Source: a bacterium (GTDB lineage Bacteria > Verrucomicrobiota > Verrucomicrobiia > Limisphaerales > UBA11358). From it: a stretch of 64,000 nt of DNA. Numbering within the stretch: the stretch's first letter is position 1; each line of letters opens with the position of its first letter. Both the position numbers and the translations under genes were made by a program. The notes beneath the pieces were generated by a model. The model made no database searches, was not told where the DNA came from, and saw only the letters and a program-made list of their open reading frames with translations. Positions 1 to 64,000 of the stretch are shown here, piece by piece. The stretch spans positions 32,955 through 96,954 of the forward strand of contig JAKAFL010000008.1 of the NCBI GenBank assembly GCA_021817945.1, given 5' to 3'.

Positions 1-957
1 CACATTCCTGTTTCGAGAATGTTGGAGGGTGAACGCGAAAAACTGGTTCACATGGAACAGCGCCTGAAACAGCGGGTGCTGGGGCAAAGCGAGGCCTTGA
101 AGGCGGTTTCCAATGCGGTGCGCCGGGCACGCAGCGGCCTGCAAGACCCCAACCGGCCCATTGGCTCCTTCTTTTTCCTGGGACCGACCGGAGTGGGCAA
201 GACCGAGACAGCGCGCGCCCTGGCGGAATTTTTGTTTGATGACGAAAACGCCATGGTGCGAATAGACATGAGCGAGTATCTGGAGAAATTTTCCGTGCAA
301 CGGCTCATTGGCGCGCCGCCGGGATTTGTGGGGTACGAAGAAGGCGGCCAATTGAGCGAGGCGGTGAGGCGCAGGCCCTACTCGGTGGTGTTGTTTGATG
401 AGGTGGAAAAGGCGCACCCGGACGTGTTCAACGTGCTTTTACAGGTTCTGGACGATGGCCGGCTCACGGATGGCCAGGGGCGAACGGTGGATTTCAAAAA
501 CACACTCTTGATCATGACCAGCAACATAGGCTCGCCCATCATCCAGGAATTCTTCATGGATGGCCGCAACGATGCGGCTTCCCGCCAAGCCATGGAGGAC
601 CGGGTGATGGCGGAGTTGAAACGGCATTTCCGCCCGGAATTCCTGAATCGCGTGGACGATGTGGTGGTGTTTCGCAGCCTGGATGAGGATGAATTGGCCG
701 GGATTGTGGAAATCCAGATAGGCCGGCTGGAAAAACGCCTGGCCGACATGCAACTGACCCTTGCGGTGGATGGGGCAGCCAAAAGGGTCTTGGCACACGA
801 GGGCTTCGACCCCCAGTTTGGAGCACGCCCCCTGAAACGGGCGGTGCAGGACCTCCTGCTGAACCCGCTTTCCATGAAATTGCTGGAGGGAGAATTCAAG
901 CCGGGTGACCGTGTAAAGGTCAGTGCCAAAAATGACGTTTTGGTTTTTTCCAAGTAA
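1..957 (+). CDS. clpB: ATP-dependent chaperone ClpB, C-terminal part (5' end outside window)
   Basis: Reading frame open from window start ([21 protein letters not shown]); AAA+ Walker [58 protein letters not shown], ClpB C-terminal domain. Confidence 0.95.
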
Positions 958-1262
958 ATCCATTTTGGCTTTGCGCAAGGCTACCGCAAAGAGAAGTTCC
1001 GAATTCGGGGCCTGTTTCACCCTCCACCCGGCCATTTGCTGGAGCGCATGAAATCGAGTGAAATCAGATTCTGGCAACCGCGTTGCAAATGCATGGGTTT
1101 TTCATTTTTACTTCATTTTTAACATGTTAGCACAGTTTTGATTGCCTCGTTGCTTCAATGCCCCGGCAGGCCGGCCGGTCCATGATCGTGCTTGAGCCAG
1201 GTTCCCCCTTTTTTCGACCTGTATTTGTTCCTTTACGAAAAGCCCCTTTAGCTATATGGTGA

Positions 1263-1547
1263 ATGGGTAAAGAATTTGTTATGAATGCGATGCTTGCCAT
1301 TTTGGGTTTGAGCGGCACGGAACTGATCATCGTTCTGGTGGCGGTGCTTGTGTTATTTGGGGCCAAGCGCATTCCAGAGTTTGCCAAAGGCTTGGGGAAG
1401 GGCATTAATGAATTTAAGAAGGCGTCCCGGGAGGTAACCGATTCGCTTGAGGCTGAAGCGACTCCTCCCCCGTCCAAAATTCCGCCTCCCAACACGGCGC
1501 CTCAATCGGTATCAGTCCCCAAGCCGACGGAAACCAAGGTGGGTTGA
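1263..1547 (+). CDS. tatA: Twin-arginine translocase TatA/TatE family subunit (start may be 1281)
   Basis: LSGTELIIVLVAVLVLFGAKRIPEFAKGLGKGINEFKKASRE matches TatA TM-hinge-amphipathic helix; next to tatC. Confidence 0.92.
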   Translation: MGKEFVMNAMLAILGLSGTELIIVLVAVLVLFGAKRIPEFAKGLGKGINEFKKASREVTDSLEAEATPPPSKIPPPNTAPQSVSVPKPTETKVG

Positions 1548-1577
1548 CCCTCCATCTGGAGTTTTCCACTGCTCCCA

Positions 1578-2588
1578 ATGCCCGATTCTCCTCAGGAACC
1601 GGCCCCAGATGAATGGGAGGAGGGAGGAGGTCCTGTCAAAAGTTTTCTGGAACATTTGGAGGATTTCCGGTGGTTGATCATTAAATGTGGCGCTGCCTTC
1701 ATGGTTTGCCTGGTGGTTTGTCTTTATGCCGTGCCAGAAATTGTGGCTGTTTTGAAATGGCCTCTGAGCCGGGCTGCCCTAGTCAGGGTGAACGGGGAAC
1801 ACAAGGCGGAAATTTTCCTGGGGTCCCAATCCTTGGGCACCCTGGAGCTAGACACCAACCGTATGGGAAACCTGGACCTGGGTACCAATTGGTTCTCCGT
1901 GGTGAGACTGGAGCCTGTGGCGTTGGGTTCCAATACCGTGCTAACCCTCAAGGTGGACCCCGAGCCAAAGCAGAATGCCCTGCTTCAGGGATCCACCGAC
2001 CTGGTTTACCTGGACCCCTCGGCCCCATTTTTCAGTTCCATGCAACTGGCCTTTTATGGAGGAATCCTGCTGGCTTCGCCGGTGATTTGCATCTTTTTGG
2101 CGGGATTTATCCTCCCCGCACTGAAGGTGAAGGAGCGAAAATATGTTTGGCGCGCGGCCCTGGTGGGGTCGGGGCTATTCCTTGCGGGGGTTGCATTTTG
2201 TTACTTTTTTGTGCTGCCACGGGCCTTGAAATTTGCCCAGTGGTGGGCTCTGTGGATGGGGGTGCAGGTTCCTGAATGGCGGGCGGAAACCTATTTCAGT
2301 TTTGTGACTAAATTCATGCTGGGCATGGGGCTTGGATTTGAATTGCCGGTAGCCCTGCTGGCCCTGGTCAAGATCGGCGTCCTGGACTACGCCAAACTCT
2401 CCAGCCTGCGCCGATACATGATAGTCATCAACCTCATCCTGGGCGCCCTGCTCACCACCCCCGAACCTTTTACCCAGGTCGTGATGGCGGTGGTTTTGCA
2501 GGTCTTGTTTGAAACCAGCGTTTGGATAGCATGGTACTGGGAATGGAAGGAACGAAAACGGGCTTTACAAGCCGGGGAATCGGCGTAG
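1578..2588 (+). CDS. tatC: Sec-independent protein translocase TatC with enlarged first periplasmic loop
   Basis: FLEHLEDFRWLIIKC N-terminus, SSMQLAFYGGILLASPVICIFLAGFILPAL, ALLTTPEPFTQVVMAVVLQVLFETSVW; extra ~70 aa between TM1 and TM2. Confidence 0.92.
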   Translation: MPDSPQEPAPDEWEEGGGPVKSFLEHLEDFRWLIIKCGAAFMVCLVVCLYAVPEIVAVLKWPLSRAALVRVNGEHKAEIFLGSQSLGTLELDTNRMGNLDLGTNWFSVVRLEPVALGSNTVLTLKVDPEPKQNALLQGSTDLVYLDPSAPFFSSMQLAFYGGILLASPVICIFLAGFILPALKVKERKYVWRAALVGSGLFLAGVAFCYFFVLPRALKFAQWWALWMGVQVPEWRAETYFSFVTKFMLGMGLGFELPVALLALVKIGVLDYAKLSSLRRYMIVINLILGALLTTPEPFTQVVMAVVLQVLFETSVWIAWYWEWKERKRALQAGESA

Positions 2589-2615
2589 GATCGTTGTATC
2601 AACTAAAATCATTGT

Positions 2616-3053
2616 ATGCGCAAAGTCATTTTTCCGCTGACCGCCGTTCTGGCGGCACTTTTTGCGGCTGGTTGTGCCAGCCAGGAACAAAAGCTTGGAC
2701 GCGGCATGGATAACACCTATGAGATCGTGCGCATGGGTGAGCTTCGCCGCAGCGTGGAGCAAACGGCCGTTTTTGATTCACCCGGCGAGGGATACACCAC
2801 TGGTTTTGTGCGCGGCCTGGACCGATCCCTGGCTCGCACCGGCATTGGTTTGTATGAGGTGGTCACCTTCCCGTTCCCACCCTACACCCCGGTGGCAACC
2901 AAGTATCTGTCCGTGGACCCGGTTTTCCCGGAAAGCTACAAGCCACAGTTGATTGCCGATCCGCTTTTCAAAACCGACACTTACAGCGGGTTCAGCGGCG
3001 GCGATGTGGCCCCCTTCGTGCCGGGCAGCCGGTTTAGTATTTTTGACAACTAA
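2616..3053 (+). CDS. Small lipoprotein, TIGR04073-like (exosortase-system-associated type)
   Basis: Lipobox-like LFAAGCAS; RGLDRSLARTGIGLYEVVTFPFPPYTPVATKYLSVDPVFPESYKP resembles the TIGR04073 family. Confidence 0.65.
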   Translation: MRKVIFPLTAVLAALFAAGCASQEQKLGRGMDNTYEIVRMGELRRSVEQTAVFDSPGEGYTTGFVRGLDRSLARTGIGLYEVVTFPFPPYTPVATKYLSVDPVFPESYKPQLIADPLFKTDTYSGFSGGDVAPFVPGSRFSIFDN

Positions 3054-3076
3054 CCCTTGATGTCTTTTTCCAAAGA

Positions 3077-3105
3077 CGCGCCAACGCCCACGTTGGCGCG
3101 TTTTT
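3077..3105 (+). terminator. Rho-independent terminator
   Basis: Perfect 10-bp inverted repeat CGCGCCAACG (3077-3086) / CGTTGGCGCG (3091-3100), 4-nt loop CCCA, then TTTTT. Confidence 0.9.
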
Positions 3106-3115
3106 ATTCCATTCG

Positions 3116-3997
3116 ATGACCCTTTGCCTACCTTCACCTTGCAAGGTCAACCTGCTGTTAAACATCCTGGGCAAACGACCTGATGGATTTCACGAGCTTG
3201 AGACCCTCATGCATCCGGTCCAGTGGTGCGACGAGCTGTCATTCATCCGCAAAGGCGGGGAATTGAACCTCACGTGCAGTAATCCTAACTTGCCTTTAGA
3301 TTCCGGCAACCTGGTGCACCGGGCCGCCACGAAATTTTTTGAAGCCGCTCAAATACACGAGGGGGTGGGGATCCACCTGGAAAAACGCATACCCTTGGCA
3401 GCCGGATTGGGAGGTGGCAGCGGCAATGCGGCCATCACGCTGCGCGGCTTGAACGAACTTTTTGGACTGCCCCTAAGCCCCGGCCAGATTGGGGCCTTGG
3501 CGGCCTCGCTCGGTTCCGACATAAATTTTTTCCTGCAAGACAAGCCAGCTCTGGCCACCGGGCGTGGTGAAGCCATAAAATCGCTGTCGCCTTTTCCATG
3601 CCTGGCGGGCCGGGCATTTTTTCTTTTTCACCCTGGCTTTGGCATTTCCACACCCTGGGCCTACCAAAACCTGGCGCGGTTTCCCTCGGCGCTGAAAGGC
3701 CAACCGGGGCGGGCAGAAGCCCTGGCCGCCCTCCTGAGCGCCGGACCCCTCCCTGAGGCGGCATCGCATTTTTACAATGCCCTGGAATTTCCTGCGTTTG
3801 AAAAATATCCCATCCTGAAAATTTATCAGGAATTCCTTTCCGGACACGGCGCGGTGGTCTCCCTCATGTCCGGGAGCGGGTCCACCACTTTTGCCATTGC
3901 CGAAAACCTGGCTGCGGCAGAAAATCTGGGCGAGCTTTTTAGAAAGCATTTTGGCGACAATGGCTGGTCTGCGACCGTGGCCATTCCAAAAGACTGA
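3116..3997 (+). CDS. ispE: 4-(cytidine 5'-diphospho)-2-C-methyl-D-erythritol kinase
   Basis: SPCKVNLLLNILGKRPDGFHELETLM, GHMP motif PLAAGLGGGSGNAA, MSGSGSTTFAI. Confidence 0.95.
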   Translation: MTLCLPSPCKVNLLLNILGKRPDGFHELETLMHPVQWCDELSFIRKGGELNLTCSNPNLPLDSGNLVHRAATKFFEAAQIHEGVGIHLEKRIPLAAGLGGGSGNAAITLRGLNELFGLPLSPGQIGALAASLGSDINFFLQDKPALATGRGEAIKSLSPFPCLAGRAFFLFHPGFGISTPWAYQNLARFPSALKGQPGRAEALAALLSAGPLPEAASHFYNALEFPAFEKYPILKIYQEFLSGHGAVVSLMSGSGSTTFAIAENLAAAENLGELFRKHFGDNGWSATVAIPKD

Positions 3998-4023
3998 CTC
4001 TCAGCCGCAGCTCGTCCTGGCCT

Positions 4024-5226
4024 TTAGTTCGAGGGTGGTGGACCGCCCTTTTTCTCACTTGGGGTAGTCGCCGGCCCGGCCCGGCCATCCATGAATTTTT
4101 GTGTCGAGAGCCACTGCAATAATTCATTGGCCATGGCTTGGTCATCTGCCACGCGCGGGTGGGTTTTGGTCCAATGCCGGAAAACATAATGATGGATGAC
4201 AGGGTCCGACCGTTCCAAATTCTGCACGGCATCCTGCCAGGCCGCGCGCAGGGGCAGGCTAGTGGCCCCGCCGGTCATTCCACCGCGCAACAAGACCAGC
4301 TCCGCACGGGGCCATGCGCTGGACACTGCACGGACAAGGGCCTGATATTTTTCAACAAAACCGGGTGGAAAAGGGCGCCCTTCGGAACGTGTTTTTGAAT
4401 CATCATTCTCACCCAGGTTTATGAACACCACATCAGGGGTCCATTCAGCCAAATCTGCCAGGACCGAACCGGGGTTGGGATACATCCGGTTCCAGATTTG
4501 ATCCGCCGTTTCCGGCACCCAACCTGTTACCACCCCCATTCCACTCACAGAAATATTTTCCAACTCCGCGCCAAGGCCCCGTGCCGTGAATGCCGCATAA
4601 CTCAAATCCCCATCGTGCGTTCTGCGATCCTGCCACTGGTCCATTTCGCCGTCCTCATTGCAGGCGCCCACAGTGATGGAGTCGCCCAGGAATAAAATCC
4701 GCATTGGGCGCGCGGGGCCGGCCGGCCTGGCTGCTTTGGCATCAGAATCCAGAACCACACCCATGAAAACCACCGTCCCGGCGGCTGCCTCACTTCGCTT
4801 AACCAGTCTTAAATGATGCCACCCGGCCCCAGAAGCGCGGATGGGTTTCCATTCTTCTCCGGAACTTTCAACCAGTCCCAGGACCGTATTGCTTCCATCC
4901 ACTTCCACATCAAAAAAATTTTGTCCGCGGGCATCTTTAAACCCGAGCATCAACAGTGACCCGGTGAAATCCAACTGAATTTCACTGGATTGCCAGATCA
5001 GAACAGGGTCATCAGGTTTAGAAAAATCAATTCGACCGAGATATACAAACCGGGAGTCCCTGGCCCCAAGCTGCAGGGATTGCCCATCCGGCAAAGTATT
5101 GGCGAAGGCATTCTGGCCAAACTCAACCAACATCATAAGCGCCGTACATGCAATGAATGCCTGCAAAATAAGAAATTGGAGACGCTCAAAAGCCTCTGAA
5201 AACAATTTGCCAGAAAAGTTGATCAT
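4024..5226 (-). CDS. SGNH/GDSL-type hydrolase (probable carbohydrate esterase)
   Basis: ILFLGDSITVGACN (block I), VVFINLGENDDSK, C-terminal HPRVADDQAMANELLQWL. Confidence 0.8.
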   Translation of the reverse strand: MINFSGKLFSEAFERLQFLILQAFIACTALMMLVEFGQNAFANTLPDGQSLQLGARDSRFVYLGRIDFSKPDDPVLIWQSSEIQLDFTGSLLMLGFKDARGQNFFDVEVDGSNTVLGLVESSGEEWKPIRASGAGWHHLRLVKRSEAAAGTVVFMGVVLDSDAKAARPAGPARPMRILFLGDSITVGACNEDGEMDQWQDRRTHDGDLSYAAFTARGLGAELENISVSGMGVVTGWVPETADQIWNRMYPNPGSVLADLAEWTPDVVFINLGENDDSKTRSEGRPFPPGFVEKYQALVRAVSSAWPRAELVLLRGGMTGGATSLPLRAAWQDAVQNLERSDPVIHHYVFRHWTKTHPRVADDQAMANELLQWLSTQKFMDGRAGPATTPSEKKGGPPPSN

Positions 5227-5249
5227 GAGATTCAGTTTTTTGGACCTGG

Positions 5250-5625
5250 TTAAGGTTTCTCCAGAGTGACCAATACCACGTCACATTTCCTCATTTTAAT
5301 CTTTTGATCCCATTCTCCATTATCGGCCACCACCACAGACCGCTCTTCTTCGGCTTTTCCGTCGCTGGCAGCCTTTAACCGGGCTTCCTGGCTCCTCGAA
5401 AGTTGCGGGGGCGCACCCATGTCCAGATAAGCTGTGTAGGCATCATTGGAATAATAGCCAACCCTGTAAACCTTCATCAGATAGTTTTCGGCGGGAACAC
5501 CGGCCAGTTGCAACTGCGCATATTCCTCCCATTGGGACGGGTGTATGCGGCTGTAAAAGGTCTGGTTGTTTTCCCTTGGAGAAGGATCCAAACCCACCCC
5601 CACCTCCCTGGCATCATTGCCCGGT
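5250..5625 (-). pseudogene. C-terminal remnant of a glycoside hydrolase (GH39-like), 5'-truncated
   Basis: ORF lacks an ATG start and an N-terminal catalytic domain; (AREV)GVGLDPSPRENNQTFYSRIHPSQWEEY...YRVGYYSNDAYTAYLDMGAPPQLS resembles C-termini of GH39-type proteins (from memory). Confidence 0.45.
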
Positions 5626-5713
5626 TAAATCGCATGAAATTCGCAATGATCTTATCACATTTCCACAAAAGCCGGTTGTCATCAAAATTAGGGACACGCC
5701 CGGGCCAGCCTTA

Positions 5714-5793
5714 GAGCCTGGCTGATAAGACGGAAGGGTACTGCGATTAGGGATTTTGGCCTTGGGCGAGACGAATGTGTCGGCGCATCCCCG
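5714..5793 (+). repeat. Degenerate left-end copy of the MITE-like element found intact at 60565-60870
   Basis: GAGCCTGGCTGATAAGACGGAAGGGTACTGCGATTAGGGATTTTGGCCTTGGGCGAGACGAATGTGTCGGCGCATCCCC aligns with GAGCCTGTCTGAAAATTGCGAGGGGTGCTGCGACTGGGGATTTTGGCTTTGGGCGAGGCGGAGCTGTCGGCGCATCCCC. Confidence 0.85.
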
Positions 5794-5833
5794 TAAAAAC
5801 GCCCGCGAATTCTTACATACCCATCCCAAAAGG

Positions 5834-6601
5834 TCAAAAAGGAGATTCGACAGGATTTGGGAATGCCACCGAAAAAGACGTAGAAGCCTGATGCATGGAG
5901 GAATAGGAGTTTACGGACAACGGGTCTTGGTTATTTGCGATTTTTTGTTTGGTGCAATCGGTGCACAATCGCCTGACGATCAAGCTTTCCATCCGGTGAA
6001 AACAATAATCCTCCATGGAAACCAATTGACCGGATTCGTCCCGAGCCTGATGACATTCCGGACAGAGGTGCAAGCAACCCAGGGAGGAATCAAATGAAGA
6101 AACCTCTGTTTCTTCCTCGACCGGCGATTGCAGGGACAAATGACCTGCCGGGTCCGGGTTGACTCCGCAGAGACGCGATATGGCTGATTGAAGGTCACGA
6201 AGGTCACGCTTGAACACATAATCATCCACACCCTCATCAAACATGTTGCAAATCATCTGCTGGTCGTTGGAGGAACTGATAAAAACAAAGGGCACACCGG
6301 GACAACATTCGTGCGCGATGGAAAGAGACCTGAAGCCATCAAGCTTGGCTAGGCGATCGCTGGAAAGAACCAAGTCTGGAGGATTGGATTCGAGCGCATG
6401 ACGGAATTCATCCTCATTGTCCACACGGGCAAGTGAAAAATCAAAACCCTCCTTTGACAATTCCCGAATGATAAGACGCGCATCGGCAATGTTGTCCTCG
6501 ACAAGCAATATGCTAAGTCTGGCTTTTATCCCGTCCTTCACACCTTCATCCAAACAAAGGCTGGCTGGCATTTCAAGCCAGCATTCGAAAAACATATGCA
6601 C
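5834..6601 (-). CDS. Receiver-domain protein with Cys-rich C-terminal region; receiver probably lacks the phospho-acceptor Asp
   Basis: LSILLVEDNIADARLIIREL...PDLVLSSDRLAKLDGFR...FVFISSSNDQQ...GVDDYVFKRDL; C-terminal CLHLCPECHQ...CTDCTKQ. Confidence 0.8.
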   Translation of the reverse strand: MHMFFECWLEMPASLCLDEGVKDGIKARLSILLVEDNIADARLIIRELSKEGFDFSLARVDNEDEFRHALESNPPDLVLSSDRLAKLDGFRSLSIAHECCPGVPFVFISSSNDQQMICNMFDEGVDDYVFKRDLRDLQSAISRLCGVNPDPAGHLSLQSPVEEETEVSSFDSSLGCLHLCPECHQARDESGQLVSMEDYCFHRMESLIVRRLCTDCTKQKIANNQDPLSVNSYSSMHQASTSFSVAFPNPVESPF

Positions 6602-6722
6602 ATATTAGACACAACTTATTCACAGAACCCCAGCGCATGAGGGATCGCTGCGCCTGATGGTTTGCGTTCAAAAGGCAAGACCGCCAAGCTGGGTGGCAGG
6701 AAAAAATTAAAGCAGTCAGGGG

Positions 6723-7496
6723 TCAACCGCGGCCGGGATTGGGGCGCGTGATTTTGTTCATCCATGCGCCAACCAGACCTGGCGCCAGTGGGGCAAGGAC
6801 CTTCATAAGTTTGCTTTGGCCTGGGCAGATTTCCAAATTGCCAGATTGAATTCCTGAGATGGCGGATGCCACGAGTTTTTCCACGGCCATTGCTGGTATG
6901 GACTGCACCGAAGATTGGAAAGCCCCGTGCAGAAGTGGAGTATCCACGGCTGGTGGAGCGAGTTCAAAGACGGAAATCTTCGTGTCGGCCAATTGTTTGC
7001 GAAGGGAAAGGGTAAGGGAATGCAAGGCAGCCTTGGAGGCGCAATACACGGGAAAGCCGGCCAGGGGGAGAAAGGCAAGACAGGATGACACATTGACTAT
7101 GGCAGCCTCGGGCCTGGTTTTAAGCAGGGATAAGAATCGAGTTGTCATCCATAAAGGCCCGCAAAAATTGGTGGTCATTTCACGACTCATCAGGGATGGA
7201 TCGGCTGGTTCCTGAAGATTGAGGCTGTGCATTATCCCGGCATTGTTGATCAGGACATCAAGCCCTGGGAATCGGGATTCCACATCAGCAAACAAACGGG
7301 AGATGGAATCCGGGTCGCCAGTGTCTGAGACGAAAGTATGGATTTCGGGAAGGGAATTTTTGGCGGCTTGAAGCCGTTCAGCGCTGCGGCTGGTGATCAG
7401 CACAGTGTTTTCGCGCAATAGAAGCTGGCGAGCCATTTCCAAGCCAATACCGCTGGAACCTCCGGTGATGAGAACGATCTTTTTGTGAAGGCGCAC
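6723..7496 (-). CDS. SDR family oxidoreductase
   Basis: TGGSSGIGLEMARQL, NNAGIMH, YCASKAALHSL. Confidence 0.9.
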   Translation of the reverse strand: MRLHKKIVLITGGSSGIGLEMARQLLLRENTVLITSRSAERLQAAKNSLPEIHTFVSDTGDPDSISRLFADVESRFPGLDVLINNAGIMHSLNLQEPADPSLMSREMTTNFCGPLWMTTRFLSLLKTRPEAAIVNVSSCLAFLPLAGFPVYCASKAALHSLTLSLRKQLADTKISVFELAPPAVDTPLLHGAFQSSVQSIPAMAVEKLVASAISGIQSGNLEICPGQSKLMKVLAPLAPGLVGAWMNKITRPNPGRG

Positions 7497-7759
7497 AAAG
7501 TCAGGTGCCCGGAATGGGCATTGGGGCTGCTTTGCAAAAGCCGCTGGTTTTAGAGGGGCCCGGCCTGAGTATCATACCCTCTTAGCCTAGAAGGCTTGAC
7601 TCGTTTGGCAAGCCTGTTTCATTTGCCAGACAAAGACGCCAGTATGGGGGTGATTTACGGCTTCCTTATGACAAGCCAGTCCACGCTAGATTCATGGATG
7701 CAAGTTGTGGATGATGATTTATCCGGGCCAGGATTCAAGCGGCTTTGAAACCCCGGCGT

Positions 7760-8842
7760 TTATATGACGGTTTTGAAAGCAGCATCTTTTTTCAAAGCGC
7801 GGGCAAAACCAGCCAGAAGCTGGGGAACAAGCTGCAGATCCTTCAGACTGACCACCTCCACAGGGGAATGCATGTAGCGGTTGGGAAGGCTTACCAAGGC
7901 GCTGGGAATGCCGCCGCGCGTCCAGAAAATGGCATCGGTATCAGTGCCACCACCCCGTCCAGTGGCCCGGTATTGCAAGGGGATTTTGGCGGCCTTGGCG
8001 GCTGACTGCAAACGGCGCACCAAATCGGGGTGATTGCATCCTCCATGGGTTAAAACCGGGCCGGAACCAAGCCGGATATCGCCATGCTGCGCCTTGCTCA
8101 AACCAGGGTAATCCGTGGCGTGAGTGACATCCACAATGACCGCCGCATCCGGTTGAAGGGAGTAGGCAATTTGTCGGATTCCAAACAACCCCACCTCTTC
8201 CTGGACATTGGAGACGACATTGATCTCTGCAGCGATGGGTTTACGCGCCTCGGCAAGCAGGCGCAGTGTTTCCGCCACGGCAAAAGTGCCGGTGCGGTTA
8301 TCCATCGCGCGAGCCACTGCCAGCTCATTGTGCAAAAGGTCGAAATCGGCGGCTACGGTCACCAGATCGCCCACCTGCACCCATTTGAGGGCTTCACGCC
8401 GTGTCTTTGCGCCGATGTCAATAAACAGTTCATGGATCCGTGGCGGCTTGCCATTCGCGCTTTCATCGCGAGCGAGATGAGGGGGGACATTGCCAATCAC
8501 ACCCGGCACGTTTTCGACCCCCTTTACGGAGGAATGAATACGAACCCGTTGGGCCCTCATGATGGCCGGGTCCACGCCTCCACGGGCCAAAACATGGAGA
8601 TAACCGTCATCGGTGATGAAATGAATGGCCAGGGCAATTTCATCCGCATGTGCTGCCAGCATGATGCGCGGTGAACCGCCCCGGTTGAAGATAGCCACGC
8701 AATTGCCATAGGCATCAGTGGATATATGCTCCGCCCATGTGCGAACGTAATCCAGCCAAACCCGCTGGCCCCTCGCCTCCTGCCCCGTGGGACTGGGGGT
8801 GTTTACCAAATTACGAAGAAATTCCAATGAAGCTTCACGCAT
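7760..8842 (-). CDS. M42/M20-clan metallopeptidase (aminopeptidase/endoglucanase family)
   Basis: FLRNLVNTPSPTGQE, MLAAHADEIALAI, ARAMDNRTGTFAVAE, NVQEEVGLFGI, GRGGGTDTDAIFWTRGGIPSALVSLPNRYMHSPVEVV. Confidence 0.88.
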   Translation of the reverse strand: MREASLEFLRNLVNTPSPTGQEARGQRVWLDYVRTWAEHISTDAYGNCVAIFNRGGSPRIMLAAHADEIALAIHFITDDGYLHVLARGGVDPAIMRAQRVRIHSSVKGVENVPGVIGNVPPHLARDESANGKPPRIHELFIDIGAKTRREALKWVQVGDLVTVAADFDLLHNELAVARAMDNRTGTFAVAETLRLLAEARKPIAAEINVVSNVQEEVGLFGIRQIAYSLQPDAAVIVDVTHATDYPGLSKAQHGDIRLGSGPVLTHGGCNHPDLVRRLQSAAKAAKIPLQYRATGRGGGTDTDAIFWTRGGIPSALVSLPNRYMHSPVEVVSLKDLQLVPQLLAGFARALKKDAAFKTVI

Positions 8843-8912
8843 GCGGCCAAAGCTACCGGCGATTGTGAATCGTGTCCAGACATGCATGCCGGGTCACGAT
8901 CAGGTGGAGGAA

Positions 8913-9995
8913 TCAATGGCTAGCAGCATCGGCTGTCACTCCATTGGTCTGGGTGACCAGCAACTGGCGGCGACTTTTAAGCCATTCATCCACGCTGTAG
9001 GATGGCATCAGGTAAACCCAATGCTGGTAAAGTTTCAAACCATCCAGCTTTTCAGCGGCGTTGGTTCCGGTGGCGGAGATTTCAAAAGAGACGGGCACAT
9101 TGTCATCCTTGACCGCGCCGGCATGAATCACGTAAAGCAAACCATCAAAGGTTTTCACCGTCAGGACCGCGTTGGTGAGCGAGTCGGAACCCTGCGCATT
9201 CAATGGCGCCACATCATTAAAGGACGAGGAACTGAATGGCGCCGTCACGCTGCTGACCTGGGCGGGGTCCAGTTTTTCACCTGGTTGAGCGCTGGCGAGC
9301 ACCCAGTCATTGGTGTCTGAGACGCGGTCCAGTTTCCAATCATTGGTGGCATCCGGGAGCTGGATGGAGACTGAAGCAGGCCGGGTGATGGAGAGAAAAT
9401 CCTTGTCCAGCCACTGGTCCGGAGCGGTTTGGAGAGAATCCAAGGGATCTGAAACCAAAGCCACGGAAGAGCCCTGACCTGGCAGGACATATCGGCCATC
9501 GGGCCAGGAACCATCTCCAAACCCCTGGGATGCACCAGCGGGGGATTGGTGCTGGTGGGTTTTGCCAAGGAGCAGAACGGCCAGGTTTTTGCCGGAAGAA
9601 TCCTGGAGGGACAACAAGGTTCCCCCATCTGAGTTGGTCCCAGGGGGGAGGAGGTCAAATCGGCCCAACTGGGACGGCCCCACCACCTGACTTTGCACGA
9701 TCTTGAGATTGGACAGCTTCATCAGGACATCGCTGAGTTGCTGGAAATTGGCCGGGTACCCGGACCTTTGCCGCACCTGCCACACGTTGTCCTGCCTGAC
9801 CAACTCGAGGACATTCGTACCGGATTGAAGGGTCATGCGCGCCACATCATTGATGGCAAGGCCGGGAAGCACTTTTGATCCCATGGCCGAGCCGTTGGTT
9901 TGCCAGGACTCATGATTGCTCTGCCAAACCCAAAACCCGGCGGATCCTGCGAGACAAGCGAGCGTGACCAATAAAAGGAATTGTTTCCGGTTCAT
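8913..9995 (-). CDS. DUF4340 domain-containing protein
   Basis: Single TM N-terminus; VWQVRQRSGYPANFQQLSDVLMKLSNLKIVQSQVV typical of DUF4340 downstream of a Gld-like ABC system. Confidence 0.75.
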   Translation of the reverse strand: MNRKQFLLLVTLACLAGSAGFWVWQSNHESWQTNGSAMGSKVLPGLAINDVARMTLQSGTNVLELVRQDNVWQVRQRSGYPANFQQLSDVLMKLSNLKIVQSQVVGPSQLGRFDLLPPGTNSDGGTLLSLQDSSGKNLAVLLLGKTHQHQSPAGASQGFGDGSWPDGRYVLPGQGSSVALVSDPLDSLQTAPDQWLDKDFLSITRPASVSIQLPDATNDWKLDRVSDTNDWVLASAQPGEKLDPAQVSSVTAPFSSSSFNDVAPLNAQGSDSLTNAVLTVKTFDGLLYVIHAGAVKDDNVPVSFEISATGTNAAEKLDGLKLYQHWVYLMPSYSVDEWLKSRRQLLVTQTNGVTADAASH

Positions 9996-11878
9996 TGCGC
10001 TGAATTCTTATTGCGTTTGACAAGGGCCATCACCACGCCAGCCAGGCTGACCGCCAGGGGCATGGCCAGAATATTAATCCACTCCAGTTTGGTTTCCAAA
10101 GCCGTCACTTCCTTGTTCAGGTCTTTTTGGGCCTGCCTGAGTTCGCGGCTGGTTTCAGCCTCTTTTTTCTGGAAGTTATCCAGCTCGGCGCGTTGTTCTG
10201 GTGACAAAATGTAACGCTGGTCGGCTCCTTTTTTCTGCTGTTGCAACTCGCTGAGCCGGTCTTGGGCCTGTTGGAGGCTCTGTTGCAAATCCGCAATGCG
10301 CTGCTCACCCTCCGCCTCCGCAGCAGCCTCCAATTTCTTGATGCGGGTGAAAGGCCGGGCGGAAACCGCGCGGCTGCGAATGGAAATTAAATTTTCGTCT
10401 CCGGCCATTTGCTCGACCAGATTCTGGGCAAAATCCAGGTTGGCATTCATGGGGTTGACCATTTGACCAAACGGACTGTCCTCCTTCCGCAGGGAAAAGT
10501 CATCAGCCAGAAGGTCTGAATCGGCCACAAGCACCACCGTTGTGGGGGTGGAGGAAGTTTTGAGGAAAGATGATGCGGGGTTATTGGTCCCGGATGGATC
10601 CCCATTGGGGAATGCCGTTTGAAAGGTTCCCGTCAATCGGATTGCAAGCGGGTAGGAGACACCGGTGGACTTGAAATTATTCATGACTCCCTGCTCATCC
10701 TGGCTTGCCTGGGAGGCATCCACCAACTCCGCATCCGTGCTGCTATGTAGAAGCACGGTTTCCTTCAAGCCCGGCGCTGGGGCGCCAGTGAATGCGCCGG
10801 CCAACGGCAGCCATACCGGCCCAAGGTCGCTGGTGACCACATCATGCCGGTTCATGCCATCCTGAGTCAGGGCAAGCCAGGCTGGCGCATCCATGGGACT
10901 GCCATTTTGGCCGCCTAGCTGCATCTTGAAATCCAAATCTGCCACCACTTTCCCCGGGTCATAATCCACGCCCCAGGCTTTGAACAAAGGATCCAAACTG
11001 GAAGACTGGCCGCTGGTGTCGCCAGACATGGGATTTTGCTGGCGGCTGGAATAGGCGGAATAAGGGTCCACAAATGCGATCAACCTGCCTCCGCGTAAAA
11101 CAAACTGGTCCAGGGCAAATTCCGTGGCCGGAGTGATTCCCTTGGGATGAATCACCAGCAGAACCTTGACGTCATCATCAATTTTGGCTGCGTCCGGTGC
11201 GATTTGTCTGACGGTGTAGTCCTGTTGAAGTTGCTGGATGAGGGTCCATGCCGGTGTGCCCTGATCCATCTGGCCCTCTGCCTGCATCATGGGGTTGGAG
11301 GGTTGGCCAAATACCGGCAAAGCGCTCATCACGCCCACCACGGGCTTGGAAGGATTCTCGACCTGTGCAATGGCACGGGTGATGTCATATTCCAGCATAG
11401 GCTCACGATCTGGCGAGAGAAAGGGCAGGCTGGCCCGGGTGTCGAGCAATGACACGGAAATGCCCAGGTAAAACGGGTCCACCCCTGGCAAATTTTGGGG
11501 CTGCAATCCGTCCAGGCGGGCGGAATCTTCCGCGTCCGAATCGGGCTGCGGATCCAATTTCTCTATGACCAGGTTTTTCCCGGCCACTTCCTTGTACTCC
11601 GCAAGCAAGTCACTGACCTTTCGGGCGTAGTCGCGCAGGTAAACGGTGTCAGGCGTGGCGGTGTCGCTTTGGGAACAATAAAATCGAATTGTCACCGGGG
11701 TATCCAGGCGTGCGAGGATGGCCTTGGTGCCTGCGGACAGTGTGTAAACCTTGTCCTGGGTGAGGTCGAGCCGCAACGGCCTGAATCCCAGCAGGGCATT
11801 CAGGCCAATCAAGAGCGCCAGCATGGCCAGAACGCCTGCTGCGGAATAAACCAGGGTTTCAAAGGACTTTTTGTGCAT
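9992..11878 (-). CDS. GldG-like ABC-type transport auxiliary component
   Basis: LDLTQDKVYTLSAGTKAILARLDTPVTIRFYCS, C-terminal coiled-coil plus TM; operon with ABC permease and ATPase. Confidence 0.85.
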   Translation of the reverse strand: MHKKSFETLVYSAAGVLAMLALLIGLNALLGFRPLRLDLTQDKVYTLSAGTKAILARLDTPVTIRFYCSQSDTATPDTVYLRDYARKVSDLLAEYKEVAGKNLVIEKLDPQPDSDAEDSARLDGLQPQNLPGVDPFYLGISVSLLDTRASLPFLSPDREPMLEYDITRAIAQVENPSKPVVGVMSALPVFGQPSNPMMQAEGQMDQGTPAWTLIQQLQQDYTVRQIAPDAAKIDDDVKVLLVIHPKGITPATEFALDQFVLRGGRLIAFVDPYSAYSSRQQNPMSGDTSGQSSSLDPLFKAWGVDYDPGKVVADLDFKMQLGGQNGSPMDAPAWLALTQDGMNRHDVVTSDLGPVWLPLAGAFTGAPAPGLKETVLLHSSTDAELVDASQASQDEQGVMNNFKSTGVSYPLAIRLTGTFQTAFPNGDPSGTNNPASSFLKTSSTPTTVVLVADSDLLADDFSLRKEDSPFGQMVNPMNANLDFAQNLVEQMAGDENLISIRSRAVSARPFTRIKKLEAAAEAEGEQRIADLQQSLQQAQDRLSELQQQKKGADQRYILSPEQRAELDNFQKKEAETSRELRQAQKDLNKEVTALETKLEWINILAMPLAVSLAGVVMALVKRNKNSAQ

Positions 11879-11890
11879 CGTTTCTTGAAG

Positions 11891-12643
11891 TCAGTTGGTG
11901 CGGCGCGTCCGCAAAATGACGCTGGTGGTGAAAAGGGAGAAAAGGATCACGGACAGGAAAAACACCACGTCGCGGGAATCCAAAACACCCCGCTGGAACC
12001 CGCTGAAATGGGTGATGACACTGAATGAGGTGACAGCATCCACCAACCATTGCCAATGTCCCGGCAACGCCTGCAAAAGGTTGATCACGGGAGGAAAGCC
12101 CGCCAGGATCAAAAAGAGGCAGGCCACCACGGACAGAATGAAACTCACCACCTGATTACGGGTCATGGCTGAGGTGATGCAACTGATGGCCAGATAGGCG
12201 CCCGACATGAGCCAACTACCCACATAAGCGGTCAGAATCACCCCGTTATCCGGGCTGCCAAGGTAATTTACAGTCAGGACAACCGGGAAAGTCAAGGCAA
12301 GGGCAAGGCCCAAAAAAAGCCACGAGGCGGCAAATTTTCCCACAATCGCCTCCCACGGAGTGATGGGCATGGTCAGCAACAATTCCAACGTGCCCACACG
12401 CCTTTCATCCGCCCACAGGCGCATGCCCACGGCTGGGACCAAAAACAAGTAGAACCAGGGGTGCCAATTGAAAAAAGCGTTGCCCAAGGCGGCCTCCCCG
12501 CGCTCAAAAAACCCGCCGACCATGAAGGTGAAAAAACCATTTAAAAGGAGAAAGATGACAATAAAAACGTAGGCGACCGGCGATGAAAAATAGGCGCTGA
12601 TCTCTCTCTTGAGGATGGTTCGGATGTTGCCAATGCTGCTCAT
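11891..12643 (-). CDS. ABC transporter permease (ABC-2/GldF-like)
   Basis: IGNIRTILKREISAYFSSPVAYVFIVIFLLLNGFFTF; WADERRVGTLELLLTMPITPWEAIVGKF. Confidence 0.88.
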   Translation of the reverse strand: MSSIGNIRTILKREISAYFSSPVAYVFIVIFLLLNGFFTFMVGGFFERGEAALGNAFFNWHPWFYLFLVPAVGMRLWADERRVGTLELLLTMPITPWEAIVGKFAASWLFLGLALALTFPVVLTVNYLGSPDNGVILTAYVGSWLMSGAYLAISCITSAMTRNQVVSFILSVVACLFLILAGFPPVINLLQALPGHWQWLVDAVTSFSVITHFSGFQRGVLDSRDVVFFLSVILFSLFTTSVILRTRRTN

Positions 12644-13596
12644 GATTTTGCCTCCCGTGCTGCGGTTTCCGGCAGGGTGATGCGGCGGAACACGTCGTCC
12701 AACCTGCCCTCCTCCGTGCGCAGTGCCTCCACCTGCCAGCCTTGCGTGGCGGTTAGAATATCGCGAGTGACATCAATCACCCGGTCCGGGTGGGGAAAGG
12801 CGGTGACCGCCACCCAATCCGCTGTGGATTCCACTGCCAGTCGGCGGACGGATGGGATTCGTCCGAGCTGCTCCCGGATCGCATTCACTCCCATGCCTTT
12901 TATGTTGAGGCTGACCGCACCGGACCATTCTGACTTGCGGCGCAGTTCCCGCGGTGTGCCATTGGCCACCACGCGACCACGGTCAATGATCATGGCCCGG
13001 GTGCAAACTGCATCCACTTCCTCAAGGATGTGGGTGGAAAAAATAATCGCCTTTTCACGCCCCATCTGGCGAATCAACTGGCGTATCTCATGTTTTTGGT
13101 TTGGGTCCAACCCATCCGTGGGCTCATCCAGAACCAACACATCCGGGTCGTGGATGATGGATTGGGCAAAGCAGGTGCGATGACGGTAGCCCTTGGAGAG
13201 GGTATCCACATTTTGGTGCAGAACGGCCTGTAGAAAACACTTTTCCACCACAGCCTGCACCGCAGCATTGCGGGCTGCGCCGCGCAAGCCACGGATTTCG
13301 GCGGCAAACTGGAGGAAGCCCTTCACGGTCATGTCCGTGTAAGCCGGGGCATTTTCAGGCAAATACCCGATGCGACGCTTGGCGGCCACCGGTTCCAGGG
13401 AGAGATCGTGGCCTCCCACATGGACAGAACCGCTGGTGGGGGTGATGAAACCCGTGATCATCCGCATGGTGGTGGATTTGCCGGCGCCATTGGGTCCCAA
13501 AAAACCCAGCACCTCTCCACGTGCCACCTCAAAGGTCACGCCATCCACGGCACGTTTTGCCCCAAAAAATTTGCTTAATTGATCAACTTTTATCAT
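12640..13596 (-). CDS. ABC transporter ATP-binding protein (GldA-like)
   Basis: FLGPNGAGKSTTMRMITGFITPTSG Walker A, VLVLDEPTDGLDPNQ Walker B. Confidence 0.92.
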   Translation of the reverse strand: MIKVDQLSKFFGAKRAVDGVTFEVARGEVLGFLGPNGAGKSTTMRMITGFITPTSGSVHVGGHDLSLEPVAAKRRIGYLPENAPAYTDMTVKGFLQFAAEIRGLRGAARNAAVQAVVEKCFLQAVLHQNVDTLSKGYRHRTCFAQSIIHDPDVLVLDEPTDGLDPNQKHEIRQLIRQMGREKAIIFSTHILEEVDAVCTRAMIIDRGRVVANGTPRELRRKSEWSGAVSLNIKGMGVNAIREQLGRIPSVRRLAVESTADWVAVTAFPHPDRVIDVTRDILTATQGWQVEALRTEEGRLDDVFRRITLPETAAREAKS

Positions 13597-13866
13597 GGAC
13601 GCTTTGCTGTCATGAATGCAAGACACAGGTTAAACCACACTGACACGGCGGCAAAAATGCCGACGGGCCTGGATGGCGTATCTGCTCGGTTTTATAGATG
13701 GACATGTTAAAAAAACGTTCAAAATAAATCAAGCGTTGGAAGGGCTGCTGATGCTTGCAACCTCAACGGAATGCCATGGAAACTGCCCGGGGGACTTTCC
13801 CCAGTTTAACCGGACTTGGTTCCGACATTGCCAATGTGGCCGTGGGGGACTACCATCCGCGCGTTG

Positions 13867-14715
13867 ATGGCGGAATACAAAGTCCAATTTGAAGTCTTCG
13901 AAGGCCCCTTGGATCTGCTTCTTTACCTGATCAAAAAGGAGGAAGTGGATATTTATGAGGTTAACCTCACCAAGCTGGCCACCCAGTTCATTGAACATGT
14001 GGAATTGATGCGTGCCTTTGACCTGGATGTGGCCGGCGAATTCCTGGTGATGGCGTCCACTCTGATGTTCATCAAGAGTCGTGAACTGCTTCCTGTGGAG
14101 CAGCAGGTGGTGGTGGAAGGCGAGGAGGAGGGTGAGGATCCGCGCTGGGAGTTGGTGCGCCAACTGGTGGAGTACAAAAAGTTCAAGGATGCGGCCCGTC
14201 AACTGCAGGTTTTGGAATGCCGCCAGGAATCCATTTACCCCAGGCGCCCGGTGAAAATGGAGTTTGATAGTCCGGCCGCGCCCGCCAAAACCGAGGCTGG
14301 GATCTTTGATTTGCTCAATGCGGTCAATGCCGTACTGAAACGCTTTGAGGCCAAGGAAGCCGGCACCCGCGAAATTTTCGAGGACAAGTGGACGGTCAGC
14401 GAAAAAATGGAACGGGTCCTAAGCACTCTGCTGGAGCGTGGAAGAATGCAGTTCTCGGAGCTATTCGCCACCGCAGCCAGTCGTCCGGAAGTGGTTTGCA
14501 CTTTTTTGGCGCTTTTGGAATTGATCCGGCTCAAACAATTGCAATGCCTGCAAACGGAGCCCTTTGCTGAAATTGAAATATGCATCCGGGAAAAAACCGT
14601 TCCTGATGAGAACCCGGCCAGCCCGGGCCCAGACCAGCCCCAAATCCACGGGCAACCCGGGCAGCCTGTGGATTCCATACCGCTGAAATCGGGGCTGGAG
14701 TCTGGCGAACAATAA
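13867..14715 (+). CDS. scpA: Segregation and condensation protein A
   Basis: YKVQFEVFEGPLDLLLYLIKKEEVDIYEVNLTKLATQFIEHVELM; scpB follows. Confidence 0.93.
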   Translation: MAEYKVQFEVFEGPLDLLLYLIKKEEVDIYEVNLTKLATQFIEHVELMRAFDLDVAGEFLVMASTLMFIKSRELLPVEQQVVVEGEEEGEDPRWELVRQLVEYKKFKDAARQLQVLECRQESIYPRRPVKMEFDSPAAPAKTEAGIFDLLNAVNAVLKRFEAKEAGTREIFEDKWTVSEKMERVLSTLLERGRMQFSELFATAASRPEVVCTFLALLELIRLKQLQCLQTEPFAEIEICIREKTVPDENPASPGPDQPQIHGQPGQPVDSIPLKSGLESGEQ

Positions 14716-14741
14716 CACTGCATTCACAACCCCCTTTTTGC

Positions 14742-15461
14742 ATGGAACTCAAATTCATACTGGAAGCGCTGCTTTTTTCGGCTCAAAAACCAATGACCTT
14801 GAAAGAACTGCGCGAGGTTTTTTCCGCAACCGCCGGGGCGGAGGACAGCACGGAAACGGCGCGCGCCTTCAAAAAGGTTAAGGACGAGGAATTGCTGGCC
14901 TGCCTTGAGCAACTTTCTGCCGAGCATGAGTCTGCCGGACGCAGTTACCGGCTGGCGAACGTGGCCGGGGCGTGGCAATTCGTCACCCAGCCGGATTACG
15001 CCCCCTGGCTGCGTTCCTTGCTGGGAGTGAAGGCGCGTCCCCCGCGCCTTTCCCAGGCGGCTTTGGAAACGCTGGCCATCATCGCTTATCGTCAGCCTGT
15101 GACCAGGGCGGAAGTGGAGCAGGTGCGCGGGGTGAACGTGGATGGCACCATGCAGACCCTGTTGGAGCGCGGCCTGGTGGAACAAAGCGGCCGGGCCGAA
15201 GTGGTGGGCCGCCCCGCCCTGTACAGCACCACGGCGGCTTTTCTCGAATACTTTGGACTCAAGGAACTGGGCGATTTGCCTGCGGCAGATGAATTGCGCC
15301 GGTTGCCGGTGGAAAGACCGCCCGCTCCGGTCACCGCCGATCCAGGCCTTGCCACCTTGCCGCCTGAGACCCTCCAAAGCTCCGGACCAGCGAGCGCTGA
15401 TTCTGACCCCGCAACGGACGCAACTCCGTCAGCGGAAGGAACTCCTCCTGCCCAAGCCTGA
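14742..15461 (+). CDS. scpB: Segregation and condensation protein B
   Basis: LKFILEALLFSAQKPMTLKEL...LSQAALETLAIIAYRQPVTRAEVEQVRGVNVDGTMQTLLERGLVE. Confidence 0.95.
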   Translation: MELKFILEALLFSAQKPMTLKELREVFSATAGAEDSTETARAFKKVKDEELLACLEQLSAEHESAGRSYRLANVAGAWQFVTQPDYAPWLRSLLGVKARPPRLSQAALETLAIIAYRQPVTRAEVEQVRGVNVDGTMQTLLERGLVEQSGRAEVVGRPALYSTTAAFLEYFGLKELGDLPAADELRRLPVERPPAPVTADPGLATLPPETLQSSGPASADSDPATDATPSAEGTPPAQA

Positions 15462-15500
15462 CCATCCCCAGTTGCCCCCGGTGGTTGGACATTCCATAAT

Positions 15501-15588
15501 TTAACCAAGAAAGCGAAATTGAAAGGGTCAAGATGCGGCAAAATGCTGGAGCGGATTGGCCCTTTGAATTTCGTTTTTCGGGTTTAAT
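15501..15588. repeat. Short copy of dispersed repeat family 2 (core shared with 50481-50652)
   Basis: AAGCGAAATTGAAAGGGTCAAGATGCGGCAAAATGCTGGAGCG vs 50.5-kb copy AAGCGAAATGGAAAGGGTCAAAATGCGGCAAGATGCTGGAGCG; imperfect inverted termini TTAACC..GCGAAATT / AATTTCG..GGTTTAA. Confidence 0.85.
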
Positions 15589-15611
15589 TGCCGGATGGGA
15601 GGAAAAGCGAG

Positions 15612-15656
15612 AGGGACGAGCAGGACGGCCAATTTGGCCGTCTCCCACTCGTCCCT
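15612..15656. terminator. Long two-tier hairpin between convergent scpB and ahcY; possible bidirectional terminator or repeat
   Basis: AGGGACGAG (15612-15620)/CTCGTCCCT (15648-15656) enclosing GACGGCCAA (15624-15632)/TTGGCCGTC (15634-15642). No long T-run. Confidence 0.6.
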
Positions 15657-15697
15657 ACAATCAATCGAACGTGTGAAGTGCTGCCTGGGAGAGGCAG

Positions 15698-17197
15698 TCA
15701 GTAACGGTAATGTTCGGGTTTGTACGGACCCTCCACAGGCACGCCCAAATAGTCGGCCTGGCTGGATGTGAGCTTGGTCAGTTTGACACCAATTTTTTCG
15801 AGGTGCAGCCGCGCCACTTCCTCATCCAATTTCTTGGGCAGACGATAAACCCCCACCTTGAGTGAACTGCGGTTTTTCCAAAGGTCCATCTGTGCGAGCA
15901 CCTGGTTGGTAAAACTGTTGCTCATCACGAAACTCGGATGGCCCGTGGCGCATCCCAAGTTCACCAAACGGCCTTCGGCCAGCATGTAAAGGCTGTTGCC
16001 GCCGGGGAAGGTGTATTTATCCACCTGCGGCTTGATGTTGATTTTTTTTACGCCCCTGGCCTGGTTCAAACGGTCCACTTGAATCTCGTTATCAAAATGG
16101 CCAATATTACAGACAATGGCCTGATCCTTCATTTTAGCCATGTGTTCCAGAGTGATAATATCCCGGTTGCCTGTGGTGGTGACGTAGAGGTCGGCGCGAC
16201 CCAGGGTATCCTCGACGGTAGTGACCTCGAAGCCTTCCATTGCGGCCTGCAAGGCATTAATGGGATCAATTTCGGTGACAATAACCCGGGCACCGAACCC
16301 GCGAAGGGAATGCGCGGATCCCTTGCCCACGTCCCCGTAACCACAAACCACGGCCACTTTGCCGGCCACCATCACGTCTGTGGCCCGTTTGATACCGTCG
16401 GCCAGTGATTCACGGCAGCCATAGAGGTTGTCAAACTTGGATTTGGTCACAGAATCATTCACATTGATGGCAGGCACCAGCAGCTTGCCTTTTTCAAGCA
16501 TTTGATACAAGCGATGCACCCCGGTGGTGGTTTCCTCTGAAACCCCCTTCCAGTCCTTCACCACCTCATGCCAAAAGCCGGGACGTTCCCGCGCCACTCG
16601 CTTGAGAAGGTTTTTGATGACGCTCACTTCATGGCTGTCGCTGGGCGTGTTGACCCAGTCGCTGCCCTCTTCCAATTCATAACCTTTATGGATCAAAAGA
16701 GTGGCGTCACCACCGTCGTCCACGATCAATTGCGGGCCTTTGTTCCCGGGATGGGTCAAGGCAGAGAGTGTCAGGTCCCAATATTCTTCAAGTGTTTCGC
16801 CCTTGAAAGCAAAGACAGGAATGCCAGCCTGCGCAATGGCTGCCGCAGCGTGATCCTGTGTGGAAAAAATGTTGCAACTGGCCCAACGGACGGAGGCGCC
16901 CAATTCCACCAGTGTTTCAATGAGAATGGCCGTCTCAATGGTCATGTGCAAGGAACCGGTGATCCGGACTCCTTTCAAGGGCTTTTGCCTGCCATACTTG
17001 GCACGTATGGCCATCAGCCCTGGCATTTCGTGCTCTGAAACCTGAATGGTCTTGCGGCCCCACTCAGCCAGGGAGATGTCCTTGACCAGGAAATCGCCGC
17101 CCACAGATTTATTTCCATTCGTGGAATTCTTGACAGGGCTGGGGGTGATTGCAGCGCCCGCCTTTTTTCGGCTGGGAGATAGTTTGATGGATGCCAT
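15698..17197 (-). CDS. ahcY: Adenosylhomocysteinase
   Basis: [74 protein letters not shown]-terminal YKPEHYRY. Confidence 0.97.
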
Positions 17198-17225
17198 GAT
17201 GTGTAACGGTTGAATGTGGAATTGC

Positions 17226-18410
17226 TTAATTAAGTTTGAGGGCCTTCTGCAGGGCTTTGACCTTGTCGGTCTTTTCCCAGGTGATCTCAGGATCGTTTTT
17301 GCCAAAATGACCGTAGTTGGTGGTCTTGCGATAAATGGGACGAAGCAAATTCAGTTGCTTGATGATGTTGGCTGGCTTGAAGCTGAAGACTTCCCGGACG
17401 GCGTTTTCGATCTGCAAATCCGTGATGCCTTCCACCGCTGTGCCAAAGGTGTTCACACACACGCTGACCGGCTCGGGATAGCCAATGGCGTAGGCGAACT
17501 GGATTTCCGCGCTGGAAGCGGCGCCCGAAGCCACGATGTTTTTGGCCACCCAGCGGCCCATGTAGGCTGCGCTGCGATCCACTTTGCTGGGGTCTTTCCC
17601 TGAGAAAGCGCCTCCGCCATGCCGTCCCATGCCGCCATAGCTGTCCACAATGATTTTACGCCCCGTCAATCCGGTGTCTCCCTGGGGTCCCCCGACGACG
17701 AAACGACCTGTGGGGTTAATTAAAAATTGCGTCTTTTTAGTGAGCATCTCCCTGGGCAGCATTTTTTTGATGATTTGCTCAATGCAAAACTCCTTGATGG
17801 TCCTGTGGCTCACGCTCTCGGCATGCTGGGTGGAAATAACCACATTGGTGATCTCCACCGGCTGGTCCTCGACGTATTTCACGGAGACCTGGGACTTGGC
17901 GTCGGGCCGGAGCCAAGCCACCTTTCCACTCTTGCGCACGCGGGTCAATTCCCGGCCCAATTGATGGGCAAACATGATCGGCGCCGGCATCAGCTCGGGA
18001 GTCTCATTGCAGGCATAGCCAAACATCAGACCCTGGTCGCCGGCCCCTTGTTCCGCTGTTTCCTTGCCGTCCGCCGCCCGGGCATCCACGCCCTGCTTGA
18101 TGTCCTCGGACTGCCGGGTGACGGCGTTCATAATCAACACCTTGTCCGCATGAAACACGTCATCATCATTCACGTAGCCGATCTCACGGATGGCATCGCG
18201 CGCGATCGCATTAAAATCCAGCTTGGCCCGGGTGGTGATCTCACCGCCCACGACTACTAGGTTGGATTTGGCATAGGTCTCACATGCCACACGGCTGTTT
18301 TTATCCTGCGCCAGACACGCATCCAATACATAATCAGATATTGTGTCACAAACCTTGTCAGGATGCCCCTCGCCAACAGACTCAGATGAAAAGATAAAAT
18401 TTTTGCTCAT
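17226..18410 (-). CDS. metK: S-adenosylmethionine synthetase
   Basis: [75 protein letters not shown]. Confidence 0.97.
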
Positions 18411-18442
18411 GGATGAATTTCGGTTAAAACCACATATTGACG

Positions 18443-18460
18443 TATCATGATATCATGATA
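18443..18460. promoter_or_regulatory. 18-bp perfect palindrome, probable operator of the divergent ArsR-methyltransferase regulator
   Basis: TATCATGATATCATGATA equals its own reverse complement; lies 33 bp upstream of the metK start in the divergent intergenic region. Confidence 0.75.
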
Positions 18461-18569
18461 TATAGTTTTTCGAGCAGGTCAAATAAAAATTTCTCATTGC
18501 AGCAGGCCCGCTGTCCGTTTGTGATTGTCAGGTTGTTTTCACTTTTAGCAGCAGAAAGACCAGTGGCTG

Positions 18570-18616
18570 CGGAGGGTGGAATCCTCCGGTCGGTCTCAGA
18601 TAAGCAATCCGACCGG
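18570..18616 (+). promoter_or_regulatory. Two mutually exclusive hairpins in the leader of the ArsR-methyltransferase gene
   Basis: CGGAGG(18570-18575)/CCTCCG(18583-18588) and CCGGTCGG(18586-18593)/CCGACCGG(18609-18616) share CCG at 18586-18588. Confidence 0.4.
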
Positions 18617-18665
18617 GTCAGTTTGAGTTTGGTGAGGGATTCATTATGTCATTTCATTTGTCACC

Positions 18666-19598
18666 ATGCCGATAATTTTAAAATCATTGCGGGCATTGTC
18701 TGATCCGACCCGGCTTCGGATCATGGCATTGCTGGAGCGGGACGAACTCTCGGTGCATGAGCTTCAGGAGGTGACTCGCCTGGGTCAATCGCGCATTTCC
18801 ACGCATCTTGGACTTTTGCAGGAGGCTGGGATGGTTCAATCACGCCGTGAAGGGAAGCGGACCTTTTACAAGCTGGGTTCCGGGGATGAAGGCGGGGTAT
18901 CTGAGTTCATTCGCCTTGCCATCAGGGGTGCGTGTGAATTGCCGGAGCACTCTCATGACCAGATCAACCTGAAGCGCATTCTGGCACGGCGCGAGGAACA
19001 GGCCCAAGTGTATTTCAACCAGGTAGCGGGGCGATTTGACAGGGTGTATGGGCCTGGGCGTTCATGGCAGGCGTTTGGCCATTTATTATTGCGGATGCTA
19101 CCTCATGTGGTGGTGGCCGACCTGGGAGCCGGAGAGGGTCTTTTGGCGGAATTGCTTGCGCGGAGGGCACGACGGGTTATTGCGGTGGATAACTCTGAAA
19201 AAATCGTGGGATTCGGGGCCGCAAAAGCCCTGAGGACCGGGCTTAAAAACCTGGAATTCCGGTTGGGCGACCTGCAGCATCCGCCCATTGAGCCGAATAG
19301 CGTGGACGTGGTGATTTTAAGCCAGGCCCTGCACCATGCGAAAAATCCGGCGGCAGCGTTGGTGGCGGCGCATGGCATCCTCAAAAAAGAGGGTCAAATC
19401 CTCATTTTGGATTTATTGAAACATCAATTTGGCAGGGCGGAAGAATTGTATGGTGACCGGTGGCCGGGTTTTACGGAGGGTGATTTGCATCATTGGCTGG
19501 AGCAGGCCGGCTTTAAAAAAATCGAAGTCAGCATCGTGGCCCGGGAGGAGCAACCGCCTCATTTTCAAACCATCCTGGCTTCAGGCGAGAAGGGTTAA
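18666..19598 (+). CDS. ArsR-family HTH regulator fused to class I SAM-dependent methyltransferase domain
   Basis: LSDPTRLRIMALLERDELSVHELQEVTRLGQSRISTHLGLLQEAGMV (ArsR HTH), then VVADLGAGEGLLAELLARRARRVIAVDNSEKIV (methyltransferase motif I). Confidence 0.9.
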   Translation: MPIILKSLRALSDPTRLRIMALLERDELSVHELQEVTRLGQSRISTHLGLLQEAGMVQSRREGKRTFYKLGSGDEGGVSEFIRLAIRGACELPEHSHDQINLKRILARREEQAQVYFNQVAGRFDRVYGPGRSWQAFGHLLLRMLPHVVVADLGAGEGLLAELLARRARRVIAVDNSEKIVGFGAAKALRTGLKNLEFRLGDLQHPPIEPNSVDVVILSQALHHAKNPAAALVAAHGILKKEGQILILDLLKHQFGRAEELYGDRWPGFTEGDLHHWLEQAGFKKIEVSIVAREEQPPHFQTILASGEKG

Positions 19599-19656
19599 GG
19601 CGAAAAAGCGCCGCCCGAGACCGCCCCGTCCGTGAAATGATGGGTGGCGCGGAGGG

Positions 19657-22362
19657 TCAAGCCACCACCACATTGACCAGTTTGCCAGGCAGGATGATTA
19701 TTTTTTTGACGGACTTGCCTTGTATAAAGGGTTGAAGGCCCGGGTGAGCCATGGCTAGATCCTGCAATTGCTGCGGGGGGATGCCCACGGGCACGCGAAT
19801 GACCGCGCGCAATTTTCCATTCACCTGCACGGGGATTTCCACCTCGGACTCCACCAGCAAGGCTGGGTCATAGACCGGCCATGGCGTATAAGGCAGGTCC
19901 ATGGAATGGGCAGCGGTTGGAGCCGGTAATTTTTCCCACAATTCCTCCGCCAGGTGCGGGGCGAAGGGTTGGAGCAATACCAAAAAGTCCCGCATTATGG
20001 ACACGGGCTTAATGTCCCATGTCATGGACTCGTTTGTGAAAACCATGAGAGCGGAAATGGCGGTGTTAAAGCGCAAGGCTTCCAAGTCCTCGGTGACCTT
20101 TTTGATGCAGGCATGCAGGACCTTGGATTGCGCGGGGGCGGGGGGCACATCCCGAATGGAATTATTAAGCCGCACCAAAGCCAGAAGGCCGCCTTTGTCG
20201 CCCGCTGGCGCCAGGGTTTCCGCCTGCTGAAAGGCCGTCTCGCTGGCTTCATCCACAAATAATCTCCAGACCCTGCCCAGAAAGCGATAGACTCCCTCAA
20301 CACCCTTGGTGTTCCATGGCTTGACCATTTCGAGCGGTCCCATGAACATTTCGTACAAGCGAAAGGCATCCGCCCCGTATTCTGCGAGAACCTCGTCAGG
20401 ATTCACCACATTGCCGCGGGATTTGGACATTTTCTGGCCATCCTCACCCAGGATCAGCCCTTGGTTGACAAGTTTTTGAAAAGGTTCTGAACAGGATACA
20501 TAGCCCAGGTCATACAACGCCTTGTGCCAAAAACGCGCATAGAGCAGGTGAAGCACGGCATGTTCAGCACCGCCTATGTAAAGGTCCACTCCGGGCGATT
20601 TTCCACCCATCCAATAGCGTTCGGCCTCTTCACCGGTGAAGCGGGCATGGTTGGCCGCGTCCAAGTAGCGGAGATAATACCAGCAACTGCCCGCCCATTG
20701 GGGCATGGTGTTGGTTTCCCGAACGGAACCATCAGGCTGTCTGACCCACTCTTCAGCCCTCGCCAAAGGAGGTTCACCGCTGGCCGTGGGCTTGTAATCG
20801 GTCAGGTTCGGCGGCAATACCGGCAGACTGCTTTCTGGCAGAGCTTCATGACATCGAACCCCATCCGGAGTCTGCCTCCAAATGATGGGAAATGGCTCGC
20901 CCCAATATCGCTGCCGGCTGAACAGCCAATCGCGTAATTTGTAGTTCACCATCCTTCGGCCGTGGCCATTGTTTTCAAGCCAGGCAGTCATCAATTCCTT
21001 GGCTTTGGCCGTGGCGGCTCCGTCCAAAAAACCGGAATTTACCGCCGTTCCGGGTCCGGTGTAACCCTGCCAATTCAAATCTTTCTCTGCTGGTTGGACT
21101 ACCTGCACCACGGGGAGATGAAATTTCTGGGCAAACTCAAAATCCCGCGTGTCATGAGCAGGCACGGCCATGATGGCGCCGGAGCCATAGCTGGCCAGCA
21201 CGTAATCGGCAATCCAGATTGGGATTTTCTGCTGGTTGACCGGGTTAATCGCCATGGCACCAGTGAAGACCCCGGTTTTTTCCCGGGCTAATTCCGCGCG
21301 CTCAAGGTCCGACTTGGCTGCGGCAAAGGCCTGGTAATCCGCCACGGCTTTTTGCGCTTCATCCGTGGTCAACCGGGACACGAGACGGTGCTCTGGAGAC
21401 AGCACCAGGTATGTCGCGCCGAACAGGGTGTCTGGCCGGGTGGTGAAAACGCGCACTTTTTCACTGGAACCTGCAACGACAAACTCGACCTCCGCGCCTT
21501 CACTGCGTCCGATCCAGTTGCGCTGCATTTCCTTGAGTGAATCACTCCACTGGATGGCATCCAAGTCGGTGAGCAGTCGCTCCGCATAGGCCGTGATCCG
21601 CAACATCCACTGTCGCATGGGCCGCCGCACCACGGGAAACCCGCCCACCTCGCTTTTTCCATCCACCACCTCTTCATTGGCGAGAACCGTGCCCAATTCA
21701 GGGCACCAGTTCACCGGGGCCTCGCTGACATAGGCCAAACGCAACCCTTCCACGTGCTGCCGCCGGGCTGCCTCGGTGGTGCAATCCTTTGGAAAAGGAA
21801 TCGTATCCACCGGTTCGGCGCGTTGTGTGACCGGGTTGAACCATGAATGATAAAGTTTCAGGAAAATCCACTGGGTCCATTTCAAGTAGCCGACATCGGT
21901 GGTGGACAATTCCCGGGTCCAATCATAACTGAAACCCAGGCTGCGGATCTGACGGGTAAAAGTGGAAATATTAGCCTCTGTGGTGACCCGCGGGTGCTGC
22001 CCGGTTTTGACCGCATACTGTTCGGCGGGAAGCCCGAAGGCATCCCAGCCCATGGGATGAAGCACATTGAAGCCGCACGCCCGGCGATAACGGGCCAGGA
22101 TGTCCGTGGCGGTGAAGCCCTCGGGATGTCCCACATGCAAACCGGCGCCGCTGGGGTAGGGAAACATGTCGAGAATGTAATACTTGGGAGGCAGCCGATC
22201 TGCGGACACCTTCCCATTCAAGCCATGGCGCCTGGCAAAGGGATGATCAGCAGGCACGTCGTCGCCGGGATTGAAAGCCCGAAACGATTGGCGCGCCTCC
22301 CACAGACGCTGCCATTTGCCCTCAATCAAATCAAAAGGATACGACCTGCGACCATGCGACAT
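19657..22362 (-). CDS. leuS: Leucyl-tRNA synthetase
   Basis: [28 protein letters not shown] (HIGH-like), [17 protein letters not shown] (KMSKS). Start placed at [22 protein letters not shown]. Confidence 0.96.
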
Positions 22363-22736
22363 AATCCAGCCATCTTGCCTCAATCCAATATTCCTGGCAA
22401 TCTGGAATCCATTTGAAACAGGGGTTGTACACGGTTGGCTCATGAGGTTTCCGAGACGGCAGATTGCTTGCAATTGACCAGGGTAAAAGCGCGGCGGCAC
22501 CTTGCTTTCAACCTTTCTCGCCACGTGGAACAACAAATGTTCGGCGCACAAACCACGCCGGGCTTTGGGCTTGAGTTCCTTGACAAAGAGCGCCTCGGGC
22601 CGGTCATGCTTGACGTAGTTAATCCTTCCCACAGCGAGTGTAATCTTGGGTCGCGCCCAACTCCGTCCTTCCTCTGGCATTGTAAGCCATGCCCCGAAAC
22701 AACTGGGTGTCCACAAAACTTTCGGCCACCCAAACC

Positions 22737-23053
22737 TCATGAGGGGGATTACAGTTCCCGCTTATACCGCGAGCAAACATGCCATAGCCGGTGTCACAAA
22801 AGCCCTGTCAAATGAATGGGCAAAGGAGCGCATCAATGTGAATGCCATCGCCCCCGGGTACATAGCCACGGAAAACACCAGGGCCTTGCGTGAAGACCCG
22901 GCCCGCAACAAAGCAATATTGGACCGCATTCCCGAAGGACGGTGGGGCAATCCGTCAGACATCGCTGGCTGCTGCATGTTCCTGGCGTCAAGCGGCGCCG
23001 ACTACCTGAATGGCGCGGTTTTGAACATTGATGGCGGCTGGCTGGGAAGATGA
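22737..23053 (+). pseudogene. 5'-truncated SDR, KduD-like (2-deoxy-D-gluconate 3-dehydrogenase) remnant
   Basis: Starts abruptly at [102 protein letters not shown]; no Rossmann TGxxxGIG half upstream. Confidence 0.8.
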
Positions 23054-23257
23054 GCCTGCAGCGGTTTTGCCATCCAGCCGCCCGGGTTCAAATCCGGCGC
23101 CTGGAGGAAACAACCCTCCTGGCCCAATGCAAGCATGACCCATTCAATTCCCCAATCCACGGTCGGACATTGCCTATATCCTGGGCCGTTTAACCCCGCT
23201 TCTTCATGGCACCCTTTTTCTTTGTGAAAGGGACAGGTGTTATCATAAACTGGAGGC

Positions 23258-25258
23258 ATGTCGTCCGATCAAAATCAAGCCATTCAACCCGAGCGCAAGA
23301 CACTGGAAGACCGAGCCAGGATGACTGAATTGGAGCGCATACGCCATTCCTGCGCGCATGTGCTGGCCACAGCGATTTTGCGGCTTTGGCCGGAGGCGCA
23401 ATTCGCCTACGGGCCCCCGGTGGAGAACGGGTTTTATTATGATTTGGAGTTGAGCCACCGGATAGCGCCGGAGGATTTTGAGGCAATTGAGGCGGAGATG
23501 AAGCGTGAAATCAAGGCCAACCATCCCTTTGAACGTCGTGAAGTTACACGAGCGGAAGCCATGGCGGATGCTCAATCAGGGAGGCTTGGCGGCCTTGGGC
23601 CGCGTCCTGGAAACCCCTCACGCTTCAAGCTGGATTTGTTGGCGCAGATTCCCGAGGGAGAACCCATATCCTACTACCAGAACGGTGATTTTGTGGACCT
23701 ATGCGCCGGCCCGCATGTGATGCGCACGGGCAACATAGGGGCGTTCAAGCTCACAACCGTGGCGGCGGCTTATTACAAAGGGGACGAGAAGGGGCCGCAA
23801 CTGCAGCGCATATACGGGACGGCATTCAAGAACCGGACCGCCATGGACGAGTATTTCAAAATGCTCGAGGAAGCCAAGCGCCGTGATCACCGCAAGATTG
23901 GAGCGGAGATGGGGTTGTTTGTCATAGACACAGAATTTGTGGGGCCGGGCATGCCATTGTGGCTGCCCAAAGGGACGGTGTTGGTGGAGGAACTGGAAAA
24001 GCTGGCCAAGGAAACCGAGTTTGAAGCGGGTTACGTCCGAGTTCGCACCCCGCATCTGGCGCGGGAAAAAATGTACAGGACCTCGGGACATTTGCCTTAT
24101 TACGCTGAGAGCATGTTTCCACCCATGGAAATGCCACTGGAAGGTGAGGCGCGAGCCAGGGAGCGTGAACTGGCGCAGAAGGTGGAGGCGTTGAGGGTCC
24201 GCTGCGGTGCCCCGTCGGCAGGCGTCGCCCCGGAAGAGATGGCTCGGCAGCTTGAGGAATTGAAACGACTTGAGGAAGCCCACGGGCAAAGCAGCGACCG
24301 GTATTACCTCAAGGCCATGAACTGCCCTCATCACCACCGCATTTTTGATGCCCAACCCCGAAGCTATCGCGACCTGCCGCTGCGCCTGGCAGAATATGGC
24401 ACCTGTTACCGGTACGAGCAAAGCGGCGAGCTCTTTGGGCTGATGCGTGTCCGTGCCCTGAATATGAATGACGCGCATATTTATTGCACTGAGGAGCAAT
24501 TCGCCGCGGAATTTCGAGCCGTGAATGACATGTATCTCAAATACTTCAAGGTGTTTGGGCTGTCCAAATACCAGATGCGATTCAGCACGCATTCCCCGGA
24601 GGGATTGGGCAAAAAGTATGTCAACGAACCTGGTTTATGGAAGAAAACGGAGGATATGGTCCGCACGGTGCTTCTGGAAAGCGGCATTCAATTCGTGGAA
24701 GTGGCCAATGAGGCGGCTTTTTATGGCCCCAAGATTGACGTGCAGGTGTGGAGCGCCATTGGGCGGGAATTCACAATCGCCACCAACCAGGTTGATTTTG
24801 CGGTGCCTTCGCGTTTCGGGCTGCATTACCGCGACCGGGATAACACGGATAAAATCCCCTTGTGCATTCACCGCGCCCCGCTGGGAACCCATGAGCGGTT
24901 CATCGGGTTTTTAATAGAGCATTATGGCGGCAATTTTCCCCTGTGGCTGGCACCCGAACAAGTCCGGATCCTCACGCTGGGTGATGAAGAAGGATTGGTC
25001 CGTTACGCCCAGCCCATCCTTCAAGAATTGCGAGGGCATCAGGTCAGGGTGGAGGGCGATTTTTCCAGCACGCCCATCAAGGCCAAAATTGCGGAGGCGG
25101 AGGCGGCGCGAGTTCACACCATGCTCGTGATAGGAGGCAGGGACGTGGAGGCTGGCCATGTCTCCGTGCGACTGCATCACGGGGGTCCGCAAGGAGCCAG
25201 CCCCAAGGAACGTGTGATTTCCGACATTCTCCAAGCCATTCAAGAGCGCCGGGGGTGA
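23258..25258 (+). CDS. thrS: Threonyl-tRNA synthetase (no N-terminal TGS domain; internal insertion)
   Basis: RIRHSCAHVLATAILRLWPEAQFAYGPPVENGFYYDLEL, FVDLCAGPHV, YLKAMNCPHHHRIF, NMNDAHIYCTEEQ, C-terminal anticodon-binding domain. Confidence 0.95.
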   Translation: MSSDQNQAIQPERKTLEDRARMTELERIRHSCAHVLATAILRLWPEAQFAYGPPVENGFYYDLELSHRIAPEDFEAIEAEMKREIKANHPFERREVTRAEAMADAQSGRLGGLGPRPGNPSRFKLDLLAQIPEGEPISYYQNGDFVDLCAGPHVMRTGNIGAFKLTTVAAAYYKGDEKGPQLQRIYGTAFKNRTAMDEYFKMLEEAKRRDHRKIGAEMGLFVIDTEFVGPGMPLWLPKGTVLVEELEKLAKETEFEAGYVRVRTPHLAREKMYRTSGHLPYYAESMFPPMEMPLEGEARARERELAQKVEALRVRCGAPSAGVAPEEMARQLEELKRLEEAHGQSSDRYYLKAMNCPHHHRIFDAQPRSYRDLPLRLAEYGTCYRYEQSGELFGLMRVRALNMNDAHIYCTEEQFAAEFRAVNDMYLKYFKVFGLSKYQMRFSTHSPEGLGKKYVNEPGLWKKTEDMVRTVLLESGIQFVEVANEAAFYGPKIDVQVWSAIGREFTIATNQVDFAVPSRFGLHYRDRDNTDKIPLCIHRAPLGTHERFIGFLIEHYGGNFPLWLAPEQVRILTLGDEEGLVRYAQPILQELRGHQVRVEGDFSSTPIKAKIAEAEAARVHTMLVIGGRDVEAGHVSVRLHHGGPQGASPKERVISDILQAIQERRG

Positions 25259-25316
25259 TCCGAAGGGTTGATTCCATGTTCCCTGACTGAGCAGGATGGC
25301 GTATCAACCAAGAGGA

Positions 25317-26576
25317 TCAACCGACGAAGCGGCGGGCGGCGATGGTGGCATTGTGACCGCCAAAGCCGAAGGAATTGTTCAGGATGGCATCCACCTTCAT
25401 TTGCCGGGCTTGATTGGGAACGTAATCCAGATCGCAATCCGGGTCTGGTGTTTGCAGATTGATGGTGGGCGGCACCACTCCGTGCTGCAGTGCCAGCACG
25501 CACACGGCCGTCTCCACTGCGCCAGCCGCGCCTAGCATGTGTCCTGTGGCTCCTTTGGTGGAACTGACGGCCAGATGTCGAGCATGGCTGCCAAAGACGC
25601 TTTTGATGGCTTCCGTCTCGGCCACATCGCCCACGGGGGTGGACGTGCCATGCGCATTGATATATTGGATGTCTCCGGGGTTAAGGCCGGCAGATCTCAG
25701 GGCCATTTTCATGCTGCGAGCCGCTCCCTCGCCGCCCGGAGAGGGGGCGGTCAGATGGTACGCATCCGCAGTATTGCCATACCCGGCCAGCTCACAATAG
25801 ATGCGGGCACCGCGCTTTTTGGCATGCTCCAACTCCTCCAAAACCAGGACCCCGGCCCCCTCGCCCATCACAAAACCATCACGGTCCTTATCAAAGGGCC
25901 GAGACGCATGCTGGGGATCGTCATTCCGGGTGCTCATGGCACGCATGGCACAAAAACCGCCGATTCCCACGGGAACCAGCGAGGCCTCCGCCCCGCCGGC
26001 CACCATGACCACGGCATCCCCCATTTTAAGGGTACGCCAGGCTTCACCAATGGCATGGTTGGCCGTGGCACAGGCTGAGCAGGTGGCAAAATTTGGCCCG
26101 CGCAGATTGAAAAACATCGAGACCAATCCGGAAGCCATGTTTGAAATCAGCATCGGGATCATGAACGGGGACAACTTTTTGGGGCCTCTTTCCAAAAGCA
26201 CCTGATGCTGCTCGGAGGTTGTTTGCATTCCTCCGATTCCAGATCCAATGATGACGCCAATTTCATCCAGGTTTTCCTTGGAAAGGTCCAGACCGGAATC
26301 CTTGAGTGCGGACCATGCGGCATAAATGCCAAATTGGGAATAACGGTCTGTCCGCCGGATTTCCTTGGCGGACGGAAAAGCAGGGGTTGGGTCAAAATTC
26401 CTCACTTCGCCGGCAATCCGGGTTTCGAAGGGTGTGGAATCAAACGCGGTAATACGATCTATGCCACACGCTCCACCGATGAGCTGGCTCCAAAAACCAG
26501 CCAGATCATTGCCAATGGGGGTGACCAATCCCATGCCGGTAACCACCACGCGGCGTCCGTACAATTGTTGAGACAT
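25317..26576 (-). CDS. fabF: Beta-ketoacyl-ACP synthase II
   Basis: [40 protein letters not shown] active-site Cys, [28 protein letters not shown]. Confidence 0.95.
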
Positions 26577-26580
26577 GATA

Positions 26581-26619
26581 AAAAGGGGCAATTCGGGCTG
26601 CGCTCAGCCAAATTGCCCC
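26581..26619 (-). terminator. Terminator-like hairpin between acpP and fabF, directly before fabF start
   Basis: Minus strand GGGGCAATT...AATTGCCCC (arms 26611-26619 / 26585-26593) with inner GGCT/AGCC, then TTTTT. Confidence 0.75.
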
Positions 26620-26642
26620 GGATTGAAAGGAATATGCAATTC

Positions 26643-26885
26643 TTACTTCTGGGCGTCTTCGATGTATTTAATCACATCCCCAACGCTTTGAAGCTTTTCC
26701 GCCTGCTCATCTGGCACCTCAATGCCAAACTCTTCCTCGAGCGCCATGACCAACTCGACCGTGTCGAGAGAGTCAGCTCCCAAGTCCTCAATGAACTTGG
26801 CGTCAGGAGTCACTTGGTCCGGTTTTACGCCAAGCTGCTCGACAATGATATCCTTTACCCGTTGGTCAATTGGTTTGTCAGCCAT
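26643..26885 (-). CDS. acpP: Acyl carrier protein
   Basis: [43 protein letters not shown] with DSL phosphopantetheine site. Confidence 0.97.
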
Positions 26886-26974
26886 ATAATGCCCTTTTTC
26901 TATCCGAATTCCGCCCTGCCCGTCAAGTCTGGATTAGATAAATCTTGGGCCATTTTTTATCTCGAACATTTTTG

Positions 26975-27718
26975 CTACATGACCATGCCTCCATCCACGG
27001 TCAACACCTGTCCAGTGATATAGCGTGCCCCCGGGCCTGCCAGAAAACAGACTGCCTCGGCAATGTCTTCCGCCGCCCCAAACCGCGCCATTGGAATTTG
27101 CCGCAAGATGTTCGCCTTTAGGGTCTCGTTAAGCTCAGCGGTCATGTCTGTCTCTATGAATCCAGGTGCAACGGCATTCACGGTGACCCCCCGACCGGCG
27201 AGTTCGCGAGCGACGGATTGGGTGAAACCTATCAAACCTGCCTTGCTGGCTGCATAATTGGCCTGCCCAGGATTGCCAATCAATCCGATTACTGAGGAAA
27301 TATTTATGATGCGTCCTGATCTTTGACGGGCAAAAACACGAAACAAGGCCCTGGTAAAATGAAAGGCTCCTTTGAGGTTGGTGTTCAAAACGGTGTCCCA
27401 ATCCGCATCACTCATGCGCATCAACAACCCATCGCGGGTTATGCCGGCATTATTGACCAGAATATCCACTTTTTTGACCTGCTCCACCAGGGTCTCTGCA
27501 GCCGCAGTCACCGCAGGGCCATCCGCCACATCCACCGCCACCGCCCATGCCTGCCGCCCAAGCGCCTGCACCTCTGCTGCCACTTTCTGGGCGTTTTCAG
27601 CGGTGCGCGATACCACCACGATGTCCGCACCCTCCCCGGCCAGTTTCAAGGCCACGGCGCGACCAATCCCGCGCCCGCCACCCGTAACCACCGCCACTTG
27701 ATTTTCAAGCAATTTCAT
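26975..27718 (-). CDS. fabG: 3-oxoacyl-ACP reductase
   Basis: VVTGGGRGIGRAVALKLA, NNAGITRDGLLMRM, NYAASKAGLIGFTQSVARELA, TVDGGMVM. Confidence 0.95.
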   Translation of the reverse strand: MKLLENQVAVVTGGGRGIGRAVALKLAGEGADIVVVSRTAENAQKVAAEVQALGRQAWAVAVDVADGPAVTAAAETLVEQVKKVDILVNNAGITRDGLLMRMSDADWDTVLNTNLKGAFHFTRALFRVFARQRSGRIINISSVIGLIGNPGQANYAASKAGLIGFTQSVARELAGRGVTVNAVAPGFIETDMTAELNETLKANILRQIPMARFGAAEDIAEAVCFLAGPGARYITGQVLTVDGGMVM

Positions 27719-27825
27719 GAACCCATCCTAAACTGCCTTCGGCCTGCAACGCACCCATAAAATACAGCAGGTCGCCATTCCCGTCCTCGAACACGAAACC
27801 ATCGCCCCGATCAGGCCCGCCTTCA

Positions 27826-29076
27826 TCACGATCCGGTAACCTTCACGCGATCCAGCCGCAGGCGCGTCACACCTTTCGCGTCGAGCTGGGCATCCTGCGA
27901 AACTCCGACTTGAATGTTTTGAAATAGAACATCGCTGACCGCCACGGAGGAACCGCCTGCAATGGACCCAAAAGACCCGAAATGCCCTGAAACATCTTCC
28001 ACGACAATACCGCTGGCATCAGAAATGGGGACCTTGGAGACAGGCACCTTCGTTCCGTGGGTCGGTTCCAAGCTCACAATCCTTCCCGTGCCATCCAAAC
28101 GAATACCCTGAACATGAATATTGGAATAATGCTGGCCAGCCGTATCGGGCCTGAATTTGATGCGCAGCATGGGCATTTTCCCCTGCACCACACTGTTTTC
28201 AAATTCCACATTTCGGATGATGGTCGCCTCAGTGCCCAAAGATAACGCCCCCTGACCCCGGGCGAAAATGCAGTCCTTGATGTGAATATCCTCCACCGGC
28301 GGGCTTGGGGGCATCTGATGGAGGCCGTCATAACGATTCCCCTTCAGGCAGATGCAATCATCATTCACAGAATAAAAACAGTGGGTGACCAGGATGCCCT
28401 GGGAACTGTCAATATCCGTCCCATCAGTGCTGGGTCCCTTGGCATGGGGTGCGATTTCAAACCTGCATTGGTCCACGACACATTGCCGGCAGTTGTAAAA
28501 GTGCAAGTTCCAGGATGGTGAATTGTAAAATCGCACCCCGCTCACCACCACATTTTGTGAGTCGCAGATTTCGCAAAGCCGCGGGCGTCCTCCCGGGGCT
28601 GAGCTTTTCCAATACGCTGCGCCGTTGCCATCCAGTTCGCCGTTCCCGGCGAGCTTGAAGCCATCGCAATGTTCCACGTTCAAAAGGGAGGAGGCATGAT
28701 CAGAAAAATGGCCTTCAAAGCGGACATGCTGTTGCGTTGGGAAGTCCTTGATATCGGTGGAAGCGCACAAAACGGCGCCCGTTTCCAATTCAAAATCAAC
28801 CCCGGGTTGAAGAAAAAGGGCGCCGGAAATGAACCGGCCCGCAGGAACAACCACGGTGCCACCGCCATCCTTCGCACATTGATCAATGGCATTTTGAATT
28901 GCCATGGTATTCAGCGTGGCTCCATCACCGACAGCCCCCAGGCTGGCGATGGATATTCGACTCAACCCCCCGGAAAGCGCCTCGCCCTGTGCCTGGCCTT
29001 GCCCCAGTTTTAATACCCAAACACCCAACTCAACAAACAGCAGGGCAGCGACGATTGACTTTTTCATATTCATCAT
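27826..29076 (-). CDS. Glycoside hydrolase family 28-like right-handed beta-helix protein (polygalacturonase-like)
   Basis: ISIASLGAVGDGATLNTMAIQNAIDQCAKDGGGTVVVPAGRFISGALFL; STDGTDIDSSQGILVTHCFYSVNDDCICLKGN. Confidence 0.88.
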   Translation of the reverse strand: MMNMKKSIVAALLFVELGVWVLKLGQGQAQGEALSGGLSRISIASLGAVGDGATLNTMAIQNAIDQCAKDGGGTVVVPAGRFISGALFLQPGVDFELETGAVLCASTDIKDFPTQQHVRFEGHFSDHASSLLNVEHCDGFKLAGNGELDGNGAAYWKSSAPGGRPRLCEICDSQNVVVSGVRFYNSPSWNLHFYNCRQCVVDQCRFEIAPHAKGPSTDGTDIDSSQGILVTHCFYSVNDDCICLKGNRYDGLHQMPPSPPVEDIHIKDCIFARGQGALSLGTEATIIRNVEFENSVVQGKMPMLRIKFRPDTAGQHYSNIHVQGIRLDGTGRIVSLEPTHGTKVPVSKVPISDASGIVVEDVSGHFGSFGSIAGGSSVAVSDVLFQNIQVGVSQDAQLDAKGVTRLRLDRVKVTGS

Positions 29077-29348
29077 GGCTCAATTTGATCATTCATGTGA
29101 GAGAGACCGTGTGTTAGCCGCTCTTGGACATGGAGTTAAGATGTCCTTTTCAGAAACAATGAGCCACCCTTTTTTCCGCGCCCCGTCAGACCATTGCGGG
29201 TTGGTGCAAATCCGAAAATGATGGGAGGAGCTTTGGCGGAAAATTCTGGCCACGGTCAAGGGCGGCGGCCACGGACCACACGGACAACTGGATAAAGATA
29301 CTGATCCCCCCCATAACCGCCGGATGTTTTGGAGCCACTCTGAATTTT

Positions 29349-29648
29349 TCACGGTGAAGGCGGATTATCCTTCATGAAACCGGCACCTGAAGGAGGCGTG
29401 CCCTGGGTGCTCTGCGTGGGCGGTTTGGCGGCCCGCCGCGTTGGGTCGGCTTGGCTGTGTTGTTTGGGAGTCATCAGCGTGGCGCCTTTTAGCAGGCGGC
29501 AAAAATCCTTTTTACTGGTATGCTGATGGGTTCCATCCGTGAATTGAAGATTGGTGGCGGATTTGTACCGGACCTCCAGGCGATCCAGTTGGACAATACG
29601 GACGAATTCCGCCTGGCATTTCCACACCTGTCCTTGTTGAAGCTTCAT
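29349..29648 (-). CDS. Hypothetical small protein
   Basis: 99-aa ORF MKLQQGQVWKCQAEFVRIVQLDRLEVRYKSATNLQFTDGTHQHTSKKDFCRLLKGA; no opposing gene. Confidence 0.5.
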   Translation of the reverse strand: MKLQQGQVWKCQAEFVRIVQLDRLEVRYKSATNLQFTDGTHQHTSKKDFCRLLKGATLMTPKQHSQADPTRRAAKPPTQSTQGTPPSGAGFMKDNPPSP

Positions 29649-29954
29649 GAGCGTTATAAAAATTTCACCTGGGCTAAAAAATAAAGGGGCCTAAGACTTT
29701 GAACCAATTCATTTTCGGTCGCGGCTGCCGCCCGTGACATGCACGGTTTTGCTTACCCCACCTCCATCATGCTTGGAGCCAGGAGTGTTGTAAATGATTG
29801 ACATGATTTCAATTACCCATGAAGCCGAATTCAGGGGCAGGTCCTTGTCATCATCTTCCATAAATTTTGAAATTCCAAGGCACTTACGCCGCAGTAAAAT
29901 CCTTGAGCCATCTTGACGGAAACCTCGCGTTGCGGTAAGGACTAGGGTTTATAT

Positions 29955-31799
29955 ATGAGTAAAACCGAATCACATCAATTTCAAGCTGAAATCCAGCAAC
30001 TGTTGAACATCGTGATCCACTCTCTTTACACAGATAAGGAGATTTTCATGAGGGAGCTGATTTCCAACGCGGCGGACGCGTGCGAGAAGCTGCGTTTTAA
30101 CCAGACCTCTGGCAAGGCGGTATATCAACCAGATGTGGCCCCAGTGATAGATGTAACCACCGACGAAAAGGAAGGGACGGTGACCATCCGTGATACCGGA
30201 GTGGGGATGACGCATGGCGAACTTGTGGAAAACCTTGGGACGATCGCACATTCAGGCACCAAGGCATTTCTGCGGCAGATAGCTGGGGACAGCAAACCGG
30301 ACCTGGGATTGATTGGTCAATTTGGGGTTGGTTTTTATTCCGCCTTCATGGTTGCAACGCGGGTGACCGCGCTGAGCCGGTCTGCGGATCCGGATCAACC
30401 CGGCTGGAGCTGGACCAGCGAGGGCATGGGGGGATATGAACTGGCGCCCGGCGGGGATTTGCCTCGCGGCACCCAGATCACACTCAAACTCAAGGAAGAT
30501 GCGCTGGAATTTTCCAAGGAAGCGACGGTGGAGGGCATTATTGAGCGTTACTCCAGCTTTATTCCATTTCCCATTCAGCTCAATGGCCGCCGCCTGAATA
30601 CCGTTCAGGCCATCTGGGCCAGGAATAAAAACGACATCAAGGAGGAGGAATACAATTCGTTTTACACATTTGTAGGCCACGACCATGACCAGCCCTTGTT
30701 GCGTCTTCATTTCACTGCGGACGCACCCCTGGCGATCCAGGCCCTCCTTTTTGTTCCCAAACGAAATTTTGAAACCATGGGAATGGGCCGGATGGATTCC
30801 GAGGTCAATCTCTATTGCAGGAAGATTCTGATTCAGGCCAAGGCCAAGGGGTTGTTTCCGGACTGGTTGCGCTTCCTAAAAGGGGTGGTGGACAGTGAGG
30901 ATTTGCCCCTGAACATATCCCGGGAAACCATGCAGGACACCACCCTGATGCAAAAACTGAACAAGGTGTTGACCAGCCGCTTTTTGAAGTTTCTCGATGA
31001 GCATTCCGAAAAGGACCCGGCCTCTTACGAGACCTTTTACAGCGAGTTCCAACGCTACCTCAAGGAGGGGGTGGTTACGGATTTCACCCATCAGGAAGCC
31101 TTGGGCCGCCTTTTGCGGTATGAATCCTCCAGCCTGGAGGCTGGGAAATTGACTTCGCTGGCCGATTATGTAAAACGCATGCCCGCCGAACAGAAAGAGA
31201 TTTATGTGCTGCTGGCGCCCAACCGTGCAGCGGCAGAAGCCAATCCCTACTTTGAAGTTTTTCGAGCACGCAAATGGGAGGTGCTTTTCCTGAGCGATCC
31301 TTGGGATGAGTTTGTGGTGGAGCATTTGCGGGTGTTTGGCGGCAAAACACTGCGCCTGGCAGAAAAAGCCGACCTGAACCTGGAGGACAAACCCAAGGGA
31401 AGCCTATCCGAGGAAGCTGCCAAGACTTTGGCTGGATGGTTGAAGCAAACCCTGGGGGACAAAGTTGGGGAGGTTCGCCTTTCTCAACGTCTGGTGGACA
31501 GCCCGGCGGTGATTGTGGATTCAGACAAACACATGACCGCCAGCATGCGACGCATTCTAAAAGCCATGAAACAAGATTCCCAGGAAATGGCAGGCGCCAA
31601 ACACGATCTGGAAATCAATGTGGCGCATCCTCTGATGACGCAATTGGAGGCAATGAGGCAGGAAGATTCCGCATTGGCTGCGAGCGTGGCGGAACAATTG
31701 CTGGACAATTGCAAGGTGGCTGCGGGACTGCTGGAAGACCCCCGCCAGATGGTTTCACGGCTGAACCAGTTGTTGGAGCGGGTACTAGCAAAAAAATAA
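29955..31799 (+). CDS. htpG: Molecular chaperone HtpG (Hsp90)
   Basis: FQAEIQQLLNIVIHSLYTDKEIFMRELISNAADACEKLRF; IRDTGVGMTHGELVENLGTIAHSGTKAFL; IGQFGVGFYSAFMVA. Confidence 0.97.
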   Translation: MSKTESHQFQAEIQQLLNIVIHSLYTDKEIFMRELISNAADACEKLRFNQTSGKAVYQPDVAPVIDVTTDEKEGTVTIRDTGVGMTHGELVENLGTIAHSGTKAFLRQIAGDSKPDLGLIGQFGVGFYSAFMVATRVTALSRSADPDQPGWSWTSEGMGGYELAPGGDLPRGTQITLKLKEDALEFSKEATVEGIIERYSSFIPFPIQLNGRRLNTVQAIWARNKNDIKEEEYNSFYTFVGHDHDQPLLRLHFTADAPLAIQALLFVPKRNFETMGMGRMDSEVNLYCRKILIQAKAKGLFPDWLRFLKGVVDSEDLPLNISRETMQDTTLMQKLNKVLTSRFLKFLDEHSEKDPASYETFYSEFQRYLKEGVVTDFTHQEALGRLLRYESSSLEAGKLTSLADYVKRMPAEQKEIYVLLAPNRAAAEANPYFEVFRARKWEVLFLSDPWDEFVVEHLRVFGGKTLRLAEKADLNLEDKPKGSLSEEAAKTLAGWLKQTLGDKVGEVRLSQRLVDSPAVIVDSDKHMTASMRRILKAMKQDSQEMAGAKHDLEINVAHPLMTQLEAMRQEDSALAASVAEQLLDNCKVAAGLLEDPRQMVSRLNQLLERVLAKK

Positions 31800-32051
31800 T
31801 GTGCCCCTGCGGGCGTTTGCCTTGAGGCGCCGGGGTTGCCACGGCGAGTCCCAAGCATGCCCCCAGCGGGCCTTGAGGACCGCGCCAATGTAATAGCCCA
31901 TGTCACACCCCCCAAGGCCCAAAGTGACCAACCCCGTCATTTTGGGACTGACTCTGGGCAAAAGCCGCCTCCCCAAGCGGCATCCGCAGGGTTTGTCTTG
32001 GAATGCGGGGAATGCGCCACAAACCAGTTCTAAGACGGGGTTTGATCTCTA

Positions 32052-32792
32052 TCATTGTTCCCACCAAGGCTGCTCAAACCAATCCAAGTCCAGTCTAATC
32101 CGGTCTATGCACCTCGGATCTTCCGTCTTGGCGCTGTTCACCCATTCTCCCACGGGATAAATGAAAAAGGGTCCAGCATAGGCCATTTGATTAATGGAAT
32201 CCGAGGTCTGGCCGGGGATTTCCATCCATGCCAGCGCTTCCGCACCCCTTAAAATCACGGGCATGCGATCGTGCAGGGGTTGCAATGCCGGGCATGCCGG
32301 GCAGGTAATGAGAGTATAGGCCATTTCCGTCTCCCGCCCCTGAATTGGCGCACTGGAGCCGGGGCTGGTTGCATGGCTCTGAATGCCACCCGACCTCCAC
32401 AAACCGGCCATGAAGAATGGTTCCTGATCTTTCAGAACCACCCGGAAAGGTTGACGCCTGCCATTTCTTGTCTGCCACTCATAAAATCCATCAGCGGGCA
32501 GGAGACAACGCTTGGAAAGGTGGAGCTTATCAAAGCCTGGCTTGTCCGCCAGGGTTTCCAGTCGGGCATTGATTCGAAGCGGTCCAGACGCATGGTTTTC
32601 CCGCCGAAAGGATTCAAATCCCCATCGCGCTTTGCCCAGCTCCAGTCCATTGGCGGGTTTGTAAACCATCGGAGCCGGCTGTGTGGGCGCAATATTGTAC
32701 CGGGGAGTCCACTCGCCCATTTTCTGGAGTTTCACTCCTAAACTGCGAACCAAGGCCAGAAATGGTTTCGCAGCCGAATATCGCCCGCACAT
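32052..32792 (-). CDS. SOS response-associated peptidase (SRAP/HMCES/YedK family)
   Basis: MCGRYSAAKPF with catalytic Cys2, PRYNIAPTQPAPMV, LLPADGFYEWQ, HDRMPVIL. Confidence 0.92.
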   Translation of the reverse strand: MCGRYSAAKPFLALVRSLGVKLQKMGEWTPRYNIAPTQPAPMVYKPANGLELGKARWGFESFRRENHASGPLRINARLETLADKPGFDKLHLSKRCLLPADGFYEWQTRNGRRQPFRVVLKDQEPFFMAGLWRSGGIQSHATSPGSSAPIQGRETEMAYTLITCPACPALQPLHDRMPVILRGAEALAWMEIPGQTSDSINQMAYAGPFFIYPVGEWVNSAKTEDPRCIDRIRLDLDWFEQPWWEQ

Positions 32793-32850
32793 GAAATGAA
32801 TGAATCTCAACCAAACCCAATTAAAAGCCAATAGGGCTTGCGAATAGAAA

Positions 32851-33678
32851 TCAGGGCTGCGCAGGAGCGGCGCCGCCAAAGACAGACTTGAGCAAATCTG
32901 AGGTGCGTGCAATTGGATTGGAGCGGATGGAGGCCTCTTCCTGGGCCATGACGTGATATAATCCCGCAAGGGTTTCATTGGTCACGTAGGCATTCAGGTC
33001 CGCTGGCTGAAGCAGGTTGGCCGCGCCGCCGCCCCAAAGGCTTCCGAGTGAGCTTAAGGCGGAATATTTGGACATCATTTGATTGTAACAGGACGTCAGA
33101 CCCACCTGATCGGTGCATTTCTGCACAATCGGGTAAATGCGGTTATACAAGTCTGCCTGCGCAGTATTTTTAAAGTACTGGGTGGCAGCATCCGGAGGGC
33201 CGGCGAGGATATTTTTGGCATCTGAGATGGACATGTTTTGAACGGCCTGACCCATCACATCCGCGGCAACAGGCATGGAACTCTCCGCAGCATGGTTCAT
33301 GGTGGCCACAAAGTTATCCACCAACCCGCCCTGACCAGCCATGCGGAGCGCCTTGGCAACCATTTGCAATTTGCCGGGCAGAGGAATGCACACGTCGGGA
33401 TTATTCAGGAACCCATTGGTGGAACCCAGGGAGTTCACCGCAGAGGTCACCCCTCGTCCCAAGGCTTCCTTCAACCCATCAGCCACCTGTGAATCTGCCA
33501 GTGAGGAGCCGGGCGCCGATGCGGACGGGGCCACGGCAGCGGTGGCGTTGGTGGCCACGGCAGAGGCAATCTGGTCAAAGAAGCCTGCGCGGGAACTTTG
33601 CGGTGCCAATAAGAGCAGGGAGGACAGGAGCAACAGGCAGACGGGTATTTTCATGCTTGTTTTCATGAGTGGCATCAT
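32851..33678 (-). CDS. DUF4197 domain-containing protein
   Basis: LKEALGRGVTSAVNSLGSTNGFLNNPDVCIPLPGKLQMVAKALRMAGQGGLVDNFVATMNHAAE; NAKNIL-type motif. Confidence 0.8.
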   Translation of the reverse strand: MMPLMKTSMKIPVCLLLLSSLLLLAPQSSRAGFFDQIASAVATNATAAVAPSASAPGSSLADSQVADGLKEALGRGVTSAVNSLGSTNGFLNNPDVCIPLPGKLQMVAKALRMAGQGGLVDNFVATMNHAAESSMPVAADVMGQAVQNMSISDAKNILAGPPDAATQYFKNTAQADLYNRIYPIVQKCTDQVGLTSCYNQMMSKYSALSSLGSLWGGGAANLLQPADLNAYVTNETLAGLYHVMAQEEASIRSNPIARTSDLLKSVFGGAAPAQP

Positions 33679-33788
33679 CGCTCAAAAAGGACCGTCATGC
33701 AATCAAATCATTGAAAAACCGCGACGACTTGTGGTTCGGGGCATAATCCGCCATGATCATTGGCCGAAACCATCAAACCGGCTCCTGC

Positions 33789-35807
33789 ATGAATCAATCG
33801 CACGTAAAAATGCCAATCAACCATCGGCCTCGCCTGGTTGCGTTGATCCTCGGGATCCTGACCGTGGCCCTCTATCTGCCGGTGGCACAATATCCCTATA
33901 TTAATTATGACGATTACGAGTACGTCACCCAAAACCCGGCTGTTTCCGGGGGGATAACGCCCTCGAATTTGGTTTGGTCTTTCACTGCTTTTCATGCCGG
34001 CAACTGGCATCCACTCACATGGATTTCGCATCAACTGGATTGCACCCTCTTTGGGCCGCAACCCGGGCCGGCCCATTTTGTCAACGTGGTGTTTCATGCA
34101 CTGAACTCGGCTCTGGTATTTTTGCTTTGCATCCGGCTCACCCGCAAGGCGGGGGTTTCCTTGGTGGTGGCCGCCCTGTTCGCCTTTCACCCGCTTCATG
34201 TGGAATCCGTGGCTTGGATTTCCGAGCGCAAGGATGTACTGAGCACCTTGTTTGGCCTGCTGACCCTATTCGGCTACCTCCAATGGCGCAAAGACGGGCA
34301 ACCCCGCAGTTATGGCTTGACCCTGCTTTTTTTCCTGCTGGCTTTGCTTTCCAAACCCATGATGATCACGCTGCCGGTTGTGTTTTTGATCCTGGATTTT
34401 TGGCCCTTGGGCAGATTCCAACTCCATTCCGGCCCTGCCTCCTGCACCGCTGGTTCCACCGGATTTCTTGGGCTGGATTGGAAGTCATTACTGTTCGAAA
34501 AATGGCCTTTTTTCGGCCTGTCCGCAGCTTCAGGATTGTTGACACTGCTGGCACAGCAGGCAAGCGGCGCATTGGCGTCCTTGGGAAGATACCCCTTCAT
34601 GCTCAGGGTGGAAAACTTTCTGGTGGCCATAACGGTGTATGTGAGGAGGATTTTTTGGCCCTCGGACCTTTGCGTCCTTTACCCCATCACACATATCCAG
34701 ATCTGGAAGGTGCTTTCGTCACTGCTCCTCATTTCGCTGGCATGTGGGCTTGCCTGGCGACAAAGGAGTTCTCGACCGTGGATGGCGGCAGGGATCCTTT
34801 GGTTTATAATCACCCTTCTGCCTGTTTCAGGCATTGTGCAAGTTGGGCAGCAATCCATGGCGGATCGTTACATGTATTTTCCTTCCATCGGTTTGTTATT
34901 GGTCTTGGTATTGGGGGCGGACGAATTACGATCGGCCTGCAAAATTCCCGGCCTGGCAGGCGCATTCATGGCCGTGGTGTTAGTGGCCGCTTGTGCAAAT
35001 GCCAGCCGTGTTCAAATGGGGTTTTGGAAAAGCGGCGAGACCCTATTCAGGCGGGACCTGGTATTTTATCCAAATAATTTGATTGCCATGGTGGATTTGG
35101 GGGTGGCATTGGACAATCAAAAGCGATTTGATGAGGCGCGGGTCTTATATCAACGGGCTGAAAAATTGGATCCCGGCAATTTTTTCCAAGTTCATGCCAA
35201 CTTGGCGGCTCTGGATCGAACGCAAGGATTGCATGCGGATGCGCTGGCTGAATACCTGCTGGCCATTCGTGAAAAACCGGATGAAGCGCCGTTGCACCTG
35301 GCGGCCGGGGTGGAATACACTGCGCTGGACCAACCGGATGCGGCATTGCAGGAATTCCAAAAAGCGGAACATCTCGATCCGGGATTGATGGATGCCCACT
35401 TGGGCATGGCGGAATCGTACCTGGCATTGGGCAGGGATGCTGAGGCGGTGCCAGAATTGCATGAGGCATGCATCCTGGCGCCGGAAAACTATGAAGTACT
35501 GGCCTATTCAGCGAGAGTTCTGGCCTCCAGTGAGAATGGCCATGTTCGAAATGGGGCCATGGCGCTCAAACTGGCTGCCCTGGCCAATGACCTTGCCCAT
35601 CATACCCGGCCTGAGATTTTTGATGTCATGGGAATGGCCTGCGCTGAATTGGGCGATTACACCAATGCCCTGGCGTGCGAAACCATGGCTTTTAAAATGG
35701 CCGATTTTTGGCATTTTGCGGGAACCAACCTTTTTTACAAGCATCAACAGGCCTACTTGAATCACACCCCCTGGCATGAATCCTTTGTAAAAACGGCAAC
35801 CCCATGA
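33789..35807 (+). CDS. Polytopic membrane protein with C-terminal TPR repeats (glycosyltransferase-like)
   Basis: NYDDYEYVTQNPAVSGGITPSNLVWSFTAFHAGNWHPLTWISHQLDCTLFG; FHPLHVESVAWISERKDVLSTLFGLL; TPR units after TM segments. Confidence 0.85.
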   Translation: MNQSHVKMPINHRPRLVALILGILTVALYLPVAQYPYINYDDYEYVTQNPAVSGGITPSNLVWSFTAFHAGNWHPLTWISHQLDCTLFGPQPGPAHFVNVVFHALNSALVFLLCIRLTRKAGVSLVVAALFAFHPLHVESVAWISERKDVLSTLFGLLTLFGYLQWRKDGQPRSYGLTLLFFLLALLSKPMMITLPVVFLILDFWPLGRFQLHSGPASCTAGSTGFLGLDWKSLLFEKWPFFGLSAASGLLTLLAQQASGALASLGRYPFMLRVENFLVAITVYVRRIFWPSDLCVLYPITHIQIWKVLSSLLLISLACGLAWRQRSSRPWMAAGILWFIITLLPVSGIVQVGQQSMADRYMYFPSIGLLLVLVLGADELRSACKIPGLAGAFMAVVLVAACANASRVQMGFWKSGETLFRRDLVFYPNNLIAMVDLGVALDNQKRFDEARVLYQRAEKLDPGNFFQVHANLAALDRTQGLHADALAEYLLAIREKPDEAPLHLAAGVEYTALDQPDAALQEFQKAEHLDPGLMDAHLGMAESYLALGRDAEAVPELHEACILAPENYEVLAYSARVLASSENGHVRNGAMALKLAALANDLAHHTRPEIFDVMGMACAELGDYTNALACETMAFKMADFWHFAGTNLFYKHQQAYLNHTPWHESFVKTATP

Positions 35808-35933
35808 ATTGCGGCCCCACTGGAGCATTTGAAAAAATCTGCAAATAGAGTTCCTTGAACCCTCCTTGCCGGATTTGCCGTGAATGGTTTCCCCGGGAGC
35901 ATTTCCGGTTGAGTTTATAGCTCGGCGATTTTA

Positions 35934-36410
35934 TTGTTTTGCATGCGCACGTTTTGGATTTGTTGGATATTGAGCCTGACCCTGCTGTCGGCGCTTGCTC
36001 AAAAGCCTGTGACTGGGCAGGTTTACAAATGCCTGCCATTGCTTCTGGACCAGCAGGGAAATGACGCCACCTGCCCCAGCCTCTTTGACCGGGACGCCTA
36101 CCAGTTTTACCTTCGGCAACACCCATCCAAAATCCGGGGAATGCGCGTGGATGTGCAGTGGAAAGCCCGAAAAGAACCGGATGAACAATTGAAAGTGCGC
36201 CTTGAATTGCGTGGAGTGCTGAAGGATGGGTCGCCCACTGTGCGGAATTTTGAAGCCCCAGTCACAGCGGGGCATTTCAGCCATTGGACAAGTTTTCTGC
36301 TTACCGGGACGAATTTTGACGAGTTTGGAAATCTCGCCGCCTGGCATGCGACCCTTTGGGATGGGAACCGACTCTTGGGCGAGCAACAATCTTTTTTATG
36401 GCAAAAATAA
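35934..36410 (+). CDS. Hypothetical secreted protein
   Basis: Signal-peptide-like N-terminus WICWILSLTLLSALAQ; 158-aa ORF. Confidence 0.6.
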   Translation: MFCMRTFWICWILSLTLLSALAQKPVTGQVYKCLPLLLDQQGNDATCPSLFDRDAYQFYLRQHPSKIRGMRVDVQWKARKEPDEQLKVRLELRGVLKDGSPTVRNFEAPVTAGHFSHWTSFLLTGTNFDEFGNLAAWHATLWDGNRLLGEQQSFLWQK

Positions 36411-36469
36411 CCTCTTTGGAGGAGCGCCCGGGCGAACGCGCGGGCAAGCCACGATAATGCCGCCTGCTT

Positions 36470-37462
36470 TTAGCGGCGTTTCCTTTCCTGGGCCATCAAG
36501 GCCTGTTCGTAACAGTTCAAGGCCTCATCATAGCGTCGCAGCCTGTTCAGGAGGCCGCCTTTTTGAAGGTGCGCCAATGCCAGGGTGTTGTCAGAGGCTA
36601 TCACTTGGTTGTAATGATCAAGGGCTTCATCATTTCGCCCGGCTTTTTGGAGGGCATCTGCTTTTTTGAGCAGCACGTCGGTGTCCCTTGGGTGCCTGAT
36701 TAAAAAATTTTCGATCATTTCAAGCGCAAGGCCGGGGTTATTCACATCCATGAGCCGTTGCGCCTCAGACAGAAGTTCCGCCTTGGGGAGGACTTTGCCG
36801 GGTTCCAAGCCTGGAAGGTGCCCATTTCCATTGGAAACGGATGCCAGACGTTCGCCGCCCATGGGTTTGGAGATCAATGGCGTTCCGCTGCCTTCCAAGT
36901 CGCTGACGCGCTTTTTCAACTCGCCCACGGCATCCAGCAGGTTGTTGTTGGCCATCTCCACCGCGCCACGTGACGGTGATGGGGGCAGGGGAATTGAACC
37001 CAGGCTGGTGGCCATCACGTTTTGCTGGGTGGCGATCCGGGTTAACTGCGCAAATGCACGCGATTGGAGGGAGACCATCCAGAAAAGGATGCCCAATCCA
37101 AGCAACCCCACGATGCCGGTGAGGGCCAATGTCCATTCCATGGTGCGATGAGCCTCGGTCAAGGCATCGGCACGCTGGGAGGCCATGGATTGTTCCAGCG
37201 ACTGAAGGTGGGCGGCGATGAGGTCTGAATTATTCCGCGCCAGGGCGGAGGCCACCTGCTGGTTTTCCTGGATGGCCAGTTGGGTGTTGTGCAACTGTTC
37301 CTGAATCTGGAGCAGACCAGCGGTCACCAAGTCTGAGCGAAGGTCGTTGGTCCATTCACTGGATGTATTCAACGGGGCATTGGTATCCGCCGCAAACACA
37401 CCCACGCACAAAAAAACCGCGAAGCCGCATGCAGCCAGTTTTTGTATGAATTGTGAGGACAT
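36470..37462 (-). CDS. TPR-containing membrane protein
   Basis: Signal peptide, TM WTLALTGIVGLLGLGILFWMVSL, TPR repeats ALDHYNQVIASDNTLALAHLQKGGLLNRLRRYDEALNCYEQAL. Confidence 0.75.
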   Translation of the reverse strand: MSSQFIQKLAACGFAVFLCVGVFAADTNAPLNTSSEWTNDLRSDLVTAGLLQIQEQLHNTQLAIQENQQVASALARNNSDLIAAHLQSLEQSMASQRADALTEAHRTMEWTLALTGIVGLLGLGILFWMVSLQSRAFAQLTRIATQQNVMATSLGSIPLPPSPSRGAVEMANNNLLDAVGELKKRVSDLEGSGTPLISKPMGGERLASVSNGNGHLPGLEPGKVLPKAELLSEAQRLMDVNNPGLALEMIENFLIRHPRDTDVLLKKADALQKAGRNDEALDHYNQVIASDNTLALAHLQKGGLLNRLRRYDEALNCYEQALMAQERKRR

Positions 37463-37587
37463 AACGCACTAAAAGACTGGTTTGAAGGCATTTTGAAGTC
37501 AAGACCCTGAAACAGAAAATTATTCGGGATTATTCACAAGCTTTTCACCGAAGCTTTTCACCGTTGGGTTTTCGTCCGGGTCGCTTT

Positions 37588-38445
37588 TCAATTTTTTAAA
37601 TCCCATTCCATTCGCGACCTGGAACCCGTAAGCATATTGTCCATGATCAAGGTCTGGACCTGCCACTGGCCATTGACTTTTTTAAAATCCTTGGGGTAAA
37701 ACTCTTTCACTTTATGACCGTCCTGGTCATAGGCCCATGCTTCCAGAATACCGTGGGTTTCATCGTCCACCCAGGATACAACCCGAACGTAGCCCCCGGG
37801 GGGGGCGTCAAGTTGCACACTCTCCAGAACGGTACACCCCCGGCTCCGGTGAGTCTCACGTCTCAGGATGGTCTGCCTGGGCCAGTGCAGAAAAGCCAAC
37901 CCCAGGTCCGCCGGGGAAAAATCCGACCCTGCAAATGACTTCATCCAATCTCCCGGCACAATGTTTTTTCCACCCGGCTCCGGGGTGGAAATTTCCAAGC
38001 CACCGGTCGCATCCGGGTTCTGGTGTAGTTTAAAATCGCTTTTGGGCAAAACAGCCCCGGTAGCAAAGCGCATTTGCAGGCTGCCATCAGAAAGATGCTT
38101 GATCCAAAGGGTTTCCCCCGCACTTGTGGATCCAGCCTTGTAAAGAGCGGTCCACGAGTGATCTCCGTCATTAAATAATGCGAGAGTCAGGGGCAGGTTT
38201 TGCCTTGAGCCATCTGCCGACCTAAACAGGAGGTGACCTTGGTAAACCGCCGGGGTGGGGGCGGCCTGCGCAATTTCCCTGGCCAAATCCGCCCCGGGGA
38301 TGGGCATGGATGGTGCCTGCCTGGCAGAAATATCAGCAGCCTGACCGCTTTGAAAAGCCAAAACGGGCGGGATTCCCAAAAGGAGCGCCAGTGTGGAGCG
38401 TGCCAGCCAATGACTGGCCCCATTTCGTGGCAAAACCGGGTTCAT
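37588..38445 (-). CDS. Outer-membrane lipoprotein-sorting (LolA-like) protein
   Basis: AVYQGHLLFRSADGSRQNLPLTLALFNDGDHSWTALYKAGS...LTGSRSRMEW; follows the lon stop codon directly. Confidence 0.6.
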   Translation of the reverse strand: MNPVLPRNGASHWLARSTLALLLGIPPVLAFQSGQAADISARQAPSMPIPGADLAREIAQAAPTPAVYQGHLLFRSADGSRQNLPLTLALFNDGDHSWTALYKAGSTSAGETLWIKHLSDGSLQMRFATGAVLPKSDFKLHQNPDATGGLEISTPEPGGKNIVPGDWMKSFAGSDFSPADLGLAFLHWPRQTILRRETHRSRGCTVLESVQLDAPPGGYVRVVSWVDDETHGILEAWAYDQDGHKVKEFYPKDFKKVNGQWQVQTLIMDNMLTGSRSRMEWDLKN

Positions 38446-40842
38446 TCAGGAAAGCGCCAAGGTTAAAACCTGTGAAATATGGCGGACGAAATGGACCTTG
38501 ATGCGGGCGCGGACTTCCTTGGGAACCTCCTGCCAATCCGGTTTGTTGCCCTCGGGCAGGATTAATTCCTTGATGTGATGGCGCGCCGCTGCCAGGACTT
38601 TTTCCTTGATACCGCCCACACGCAACACCCTGCCGCGCAGGCTTATTTCGCCCGTCATAGCCAGTCCAGAGCGGACCCTGCGCTGGCTGAGCAAGGAAGA
38701 AAGGGCAGCCACTATCGCAACACCGGCGCTGGGACCATCCTTGGGGGTGGCGCCTGCAGGCACGTGAATATGCAAGTCATGACGTCCGTAATCTTCCAGG
38801 GGGATGCTGAGCTTGACAGATTGGCTGCGGAGATAGCTCAGGGCAGTCTGGGCGCTTTCTTTCATCACCTCACCCAAGGATCCGGTCAGGGTCAACTGCC
38901 CTCGCCCGCGCATTCGGGTGGCTTCTATATAGAGAATATCGCCGCCCACCGGAGTCCACGCCAAACCGGTGGCGATTCCTATCTCGGTGATTTTTTCCGC
39001 ACTTTCAGACACGTAATGCGCGTGCCCCAGATAATCTTTCAATTGGTCACCCGAGATGACGATGGATTTGGAGGCGCCGTTTTGGCCGACAATCTTGCGA
39101 GCTGCCTTGCGCAACACGGCGGCAACCTGCCTCTCCAATTGCCGCACCCCGGCCTCGCGAGTGTAGTCGCGCACAAGGGTGCGGAGTGCTGCATCGGTCA
39201 GCTTGACCTCGTTTTGAGCCAGGCCATGTTCCTCACATTGGCGTGGGAAAAGATGCCTGCGGGCGATTTGAAGTTTTTCAGACTCGGTGTAGCTGGGCAG
39301 TTCGATGACCTCCAGGCGGTCGCGCAATGCGGGATGAATGGGGTCCAGCCAGTTTGCGGTGGCGATAAACAAGACCCGGGACAAATCAAACGGCAAATCC
39401 AAGTAATGGTCGGTGAAGGAGCTGTTTTGCGCGGGGTCAAGAACCTCCAACAGCGCGGAGGCTGGATCGCCCCTGAAATCAGCACCCACCTTGTCGAGCT
39501 CATCCAGCAGAATCACAGGGTTCCGGCTTTCCACTCGCCGCAACACTTGGATGATGCGTCCAGGCATGGCACCCACGTAGGTGCGTCGGTGCCCGCGGAT
39601 TTCAGCCTCATCCCTCATGCCTCCAAGGGCGATCCGGGCGAATTTACGGCCAAGGGCATCGGCAAGGCTTTTGCCAAGGGATGTCTTTCCCACACCGGGA
39701 GGCCCGGCGAGGCACAAAATAGGCCCCTTGATCAGCTTGCGGCGTTTGATGACTGCGATGAACTCCAGGAGGCGGTCCTTGATTTTCTCGAGGCCGAAAT
39801 GCTGGTCATTCAGAATTTTTTCGGCAGCCTTTAAATCGAGGATGTCCTCGGTGCTTTTTTCCCAAGGCAGACTGAGAATCCAATCCAGGTAATTGCGCAT
39901 CACCCCGAACTCTGCGGCGGCGGGCGGTGTTTGGCTCAATCGTTCCAATTCCTGTTCGGCAGCCTGGCGGACCTCGGCAGGGAGGCTGGCGTTTTCCACC
40001 CGTTGCCTCAGGGCCTTGACTTCGCCCTGGTTGCCTTCGCCATCCCCCAGTTCACGCTGGATGGCCCGAAGTTGTTCTCTCAGGAAGAAGTCCCTCTGCG
40101 TCTTGGCAATGGAGGTGGCCACGTCACTTTGGATCTTCGAACTGAGGGTGAGGACTTCCTGTTCCCTGTTCAGCATCGGCAGCAGGGTTTTGAGCCGTTC
40201 ACGAACAGAGACCATTTCCAGAAGTTTTTGACGGTCATCCAGTCCCAGATTGAGATTGGCGGCGATCAAATCGGCAAATTGCCCGGGATGCTCCGTGTTG
40301 AGGGCGGCAATTTTGACCTGTTCAGTCAGGGCTGTGGATAACTTGGCGATTTCCTCAAACTGACGGTGAGCGTTGCGCAGCATGGCTTGCAGCTCAACGG
40401 AATCCTCCGTTTTATCACGCAGCAAATCATATCGAGCGCGGAGATAGGGTGCGGGGAGTTCATAATCCCTGAGTTGGATGCGCCACAAACCTTCCACCAG
40501 CACCCTTGCGGTGCCATCGGGAAATTTCACCATTTTTGCCAGCCTGCAGACACAGCCCACAGCATGCAGGTCCTCGGGACCGGGTTCGACCACTTCGGCT
40601 TTGCGCTGCAGGACGGCACCCAGGAGGCGGTCACCCGCCACGAGATCGTCAATGAGCTTGAGACTGGGAGGAGTCTCCACCAGGAGTGGGACCACGGCGC
40701 CCGGGAAGATGACAATATCAGAAAGGCCAAGGACCGGCAGAAGCTCCGGGAGTGAACGGGCAGAAACCCGCGAGGACTGCTCCGCCTTTCCGGGTTCATC
40801 AAGGATGCTGACAAACTCGGTTTCTGACGAAGGTGTGGTCAT
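38446..40842 (-). CDS. lon: ATP-dependent endopeptidase Lon
   Basis: LCLAGPPGVGKTSLGKSLADALGRKFARIALGGMRDEAEIRGHRRTYVGAMPGRIIQ; KDGPSAGVAI catalytic Ser, LPEGNKPDWQEVP. Confidence 0.97.
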   Translation of the reverse strand: MTTPSSETEFVSILDEPGKAEQSSRVSARSLPELLPVLGLSDIVIFPGAVVPLLVETPPSLKLIDDLVAGDRLLGAVLQRKAEVVEPGPEDLHAVGCVCRLAKMVKFPDGTARVLVEGLWRIQLRDYELPAPYLRARYDLLRDKTEDSVELQAMLRNAHRQFEEIAKLSTALTEQVKIAALNTEHPGQFADLIAANLNLGLDDRQKLLEMVSVRERLKTLLPMLNREQEVLTLSSKIQSDVATSIAKTQRDFFLREQLRAIQRELGDGEGNQGEVKALRQRVENASLPAEVRQAAEQELERLSQTPPAAAEFGVMRNYLDWILSLPWEKSTEDILDLKAAEKILNDQHFGLEKIKDRLLEFIAVIKRRKLIKGPILCLAGPPGVGKTSLGKSLADALGRKFARIALGGMRDEAEIRGHRRTYVGAMPGRIIQVLRRVESRNPVILLDELDKVGADFRGDPASALLEVLDPAQNSSFTDHYLDLPFDLSRVLFIATANWLDPIHPALRDRLEVIELPSYTESEKLQIARRHLFPRQCEEHGLAQNEVKLTDAALRTLVRDYTREAGVRQLERQVAAVLRKAARKIVGQNGASKSIVISGDQLKDYLGHAHYVSESAEKITEIGIATGLAWTPVGGDILYIEATRMRGRGQLTLTGSLGEVMKESAQTALSYLRSQSVKLSIPLEDYGRHDLHIHVPAGATPKDGPSAGVAIVAALSSLLSQRRVRSGLAMTGEISLRGRVLRVGGIKEKVLAAARHHIKELILPEGNKPDWQEVPKEVRARIKVHFVRHISQVLTLALS

Positions 40843-40888
40843 CGTTCCATCCTTGAAGTGCTCATTTGCCGGGCGGCTCTAATCCGGG

Positions 40889-41311
40889 TCATTTACCTTC
40901 ACTGATGGGGACTTTTTTGGTTTTGCCCTGGCCGGACTTTGCGGCGGGCACGTCAATGCGCAAAAAGCCATTCAAATAAACCGCTTTAGCCAGACTCAGG
41001 TCATACTCGGGCGGAATTTCAAGGGCGGTTTCAAAGGGACCGTAGGAAATCTCCATGATGACAAAGTTGCAACTGGACGGACGGCAGCAATCTTCCCGTT
41101 CACCGCTGATACGGAGGCGGTTTCCCTCCACAATGATTTCGAGGCTGTCGCTCCGCATGCCGGCCAATTCAACTTTGACCACCAACCCGCCCTCCGTGAT
41201 GTAAACATCGGCGTTGGGAACCCAACGTCCGGTGGCCGGCTCGCCGCCCCCTCCCAGTTTTGCGGTATGTGTGCCAAAATGAATGGAGGAACTGACTTTG
41301 GTGAGTGCCAT
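40889..41311 (-). CDS. Hsp20/alpha-crystallin family small heat-shock protein
   Basis: PNADVYITEGGLVVKVELAGMRSDSLEIIVEGNRLRISGERED...YGPFETALEIP. Confidence 0.9.
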   Translation of the reverse strand: MALTKVSSSIHFGTHTAKLGGGGEPATGRWVPNADVYITEGGLVVKVELAGMRSDSLEIIVEGNRLRISGEREDCCRPSSCNFVIMEISYGPFETALEIPPEYDLSLAKAVYLNGFLRIDVPAAKSGQGKTKKVPISEGK

Positions 41312-41510
41312 GCTTTTGACTTATGATTGCCGTTTTTTAGGGCTTGGCATGTCCTAGGGAGACCACGCCCGCCACACAATGAACATAACCTGACTTGGGC
41401 AAGGTGCAACTGGAATTTTAACACTGTAAATTTAAAGCGGGTCTGAAACCTTTGCGCTGAGGGGTTGTTTTATGCTTTCAAGCGCCCAAACGCGACCCTA
41501 ATTTGTACCC

Positions 41511-41948
41511 ATGGCAGAACCATTCCGATGTCTTCACCGGGTGATTTACGCAGAGTGTACCGTGGGCAACCATGTGTACCATTCCCGGTACTTTGATTTT
41601 CTCGAATTTGCCCGGGGCGAGTTTATCCGCAGTCTGGGCACCACGGTGAAAGCCTGGCAGGAAGGGGATGCCATTTTCCCGGTGATAGAAGCCCGCGCGC
41701 GCTACCGGGCGCCGGCCCGTTACGATGATTTACTGACCCTGGAAGTGTGCCCCACTCGGATGGACCGCGTGCGGATTCATTTTGGCCACCGCATTTTTAC
41801 CGAGTCTGGAAGGCTTGTTTTGGAAGCGGAAACTTTTCATGCCTGCACCACGTGCGGAGAGAAACTCCGGCGGCTGCCGCCCGAAATGGCCCAAGCTTTT
41901 CAGAATTTTGTCAATCCCGACTACTTATCCTGGAATAAGGGCGGTTGA
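41511..41948 (+). CDS. Acyl-CoA thioesterase (YbgC/FadM-like hotdog fold)
   Basis: VIYAECTVGNHVYHSRYFDFLEFARGEFIRSLG...EARARYRAPARYDDLLTLEV. Confidence 0.88.
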   Translation: MAEPFRCLHRVIYAECTVGNHVYHSRYFDFLEFARGEFIRSLGTTVKAWQEGDAIFPVIEARARYRAPARYDDLLTLEVCPTRMDRVRIHFGHRIFTESGRLVLEAETFHACTTCGEKLRRLPPEMAQAFQNFVNPDYLSWNKGG

Positions 41949-42058
41949 CGCGGCTTTGTGGGTGGCAGAACCAAATTTGGCATTTTCAACACAATATAAG
42001 TAAAAGAGTTGCCTCCTTTTCATGAGTCATGCTAGTGTGACGCCCATTCAGGTTTCAA

Positions 42059-43690
42059 ATGTGTTTGTTCAAGCTAATCAGGGTTTTAAACAGGGCGTGG
42101 GCATTACTGGTACTGGGGTTGGCGCTAGCTGGTTATACAGCCTTGGCAGGCTCCCCCGCAAACCAAACCGGGACGGTCAATCTGGGCCTGAATCAATTTC
42201 TTCAATTGGTTTTGCATCGGAACGAGGAATTGCAGGCCCAGATGATCGAAACCGAAGTGAGTCACCGCAAGGAAAAGAGCACCCATGGGGCCTTTGAGCC
42301 GCTTCTGGAAGCCTCTGTCCAGCACGTGATCAACCAGCGCACCAATGACGTACAACAACAGGCGGCGCTGTTGGGAGAGCCCTCCTTTTCGGAGCAAAAC
42401 AACCTTTATGACAGCGGGGTGGAATCGCTGCTCCCGACCGGCGCCAAAATCCGCCTTGGCTATTCGCTGAGCGATTTTTACAACAATGCGTCGGCCAGTC
42501 CCCTCGCCGTAACCACCAGCAACTTCACACGTCAATTTGTGACGTTTGTGGGGTTTACTTTCAGCCAACCCCTGCTCAAGGACGGTGGATTTACTCCGAC
42601 CCTGGCGGAGTTGCGATTGGCGGCGATGGATTCCGAAATAGCCTTTCAACAATATAGGCATCAATTGATGCTCACCCTTTCGAGAGCGGAAAGCGCGTAT
42701 TGGAACCTGTATTTTGCCCAGCAACAACTGAAGTTTTTTGACCAATCGGTGGCGGTGGCTGGGGAAGTGCTGGATGACACCCGGGAAAAACTTCTGGCTG
42801 GTCAAGGCTCCGAGCTGGATGTGATGGAATCCCAGTCTGAACTGGCTTTGAGACAAACCAAGCGCAATGAGGCGCTCCAGAGTTATTACGATGCCGTGGG
42901 CTCCATGCAATCCCTTGCCGGCGGGGCCCTTTTCCCATGGTACACAGGGGCCAATCAGCCCACACTAAATGCCACGGATTCGCCGCCGGAAACGAATAGC
43001 GCGGTTTCGTTTTTTGACGCAGCCGAGGGGGCGCTAAGCCTGAACCCCGACTATCTCATCCAACTGCAAAAAATGAAGCAGGAGGAAGTGCGCGTGGGCG
43101 TGGCCAAAAACCAGGTTTTACCCCAACTCGATTTCAAGGGGGCCTACGGGTACAACGGGCTTGGGTTTTCCCCGGGCTCCTCCTGGGAACTTGCGGCTCA
43201 ACAGCAGTATCCGTCCTGGTCGGTGGGTTTGGAATTGATCCTGCCCATGGGTGGCAACATCAAGGCCCGCAATTTGCTTCACGCCCAGGAACTGGGCCTG
43301 CAGGAGGCTTATATGAACCTCAAAAACGTGCAGCAGGAGATTGGGAACCACCTGGCCACCGCCATGCATAAAGTCAGTGGATGGCAGCAAAGCACACTGA
43401 GTTGCCAGACCGTGGTGCATTACAACGAAACACTTTTAAAAACCGAACTGGAACGATTGAAGGCGGGCAGCGTGGATGGCCACAAGGTCCTCGAGGTGGA
43501 GGAAGACCTGCTCGATTCACGCCAGGAACTGGCCAATGCCCAGGTGCAATACGCCTGCTCATGCCTGGAACTGCAAATTGCCAGCGGAACCCTTCTCAAG
43601 GAACACAACATGGATGTGACCCGCAACCAGTTAAAGATTCAAACGGACAATTTCCTGGCTGGCGTCCAGAAGAGCAATTCAACTTTTTGA
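42059..43690 (+). CDS. TolC family outer-membrane channel
   Basis: FLQLVLHRNEELQAQMIETEVSHRKEKSTHGAFEPLLEA; TFSQPLLKDGG; two-repeat TolC architecture. Confidence 0.9.
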   Translation: MCLFKLIRVLNRAWALLVLGLALAGYTALAGSPANQTGTVNLGLNQFLQLVLHRNEELQAQMIETEVSHRKEKSTHGAFEPLLEASVQHVINQRTNDVQQQAALLGEPSFSEQNNLYDSGVESLLPTGAKIRLGYSLSDFYNNASASPLAVTTSNFTRQFVTFVGFTFSQPLLKDGGFTPTLAELRLAAMDSEIAFQQYRHQLMLTLSRAESAYWNLYFAQQQLKFFDQSVAVAGEVLDDTREKLLAGQGSELDVMESQSELALRQTKRNEALQSYYDAVGSMQSLAGGALFPWYTGANQPTLNATDSPPETNSAVSFFDAAEGALSLNPDYLIQLQKMKQEEVRVGVAKNQVLPQLDFKGAYGYNGLGFSPGSSWELAAQQQYPSWSVGLELILPMGGNIKARNLLHAQELGLQEAYMNLKNVQQEIGNHLATAMHKVSGWQQSTLSCQTVVHYNETLLKTELERLKAGSVDGHKVLEVEEDLLDSRQELANAQVQYACSCLELQIASGTLLKEHNMDVTRNQLKIQTDNFLAGVQKSNSTF

Positions 43691-43697
43691 CCTGCAC

Positions 43698-44417
43698 ATG
43701 TCCAAATTTTTCATTTCATTCCTGGTCGCCATCATGGCGGGTCTTCTGCCGCTTGCAGCCCAACCATTGGAGGTTTCGGGCATTACCGAACCTTACATGG
43801 ACGTCACCTTGGGACTGGCTGACCCGGGAATCATCAACGTCCAGCTTTACAAGGAAGGCGACTATGTTCCCAAGGGCAAGGTCATCCTTGAGTTGGATAA
43901 AAACCTTGAGGCCATTGAAGTGGAAAGGCGCAAAGCGGTGATGGATCAGGACCAAATGGTGTATCAATCCACCCTGGAACTTTCGCAAACCACGAAATCT
44001 GTCAGCCACGAGGACCTGACGAAGGCGGAGGCCCAGTACCGGGTTTCCGCCTCGGAATACCAGACGGCTCTTCAACAGTTGGCTGACCGGGCTCTAAAGG
44101 CTCCGTTTTCCGGTGTCATCACCGAGGTGCTGCTCAAACCCGGCGCCGCAGTGGCGCCTTACCAGCCCTTGGTGCGGTTGGTGGACACGACCCGCTGTTT
44201 TTTTGTGGGCCACATGGATGGGCTGGCCGTCTCACGCCTTCATCTGGGGGAAAAGGTAAAAATTGACGTGGATGGCGGATACACAGTGGATGCCCAGATC
44301 AGTTTTATCTCACCCGTGGTGGATGCCGCCAGCGGGTTGGCACGTATCAAAGCGCTCTTCGACAATCCCTCCGGGACCATACGCCCGGGTTTGGCAGCCC
44401 GTTTGGTGGCGGATTAA
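43698..44417 (+). CDS. HlyD/RND-type periplasmic adaptor
   Basis: GIINVQLYKEGDYVPKGKVILELDKNLEAIEVERRKAVMDQ; LKAPFSGVITEVLLKPGAAVAPYQPLVRLVD. Confidence 0.88.
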   Translation: MSKFFISFLVAIMAGLLPLAAQPLEVSGITEPYMDVTLGLADPGIINVQLYKEGDYVPKGKVILELDKNLEAIEVERRKAVMDQDQMVYQSTLELSQTTKSVSHEDLTKAEAQYRVSASEYQTALQQLADRALKAPFSGVITEVLLKPGAAVAPYQPLVRLVDTTRCFFVGHMDGLAVSRLHLGEKVKIDVDGGYTVDAQISFISPVVDAASGLARIKALFDNPSGTIRPGLAARLVAD

Positions 44418-44425
44418 GGCTGTCC

Positions 44426-46261
44426 ATGCATTCAAACATTAATCAAGCCACGGAGGAAATGATGGGCCTGCGGCAGTTTGCCGGTCCGGCCCGGGATTTC
44501 TGGCCTCGTTACGTGGCTGCAGCGGCACAACTGGCCGGGGCCGATGCGACCGTGTTGATGCTGGGCCAGCCAGGAAAGGAACCTCGCTGGACCAGGATTG
44601 CGGATTGGGAGGCGGGCACAGGCCTGTCACGCCTTCGCACCCAATTCACCTCCCGCCTCCCGGATTTTGCCGGGAAATGTGTTGAAAAGGGCAGTTTCAT
44701 GGAATGCACCGATGCCAGCGCAGGGGCCTTTGTCCTGGCGCTGCGGCTTGCCCTGGTCAATCCGTCGGACGAAGTGGTGCTCGCGGTGCAGCTCAAGGAT
44801 TTTACAGAATCTGCCGCCCGGGAATCTTATCTCCGGCTTTCCCTGGTCATGGATGTGCCATCAGCCTACCAGCAAAACCTGTCATTTCAAAAAAGCCGCC
44901 AGGACGTGGAAAAATTTGCGGCGGTTTTGGATTTGAATGTGCCGGTGAATGATGCGACGCGTTTCATTCCTGCCGCGCTGGCTGTCTGCAATGGCATAGC
45001 CACCCGGTTTCGCTGCGACCGTGCCAGCCTGGGCTGGCTGGAAGGAGGGTATGTTCGCTTGCGGGCCATGAGCCGGACAGAACAATTTGACCGCCAGATG
45101 GCTGCCGCCCAAGCCATGGAAACCGCCATGGAAGAATGTGTGGACCAGGACGAGGAAATTGTGTGGCCCGAATCAGCGGAAGCCGCCAGTGTGTCTCGGG
45201 ACCACGAGGCTTTTGCCATGGACCAGAAATCCGGCCATGTTTGTTCGCTGCCATGGCGGCTGGATGACAAGGTGGTGGCCGTGTTGCTATGCGAACGGCG
45301 GGATCAACCTTTTACCCAGCCTGAAATCCAGCAACTTCGGCTTGCCAGTGACCAGGTGGTTCGGCGCATGGCTGATTTGCACTCGCGTGACCTGTGGTTT
45401 GGCGCCCGATGGAAAGCTGGATTGGAGGAACGACTTCCCCAATGGCTTGGACCGGGCCATGCCTGGAGCAAAGTGGGGGCCATCCTGGGCGTGCTGGTCC
45501 TGGCTGGCCTGATCTTCATCCGGGTTACCTACCGCGTGGGCGGCAACTTCATTCTCCGCAGCGACCAGGCAGAATTCCTGACGGCGCCATTTGACGGTTA
45601 CATCCGGGAAGTTTATGTGAGGGCGGGAGACCCGGTTGTCCGCGGGCAGCCTCTTGTGATGCTGAACCAGGATGAATTGTTGCTGGACCAGGCGGCCGCC
45701 GCAGCGGATGTTTCCCGCTACGAAAGGCAGGCGGAAAAAGACCGCGCTGCCGATGACATGGCACAAATGCGGATTGACCAAGCCCAGGCCCGACAGGCAC
45801 AGGCTCAATTGGATCTTGTTCACTTTCGTCTGGATCATTCCGTGCTTCGCGCCGGGCTCGATGGAGTGGTCATAGAAGGAGACCTCAGGGAACGAATAGG
45901 ATCGCCCGTCAAACAGGGGGACGCGCTTTTACGGGTCACACGATTGGACACTCTTTATGCGCAGGCGGAGATACCGGAGTCCGATATCCATGAAATCGCC
46001 ATCGGCGCCAGCGGGCAGATTGCCTTTGTGACACTGCCCAAAACCAGGTTTCCGGTATCCATTCGCACGGTGGAACCGGCTGCGGTGCCGCAAAAGGATG
46101 GCAGCGTTTTTCTGGTGCGGCTGGAACCGCAAAACAGGACGCCTGACTGGTGGCGCCCGGGCATGACCGGCCTTTGCAAATTGGAATCCGGCAAGCGTTC
46201 ACTGATCTGGATACTGACCCATCGGACGGTGGATTTTCTGCGCATGAAATTATGGTGGTAA
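44426..46261 (+). CDS. GAF-like sensor domain fused via TM to HlyD-type adaptor
   Basis: N-terminal FIPAALAVCNGIATRFRCDRASLGWLEGGYVRLRAMS (GAF-like), TM ILGVLVLAGLIFI, then FDGYIREVYVRAGDPVVRGQPLVMLNQDELLLDQ...LDGVVIEGDLRERIGSPVKQGDALLRV. Confidence 0.82.
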   Translation: MHSNINQATEEMMGLRQFAGPARDFWPRYVAAAAQLAGADATVLMLGQPGKEPRWTRIADWEAGTGLSRLRTQFTSRLPDFAGKCVEKGSFMECTDASAGAFVLALRLALVNPSDEVVLAVQLKDFTESAARESYLRLSLVMDVPSAYQQNLSFQKSRQDVEKFAAVLDLNVPVNDATRFIPAALAVCNGIATRFRCDRASLGWLEGGYVRLRAMSRTEQFDRQMAAAQAMETAMEECVDQDEEIVWPESAEAASVSRDHEAFAMDQKSGHVCSLPWRLDDKVVAVLLCERRDQPFTQPEIQQLRLASDQVVRRMADLHSRDLWFGARWKAGLEERLPQWLGPGHAWSKVGAILGVLVLAGLIFIRVTYRVGGNFILRSDQAEFLTAPFDGYIREVYVRAGDPVVRGQPLVMLNQDELLLDQAAAAADVSRYERQAEKDRAADDMAQMRIDQAQARQAQAQLDLVHFRLDHSVLRAGLDGVVIEGDLRERIGSPVKQGDALLRVTRLDTLYAQAEIPESDIHEIAIGASGQIAFVTLPKTRFPVSIRTVEPAAVPQKDGSVFLVRLEPQNRTPDWWRPGMTGLCKLESGKRSLIWILTHRTVDFLRMKLWW

Positions 46262-46262
46262 C

Positions 46263-48422
46263 ATGACGGGGATACCGCGCACATTCAGTGAATCCTGGTA
46301 CCGCGTGGCTGGCCAGAAAATCTGCCTGCGCCCGGCGGTGCGGGTTCGGCGCCAGAATTTCCGCGGAGAACGGTGGATTATCCTCGAAAACCCCTTCAGC
46401 AACCAATATTTCCGGCTGCGTCCAGCGGCGTATGAATTTGTGGCCCGCCTGCGCGCGGACGGGACCGTGGAGCAGGCCTGGCAGGAATGCCTGGACCGGT
46501 TTCCAGATGCGGCGCCCAGCCAGGAGGACGCCATTCAGTTGCTGGCACAGCTTTATTTTGCCAATCTTTTGCAATACGACCTGGCGGCGGACAGCGCCCA
46601 ATTATTCGAAAGGTACAAATCCCGCCGCCAGCGTGAATTGGGTTTTAGTTTCCTGAACATCATGTTCATGAGGTTTCCGTTGCTGGACCCGGACCGTTTT
46701 CTTGTCCGAACGCTCCGGGCATTGCGGTGGTTGATCAGCCCTTGGGGTGCGGCGCTTTGGTTGCTGGTGGTTGGGTTTGGTTTGCAATGCGCCCTGTCCA
46801 ACGCGGGCGCCCTTCGGGCGCAGGGCGAAGGCATCCTCAACCCGGGCAATTTGGCGCTGCTTTACCTTGGGGTGATCCTGGTCAAGACCCTCCACGAATT
46901 CGGCCATGCATACTTCTGCCGCAGGTTTGGCGGCGAAGTGCACATCATGGGGGTGATGTTGATGATTTTCACTCCCATGCCTTACGTGGATGCCACCTCC
47001 TCCTGGAGTTTTCGGGAAAGGTGGAAACGCGCGCTTGTGGGGATGGCGGGAATGATCACGGAAATTTTCTTTGCGGCCATTGCCGCAGTCGTCTGGTCCC
47101 GGACAGGTCCAGGCGCGGTCCATAGCCTGGCCTACAACATCATGTTTGTGGCCTCGGTATCCACGCTTCTCTTCAACATCAATCCCCTGATGCGTTTTGA
47201 TGGATATTACATTTTATCGGACCTGCTTGAAATTCCAAACCTGAACCAACGATCCCAACTCCAGCTTCAGGCCTGGTGCGAGCGGTTTCTATTTGGAATA
47301 AAGAACCCATCTGCGCCAGCAGGAAGCAGGAGGGAGGCTGCGTGGCTCGGCGTCTTTGGGGTGGCCAGCGGCATTTATCGCGTGGTTGTTTTCACGGGGA
47401 TCCTCCTGGTGGTTGCAGACCGGTTTTTGATCGTCGGCTTGGTCATGGCGGCCTTTTGCCTGGTTTCATGGACCTTCATGCCCCTGTTCAAATTGACGCG
47501 GTACCTGGCCTTCAACCCTCGTCTGGAGCGGGTTCGCGCCCGGGCCATCGGGGTGTCGCTGGGCTTGTTTTCCTGTCTCCTTGTCCTTCTGGCAGTGGTT
47601 CCATTTCCCCATTCCCTTCGCGCCCCGGGTATCGTGAAGGCCACCCAGCGGACGGACACAGTCAATGAGGCGCCGGGCAGGGTGGTTCTGCTCTGCGCTG
47701 AACCCGGCGCCTGGGTTCTCCAGGGCCAACCCCTCCTGGTTCTCACCAACCCGGAATTGACCCTCGCCATTTCAAATACCCGGGCACACCTCGACGAAAT
47801 CAACGCCCGTCTGCGACTGGCTCAGGATGAGGATCCAGCGGATATTCAACCTTTGTCCCAATTGCATGATTCGGTTTCCTTCCAAATCCAAAAATTGCTT
47901 AAAGACCAGGAACATCTCATGGTAAAGGCCCGTCACGACGGCTTCTGGATTGCCCCCTCTCTTTCTGATTTTTCCGGCCGGTGGCTCCCTCAGGGCACGG
48001 AGTTGGGTCTTTTGGTCAATCCCGCTCATTTTGAGTTTCATGCCATCGTGGCTGAAGATGATGCCAAGGCATTGTTTGGAGCCCCGCTTCATCGTGCCAG
48101 TGTGAGACTGGCTGGCCAGGCAGATCAAAAATTGGCCGTCGGCTCCTGGAAAGTCATTCCCGGGGGGCAAAATATTCTGCCTTCCCCGGCCTTGGGTTGG
48201 GCGGGGGGTGGAGATGTGCCTGTCAGCACCCAGGAAAATCCCCAAGGCGATAAATCGGCGGAGCCTTTCTTTGAAGTCATCGCCGGGTTGAATCCCGGAG
48301 GTTCCCGCCAGGTCATGGATGGTCGTTCGGGGAAAATATCCTTTCAACTGGCGCCCGAACCCCTGCTGCCGCGCTGGACCCGGAGCCTGTGGCAGTTGTT
48401 ACAGAAGCGATACGAGTTGTGA
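46263..48422 (+). CDS. Site-2 protease (M50) with PqqD-like N-terminus and HlyD-like C-terminus
   Basis: PqqD-like LRPAVRVRRQNFRGERWIILENPFSNQYFRLRPAAYEFVARLRADGTVEQAW; HExxH in LHEFGHAYFCRRFGG; second-metal motif NINPLMRFDGYYILSDL; C-terminal APGRVVLLCAEPGAWVLQGQPLLVLTNPE. Confidence 0.88.
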   Translation: MTGIPRTFSESWYRVAGQKICLRPAVRVRRQNFRGERWIILENPFSNQYFRLRPAAYEFVARLRADGTVEQAWQECLDRFPDAAPSQEDAIQLLAQLYFANLLQYDLAADSAQLFERYKSRRQRELGFSFLNIMFMRFPLLDPDRFLVRTLRALRWLISPWGAALWLLVVGFGLQCALSNAGALRAQGEGILNPGNLALLYLGVILVKTLHEFGHAYFCRRFGGEVHIMGVMLMIFTPMPYVDATSSWSFRERWKRALVGMAGMITEIFFAAIAAVVWSRTGPGAVHSLAYNIMFVASVSTLLFNINPLMRFDGYYILSDLLEIPNLNQRSQLQLQAWCERFLFGIKNPSAPAGSRREAAWLGVFGVASGIYRVVVFTGILLVVADRFLIVGLVMAAFCLVSWTFMPLFKLTRYLAFNPRLERVRARAIGVSLGLFSCLLVLLAVVPFPHSLRAPGIVKATQRTDTVNEAPGRVVLLCAEPGAWVLQGQPLLVLTNPELTLAISNTRAHLDEINARLRLAQDEDPADIQPLSQLHDSVSFQIQKLLKDQEHLMVKARHDGFWIAPSLSDFSGRWLPQGTELGLLVNPAHFEFHAIVAEDDAKALFGAPLHRASVRLAGQADQKLAVGSWKVIPGGQNILPSPALGWAGGGDVPVSTQENPQGDKSAEPFFEVIAGLNPGGSRQVMDGRSGKISFQLAPEPLLPRWTRSLWQLLQKRYEL

Positions 48423-48425
48423 GCC

Positions 48426-50414
48426 ATGCTGGAAATTCCCACCCAGGATTACCGGCGCAGTCATTTCCGGGGAGCGCCTTCGCCCCCGAGGGGATTGGAT
48501 GCTGCAGTCAACCGCGCCCTGGGCCGTTTCAAGCGACGCTCCTTCGTGCTCAATAAAATCCGTGACCAAGCATGGCAGGCGCTGGGGTTGGAATCGGAAA
48601 TGGCGGCGTTGACAGATGCGGCGTTGCGCAAACGACTCCTGGAAAGCCGGGAAACCTTTCGACGCAGGGGAATGGTCGGCGAGGTGAATCTGCTTTCCGC
48701 GCTGGCAGCCATGCGCGAGGCATCGGACCGGGTACTGGGACTGCGTCCGTTCCCGGTGCAACTCATGGGGGCACTCACCCTGCATCGCGGCTGCCTGGCT
48801 GAAATGGCCACCGGCGAGGGAAAGACCCTCACGGCCGGACTGGCTGCGGTCCTGATGGGTTGGACACGGCTGCCGTGCCATGTGATCACGGTGAATGATT
48901 ACCTTGTCCAGCGGGATGCACGCTGGCTGGAGCCATTTTATCATTATTGCGGCATACGCGTGGGTTACGTGGACGCATCACAAGGGCCGGCTGAACGTTT
49001 GAAAAACTACGGCTGCGATGTGACCTATGTCACCAGCAAGGAGCTGCTGGCGGATTTTCTTCGGGACCGGCTTGCCTTTGGGAAAATGCAGCACCCCACG
49101 CGCCGCCTGATCCGGCACATGCTCATGCCCAAACAACGTGCGGATGGCTTGGTATTGCGGGGGTTGCACTCTGCGATTGTGGACGAAGCGGACAGCATCT
49201 TGATTGATGAGGCTGTCACTCCGCTCATCATTGCTGCGCCCCATGAGAATCCGTGCCTTCGTGAAGCCACGCGCCTGGCGCGGGATTTGGCGCAAAACCT
49301 CCAAAGTGGCAGGGATTACCAGGCGGATCCCCGGCACAAGGAAATTGAACTGACCCGCGAGGGGACTGGAAAGCTGGTCGAGGAAGCTTCAAGGCTGCCG
49401 GGGTTGTGGAAAGGCCGGGACCGCAGGCTGGAACTGGTGGTTCAGGCTCTGGTGGCGCGGGAGTTTTTTCATTGCGGCAGCCAGTACATTATTGAGAACA
49501 ACCAAGTGGTGATCGTGGATGAATTCACGGGCCGACCCATGCCCCAGCGAACCTGGCGCGAGGGCATGCATCAAGCCATTGAAGCCAAGGAAAATCTGTC
49601 CATTACCGACCCTTCTGAAACCATTGCCCGCCTGAGTTTTCAACGCTTTTTCCGTTGTTTCGAGCGGCTGGCTGGCATGACGGGCACCGCAAGCGAGGCT
49701 GCCGATGAGTTTTGGCATATTTATGGCCTTGCCACCCTGCGTATCCCGCCTAATCGCCCCTGTATCCGGCAGCACTGGCCCGACCGCTATTTCCGTGATG
49801 AAAAGAGCAAGGTTGCGGCGGCTCTTTTGGAAATTGAACGCCTCCACGGCATTGGCAGACCCGTGCTGGTGGGAACCCGCAGCGTGAATGCCAGCGAACA
49901 ACTTTGGAAAGCACTGACGGATCGCGGCCACCAGGCCAGGCTCTTGAATGCCGCCAGGCTCGATGAGGAAGCTGCAACGGTGGCCCTGGCGGGCGAACGG
50001 GGACGCATCACTATCGCAACCAATATGGCTGGCCGGGGAACCGATATCAAACTGGGTTCGGGAGTTGCCGACCTGGGAGGCTTGCATGTTCTGGCCTTGG
50101 AACGGTTTGAATCTGGACGGGTTGACCGACAGTTGTATGGCAGGTCCGCCCGCCAGGGTGACCCCGGTACCGCTCAGGCTTTTGTGAGCGCTGAGGATGA
50201 ATTACCGCGCAAATACCTGAATCCCACTCTTCGTGGCCTTTTTCAGGGAATGTGCCAATCCAATGTTCCTGGTTCCCTCCATGTTTGCTCGTTTCTTATT
50301 CATCATGCGCAAGCCAAGGCGCAGAATGCCGCCTTCAAACAAAGGCAGGATGTCATGCGCGCCGATGTGTGGATGGACCAGGCTTTGTCCTTTGCCGGCA
50401 ACCCTTTCGGTTGA
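48426..50414 (+). CDS. SecA-like ATPase, truncated after start of helical scaffold domain
   Basis: Walker A MATGEGKTL, HVITVNDYLVQRDARWLEPFYHYCGI, AIVDEADSILIDEA, MTGTASEAADEF, ITIATNMAGRGTDIKLG, GRSARQGDPG; ends shortly after AQNAAFKQRQDVMRADVWMDQ. Confidence 0.93.
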   Translation: MLEIPTQDYRRSHFRGAPSPPRGLDAAVNRALGRFKRRSFVLNKIRDQAWQALGLESEMAALTDAALRKRLLESRETFRRRGMVGEVNLLSALAAMREASDRVLGLRPFPVQLMGALTLHRGCLAEMATGEGKTLTAGLAAVLMGWTRLPCHVITVNDYLVQRDARWLEPFYHYCGIRVGYVDASQGPAERLKNYGCDVTYVTSKELLADFLRDRLAFGKMQHPTRRLIRHMLMPKQRADGLVLRGLHSAIVDEADSILIDEAVTPLIIAAPHENPCLREATRLARDLAQNLQSGRDYQADPRHKEIELTREGTGKLVEEASRLPGLWKGRDRRLELVVQALVAREFFHCGSQYIIENNQVVIVDEFTGRPMPQRTWREGMHQAIEAKENLSITDPSETIARLSFQRFFRCFERLAGMTGTASEAADEFWHIYGLATLRIPPNRPCIRQHWPDRYFRDEKSKVAAALLEIERLHGIGRPVLVGTRSVNASEQLWKALTDRGHQARLLNAARLDEEAATVALAGERGRITIATNMAGRGTDIKLGSGVADLGGLHVLALERFESGRVDRQLYGRSARQGDPGTAQAFVSAEDELPRKYLNPTLRGLFQGMCQSNVPGSLHVCSFLIHHAQAKAQNAAFKQRQDVMRADVWMDQALSFAGNPFG

Positions 50415-50480
50415 TCGGTAATTCAGCCCTGACCGGATTTGCACGCGAGTGAATTCCAAGTGTCAAGGACCATACCCCCG

Positions 50481-50652
50481 ATTATCCCGAAAAGCGAAAT
50501 GGAAAGGGTCAAAATGCGGCAAGATGCTGGAGCGAAAACTCTTTGAAAAAATCGAAGCCATACCCGAAGCGGTCTGGTGAGATTTTTCCAAAAAATTTGC
50601 GCCCAGTAGATTGGCGCAGATTGGCATTTTGAATTTCGCTTTTCGGGATAAT
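50481..50652. repeat. 172-bp inverted-repeat-bounded element (dispersed repeat family 2, MITE-like)
   Basis: Perfect 20-bp termini ATTATCCCGAAAAGCGAAAT (50481-50500) / ATTTCGCTTTTCGGGATAAT (50633-50652); internal core shared with 15501-15588. Confidence 0.88.
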
Positions 50653-50693
50653 AAGTCCATGTCCAGTGCCGAGGATTTCATCATCGCATGAAA

Positions 50694-51431
50694 TCAGGAA
50701 TGAGTGTAATGAGGGAGTTTGCCTTTCTGCATGGCTTTTTGGCGCCTCAAATACCCCAACATTCCCAACGCCACCAAGCCAACGGAGGCCAATTGATAGC
50801 CTGAGAACGGGCCGATGATTCGAGGCGTGTCCCGCAGGAATTCATGAAAAAACCGAAAGAGGCCATAGGCCACAAGGTAGATATGAAATAATTGGCCGGG
50901 GGCAACCTTTCCCCAGCGCAGCAGCAAGGCAACAAAAAGCATCATGGCATTAAAAAGAAACTCCAATGGCACGGCGGGCCACCGGGGAACCCCATTGGCA
51001 TCGTTCAACGTGTACCAGGAGGGTTCGCACACACGCCCGAGGCAACAACCCGTTAAAAAACATCCGGCACGACCGAGCATGATGCCAAACGGCACGAGCA
51101 CGGCAAACCAGTCCCCGGTGATTGCGTCGCATTTCAGGAGGCGCTTGCTGATTTCCACGGCTCCATAGCCGCCGATCAAAGCCCCCGTGATGGATTTGCC
51201 GGTTGCAAGAACCAACCAACGATTTGGATCCCGCCAATGCAACCAGCCCTCGGCGCCGAGATACACCAGTTTGGCTCCAAGAAATGCGCCAACAAGCGCC
51301 GAGATGTAAACCATGAAAAGCCGTTCGTCGCGGCGCGCCATCCGTGACCAGAAGACAATGCCCGCAAAAATCCCGCCGAGCATCAGCCACCCGTAGGCGG
51401 TTGATGCAGTACTTTTAAAAGCAAATAACAA
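50694..51431 (-). CDS. Lgt-like (prolipoprotein diacylglyceryl transferase family) membrane protein, divergent paralogue
   Basis: Multi-TM; GKSITGALIGGYGAVE, VPFGIMLGRAGCFLTGCCLGRVC, VPLEFLFNAMMLFVALLL, GLFRFFHEFLRDTPRI. Confidence 0.82.
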   Translation of the reverse strand: MLFAFKSTASTAYGWLMLGGIFAGIVFWSRMARRDERLFMVYISALVGAFLGAKLVYLGAEGWLHWRDPNRWLVLATGKSITGALIGGYGAVEISKRLLKCDAITGDWFAVLVPFGIMLGRAGCFLTGCCLGRVCEPSWYTLNDANGVPRWPAVPLEFLFNAMMLFVALLLRWGKVAPGQLFHIYLVAYGLFRFFHEFLRDTPRIIGPFSGYQLASVGLVALGMLGYLRRQKAMQKGKLPHYTHS

Positions 51432-51676
51432 GGGTGTGCTCCTCCCATTGAAATGAACCGCATGAATGCCTCTTGACCGGAAGGAATCGGGACCCCTTGC
51501 GCCCGCGGTAAACGGGAATAGGGGATGACCTTGCCGGCCATTGCTGCCACCCCCCAGACAATTCTGATTGCTGGTTTTTTAAACCGCCGTCGTCTTTGGC
51601 GCCAGGCTTTGACATGTTTCTTTCGAAAGTCGCTTCGCAAAAGTCGGTGCCTGGGCTTAATTGCCCCGACCCATTC

Positions 51677-53041
51677 TCATTTTTTTTGGCAATCCGCAAA
51701 GCCTGAATAGTACCGGCAAAAGGAATCCAATTGCCCATCAGGACGGATGACATGGGTGCAACAGCGGTCAATGCGGTCTTCATCCCACGTGAACGCATCC
51801 ATGAATGGCTTGATAAACAGCCGAAAAGTATGAGTTTCATCCAGTTCAAATAACCTGAGCAGCTCACCAAGAGGCTCGGAATCACATCCGCACTTTATCA
51901 AATCCTCAAGTTTGTACCGGATTTTGGTTCCCAAAAATTCCTGGAGGTTTTTAAAGTCTATGAAATCACTCACAGAGCGTGTCTGCCCGCCCACTTTGAG
52001 AAGGTACCCGATGGTCGCGCAGTTGGGGTCACCACAGGGCAGCGGGGTGAAATCCTCGAATTTCAATTTTCCAGAGGATTGGGAGACGGCGGCCAGAATG
52101 ACATCCGCCGTGTTCAACCGGGTCTTGGGCGGACTGGGAATGCGTCCGCTGCCGAATATCGGTTGAAATGAAATCCCCCGCACATTGGAATAACCCAACC
52201 CGAATTCAACGGCATCCCACAGTCCCGCGAGGTTTTCATGGGTCACCGTCATGGCCAGAGTGACGGGCAATTGCATTTCAGCGCAACGCTCAAGGCACCG
52301 TTGGCGGGTCGTTCGCAAATCCGCCCCGCGCAAATTTTTTTGCCCGGCTTCATGGGTGCCATCGAATTGAAGATACAATTGAAATTTTCCATATTGAAAC
52401 CCGCCAGCCAGCCTGGATTTGAAATCGTCATCGTTTGCGATGCGAACGCCGTTGGTATTTAAGAGGACATAATCAATGCCGGGATTGGCGTGCAACCAGT
52501 GAAGCAGCTCAAAAAATTGCGGGTGCAAAGTCGGTTCACCCCCCGAAAGTTGCAGGATTTCGATTTTCCCCTTGCGGTCAATGACGCCTTGGATGCGCTC
52601 TTGAAGGTTTTCCAAAGGAACGGCATCCACCGCATGACCGGTTCGGTGGGGTGAATTGGCATAGCAGGTTGGACAAGTTAAGTTGCAGGAGTTGACAATT
52701 TCGATCAGGGCCAGGCATGTGGAAAGTTTATTCATCACTCCAAGGGCTTCGCCCGGATTGGCGTTGCGTCCAAGAGTTCCCCGATGGCCTCCGTCAGAAG
52801 AAATGCAAAGACCCGGCCCGCACTCACGGGAATTCCCGGGTTTTCCAACGGAAAGCCAATGAAAACGCGCGTCAGATGCAATGCAAACGCTGGCTTCCCC
52901 ATGATCGGGACAAATGCGCCTCAGAAAAACCTGCGGTTGGAGCCCTCCGGTCCGCCAGACCTCCGCCGGACAGACAGACAGGCACAATGGACATCGTGAT
53001 TGGGTTTTTTTGAGCAACACGTCCCTGATGTTTAAATTCAT
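51677..53041 (-). CDS. Radical SAM protein, Tes/MJ0619-like architecture
   Basis: N-terminal RCPLCLSVCPAEVW...RRICPDHGEA; IVNSCNLTCPTCYANS (CxxxCxxC); LQLSGGEPTLHPQF; LYLQFDGTHEAGQKNLRGADLRTTRQRCLE; VRGISFQPIFGSGR; PLPCGDPNCATIGYLL; FMDAFTWDEDRIDRCCTHVIRPDGQLDSFCRYYSG. Confidence 0.85.
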   Translation of the reverse strand: MNLNIRDVLLKKTQSRCPLCLSVCPAEVWRTGGLQPQVFLRRICPDHGEASVCIASDARFHWLSVGKPGNSRECGPGLCISSDGGHRGTLGRNANPGEALGVMNKLSTCLALIEIVNSCNLTCPTCYANSPHRTGHAVDAVPLENLQERIQGVIDRKGKIEILQLSGGEPTLHPQFFELLHWLHANPGIDYVLLNTNGVRIANDDDFKSRLAGGFQYGKFQLYLQFDGTHEAGQKNLRGADLRTTRQRCLERCAEMQLPVTLAMTVTHENLAGLWDAVEFGLGYSNVRGISFQPIFGSGRIPSPPKTRLNTADVILAAVSQSSGKLKFEDFTPLPCGDPNCATIGYLLKVGGQTRSVSDFIDFKNLQEFLGTKIRYKLEDLIKCGCDSEPLGELLRLFELDETHTFRLFIKPFMDAFTWDEDRIDRCCTHVIRPDGQLDSFCRYYSGFADCQKK

Positions 53042-53050
53042 TTGCCGTCC

Positions 53051-53443
53051 TCAAAAGCCATTCCGGGGGAGAATTATCAGGCAGCCTACAAATAGGATTC
53101 CACAATAAACAACAACCATGCCAAATGAAAAAAGAATGCCGCAGACAATGAATGATGGATTGGTTTTGGCAAAAATTGCAGACAAGGCAAATCCAGCAAT
53201 CAAGGCGCCCAAAAATGGGAAGGCCAAAATCCCCCCATTGAGACCTGCTTTGGCCGCGAGCAAAGCCAAAGCCGGCCCGGCAAAAAACGCGGTCCAAAAG
53301 ACCAGCCACCGAATCGGCCTTTTTTGCATGAATGGCAGCATCCAGCTTAATTGAGAAGGCGGCAACAAAACACGTCCACAGTGGGGACAAGCCTGGAAAA
53401 CCTGCTCATCGGGCAGATCATTTTGACAGTGGAAACATTTCAT
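53051..53443 (-). CDS. Small membrane protein with N-terminal zinc ribbon
   Basis: MKCFHCQNDLPDEQVFQACPHCGRVLLPP (CxxC..CxxC), then 2-3 TM helices; 9 nt upstream of radical SAM gene. Confidence 0.75.
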   Translation of the reverse strand: MKCFHCQNDLPDEQVFQACPHCGRVLLPPSQLSWMLPFMQKRPIRWLVFWTAFFAGPALALLAAKAGLNGGILAFPFLGALIAGFALSAIFAKTNPSFIVCGILFSFGMVVVYCGILFVGCLIILPRNGF

Positions 53444-53976
53444 ATGGATTGCTTGTCCAAAATTTGAACGGGAAACTCCTCCTTTAAGGCACCCTACTCA
53501 CCCTGGAATTCCAGCCGGAATGATTTGAAGACAGACCGGCGCATGCCTTTTGAGACCGGCAGGCCAAACGCAACATCCCTGTTGCTCTTCAATTCTTTCA
53601 AGCATCAAATTTGGCTGGGCCAATGACATCCTTTCAAGGTTTCAGGTGGGAGGCACAGTTCATCCGCTGCCACAGGCTACGGAGATGGCCGGCCTCTCCG
53701 ACCTCTCGTTCAATTCGCTTTACAATAATGTCATTCATTCGGCAGGCTGATTTCAAGCCCTACTTTCATAAATCATTCGCGGGTCGTATTGGATGTAAAC
53801 CTGGATTGGGTTTGCTTTGAAGGGCACCCCTGCGGGGTGGAAATTGGCGCACCAATTGCTTGAATTTTCAGCGTGAACAAACCGATTTCTCAAATTCAGG
53901 GCACAAATAATGCTTCTGAAAAATGCCTGTTTTGAGCCGTCACGAGTCGCAACAAGCCATTTGAATTTTTTCTGCC

Positions 53977-54930
53977 ATGCAAATTGACTCTGACGCAGAA
54001 GCCATCGCACAACAGTTGAAAGCCAATCCTTTTTTAAGGATGGATCCTTCAAAACAATGGATTCGAGACCGCTTGGTGGGTTTGTTGAGTTCGGAAACCT
54101 TTTTGCCATCCTTGTCGCTGACCGTTTCCCGACTGTTGGAACTGGTGAAAAACGAGAATGCGACAATGGAAGAAATGGCGGTGGTGGTTCAGTTGGATGC
54201 GCCGTTGGCCGCACGGTGCCTGCGTGTGGCTTCCACGGCGCGGCACGGTGGGCATAATTTGGGTAGCATTCAGGATGCCTTGTTTCTCATAGGCACTGAT
54301 GAAATCCGCCGGATAGCCTTTACCGTGGGTGTGCTGGACAGCTTTAAATCGCTGCGATTAAAAGTGAATTGGAGGCAATTTTGGCTTCATAGCGCCCTGG
54401 TGGCCCGGCTTTCAGAAAGGATTGCCGCCGGGTTCCGGGACACGAACGGCATGGAATACCTCACCGGCCTCTTGCATGACATCGGCAAATTGGTCATCCA
54501 AAGTTCCTTCCCAATGGAATTTGAGAAGGTCGTGATGCGAGCGGGCGAGCGCGGCTGTGGCCACTCCGCAGCCGAAATGGATATTCTTGGCATTGACCAT
54601 GCCCGCATTGGCGCCGCGTTGTGCCAGTCCCTAAAACTGGACCGGCAAATTGTTCAAGGCGTGGGATTCCATCACCAGGCCGCACACCCCGCACATACCG
54701 GGGATCCCGAGGGTGATTTGGGATTCCTGGCTTGCTGCGTGAGTGTGGCTGACACTTTGGCCAACATGGGGGATGTCAGCATGGGTGGACATTGCAAGAC
54801 AGCCGCCACACTGGACGATCAACCCGAATGGCAAAACCTCACCACCTTCTTCAACTGCCGGGGTTTGAGCCTGAATTTAAAAGAGGAAATATCCGTGGTA
54901 ACCCGGGAAATGGATTTGTTGCAATCTTAA
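53977..54930 (+). CDS. HDOD domain-containing protein
   Basis: LPSLSLTVSRLLELVKNENATMEEMAVVVQLDAPLAARCLRVASTA; GLLHDIGKLVIQSSFP; HARIGAALCQSLKLDRQIVQGVGFHH. Confidence 0.9.
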   Translation: MQIDSDAEAIAQQLKANPFLRMDPSKQWIRDRLVGLLSSETFLPSLSLTVSRLLELVKNENATMEEMAVVVQLDAPLAARCLRVASTARHGGHNLGSIQDALFLIGTDEIRRIAFTVGVLDSFKSLRLKVNWRQFWLHSALVARLSERIAAGFRDTNGMEYLTGLLHDIGKLVIQSSFPMEFEKVVMRAGERGCGHSAAEMDILGIDHARIGAALCQSLKLDRQIVQGVGFHHQAAHPAHTGDPEGDLGFLACCVSVADTLANMGDVSMGGHCKTAATLDDQPEWQNLTTFFNCRGLSLNLKEEISVVTREMDLLQS

Positions 54931-55023
54931 AACCGCTCCCCAACCAGCAGGCATCGAGGCTTTCCTCTTAAAATCAAGTCAGTGAACCATTACCGTTGCA
55001 AAACGGCAATGGCCGACCAACCA

Positions 55024-55566
55024 TCAGGGGGTTTTCTCCGCAAGCAAGGGCTTGAGCACTGATTCAATATCCCCTTCCTCCACCCCTCCCACATGTGTCC
55101 ATACCACCTTCCCGCTTCGGTTCAGGATGAATGTGGTGGGCAGTAAATCTCCCGCTTGGAACTGGGTAAGCATTTCAGTTGTGGCCAACCCTACCGGATA
55201 ATTGATACCCAATTTTTTGGCGGCCTCAGCCACCACACCGATCCCCCCGTCATCCACTGAAGCACCGATGAATTGCAAACCTTGGTCGGAATACTTTTTT
55301 TGAAGGTCGGCAAATCCAGGAATTTCCAAACGGCATGGCCCACACCAAGTCGCCCAAAAATTAACGACAACCACTTTGCCTTTGTAATCTGTTGATTGGA
55401 TGGTGGTTCCATTAATATCCTTAAAGGACCAGCTTGGCGACAAATTGGACTTGGCAGCGGCGACTGTTTCAAGATCACTCCCTGCCTGGGAAGTCCTGAC
55501 ACCCGCAAAAACTGCCAGGGCTGCAATTGGAAGAAACTTCATCAATTTGATTCTTTTCATACCCAT
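55024..55566 (-). CDS. TlpA-like thioredoxin-fold protein
   Basis: VVNFWATWCGPCRLEIPGFADLQKKYSDQGLQFIGASVDD. Confidence 0.92.
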   Translation of the reverse strand: MGMKRIKLMKFLPIAALAVFAGVRTSQAGSDLETVAAAKSNLSPSWSFKDINGTTIQSTDYKGKVVVVNFWATWCGPCRLEIPGFADLQKKYSDQGLQFIGASVDDGGIGVVAEAAKKLGINYPVGLATTEMLTQFQAGDLLPTTFILNRSGKVVWTHVGGVEEGDIESVLKPLLAEKTP

Positions 55567-55754
55567 TAGACCGTCATCCGGCCATTTAATTACACTTTTT
55601 TTGAAAAAAACTTCAAATCCCTCTTCTGAAAACAGAAACCGCCCGAATTGGCTGAATTTAAGCGAGTTAAACAAGCCATGCTGCCGGATTTTTAACTTGA
55701 ATGGGTCGCAATAGCTTGACGTGCCATTGCCTTGCAAAAGGTTAAGAAAGAAGT

Positions 55755-56783
55755 CTATCGAGTGTTTTCAAAAGCCAAACGCCACGCCCATGGGATAAAA
55801 TCCATTATTTTGAGAAGAAGACCTTGCGATCGAAAGGAAAAGGAACGTTGCAAAAACCCGGCAACGGCAAGGCGGCGGGAAAAGGCAGCATCACAAGCTG
55901 TGGCAATACGGCTTTGAGCCTGGGCCCAAGAAAGGGCGCCACGACTCCATTCCATCAAATGGGGAATCGCCAATTCGGCGGATTCAAAAGCCATGGACAT
56001 GCCATTGCCGGTCAGGGGCGGGATCATGGTGATGGAGTCTCCCACACATGGAAGCGGATGATTTGCGGCCCGGAGCGGGTCCAAAGAGATTCCAGCCATG
56101 GAACAAAATGAAGCCTCGTCCCATTGTGCATGAGCCAGGCGCTGGTGGAGAATGGACCCCGGATTCCCGCAAAGCGCGGCGCGAACTGATTTCGGCGAAT
56201 CCAAGGGGTCGCCGCGCAGGAGGCCGCAAACATTCACCACGCCGCCGCCCACATGGCAGAGACCCACATAACCCATGGAACTGAAATGCAACTCCAATCC
56301 TGCCCGTAGGGGAATGTTCTGTCCGTGCATTTTTACGCCGATCCAAGGCTGGCCCACGGTGGTGGCGTGGCGGCGTCGCCCAGTGGCACAGACGAGGCCT
56401 TCATCGCAAGATTCACCCCGCCATCGGCTCCCCACGCATAAATCACCCCCCAAGGCGGAGAATGTTTTGGCCAATTCCAAGTCCAAAACATGCCGGGAAA
56501 TGCAAAGCGCAGGTTCCGGCAGTTCATGAATGACTCCGGCGCAATATTCAGTATGAAAAGCTGCGGTATGGGCCTCGACCGCGCCAAGCTCCAGAAGTCT
56601 TTTTTCAGTCCCGAGCCGCTCCAAGGCGGGCCTTCCCCTGCCGCTGATAAATTCCCCACATACCCGATGCCTGGGGTAATGGCCGGCCTCATGCAACCTT
56701 ACGGGTATTCCATTCCGGCGCAATCCGATGCCGAGTGCCAGGCCCGCGAGGCCTCCGCCGGCAATGGTGATGGATCGGGTCAT
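55755..56783 (-). CDS. FAD-dependent oxidoreductase (geranylgeranyl-reductase-like)
   Basis: ITIAGGGLAGLALGIGLRRNGIPVRLHEAGHYPRHRVCGEFISGRG; GDSITMIPPLTGNGMSMAFESAELA. Confidence 0.88.
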   Translation of the reverse strand: MTRSITIAGGGLAGLALGIGLRRNGIPVRLHEAGHYPRHRVCGEFISGRGRPALERLGTEKRLLELGAVEAHTAAFHTEYCAGVIHELPEPALCISRHVLDLELAKTFSALGGDLCVGSRWRGESCDEGLVCATGRRRHATTVGQPWIGVKMHGQNIPLRAGLELHFSSMGYVGLCHVGGGVVNVCGLLRGDPLDSPKSVRAALCGNPGSILHQRLAHAQWDEASFCSMAGISLDPLRAANHPLPCVGDSITMIPPLTGNGMSMAFESAELAIPHLMEWSRGALSWAQAQSRIATACDAAFSRRLAVAGFLQRSFSFRSQGLLLKIMDFIPWAWRLAFENTR

Positions 56784-57481
56784 GGCGCTGCTGGTTTTTT
56801 AATGGCGAAAAACAGGTGGCTGAACAATCCTCCGCGCCTTTCCTCAAGCCGCCATTGATTGTCCTTGGGCCAAAGGTTAGTCAATTCATCCCCATAAAAT
56901 CCCGCCTTGATGCTGGCCAGGCCATCATGACGTGTCACACGGTTGCATCCCAGAAGGGCCAAAAGGGTGGCGCCCATTCCGGGCCAGCGCATGCGTCGCG
57001 GCTCCAGTGCAATAAAACACCGGCTTGAAACAGCCGCCTTCTGGAACAGCGCCTTCAAGTCATCAAAAGCCAGGTGATGCAGAAAAAGATTGGCCACGAT
57101 CAAGTCGTGGCTCTCCGGGCCGGGTTGCCAATCGCGAATATCCATTGCCAGCGCGGTGACAGGCCATCCCAGCGCTGACATGATCCCAATCGTGCCCGGC
57201 GATAAACATGGCTGGCGATCCAACGCGATAATCTTCACCCCAGGCCAAAACCGGTGGCAACGCCGTGCCAATTCAAGGGTAAAAAGCCCGTCACCAGCAC
57301 CGAGTTCCAAAATTGAGGTTGGGGCCAGGCGGGACCTGGCTGTTTGAAATTTTCGTGTCATGATCCCGGCATGGCCCATCCAGGCATTGATGCGTTTCAG
57401 ATCAGCGCGTGAACGCCTTGCCTCCGGGTGATCTGAAGGCATGGCATCCAGCCATTCGGGCTCCAGTTGCCTGGGTTTCAT
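56780..57481 (-). CDS. Class I SAM-dependent methyltransferase
   Basis: TSILELGAGDGLFTLELARRC, HDLIVANLFLHHLAFDDLKALF; ATGA overlaps with both neighbours. Confidence 0.88.
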   Translation of the reverse strand: MKPRQLEPEWLDAMPSDHPEARRSRADLKRINAWMGHAGIMTRKFQTARSRLAPTSILELGAGDGLFTLELARRCHRFWPGVKIIALDRQPCLSPGTIGIMSALGWPVTALAMDIRDWQPGPESHDLIVANLFLHHLAFDDLKALFQKAAVSSRCFIALEPRRMRWPGMGATLLALLGCNRVTRHDGLASIKAGFYGDELTNLWPKDNQWRLEERRGGLFSHLFFAIKKPAAP

Positions 57482-58539
57482 GTTGTCACTTCCAGAAGGG
57501 CGCCATGACAACTGAAACCGGCGCCAAAGGAGGACATCCACCAAAAACCGTCCGGCACCGAGTCCTGCAATGCCTTTTGTAAAACAAAATAAACCGTGGG
57601 GCTGCTGATGTTGCCATACTCCCTCAACACGGCAGAGCTATGGCGCACATCCTCCTCCGAAAGGCCCAAATTTCTGCGCAGGGCCAGCAGAACATCACGC
57701 CCGCCGGCATGCAGTATCCAGCCTCGAATCTGGATGGGCTCCACGTTTGCCCCGGCCAGCATGGCTTGGAGCAAACGCCCCGCAGCCACACCGGCCACCT
57801 CGGGCACCTGCGGCATCAGGATGTTGCGCAGCATCCCATTTTTGTGGCTGAAACGCAAAATATCGCGCTGGCTTGGATCAAGGTGGGAAGCAGAATTGCG
57901 CCACTCGACACGCCGGTTTTGACGTGGCGAATCCCTCTCCAGAACGGCGGCGCCTGCGCCATCGCCAAAAAGACAGGCGCTGATCAGGACCCCGGGATCG
58001 TTATCCAGAAAAAATGCGGCGCTGCAAACCTCCACACAAATGGAAAGAACCCGACCGGCTTTTCCTCCTGCAAGCAGGGCATCCGCCGTCCGCAGGTTGG
58101 GCAGGGCTGCCCCGCATCCCTGGCCGACCAGGTCCAATGCCAAAATACCGGGTTTCATCCGCAATTGCTCGCACACATAACTCGTCAGGCCCGGACACAA
58201 ATAACCCGTGCAAGTGCTCACCAGCAGCGCATCCATTTCGGAACCTTTAAAGCCAGCCTGATCCAGAGCCTTTTGGGCCGCCTCCACGGCCAATGCAGGG
58301 GCATGTAGCGCAAACCGCTCTTGAAGCCGGTCGGGATTTGATAAAAAAACCTCCTCCAAAGTCCCCAAGGCCAGGTGCCTGGAGGTTATTCCGTTGTCAC
58401 CGCACAAAACTTTTTTCAGGATGGCTCTTGAACGCAGGGTCAGGTCGCCAAACTGGGGGGAACATTGAATAGCCTGCCATCCCTGCTTTTGATCGTACCG
58501 TTGCGTTGGAGCCGCTATGCCAATGCCAGTGATAAACAC
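57478..58539 (-). CDS. Type III polyketide synthase (chalcone/stilbene synthase family)
   Basis: DLVGQGCGAALPNLRTADALL (active-site Cys), FGDGAGAAVLE, ILHAGGRDVL (His), YGNISSPTVYFVL (Asn). Confidence 0.93.
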   Translation of the reverse strand: MFITGIGIAAPTQRYDQKQGWQAIQCSPQFGDLTLRSRAILKKVLCGDNGITSRHLALGTLEEVFLSNPDRLQERFALHAPALAVEAAQKALDQAGFKGSEMDALLVSTCTGYLCPGLTSYVCEQLRMKPGILALDLVGQGCGAALPNLRTADALLAGGKAGRVLSICVEVCSAAFFLDNDPGVLISACLFGDGAGAAVLERDSPRQNRRVEWRNSASHLDPSQRDILRFSHKNGMLRNILMPQVPEVAGVAAGRLLQAMLAGANVEPIQIRGWILHAGGRDVLLALRRNLGLSEEDVRHSSAVLREYGNISSPTVYFVLQKALQDSVPDGFWWMSSFGAGFSCHGALLEVTT

Positions 58540-58799
58540 AATGGCGGGAATGTACTACGAAATGGCATTCCGCGCCAGCAAGGCATTGAAACTTTTCCAA
58601 TGACAAAGGTATTAACCCCTCTTCTGCCAGCCTCTCACTTCAAAAACCGCAAGCAGACTTGGGGAATGAGTCAACTCTGCTGAAAATCATTTCACCTTGC
58701 CCCTCTTGGAACAGGCGAATCTTCCAGCCAATTACCCTACCAAAAGTTCCTGCCGAAGGCATGCATGATTCAATCCCAAACCAGACCCAAACCAGACCA

Positions 58800-59243
58800 T
58801 CAGGTGGAAGTCAATTTGGCGTTTTCTTTTTGCGCCAGTGTGGTTTTGATGATTCCCAGAAGACTGTCATGGTTGATCGGTTTGTTGAAGAAACCTACCG
58901 CACCACATTTGGTCGCGCGTTCCTTGATACTGGGATCATCATTTCCGGTGATGACCAGGATGGGAATTTCCTTGGCCGCATCCAGCCGGCCAAACCATTC
59001 CATGATCCTGAACCCGTCCCATGGGATCCCAATCACCTCCGGAGGAAAAGTAAGGTCCAAAAGGATGAGGTCAGGCGATTCTTTGCGAACCAGAGCCACC
59101 GCCTCGGTGCCGTCCATGGCGGCAACAACCCTGTAACCTGCCCCTTCGAGCTTTAGGGAAAGCGTTTTGATGACAATTTCGTTGTCATCCACCACAAGAA
59201 TGGTTTTTCGCGGGGCGTTTGCAGGGTCAATGTTCATATACAT
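58800..59243 (-). CDS. Response regulator, stand-alone receiver domain
   Basis: KTILVVDDNEIVIKTLSLKLEGAGYRVVAAMDGTEAVALVRKESPDLILLDLTFPPE; LVITGNDD; GFFNKPINHDSLL. Confidence 0.92.
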   Translation of the reverse strand: MYMNIDPANAPRKTILVVDDNEIVIKTLSLKLEGAGYRVVAAMDGTEAVALVRKESPDLILLDLTFPPEVIGIPWDGFRIMEWFGRLDAAKEIPILVITGNDDPSIKERATKCGAVGFFNKPINHDSLLGIIKTTLAQKENAKLTST

Positions 59244-59470
59244 AATGGTAACGATCCAAACATGCCAGATCGATACCTAAATGCAGCAAGTGGAGTACCA
59301 AACTATCATTGGATTTCATGAAACCATTCTCTGGAGCGGAGTGGAATGCAGAAGGATTGTTGAAATTCCGCCCTGCGGCAGGCTTTGCCAAAGGCATGCT
59401 ATGGGTTGAATGATAACATTTTATCAATATCCATTCTTGCGCTTTGCCTCGACATCGGTATGGGTCTAGC

Positions 59471-60211
59471 ATGTGGGTTGTGAGCAATACCTATTATGTG
59501 GCTGGCGAAGAGCGGGCGGCAAAGGTGAATGACCTGTTTGCACGCATTGCGCGTCGTTACGATTTATTGAATGACCTGCAAAGTTTTGGTTTGCACAGAA
59601 ATTGGAAGCATCGCGTCGTGAATCTGGCCAATGTCCAGCATCATGACAAAGCGCTGGATTTGTGTTGCGGAACCGGGGATATCAGTTTTGCACTGGCAGC
59701 GAAAGGCGCTGAAACAGTGGGGTTGGATTTCAGCCAGGAAATGCTTGCCGTTGCACAAAAGCGTGGCAATCCCCAACATGGCGCCAATCCGGCCTTTATC
59801 CAGGGGGACGCCCAAAAGCTCCCATTTCCTGATGCTTCTTTTGATATTGTGACCATGGGCTATGGTTTGCGCAATTTGGCAAGTTGGGAACAAGGTTTGG
59901 AGGAAATGACCCGGGTGGCCAAACCCGGAGGACGAATCCTTGTTCTTGATTTTGGCAAACCGGCCAATTCACTCTGGAGAACCGCCTATTTTACCCATCT
60001 CAAGATGTCGGTGCCGCTAATCGGCCTGCTTTTTTGCGGCAACGCATCCGCTTACGCCTATATTTTGGAATCCCTGAAGCATTATCCCGCTCAAAAGGGG
60101 GTGGAAGCCCACATGCACAAAATGGGTTTGGCCCGGATTCAAACCATCAACATCCTGGGGGGTGCCATGGCCATCAATTTTGCACAAAAACCAACCTCTT
60201 CCGGGCGGTAG
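59471..60211 (+). CDS. ubiE: Demethylmenaquinone/ubiquinone methyltransferase UbiE/MenG
   Basis: KVNDLFARIARRYDLLNDLQSFGLHRNWKHRVV; ALDLCCGTGDISFALAAKGAETVGLDFSQEML; GYGLRNLASWEQGLEEMTRVAKPGGRILVLDFGKP. Confidence 0.95.
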   Translation: MWVVSNTYYVAGEERAAKVNDLFARIARRYDLLNDLQSFGLHRNWKHRVVNLANVQHHDKALDLCCGTGDISFALAAKGAETVGLDFSQEMLAVAQKRGNPQHGANPAFIQGDAQKLPFPDASFDIVTMGYGLRNLASWEQGLEEMTRVAKPGGRILVLDFGKPANSLWRTAYFTHLKMSVPLIGLLFCGNASAYAYILESLKHYPAQKGVEAHMHKMGLARIQTINILGGAMAINFAQKPTSSGR

Positions 60212-60564
60212 AGCATTGACAGAAAAGATGTGGCGATGGGCTGCGAGACTTTTTACACCGGGCAAGCTTTTGGTGAAGGCCGAGGCTTGAAAACCTTGCA
60301 ATTGAACCGAAAGAACGCCCCAGCCAAAAAACTGCTTCTCTTCAAACCAAGCACACCGCCCCATCTTTGAGGGCAACGCTTTATTGATGAACCACTGACT
60401 GCTTTACGGACCCAACCTTGAAATTCAGTGTATCCGTGTCAGCAACCCCTGAATGGCTAGGCAGTCTGGCTGTGATAGACCGCAGGGATGTCAGGGATTT
60501 TTGAAATGGGCGGTTTGTCCCGTCTTACCCCGTGACCCAAAGCGCCAGCCTACTCAATGCCTAA

Positions 60565-60870
60565 GAGCCTGTCTGAAAATTGCGAGGGGTGCTGCGACTG
60601 GGGATTTTGGCTTTGGGCGAGGCGGAGCTGTCGGCGCATCCCCGCAGCGGGCTGTAACGACAGCGACAACAAAGCCCAAGGGCAAAAGCACCGTCGCCCG
60701 GCTTGTCCCGCCATAGCCCAAAGGGCGACGGCGAAAGGTTTTCGAGCAAAATGCCGCCTGGCTTTGTTGCTCCTGGGTCGAAGACCCATGAAGGGTATTC
60801 TGCCTCGTCGCGCCTCGCCATCCAGCCTTTTACTCGAAAACAGCACCCATCGGAATTTTCAGACAGGCTC
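60565..60870. mobile_element. 306-bp MITE-like element with 17-bp perfect terminal inverted repeats
   Basis: GAGCCTGTCTGAAAATT (60565-60581) / AATTTTCAGACAGGCTC (60854-60870); flanked by TAA at 60562-60564 and 60871-60873 (candidate 3-bp target duplication); no transposase ORF. Confidence 0.88.
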
Positions 60871-60951
60871 TAAAGGCCGAGCCATAAAGCAAACACTTTT
60901 CACCCATATCCTGCAGGGTCTTAGGGGTCTTAAGTCATTTGCACCAGGATT

Positions 60952-62484
60952 CTAAAATGGGCTTTGTGATTTATCAGTCTTTGGCCCGCTCGTTTCAGGG
61001 GAATTGTTCAACAGTGTTGGTTGGTTTGGGCAAAATGGCTTGGGAACTTGGCTGCCCAATTCAAGCAGCACCCAAAAAAGCGCTGCGGTGGGCAATTGAA
61101 AAAGACCGCCATCAAACCAAAAGGCGACGAGCATGGCGAGCGCGCCGGAGCGACAAGCGACGCGTAGTGTAGCCAACTCGTCTGCGGGTTCAACGGGTGT
61201 CACGCCCGATGTTCCCGCTGGCGACGAGACGCTACCACAACCCCCAGCCGAAAAGGCTTCGTTACGGTGGTTGGTTCTAAAGCACAACGCCACATAAGCC
61301 AGGAAACAAATCAGCGCGGGAATGCCCAACTGAGTTCCAATCATCAAGTAATCATTCGTGGTGATGGCGGCTGCGCCATCTTCTGGAGGGTGATAATGAT
61401 CTTGATAAATTTGAATGGAATTGTTCCAGCCAACACCGAATGGATGGTCACGCATGATTTCAAACCCAGCTTTCCAGGCGGCTACACGGTGCTGTGCGGA
61501 AGGGCGGCCCAAGTCCGCACGCTTGATGAACCACGGAGCGGAATCCGGCGTTCTGCCCCAGCACAACAATACCACCGCTGCGGCAAGAACCATCAAAACC
61601 AAAAAATACCAGATTGTTTTCGATTTGTGCTTTACACTTTCTGCATTTGTCTGCCTGGCCAGATATAGCAGCCCAATGGCTGTGCCCAGCAAGGCGCCGC
61701 GCGAATAACTCATTACCAGCCCCACGCCCATCATTCCCACTGCAATAAAAAGAAAGATTTGGAGGTACATGCTTTGCGAATCCCTGACTATATTCTCCGC
61801 AGATTGCGCCGATTTTCGCCGATTGAAAAAGGGAAGGAATCTGCGGAAATCTGCGCAATCTGTGGATGCCGTCTCCGGCAACTTTGAACTTTTAAATTTG
61901 GGCTTTAGACTGGCAACGAGAAATCCGATGGCGAGCAGCGTTCCAGCGCTCATCAACATGCCGTAAATGTTGGGATTATTCCAAAGCCCCATCCAGCGTG
62001 GACCGTGATAAAAATTATCGGACATGTCCAGATGCCACCATGATGAGAAAGCAAGCAGTCCAATCAAACCAACCAGGAAGTTTATGATTGCCGATTTACG
62101 ATTTACGAGTTCAGGCACATTTTCGTGACCAGCCACGTGGCTGCAATCTGCCTTCAACGCAAAACAAGCTCCTTTTCCCAGAGTCACCCCAAACACAAGT
62201 ATGATGGCATCCAATACCGGTCTGGAAGCCGTGTAGCGGATGAAATAAGCAGTCAAGGCGATGGGCAAAAAGACAAGGATCGGCCAGTTCTTATGGCGAA
62301 AGGTCAGGAAAATAAAAGTGCCGCACCAAAATGTAAGGCAGGCCAGAAGTATCCGTTGCAAGGATACAGCCGCCGCCGCCCATTCATGAAAAACACCGCT
62401 TTCACGCTGCAAGATGAATTCAAACAAACAAAAGGCCACGATGGTCAATACCAACATGGTCGGGCCAACGCCGTTCTGGTTCAT
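60952..62484 (-). CDS. O-antigen ligase family membrane protein with two in-frame repeat insertions
   Basis: Polytopic; VMSYSRGALLGTAIGLLYLARQ and GRPSAQHRVAAWKAGFEIMRDHPFGVGWNNSIQIYQDHY...TTNDYLMIGTQLGIPALICFLAYVAL typical of Wzy/WaaL-like proteins. Confidence 0.87.
   Translation of the reverse strand: MNQNGVGPTMLVLTIVAFCLFEFILQRESGVFHEWAAAAVSLQRILLACLTFWCGTFIFLTFRHKNWPILVFLPIALTAYFIRYTASRPVLDAIILVFGVTLGKGACFALKADCSHVAGHENVPELVNRKSAIINFLVGLIGLLAFSSWWHLDMSDNFYHGPRWMGLWNNPNIYGMLMSAGTLLAIGFLVASLKPKFKSSKLPETASTDCADFRRFLPFFNRRKSAQSAENIVRDSQSMYLQIFLFIAVGMMGVGLVMSYSRGALLGTAIGLLYLARQTNAESVKHKSKTIWYFLVLMVLAAAVVLLCWGRTPDSAPWFIKRADLGRPSAQHRVAAWKAGFEIMRDHPFGVGWNNSIQIYQDHYHPPEDGAAAITTNDYLMIGTQLGIPALICFLAYVALCFRTNHRNEAFSAGGCGSVSSPAGTSGVTPVEPADELATLRVACRSGALAMLVAFWFDGGLFQLPTAALFWVLLELGSQVPKPFCPNQPTLLNNSPETSGPKTDKSQSPF
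61169..61235. repeat. Palindromic repeat A inside the O-antigen-ligase-like CDS
   Basis: GTAGC(61169-61173)/GCTAC(61231-61235), CTCGTC(61177-61182)/GACGAG(61223-61228), GCGGG(61184-61188)/CCCGC(61214-61218), CGGG(61194-61197)/CCCG(61205-61208). Confidence 0.75.
61797..61865. repeat. Palindromic repeat B inside the O-antigen-ligase-like CDS
   Basis: 28-nt arms CCGCAGATTGCGCCGATTTTCGCCGATT (61797-61824) and AATCTGCGGAAATCTGCGCAATCTGTGG (61838-61865), 24/28 complementary, 13-nt spacer. Confidence 0.88.
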
Positions 62485-62921
62485 TGTGCCGGTGCCGACG
62501 TGGATGCTCTTTTGTGTTGTCGCCAAAGCCTAATCAATATTGCGCAGCTGCCAATGAGCAAATACGCCAGAATACCTTTCATGAGGGCGTCGGAAGTTTG
62601 CGGCGAAATTGGCAGCGCATCTGTAAGGTTACCTAAACAGGGACATGTTTTATGCACATTAAGCCAAAATAAGCCGATTCGATAAATCAAGAAAATGGTG
62701 GCAAGCCACGCAATCAGCCATGCCTTTATTGCGGTAGCATCGCAAAACAAACAAACACACGCAATTATCACTTCAATTATGCCTGCGTTGAAGAGGACTA
62801 AGCGGTATGGAATGAAGAGAACCGGGTCAGTTTGTTTTAGAATTAATGCAACTCCGCATGCACTAACAATTTTTGCAACAGCAGCCAACAATAACAAAAC
62901 AGCTACTGATTGAAAATACAT
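62481..62921 (-). CDS. MauE/DoxX-like redox-associated membrane protein
   Basis: Four predicted TM helices; FLIYRIGLFWLNVHKTCPCLGNLTDALPI; overlaps start of the ligase-like gene. Confidence 0.6.
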   Translation of the reverse strand: MYFQSVAVLLLLAAVAKIVSACGVALILKQTDPVLFIPYRLVLFNAGIIEVIIACVCLFCDATAIKAWLIAWLATIFLIYRIGLFWLNVHKTCPCLGNLTDALPISPQTSDALMKGILAYLLIGSCAILIRLWRQHKRASTSAPAQ

Positions 62922-63207
62922 GCAAATTACAAGCCTTGGATTGCTTAGTCGGACAGGAGGCGAGCACATAATGTCTGGCTCTATTGGTCAGGATTTTTTT
63001 CTTGTCAACGCGCATTTTATTTTCGTTAGCGCCTTAGCCTAAAGTAGAAGTGTGTATTCCAACGTATTTCTTTGCAGCACATGTAACTTCGCTTCCACAT
63101 TACTGCAAGTTTAATCAGGTGTTTCATCAGGACAAGAAAGGCTGGTGCGGCAATAGCGATACATGCCGCACCAGTTTTAATCTAAAGAACAGATAGGCAA
63201 CTAGCAT

Positions 63208-63498
63208 TTAGGTAACATTGGGCACACAACTGTCAGTATTAGGATTATATGATCCATTACCCTCACAGCAATTGTATTGTTTTGTGAGTATGACATTCTG
63301 AGCTTCCTTATCGCTGGCTGTTAGGCCTGGATTGCTATTTACAGCTTGAGATGCCTGCTCATAACTTGCCAAGCAGGCATCCACTGTTGTGCCAGGTGGT
63401 GGGGTCGCACCGTGGTGCAAGGAAACCCAAGCCGCTATCAAAGCCGTCCCGATGGCTCCTGCGAGCGCGATTAATGCTGCTCCAATTGCTTCACTCAT
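63208..63498 (-). CDS. Hypothetical small membrane-anchored Cys-containing protein
   Basis: EAIGAALIALAGAIGTALIAAWVSL TM; C-terminal KQYNCCEGNGSYNPNTDSCVPNVT. Confidence 0.6.
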   Translation of the reverse strand: MSEAIGAALIALAGAIGTALIAAWVSLHHGATPPPGTTVDACLASYEQASQAVNSNPGLTASDKEAQNVILTKQYNCCEGNGSYNPNTDSCVPNVT

Positions 63499-63587
63499 AG
63501 TATTATGCTAATTTCGTTGTTTATTTGTTGTTTGTTTTTTGTCGCCACATAATTTGATTTATTATGTCGTAACAATTTCTCAGTTCT

Positions 63588-63908
63588 CTATTTCTTCCTA
63601 TATTTTTTATAGAGGAAATAGAAAAATATATATGTTGTAAAAAGTAGAAGAAACAAAACAATCATTCTGATTTTCGCCGCCTGCTTGTCATCTGGGATAT
63701 CAAGCCTAAGTAAACTCAGTTCAAGTTGATTTGTTATTGAATTTGATTGAATCCCGTTTGGAAGATAAAATTGAGAAAGTTCCAATTTGGTATTAAAATT
63801 CAGTGAACTAACAATAGTTTTTTTCATAATCTTCCCAGATTTATCCAAATCAAATATTCCATAGACATAATAGTGGTTCCTCGACGTTTTTAATGGGTAG
63901 TTATTCAT
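63588..63908 (-). CDS. Hypothetical membrane protein (AT-rich region)
   Basis: MNNYPLKTSRNHYYVYGIFDLDKSGKIMKKTI...IRMIVLFLLLFTTYIFFYFLYKKYRKK, one C-terminal TM. Confidence 0.5.
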   Translation of the reverse strand: MNNYPLKTSRNHYYVYGIFDLDKSGKIMKKTIVSSLNFNTKLELSQFYLPNGIQSNSITNQLELSLLRLDIPDDKQAAKIRMIVLFLLLFTTYIFFYFLYKKYRKK

Positions 63909-64000
63909 GGTAGTTATAGTATGGAACCTCCAACTTGCCAGCGACAAAGTAGAGCATCGCGATCTGATACTCCGTGGATCGGTATCCCCGCGCCTTGCGC
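63901..64000 (-). mobile_element. Putative transposase C-terminal end (rest outside window)
   Basis: Minus-strand translation RKARGYRSTEYQIAMLYFVAGKLEVPYYNYHE* resembles C-terminal tails of IS transposases (pattern recognition only). Confidence 0.45.

Follow-up and report, generated by a model that had tools for sequence, protein, structure and literature searches.

The closest described counterpart of the locus studied here is the secondary SecA_DEAD/type-I-like locus reported from several phyla, including Verrucomicrobia, by Kamneva, Poudel and Ward (2015; PMC4452313). That report already proposed a division of labour among the proteins, the same as the one offered in a sequence-only reading of the present DNA, and named no cargo, tag or PqqD-like domain for the locus. 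Type I secretion (HlyB-HlyD-TolC) shares with it HlyD adaptors, TolC and giant repeat cargo exported in one step, and accessory Sec systems (SecA2 or SecA2-SecY2) likewise use an extra SecA paralogue, SecA2-SecY2 exporting large repeat adhesins. Some of the largest proteins known are encoded by bacteria of many phyla, and the LEPR-XLL motif (NCBIfam NF012209, LEPR-8K) marks a group of such giants; in the literature searched, neither a function of the motif nor an export route of the tagged giants is assigned. The secretion system predicted in 2015 lacked a cargo and the tag lacked a function, and the two appear to belong to a single pathway.

The window, i.e., the whole stretch of 64,000 nt analysed, contains five co-directional open reading frames at 42059-50414, separated by gaps of 7, 8, 1 and 3 nt (Table 1). 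Pfam searches bore out the domain set assigned in the sequence-only reading, namely TolC, short HlyD, GAF-HlyD, M50-HlyD and SecA-like proteins. The locus has a second SecA_DEAD protein without SecA_SW, adjacent M50+HlyD and GAF+HlyD proteins and an additional HlyD protein, together with the OEP/TolC protein that only some loci of the 2015 type possess. Protein set, loss of SecA_SW and functional guess are the same as in that work (PMC4452313), and the composition cannot be called undescribed, as had been suggested; the proposed function is unaffected by this. What is new compared with 2015 is the cargo lead, i.e., a proposed cargo with its tag, backed by statistics. Neither a later follow-up of the 2015 locus nor a link between LEPR-XLL and SecA was found in the open-access literature searched.

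Table 1. Coordinates in the window of the five genes and of the domains and motifs of their products.
Feature	Position	Strand	Evidence
Gene 1: TolC-family outer-membrane channel, 543 aa	42059-43690	+	Pfam OEP 2.7e-32; same-place homologue in relatives
Gene 2: short HlyD/RND-type periplasmic adaptor, 239 aa	43698-44417	+	Pfam HlyD_3 1.1e-14; TIGR01730 119 bits (cut-off 94.9)
Gene 3: GAF-GAF-TM-HlyD adaptor, 611 aa	44426-46261	+	Pfam GAF 8e-6, HlyD_D23 1.8e-19; AlphaFold; Foldseek
Two cytoplasmic GAF-like domains, residues ~20-140 and 180-320 (predicted)	44483-45385	+	AlphaFold model; Pfam GAF in relatives
Gene 4: PqqD-like/RRE + M50 site-2 protease + HlyD fusion, 719 aa	46263-48422	+	domain searches, model
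PqqD-like (RRE) domain, residues ~20-105	46320-46577	+	Pfam PqqD in relatives; model strands and helices
HEFGH zinc site of M50 protease, residues 211-215	46893-46907	+	alignment of relatives
NPLMRFDG, residues 307-314, third zinc ligand D313	47181-47204	+	alignment of relatives
C-terminal HlyD-like adaptor domain of M50 protein	47601-48359	+	Foldseek MacA/MexA, best E 2.5e-12
Gene 5: secondary SecA-like ATPase lacking the wing/scaffold domain, 662 aa	48426-50414	+	SecA_DEAD 4.9e-93
Walker A motif TGEGKT, with T129-K133 unchanged across 46 relatives	48810-48827	+	alignment
DEAD motif, invariant in 46 relatives	49182-49193	+	alignment

The same gene order was found in eight of nine relatives from the same order which have the SecA-like gene, and a TolC homologue with 35-53% identity occupies the matching place in all eight relatives with an intact operon (8/8). 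Across 80 loci from several phyla, the identical order is kept almost throughout: the GAF-HlyD gene is directly upstream of the M50-HlyD gene in 77/77 loci, the SecA-like gene follows downstream of the latter in 63/67, and TolC and HlyD genes belong to the operon in 51/53. Since the order recurs in this way, the arrangement is not due to chance, and the genes form a conserved unit across relatives and several phyla. An ABC, RND or MFS pump is indeed absent from this unit; no ABC transporter is encoded in the operon, and none recurs as a conserved neighbour across the examined loci. Here, a SecA-like ATPase and an M50 protein stand where type I secretion has its ABC transporter.

The gene 5 product has the Pfam domains SecA_DEAD, PP_bind and P-loop_SecA. 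It can be aligned to SecA residues 27-604 only and keeps the nucleotide-binding and preprotein-binding domains; SecA_SW is missing from 45 of 46 relatives. In a phylogenetic tree, the secondary SecAs form a clade apart from canonical SecA (support 100/100), and a canonical SecA of 1062 aa is encoded on contig C14 of the same genome. The protein is a paralogue and not, as the sequence-only reading had considered, possibly the sole housekeeping SecA. In contrast to accessory Sec, the SecA is truncated, two membranes would be crossed with TolC, and no dedicated SecY2 is encoded, the genome having a single SecY (G000:C52).

The catalytic sites of the M50 protein are intact: H211, E212 and H215 of HEFGH as well as D313 of NPLMRFDG are invariant in 49 relatives. 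Its PqqD-like domain scores 20.1 bits in Pfam, below the cut-off of 23.4; the claim of such a domain is borne out by Pfam PqqD matches in 15 of the 49 relatives and by a predicted structure with the expected three strands and three helices. The closest model to the PqqD+M50 part is the daptide leader-processing metalloprotease NF041824 (residues 22-406, E 7e-54), although the score of 183.4 bits is below the curated cut-off of 300 bits. This likeness would fit leader recognition and cleavage. Daptide and YydH-LiaK M50 metalloproteases (NF041824, NF058609) also join an N-terminal leader-reading domain to an M50 protease; unlike them, the gene 4 protein is fused to an HlyD adaptor, and no RiPP precursor was found here. 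We consider the PqqD-like domain a candidate reader of the LEPR tag.

For the gene 3 product, a GAF-like domain was confirmed by Pfam (residues 187-312), which finds GAF in 51 of 52 relatives, but the number claimed was one and the AlphaFold model (pLDDT 90) has two. In Foldseek, this model matched MacA (2e-14). The system may be under GAF control.

The tag was defined as F-E-L-E-x-L-E-P-R-[IVL]-L-L-S-A-D at the N-terminus of very large repetitive proteins. In a consensus of 51 proteins, its E and R are invariant or nearly so, and no signal-peptide-like hydrophobic stretch was seen in the tagged open reading frames checked. The genome itself encodes one giant, a single open reading frame of 5,748 aa with FELEALEPRVLLSAD, no Cys, 34 Lys and 26 Arg, which reaches 30.9 bits against NF012209 (cut-off 17 bits) and in which a Pfam search detected no domain. 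It is located on another contig and is unlinked to the operon in this genome; the tag was not found within the window. A BLAST search of plasmids with its N-terminus gave nothing useful, since BLAST needs a longer query than the tag provides.

Among 388 genomes of the same phylum, the strict tag occurs in 13 of 24 genomes with the system versus 3 of 364 others (p=2e-15), and the co-occurrence stratified by family gives p=3e-6. The three matches in system-free genomes are chance-like, two of them being without Arg. The strict tag is missing in 11 of the 24 system genomes, two of which have variants, detected as N-terminal tags with a relaxed pattern. In a second phylum sample, tagged giants were present in both independent system genomes, with no curated match in 195 others; further motif matches in system-free genomes were internal or in short frames. 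System genomes reached via loci from other phyla have the tag in 12 of 25 cases. The association is less strong in Planctomycetota (p=0.0015). The abundant LExRRLLA-type N-termini of planctomycetes were considered as the same tag and rejected, as they are not linked to the system (p=0.22).

Position gives a further link. Giants are the top non-core cluster among operon neighbours, and in at least 9 of 53 loci with enough space the next gene downstream of SecA, in the same orientation, encodes a tagged giant. At locus L033, SecA and a tagged giant occur together with the other operon genes missing. On alphaproteobacterial plasmids, a tagged giant is directly upstream in 11/11 SecA-type loci with readable upstream sequence; in Pontibrevibacter and Pseudosulfitobacter, NCBI annotation names such plasmid-locus proteins ‘LEPR-XLL domain-containing protein’. 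Culturable, non-pathogenic carriers of plasmid-borne loci include Methylosinus sp. C49, Mesorhizobium ciceri and Ensifer. The giant of our genome and operon neighbours elsewhere match a family whose motif we propose to be an export tag, N-terminal and not C-terminal like the signal of type I secretion.

Based on these genomic data, the locus likely encodes a secretion system that crosses the envelope and is dedicated to surface or extracellular proteins of very large size that have an N-terminal LEPR-XLL tag. The giants as cargo are well supported by genomics through the statistical and positional link. These proteins of thousands of residues are a more likely cargo than a peptide, one of the options of the sequence-only reading; a small peptide encoded nearby was rejected, as no conserved short open reading frame (≥40 aa screened) was seen among the neighbours. 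With giant LEPR-tagged surface proteins as the probable cargo, the system's job becomes directly testable. If this is true, the system would be a Gram-negative secretion route driven by a SecA paralogue, and its cargo could be listed from sequence alone by the tag.

In the proposed mechanism, the tag would be the signal: an unfolded giant would be recognized at its first ~25 residues, for which the PqqD-like domain on the cytoplasmic side of the M50 protein is the most likely reader. The truncated SecA-like ATPase would power the step, feeding the chain into an inner-membrane assembly that combines the M50 protein with the GAF-HlyD protein, itself anchored in the membrane. The M50, GAF and short adaptor proteins would jointly dock on TolC through their HlyD domains, giving the chain a one-step exit. 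The M50 protein may form the path, and its active site may remove the tag. That this full scheme applies, i.e., a SecY-independent route by which a truncated SecA drives proteins as long as ~13,000 residues via an M50-HlyD channel into TolC, with a PqqD-read, protease-cut signal and a SecA-less sister branch, is a tentative proposal which we rate at somewhat under an even chance.

A two-step export is unlikely, yet it is the strongest competitor: the SecA-like protein would work with ordinary SecYEG, as a Gram-negative SecA2-only system, and M50, HlyD and TolC would take the giants from the periplasm outwards. Gram-positive SecA2-only systems use the canonical channel, the one SecY of this genome would be available to share, and the preprotein-binding domain is retained. 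However, the protein lacks the C-terminal SecA part that bears the wing and two-helix finger, a hydrophobic core is absent from the tag, and the M50 and GAF proteins themselves bridge the inner membrane. Export of small molecules or peptides, as in other HlyD/TolC units, with giants merely frequent in the same bacteria, would suit the RND-like adaptors and the similarity of PqqD/M50 to peptide-maturation proteins; it is made improbable by the lack of a small conserved peptide frame nearby (≥40 aa screened), the prominence of giants among non-core neighbours, their co-occurrence with the system within families and their adjacency on plasmids. We give still less credence to M50 and SecA-like proteins as quality-control or tag-processing factors, with giants leaving otherwise, e.g., by a separate ABC type I exporter, since, despite the fusion of M50 to a PqqD-like domain and the absence of SecA from some loci, TolC and HlyD lie within nearly all operons and no ABC exporter is among the conserved neighbours.

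Returning to the dedicated secretion system, SecA may not be its universal motor, as close sister loci without adjacent SecA exist (Thalassospira, L073, L090, L099), and so do SecA-less M50-HlyD systems. The latter, a possible sister branch with an LExRxLFDGA tag and DUF4347, adjoin giant proteins in Azospirillum and on E. coli plasmids.

The five ORFs of the operon were found where the sequence-only reading had placed them, separated by 7, 8, 1 and 3 nt, and Pfam and NCBIfam searches upheld their identities as TolC, HlyD, GAF-HlyD, M50-HlyD and a SecA-like protein. The host genome (3.75 Mb, 99 contigs) encodes a separate canonical SecA of 1062 aa on contig C14 and one SecY on contig C52. The nearest named match is a Limisphaerales MAG (99% identity), and closely related loci belong to Verrucomicrobia subdivision 3. 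The composition, first put forward as possibly undescribed, is already known, since a matching gene set was reported in five phyla: secondary SecA_DEAD proteins without SecA_SW beside M50-HlyD, GAF-HlyD, HlyD and sometimes OEP genes (Kamneva, Poudel & Ward, 2015; PMC4452313). That paper proposed ATPase activity as the role of SecA, pore formation as that of M50 and regulation as that of GAF; no cargo was proposed, and the sole remark on expression is that most genes showed low expression in Methylobacterium extorquens. Searches of the open-access literature turned up no later study of the system. The gene cluster is real, conserved and previously described as a gene set; the new, testable element is the link of the system to a cargo and its N-terminal tag.

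The SecA-like gene was present in 9 of 40 relatives, with identical five-gene order in 8 of these. Scanning GTDB genomes with an M50-HlyD profile yielded 80 loci from Verrucomicrobiota, Lentisphaerota, Planctomycetota, Nitrospirota, Desulfuromonadales/Desulfobacterales, Omnitrophota and Pseudomonadota. Where enough flank was available, GAF-HlyD lay directly upstream of M50-HlyD in 77/77 loci, SecA directly downstream in 63/67, and TolC and HlyD nearby in 51/53; in the operon copies L073, L090 and L099, the SecA-like gene does not adjoin the M50 gene. The zinc ligands H211, H215 and D313 and the catalytic E212 are unchanged across 49 M50 proteins. Likewise, all 46 SecA-like proteins retain Walker A, DEAD and the R573/R576 motif without variation. 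Their similarity to SecA ends at residue 604 of the approx. 780-residue SecA; SecA_SW is absent from 45 of them, and one fully supported branch divides secondary from canonical SecAs. Public records misannotate the protein as “prepilin peptidase” (see table) or, elsewhere, “DEAD/DEAH box helicase”, which hides the system.

Clustering of non-core neighbours gave one outstanding cluster, namely very long ORFs at 18 loci. Most begin with F-E-L-E-x-L-E-P-R-[IVL]-L-L-S, a motif corresponding to NCBIfam LEPR-XLL (NF012209), here called the tag. Of 53 loci with room, at least 9 have a tagged ORF immediately after SecA on the same strand, and at L118 a tagged giant adjoins GAF-HlyD in divergent orientation. 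The operon is split in the relative carrying L033, where no M50, GAF, HlyD or TolC was found on the 13.8-kb contig. No tag was detected within the 64-kb window; its genome holds one tagged giant of 5,748 aa on contig C71.

In the co-occurrence statistics, for which the unit is the genome and full phylogenetic correction was not applied, the strict tag pattern occurred in 13/24 system genomes versus 3/364 others of the phylum (388 genomes, p = 2e-15; within families only, p = 3e-6). Two of these three other matches carry Ser for Arg. Phylum genomes with only distant M50-HlyD relatives contained no tag; thus, the link is specific to this branch rather than to M50-HlyD at large. A relaxed pattern revealed N-terminal variants in two further system genomes (G314, G332). 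A second phylum was sampled with 198 genomes; tagged giants were present in both of its independent system genomes, and the three other matches lay internally, in short frames or outside any frame (p = 5e-4 with those counted). In Planctomycetota, the tag was present in 4/13 strong system genomes versus 5/175 (p = 0.0015), or in 7/34 genomes with any close M50-HlyD versus 2/154 (p = 1e-4). Tag-like LExRRLLA-type N-termini in this sample were not linked to the system (p = 0.22) and may serve another pathway. Among system genomes reached via loci, nearly all from outside Verrucomicrobiota, 12/25 had the tag.

Independent support for the cargo lead comes from annotated plasmids. The SecA-type locus is located on 12 alphaproteobacterial plasmids, and in all 11 with readable upstream sequence a tagged giant gene directly precedes it; in R. 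beringeri, the reading frame of the giant is interrupted. The tagged giants are likely cargo of the system. In the alphaproteobacterial loci L221, L223, L224, L232 and L236, the giant gene is separated from the adaptor/M50 genes by a gene for a small DUF3467 protein, possibly a chaperone or extra component.

Positions and sizes of loci, SecA-like genes and giant genes
Feature	Record	Position	Length	Remark
SecA-like gene and adjoining tagged giant	L033	2-8926		rest of operon not on this contig
SecA-like gene	L221	17204-19120		annotated prepilin peptidase
SecA-like gene	L231	18065-20089		annotated prepilin peptidase
Giant with SecA-less set (L247, L249)	NZ_CP081687.1	44829-64580	4,459 aa (giant)	E. 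coli IncF plasmid
Second M50-HlyD/adaptor set	L120	14367-19065		divergent, inverted
LEPRYMFDAAGA-type ORF	L120	21564
Giant	Methylosinus plasmid		8,847 aa	tagged, directly upstream
Giant	Alisedimentitalea plasmid		8,148 aa	tagged, directly upstream
Giant	Pontibrevibacter plasmid		10,603 aa	tagged, directly upstream; annotated LEPR-XLL
Giant	Mesorhizobium plasmid		10,518 aa	tagged, directly upstream
Giant	Pseudosulfitobacter plasmid		12,918 aa	tagged, directly upstream; annotated LEPR-XLL
Giants	Ensifer, Sinorhizobium, two Rhizobium, Pseudohalocynthiibacter plasmids			tagged, directly upstream
Giant	Rhodobacteraceae M382 plasmid			tagged, directly upstream; frame interrupted

E and R of the tag are near-invariant. 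In those tagged ORFs that were examined, it usually lies approx. 7-16 residues from the start behind a polar, often basic stretch, and no signal-peptide-like hydrophobic core was seen. A further element, Y-x-P-x-x-x-[IL]-F-x-[GA]-[LIVM], recurs approx. 50-80 residues past the tag in many tagged giants (e.g., L069, L079, L145, L146) and could belong to the signal. AlphaFold models of the M50 and GAF proteins (pLDDT 84 and 90) comprise, for the latter, a pair of GAF-like domains, a single TM helix and a domain resembling MacA, and for the former a multi-helix membrane part, a MacA/MexA-like domain and an N-terminal fold called PqqD-like from the order of secondary structure and weak Pfam matches (15/49 relatives), with no Foldseek hit behind it. 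Leader recognition and cleavage are established in RiPP maturation families, and the PqqD-like domain fused to a daptide-type M50 protease suggests both by analogy. Reading of the tag by the M50 protein is somewhat favoured; for its cutting by M50, the chances appear even. The SecA-like protein, probably the motor at this locus, would then drive one-step export via HlyD and TolC, and we lean towards SecY not being involved.

Relatives bear on the motor. Thalassospira combines a tagged giant with GAF-HlyD and M50-HlyD, and SecA is not adjacent. Azospirillum and E. coli plasmids carry a TolC-HlyD-HlyD-M50-HlyD set that is more distantly related and lacks SecA; it adjoins a giant gene whose product has the N-terminus ALEPRFMFDAAGA or ALESRQLFDGAALA. 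On the E. coli plasmid NZ_CP081687.1, an Ig-like/DUF4347-like giant is followed by TolC, two HlyD genes and a distant M50-HlyD gene, and SecA is lacking; this is a SecA-less sister system, and comparable matches also occur on Citrobacter plasmids and on further E. coli plasmids. Given such relatives, the M50-HlyD/TolC core with its tagged giant may be the older unit, SecA being an addition, which argues against SecA as the only possible motor. In the Azospirillaceae MAG carrying L120, the second M50-HlyD/adaptor set adjoins the SecA-type operon.
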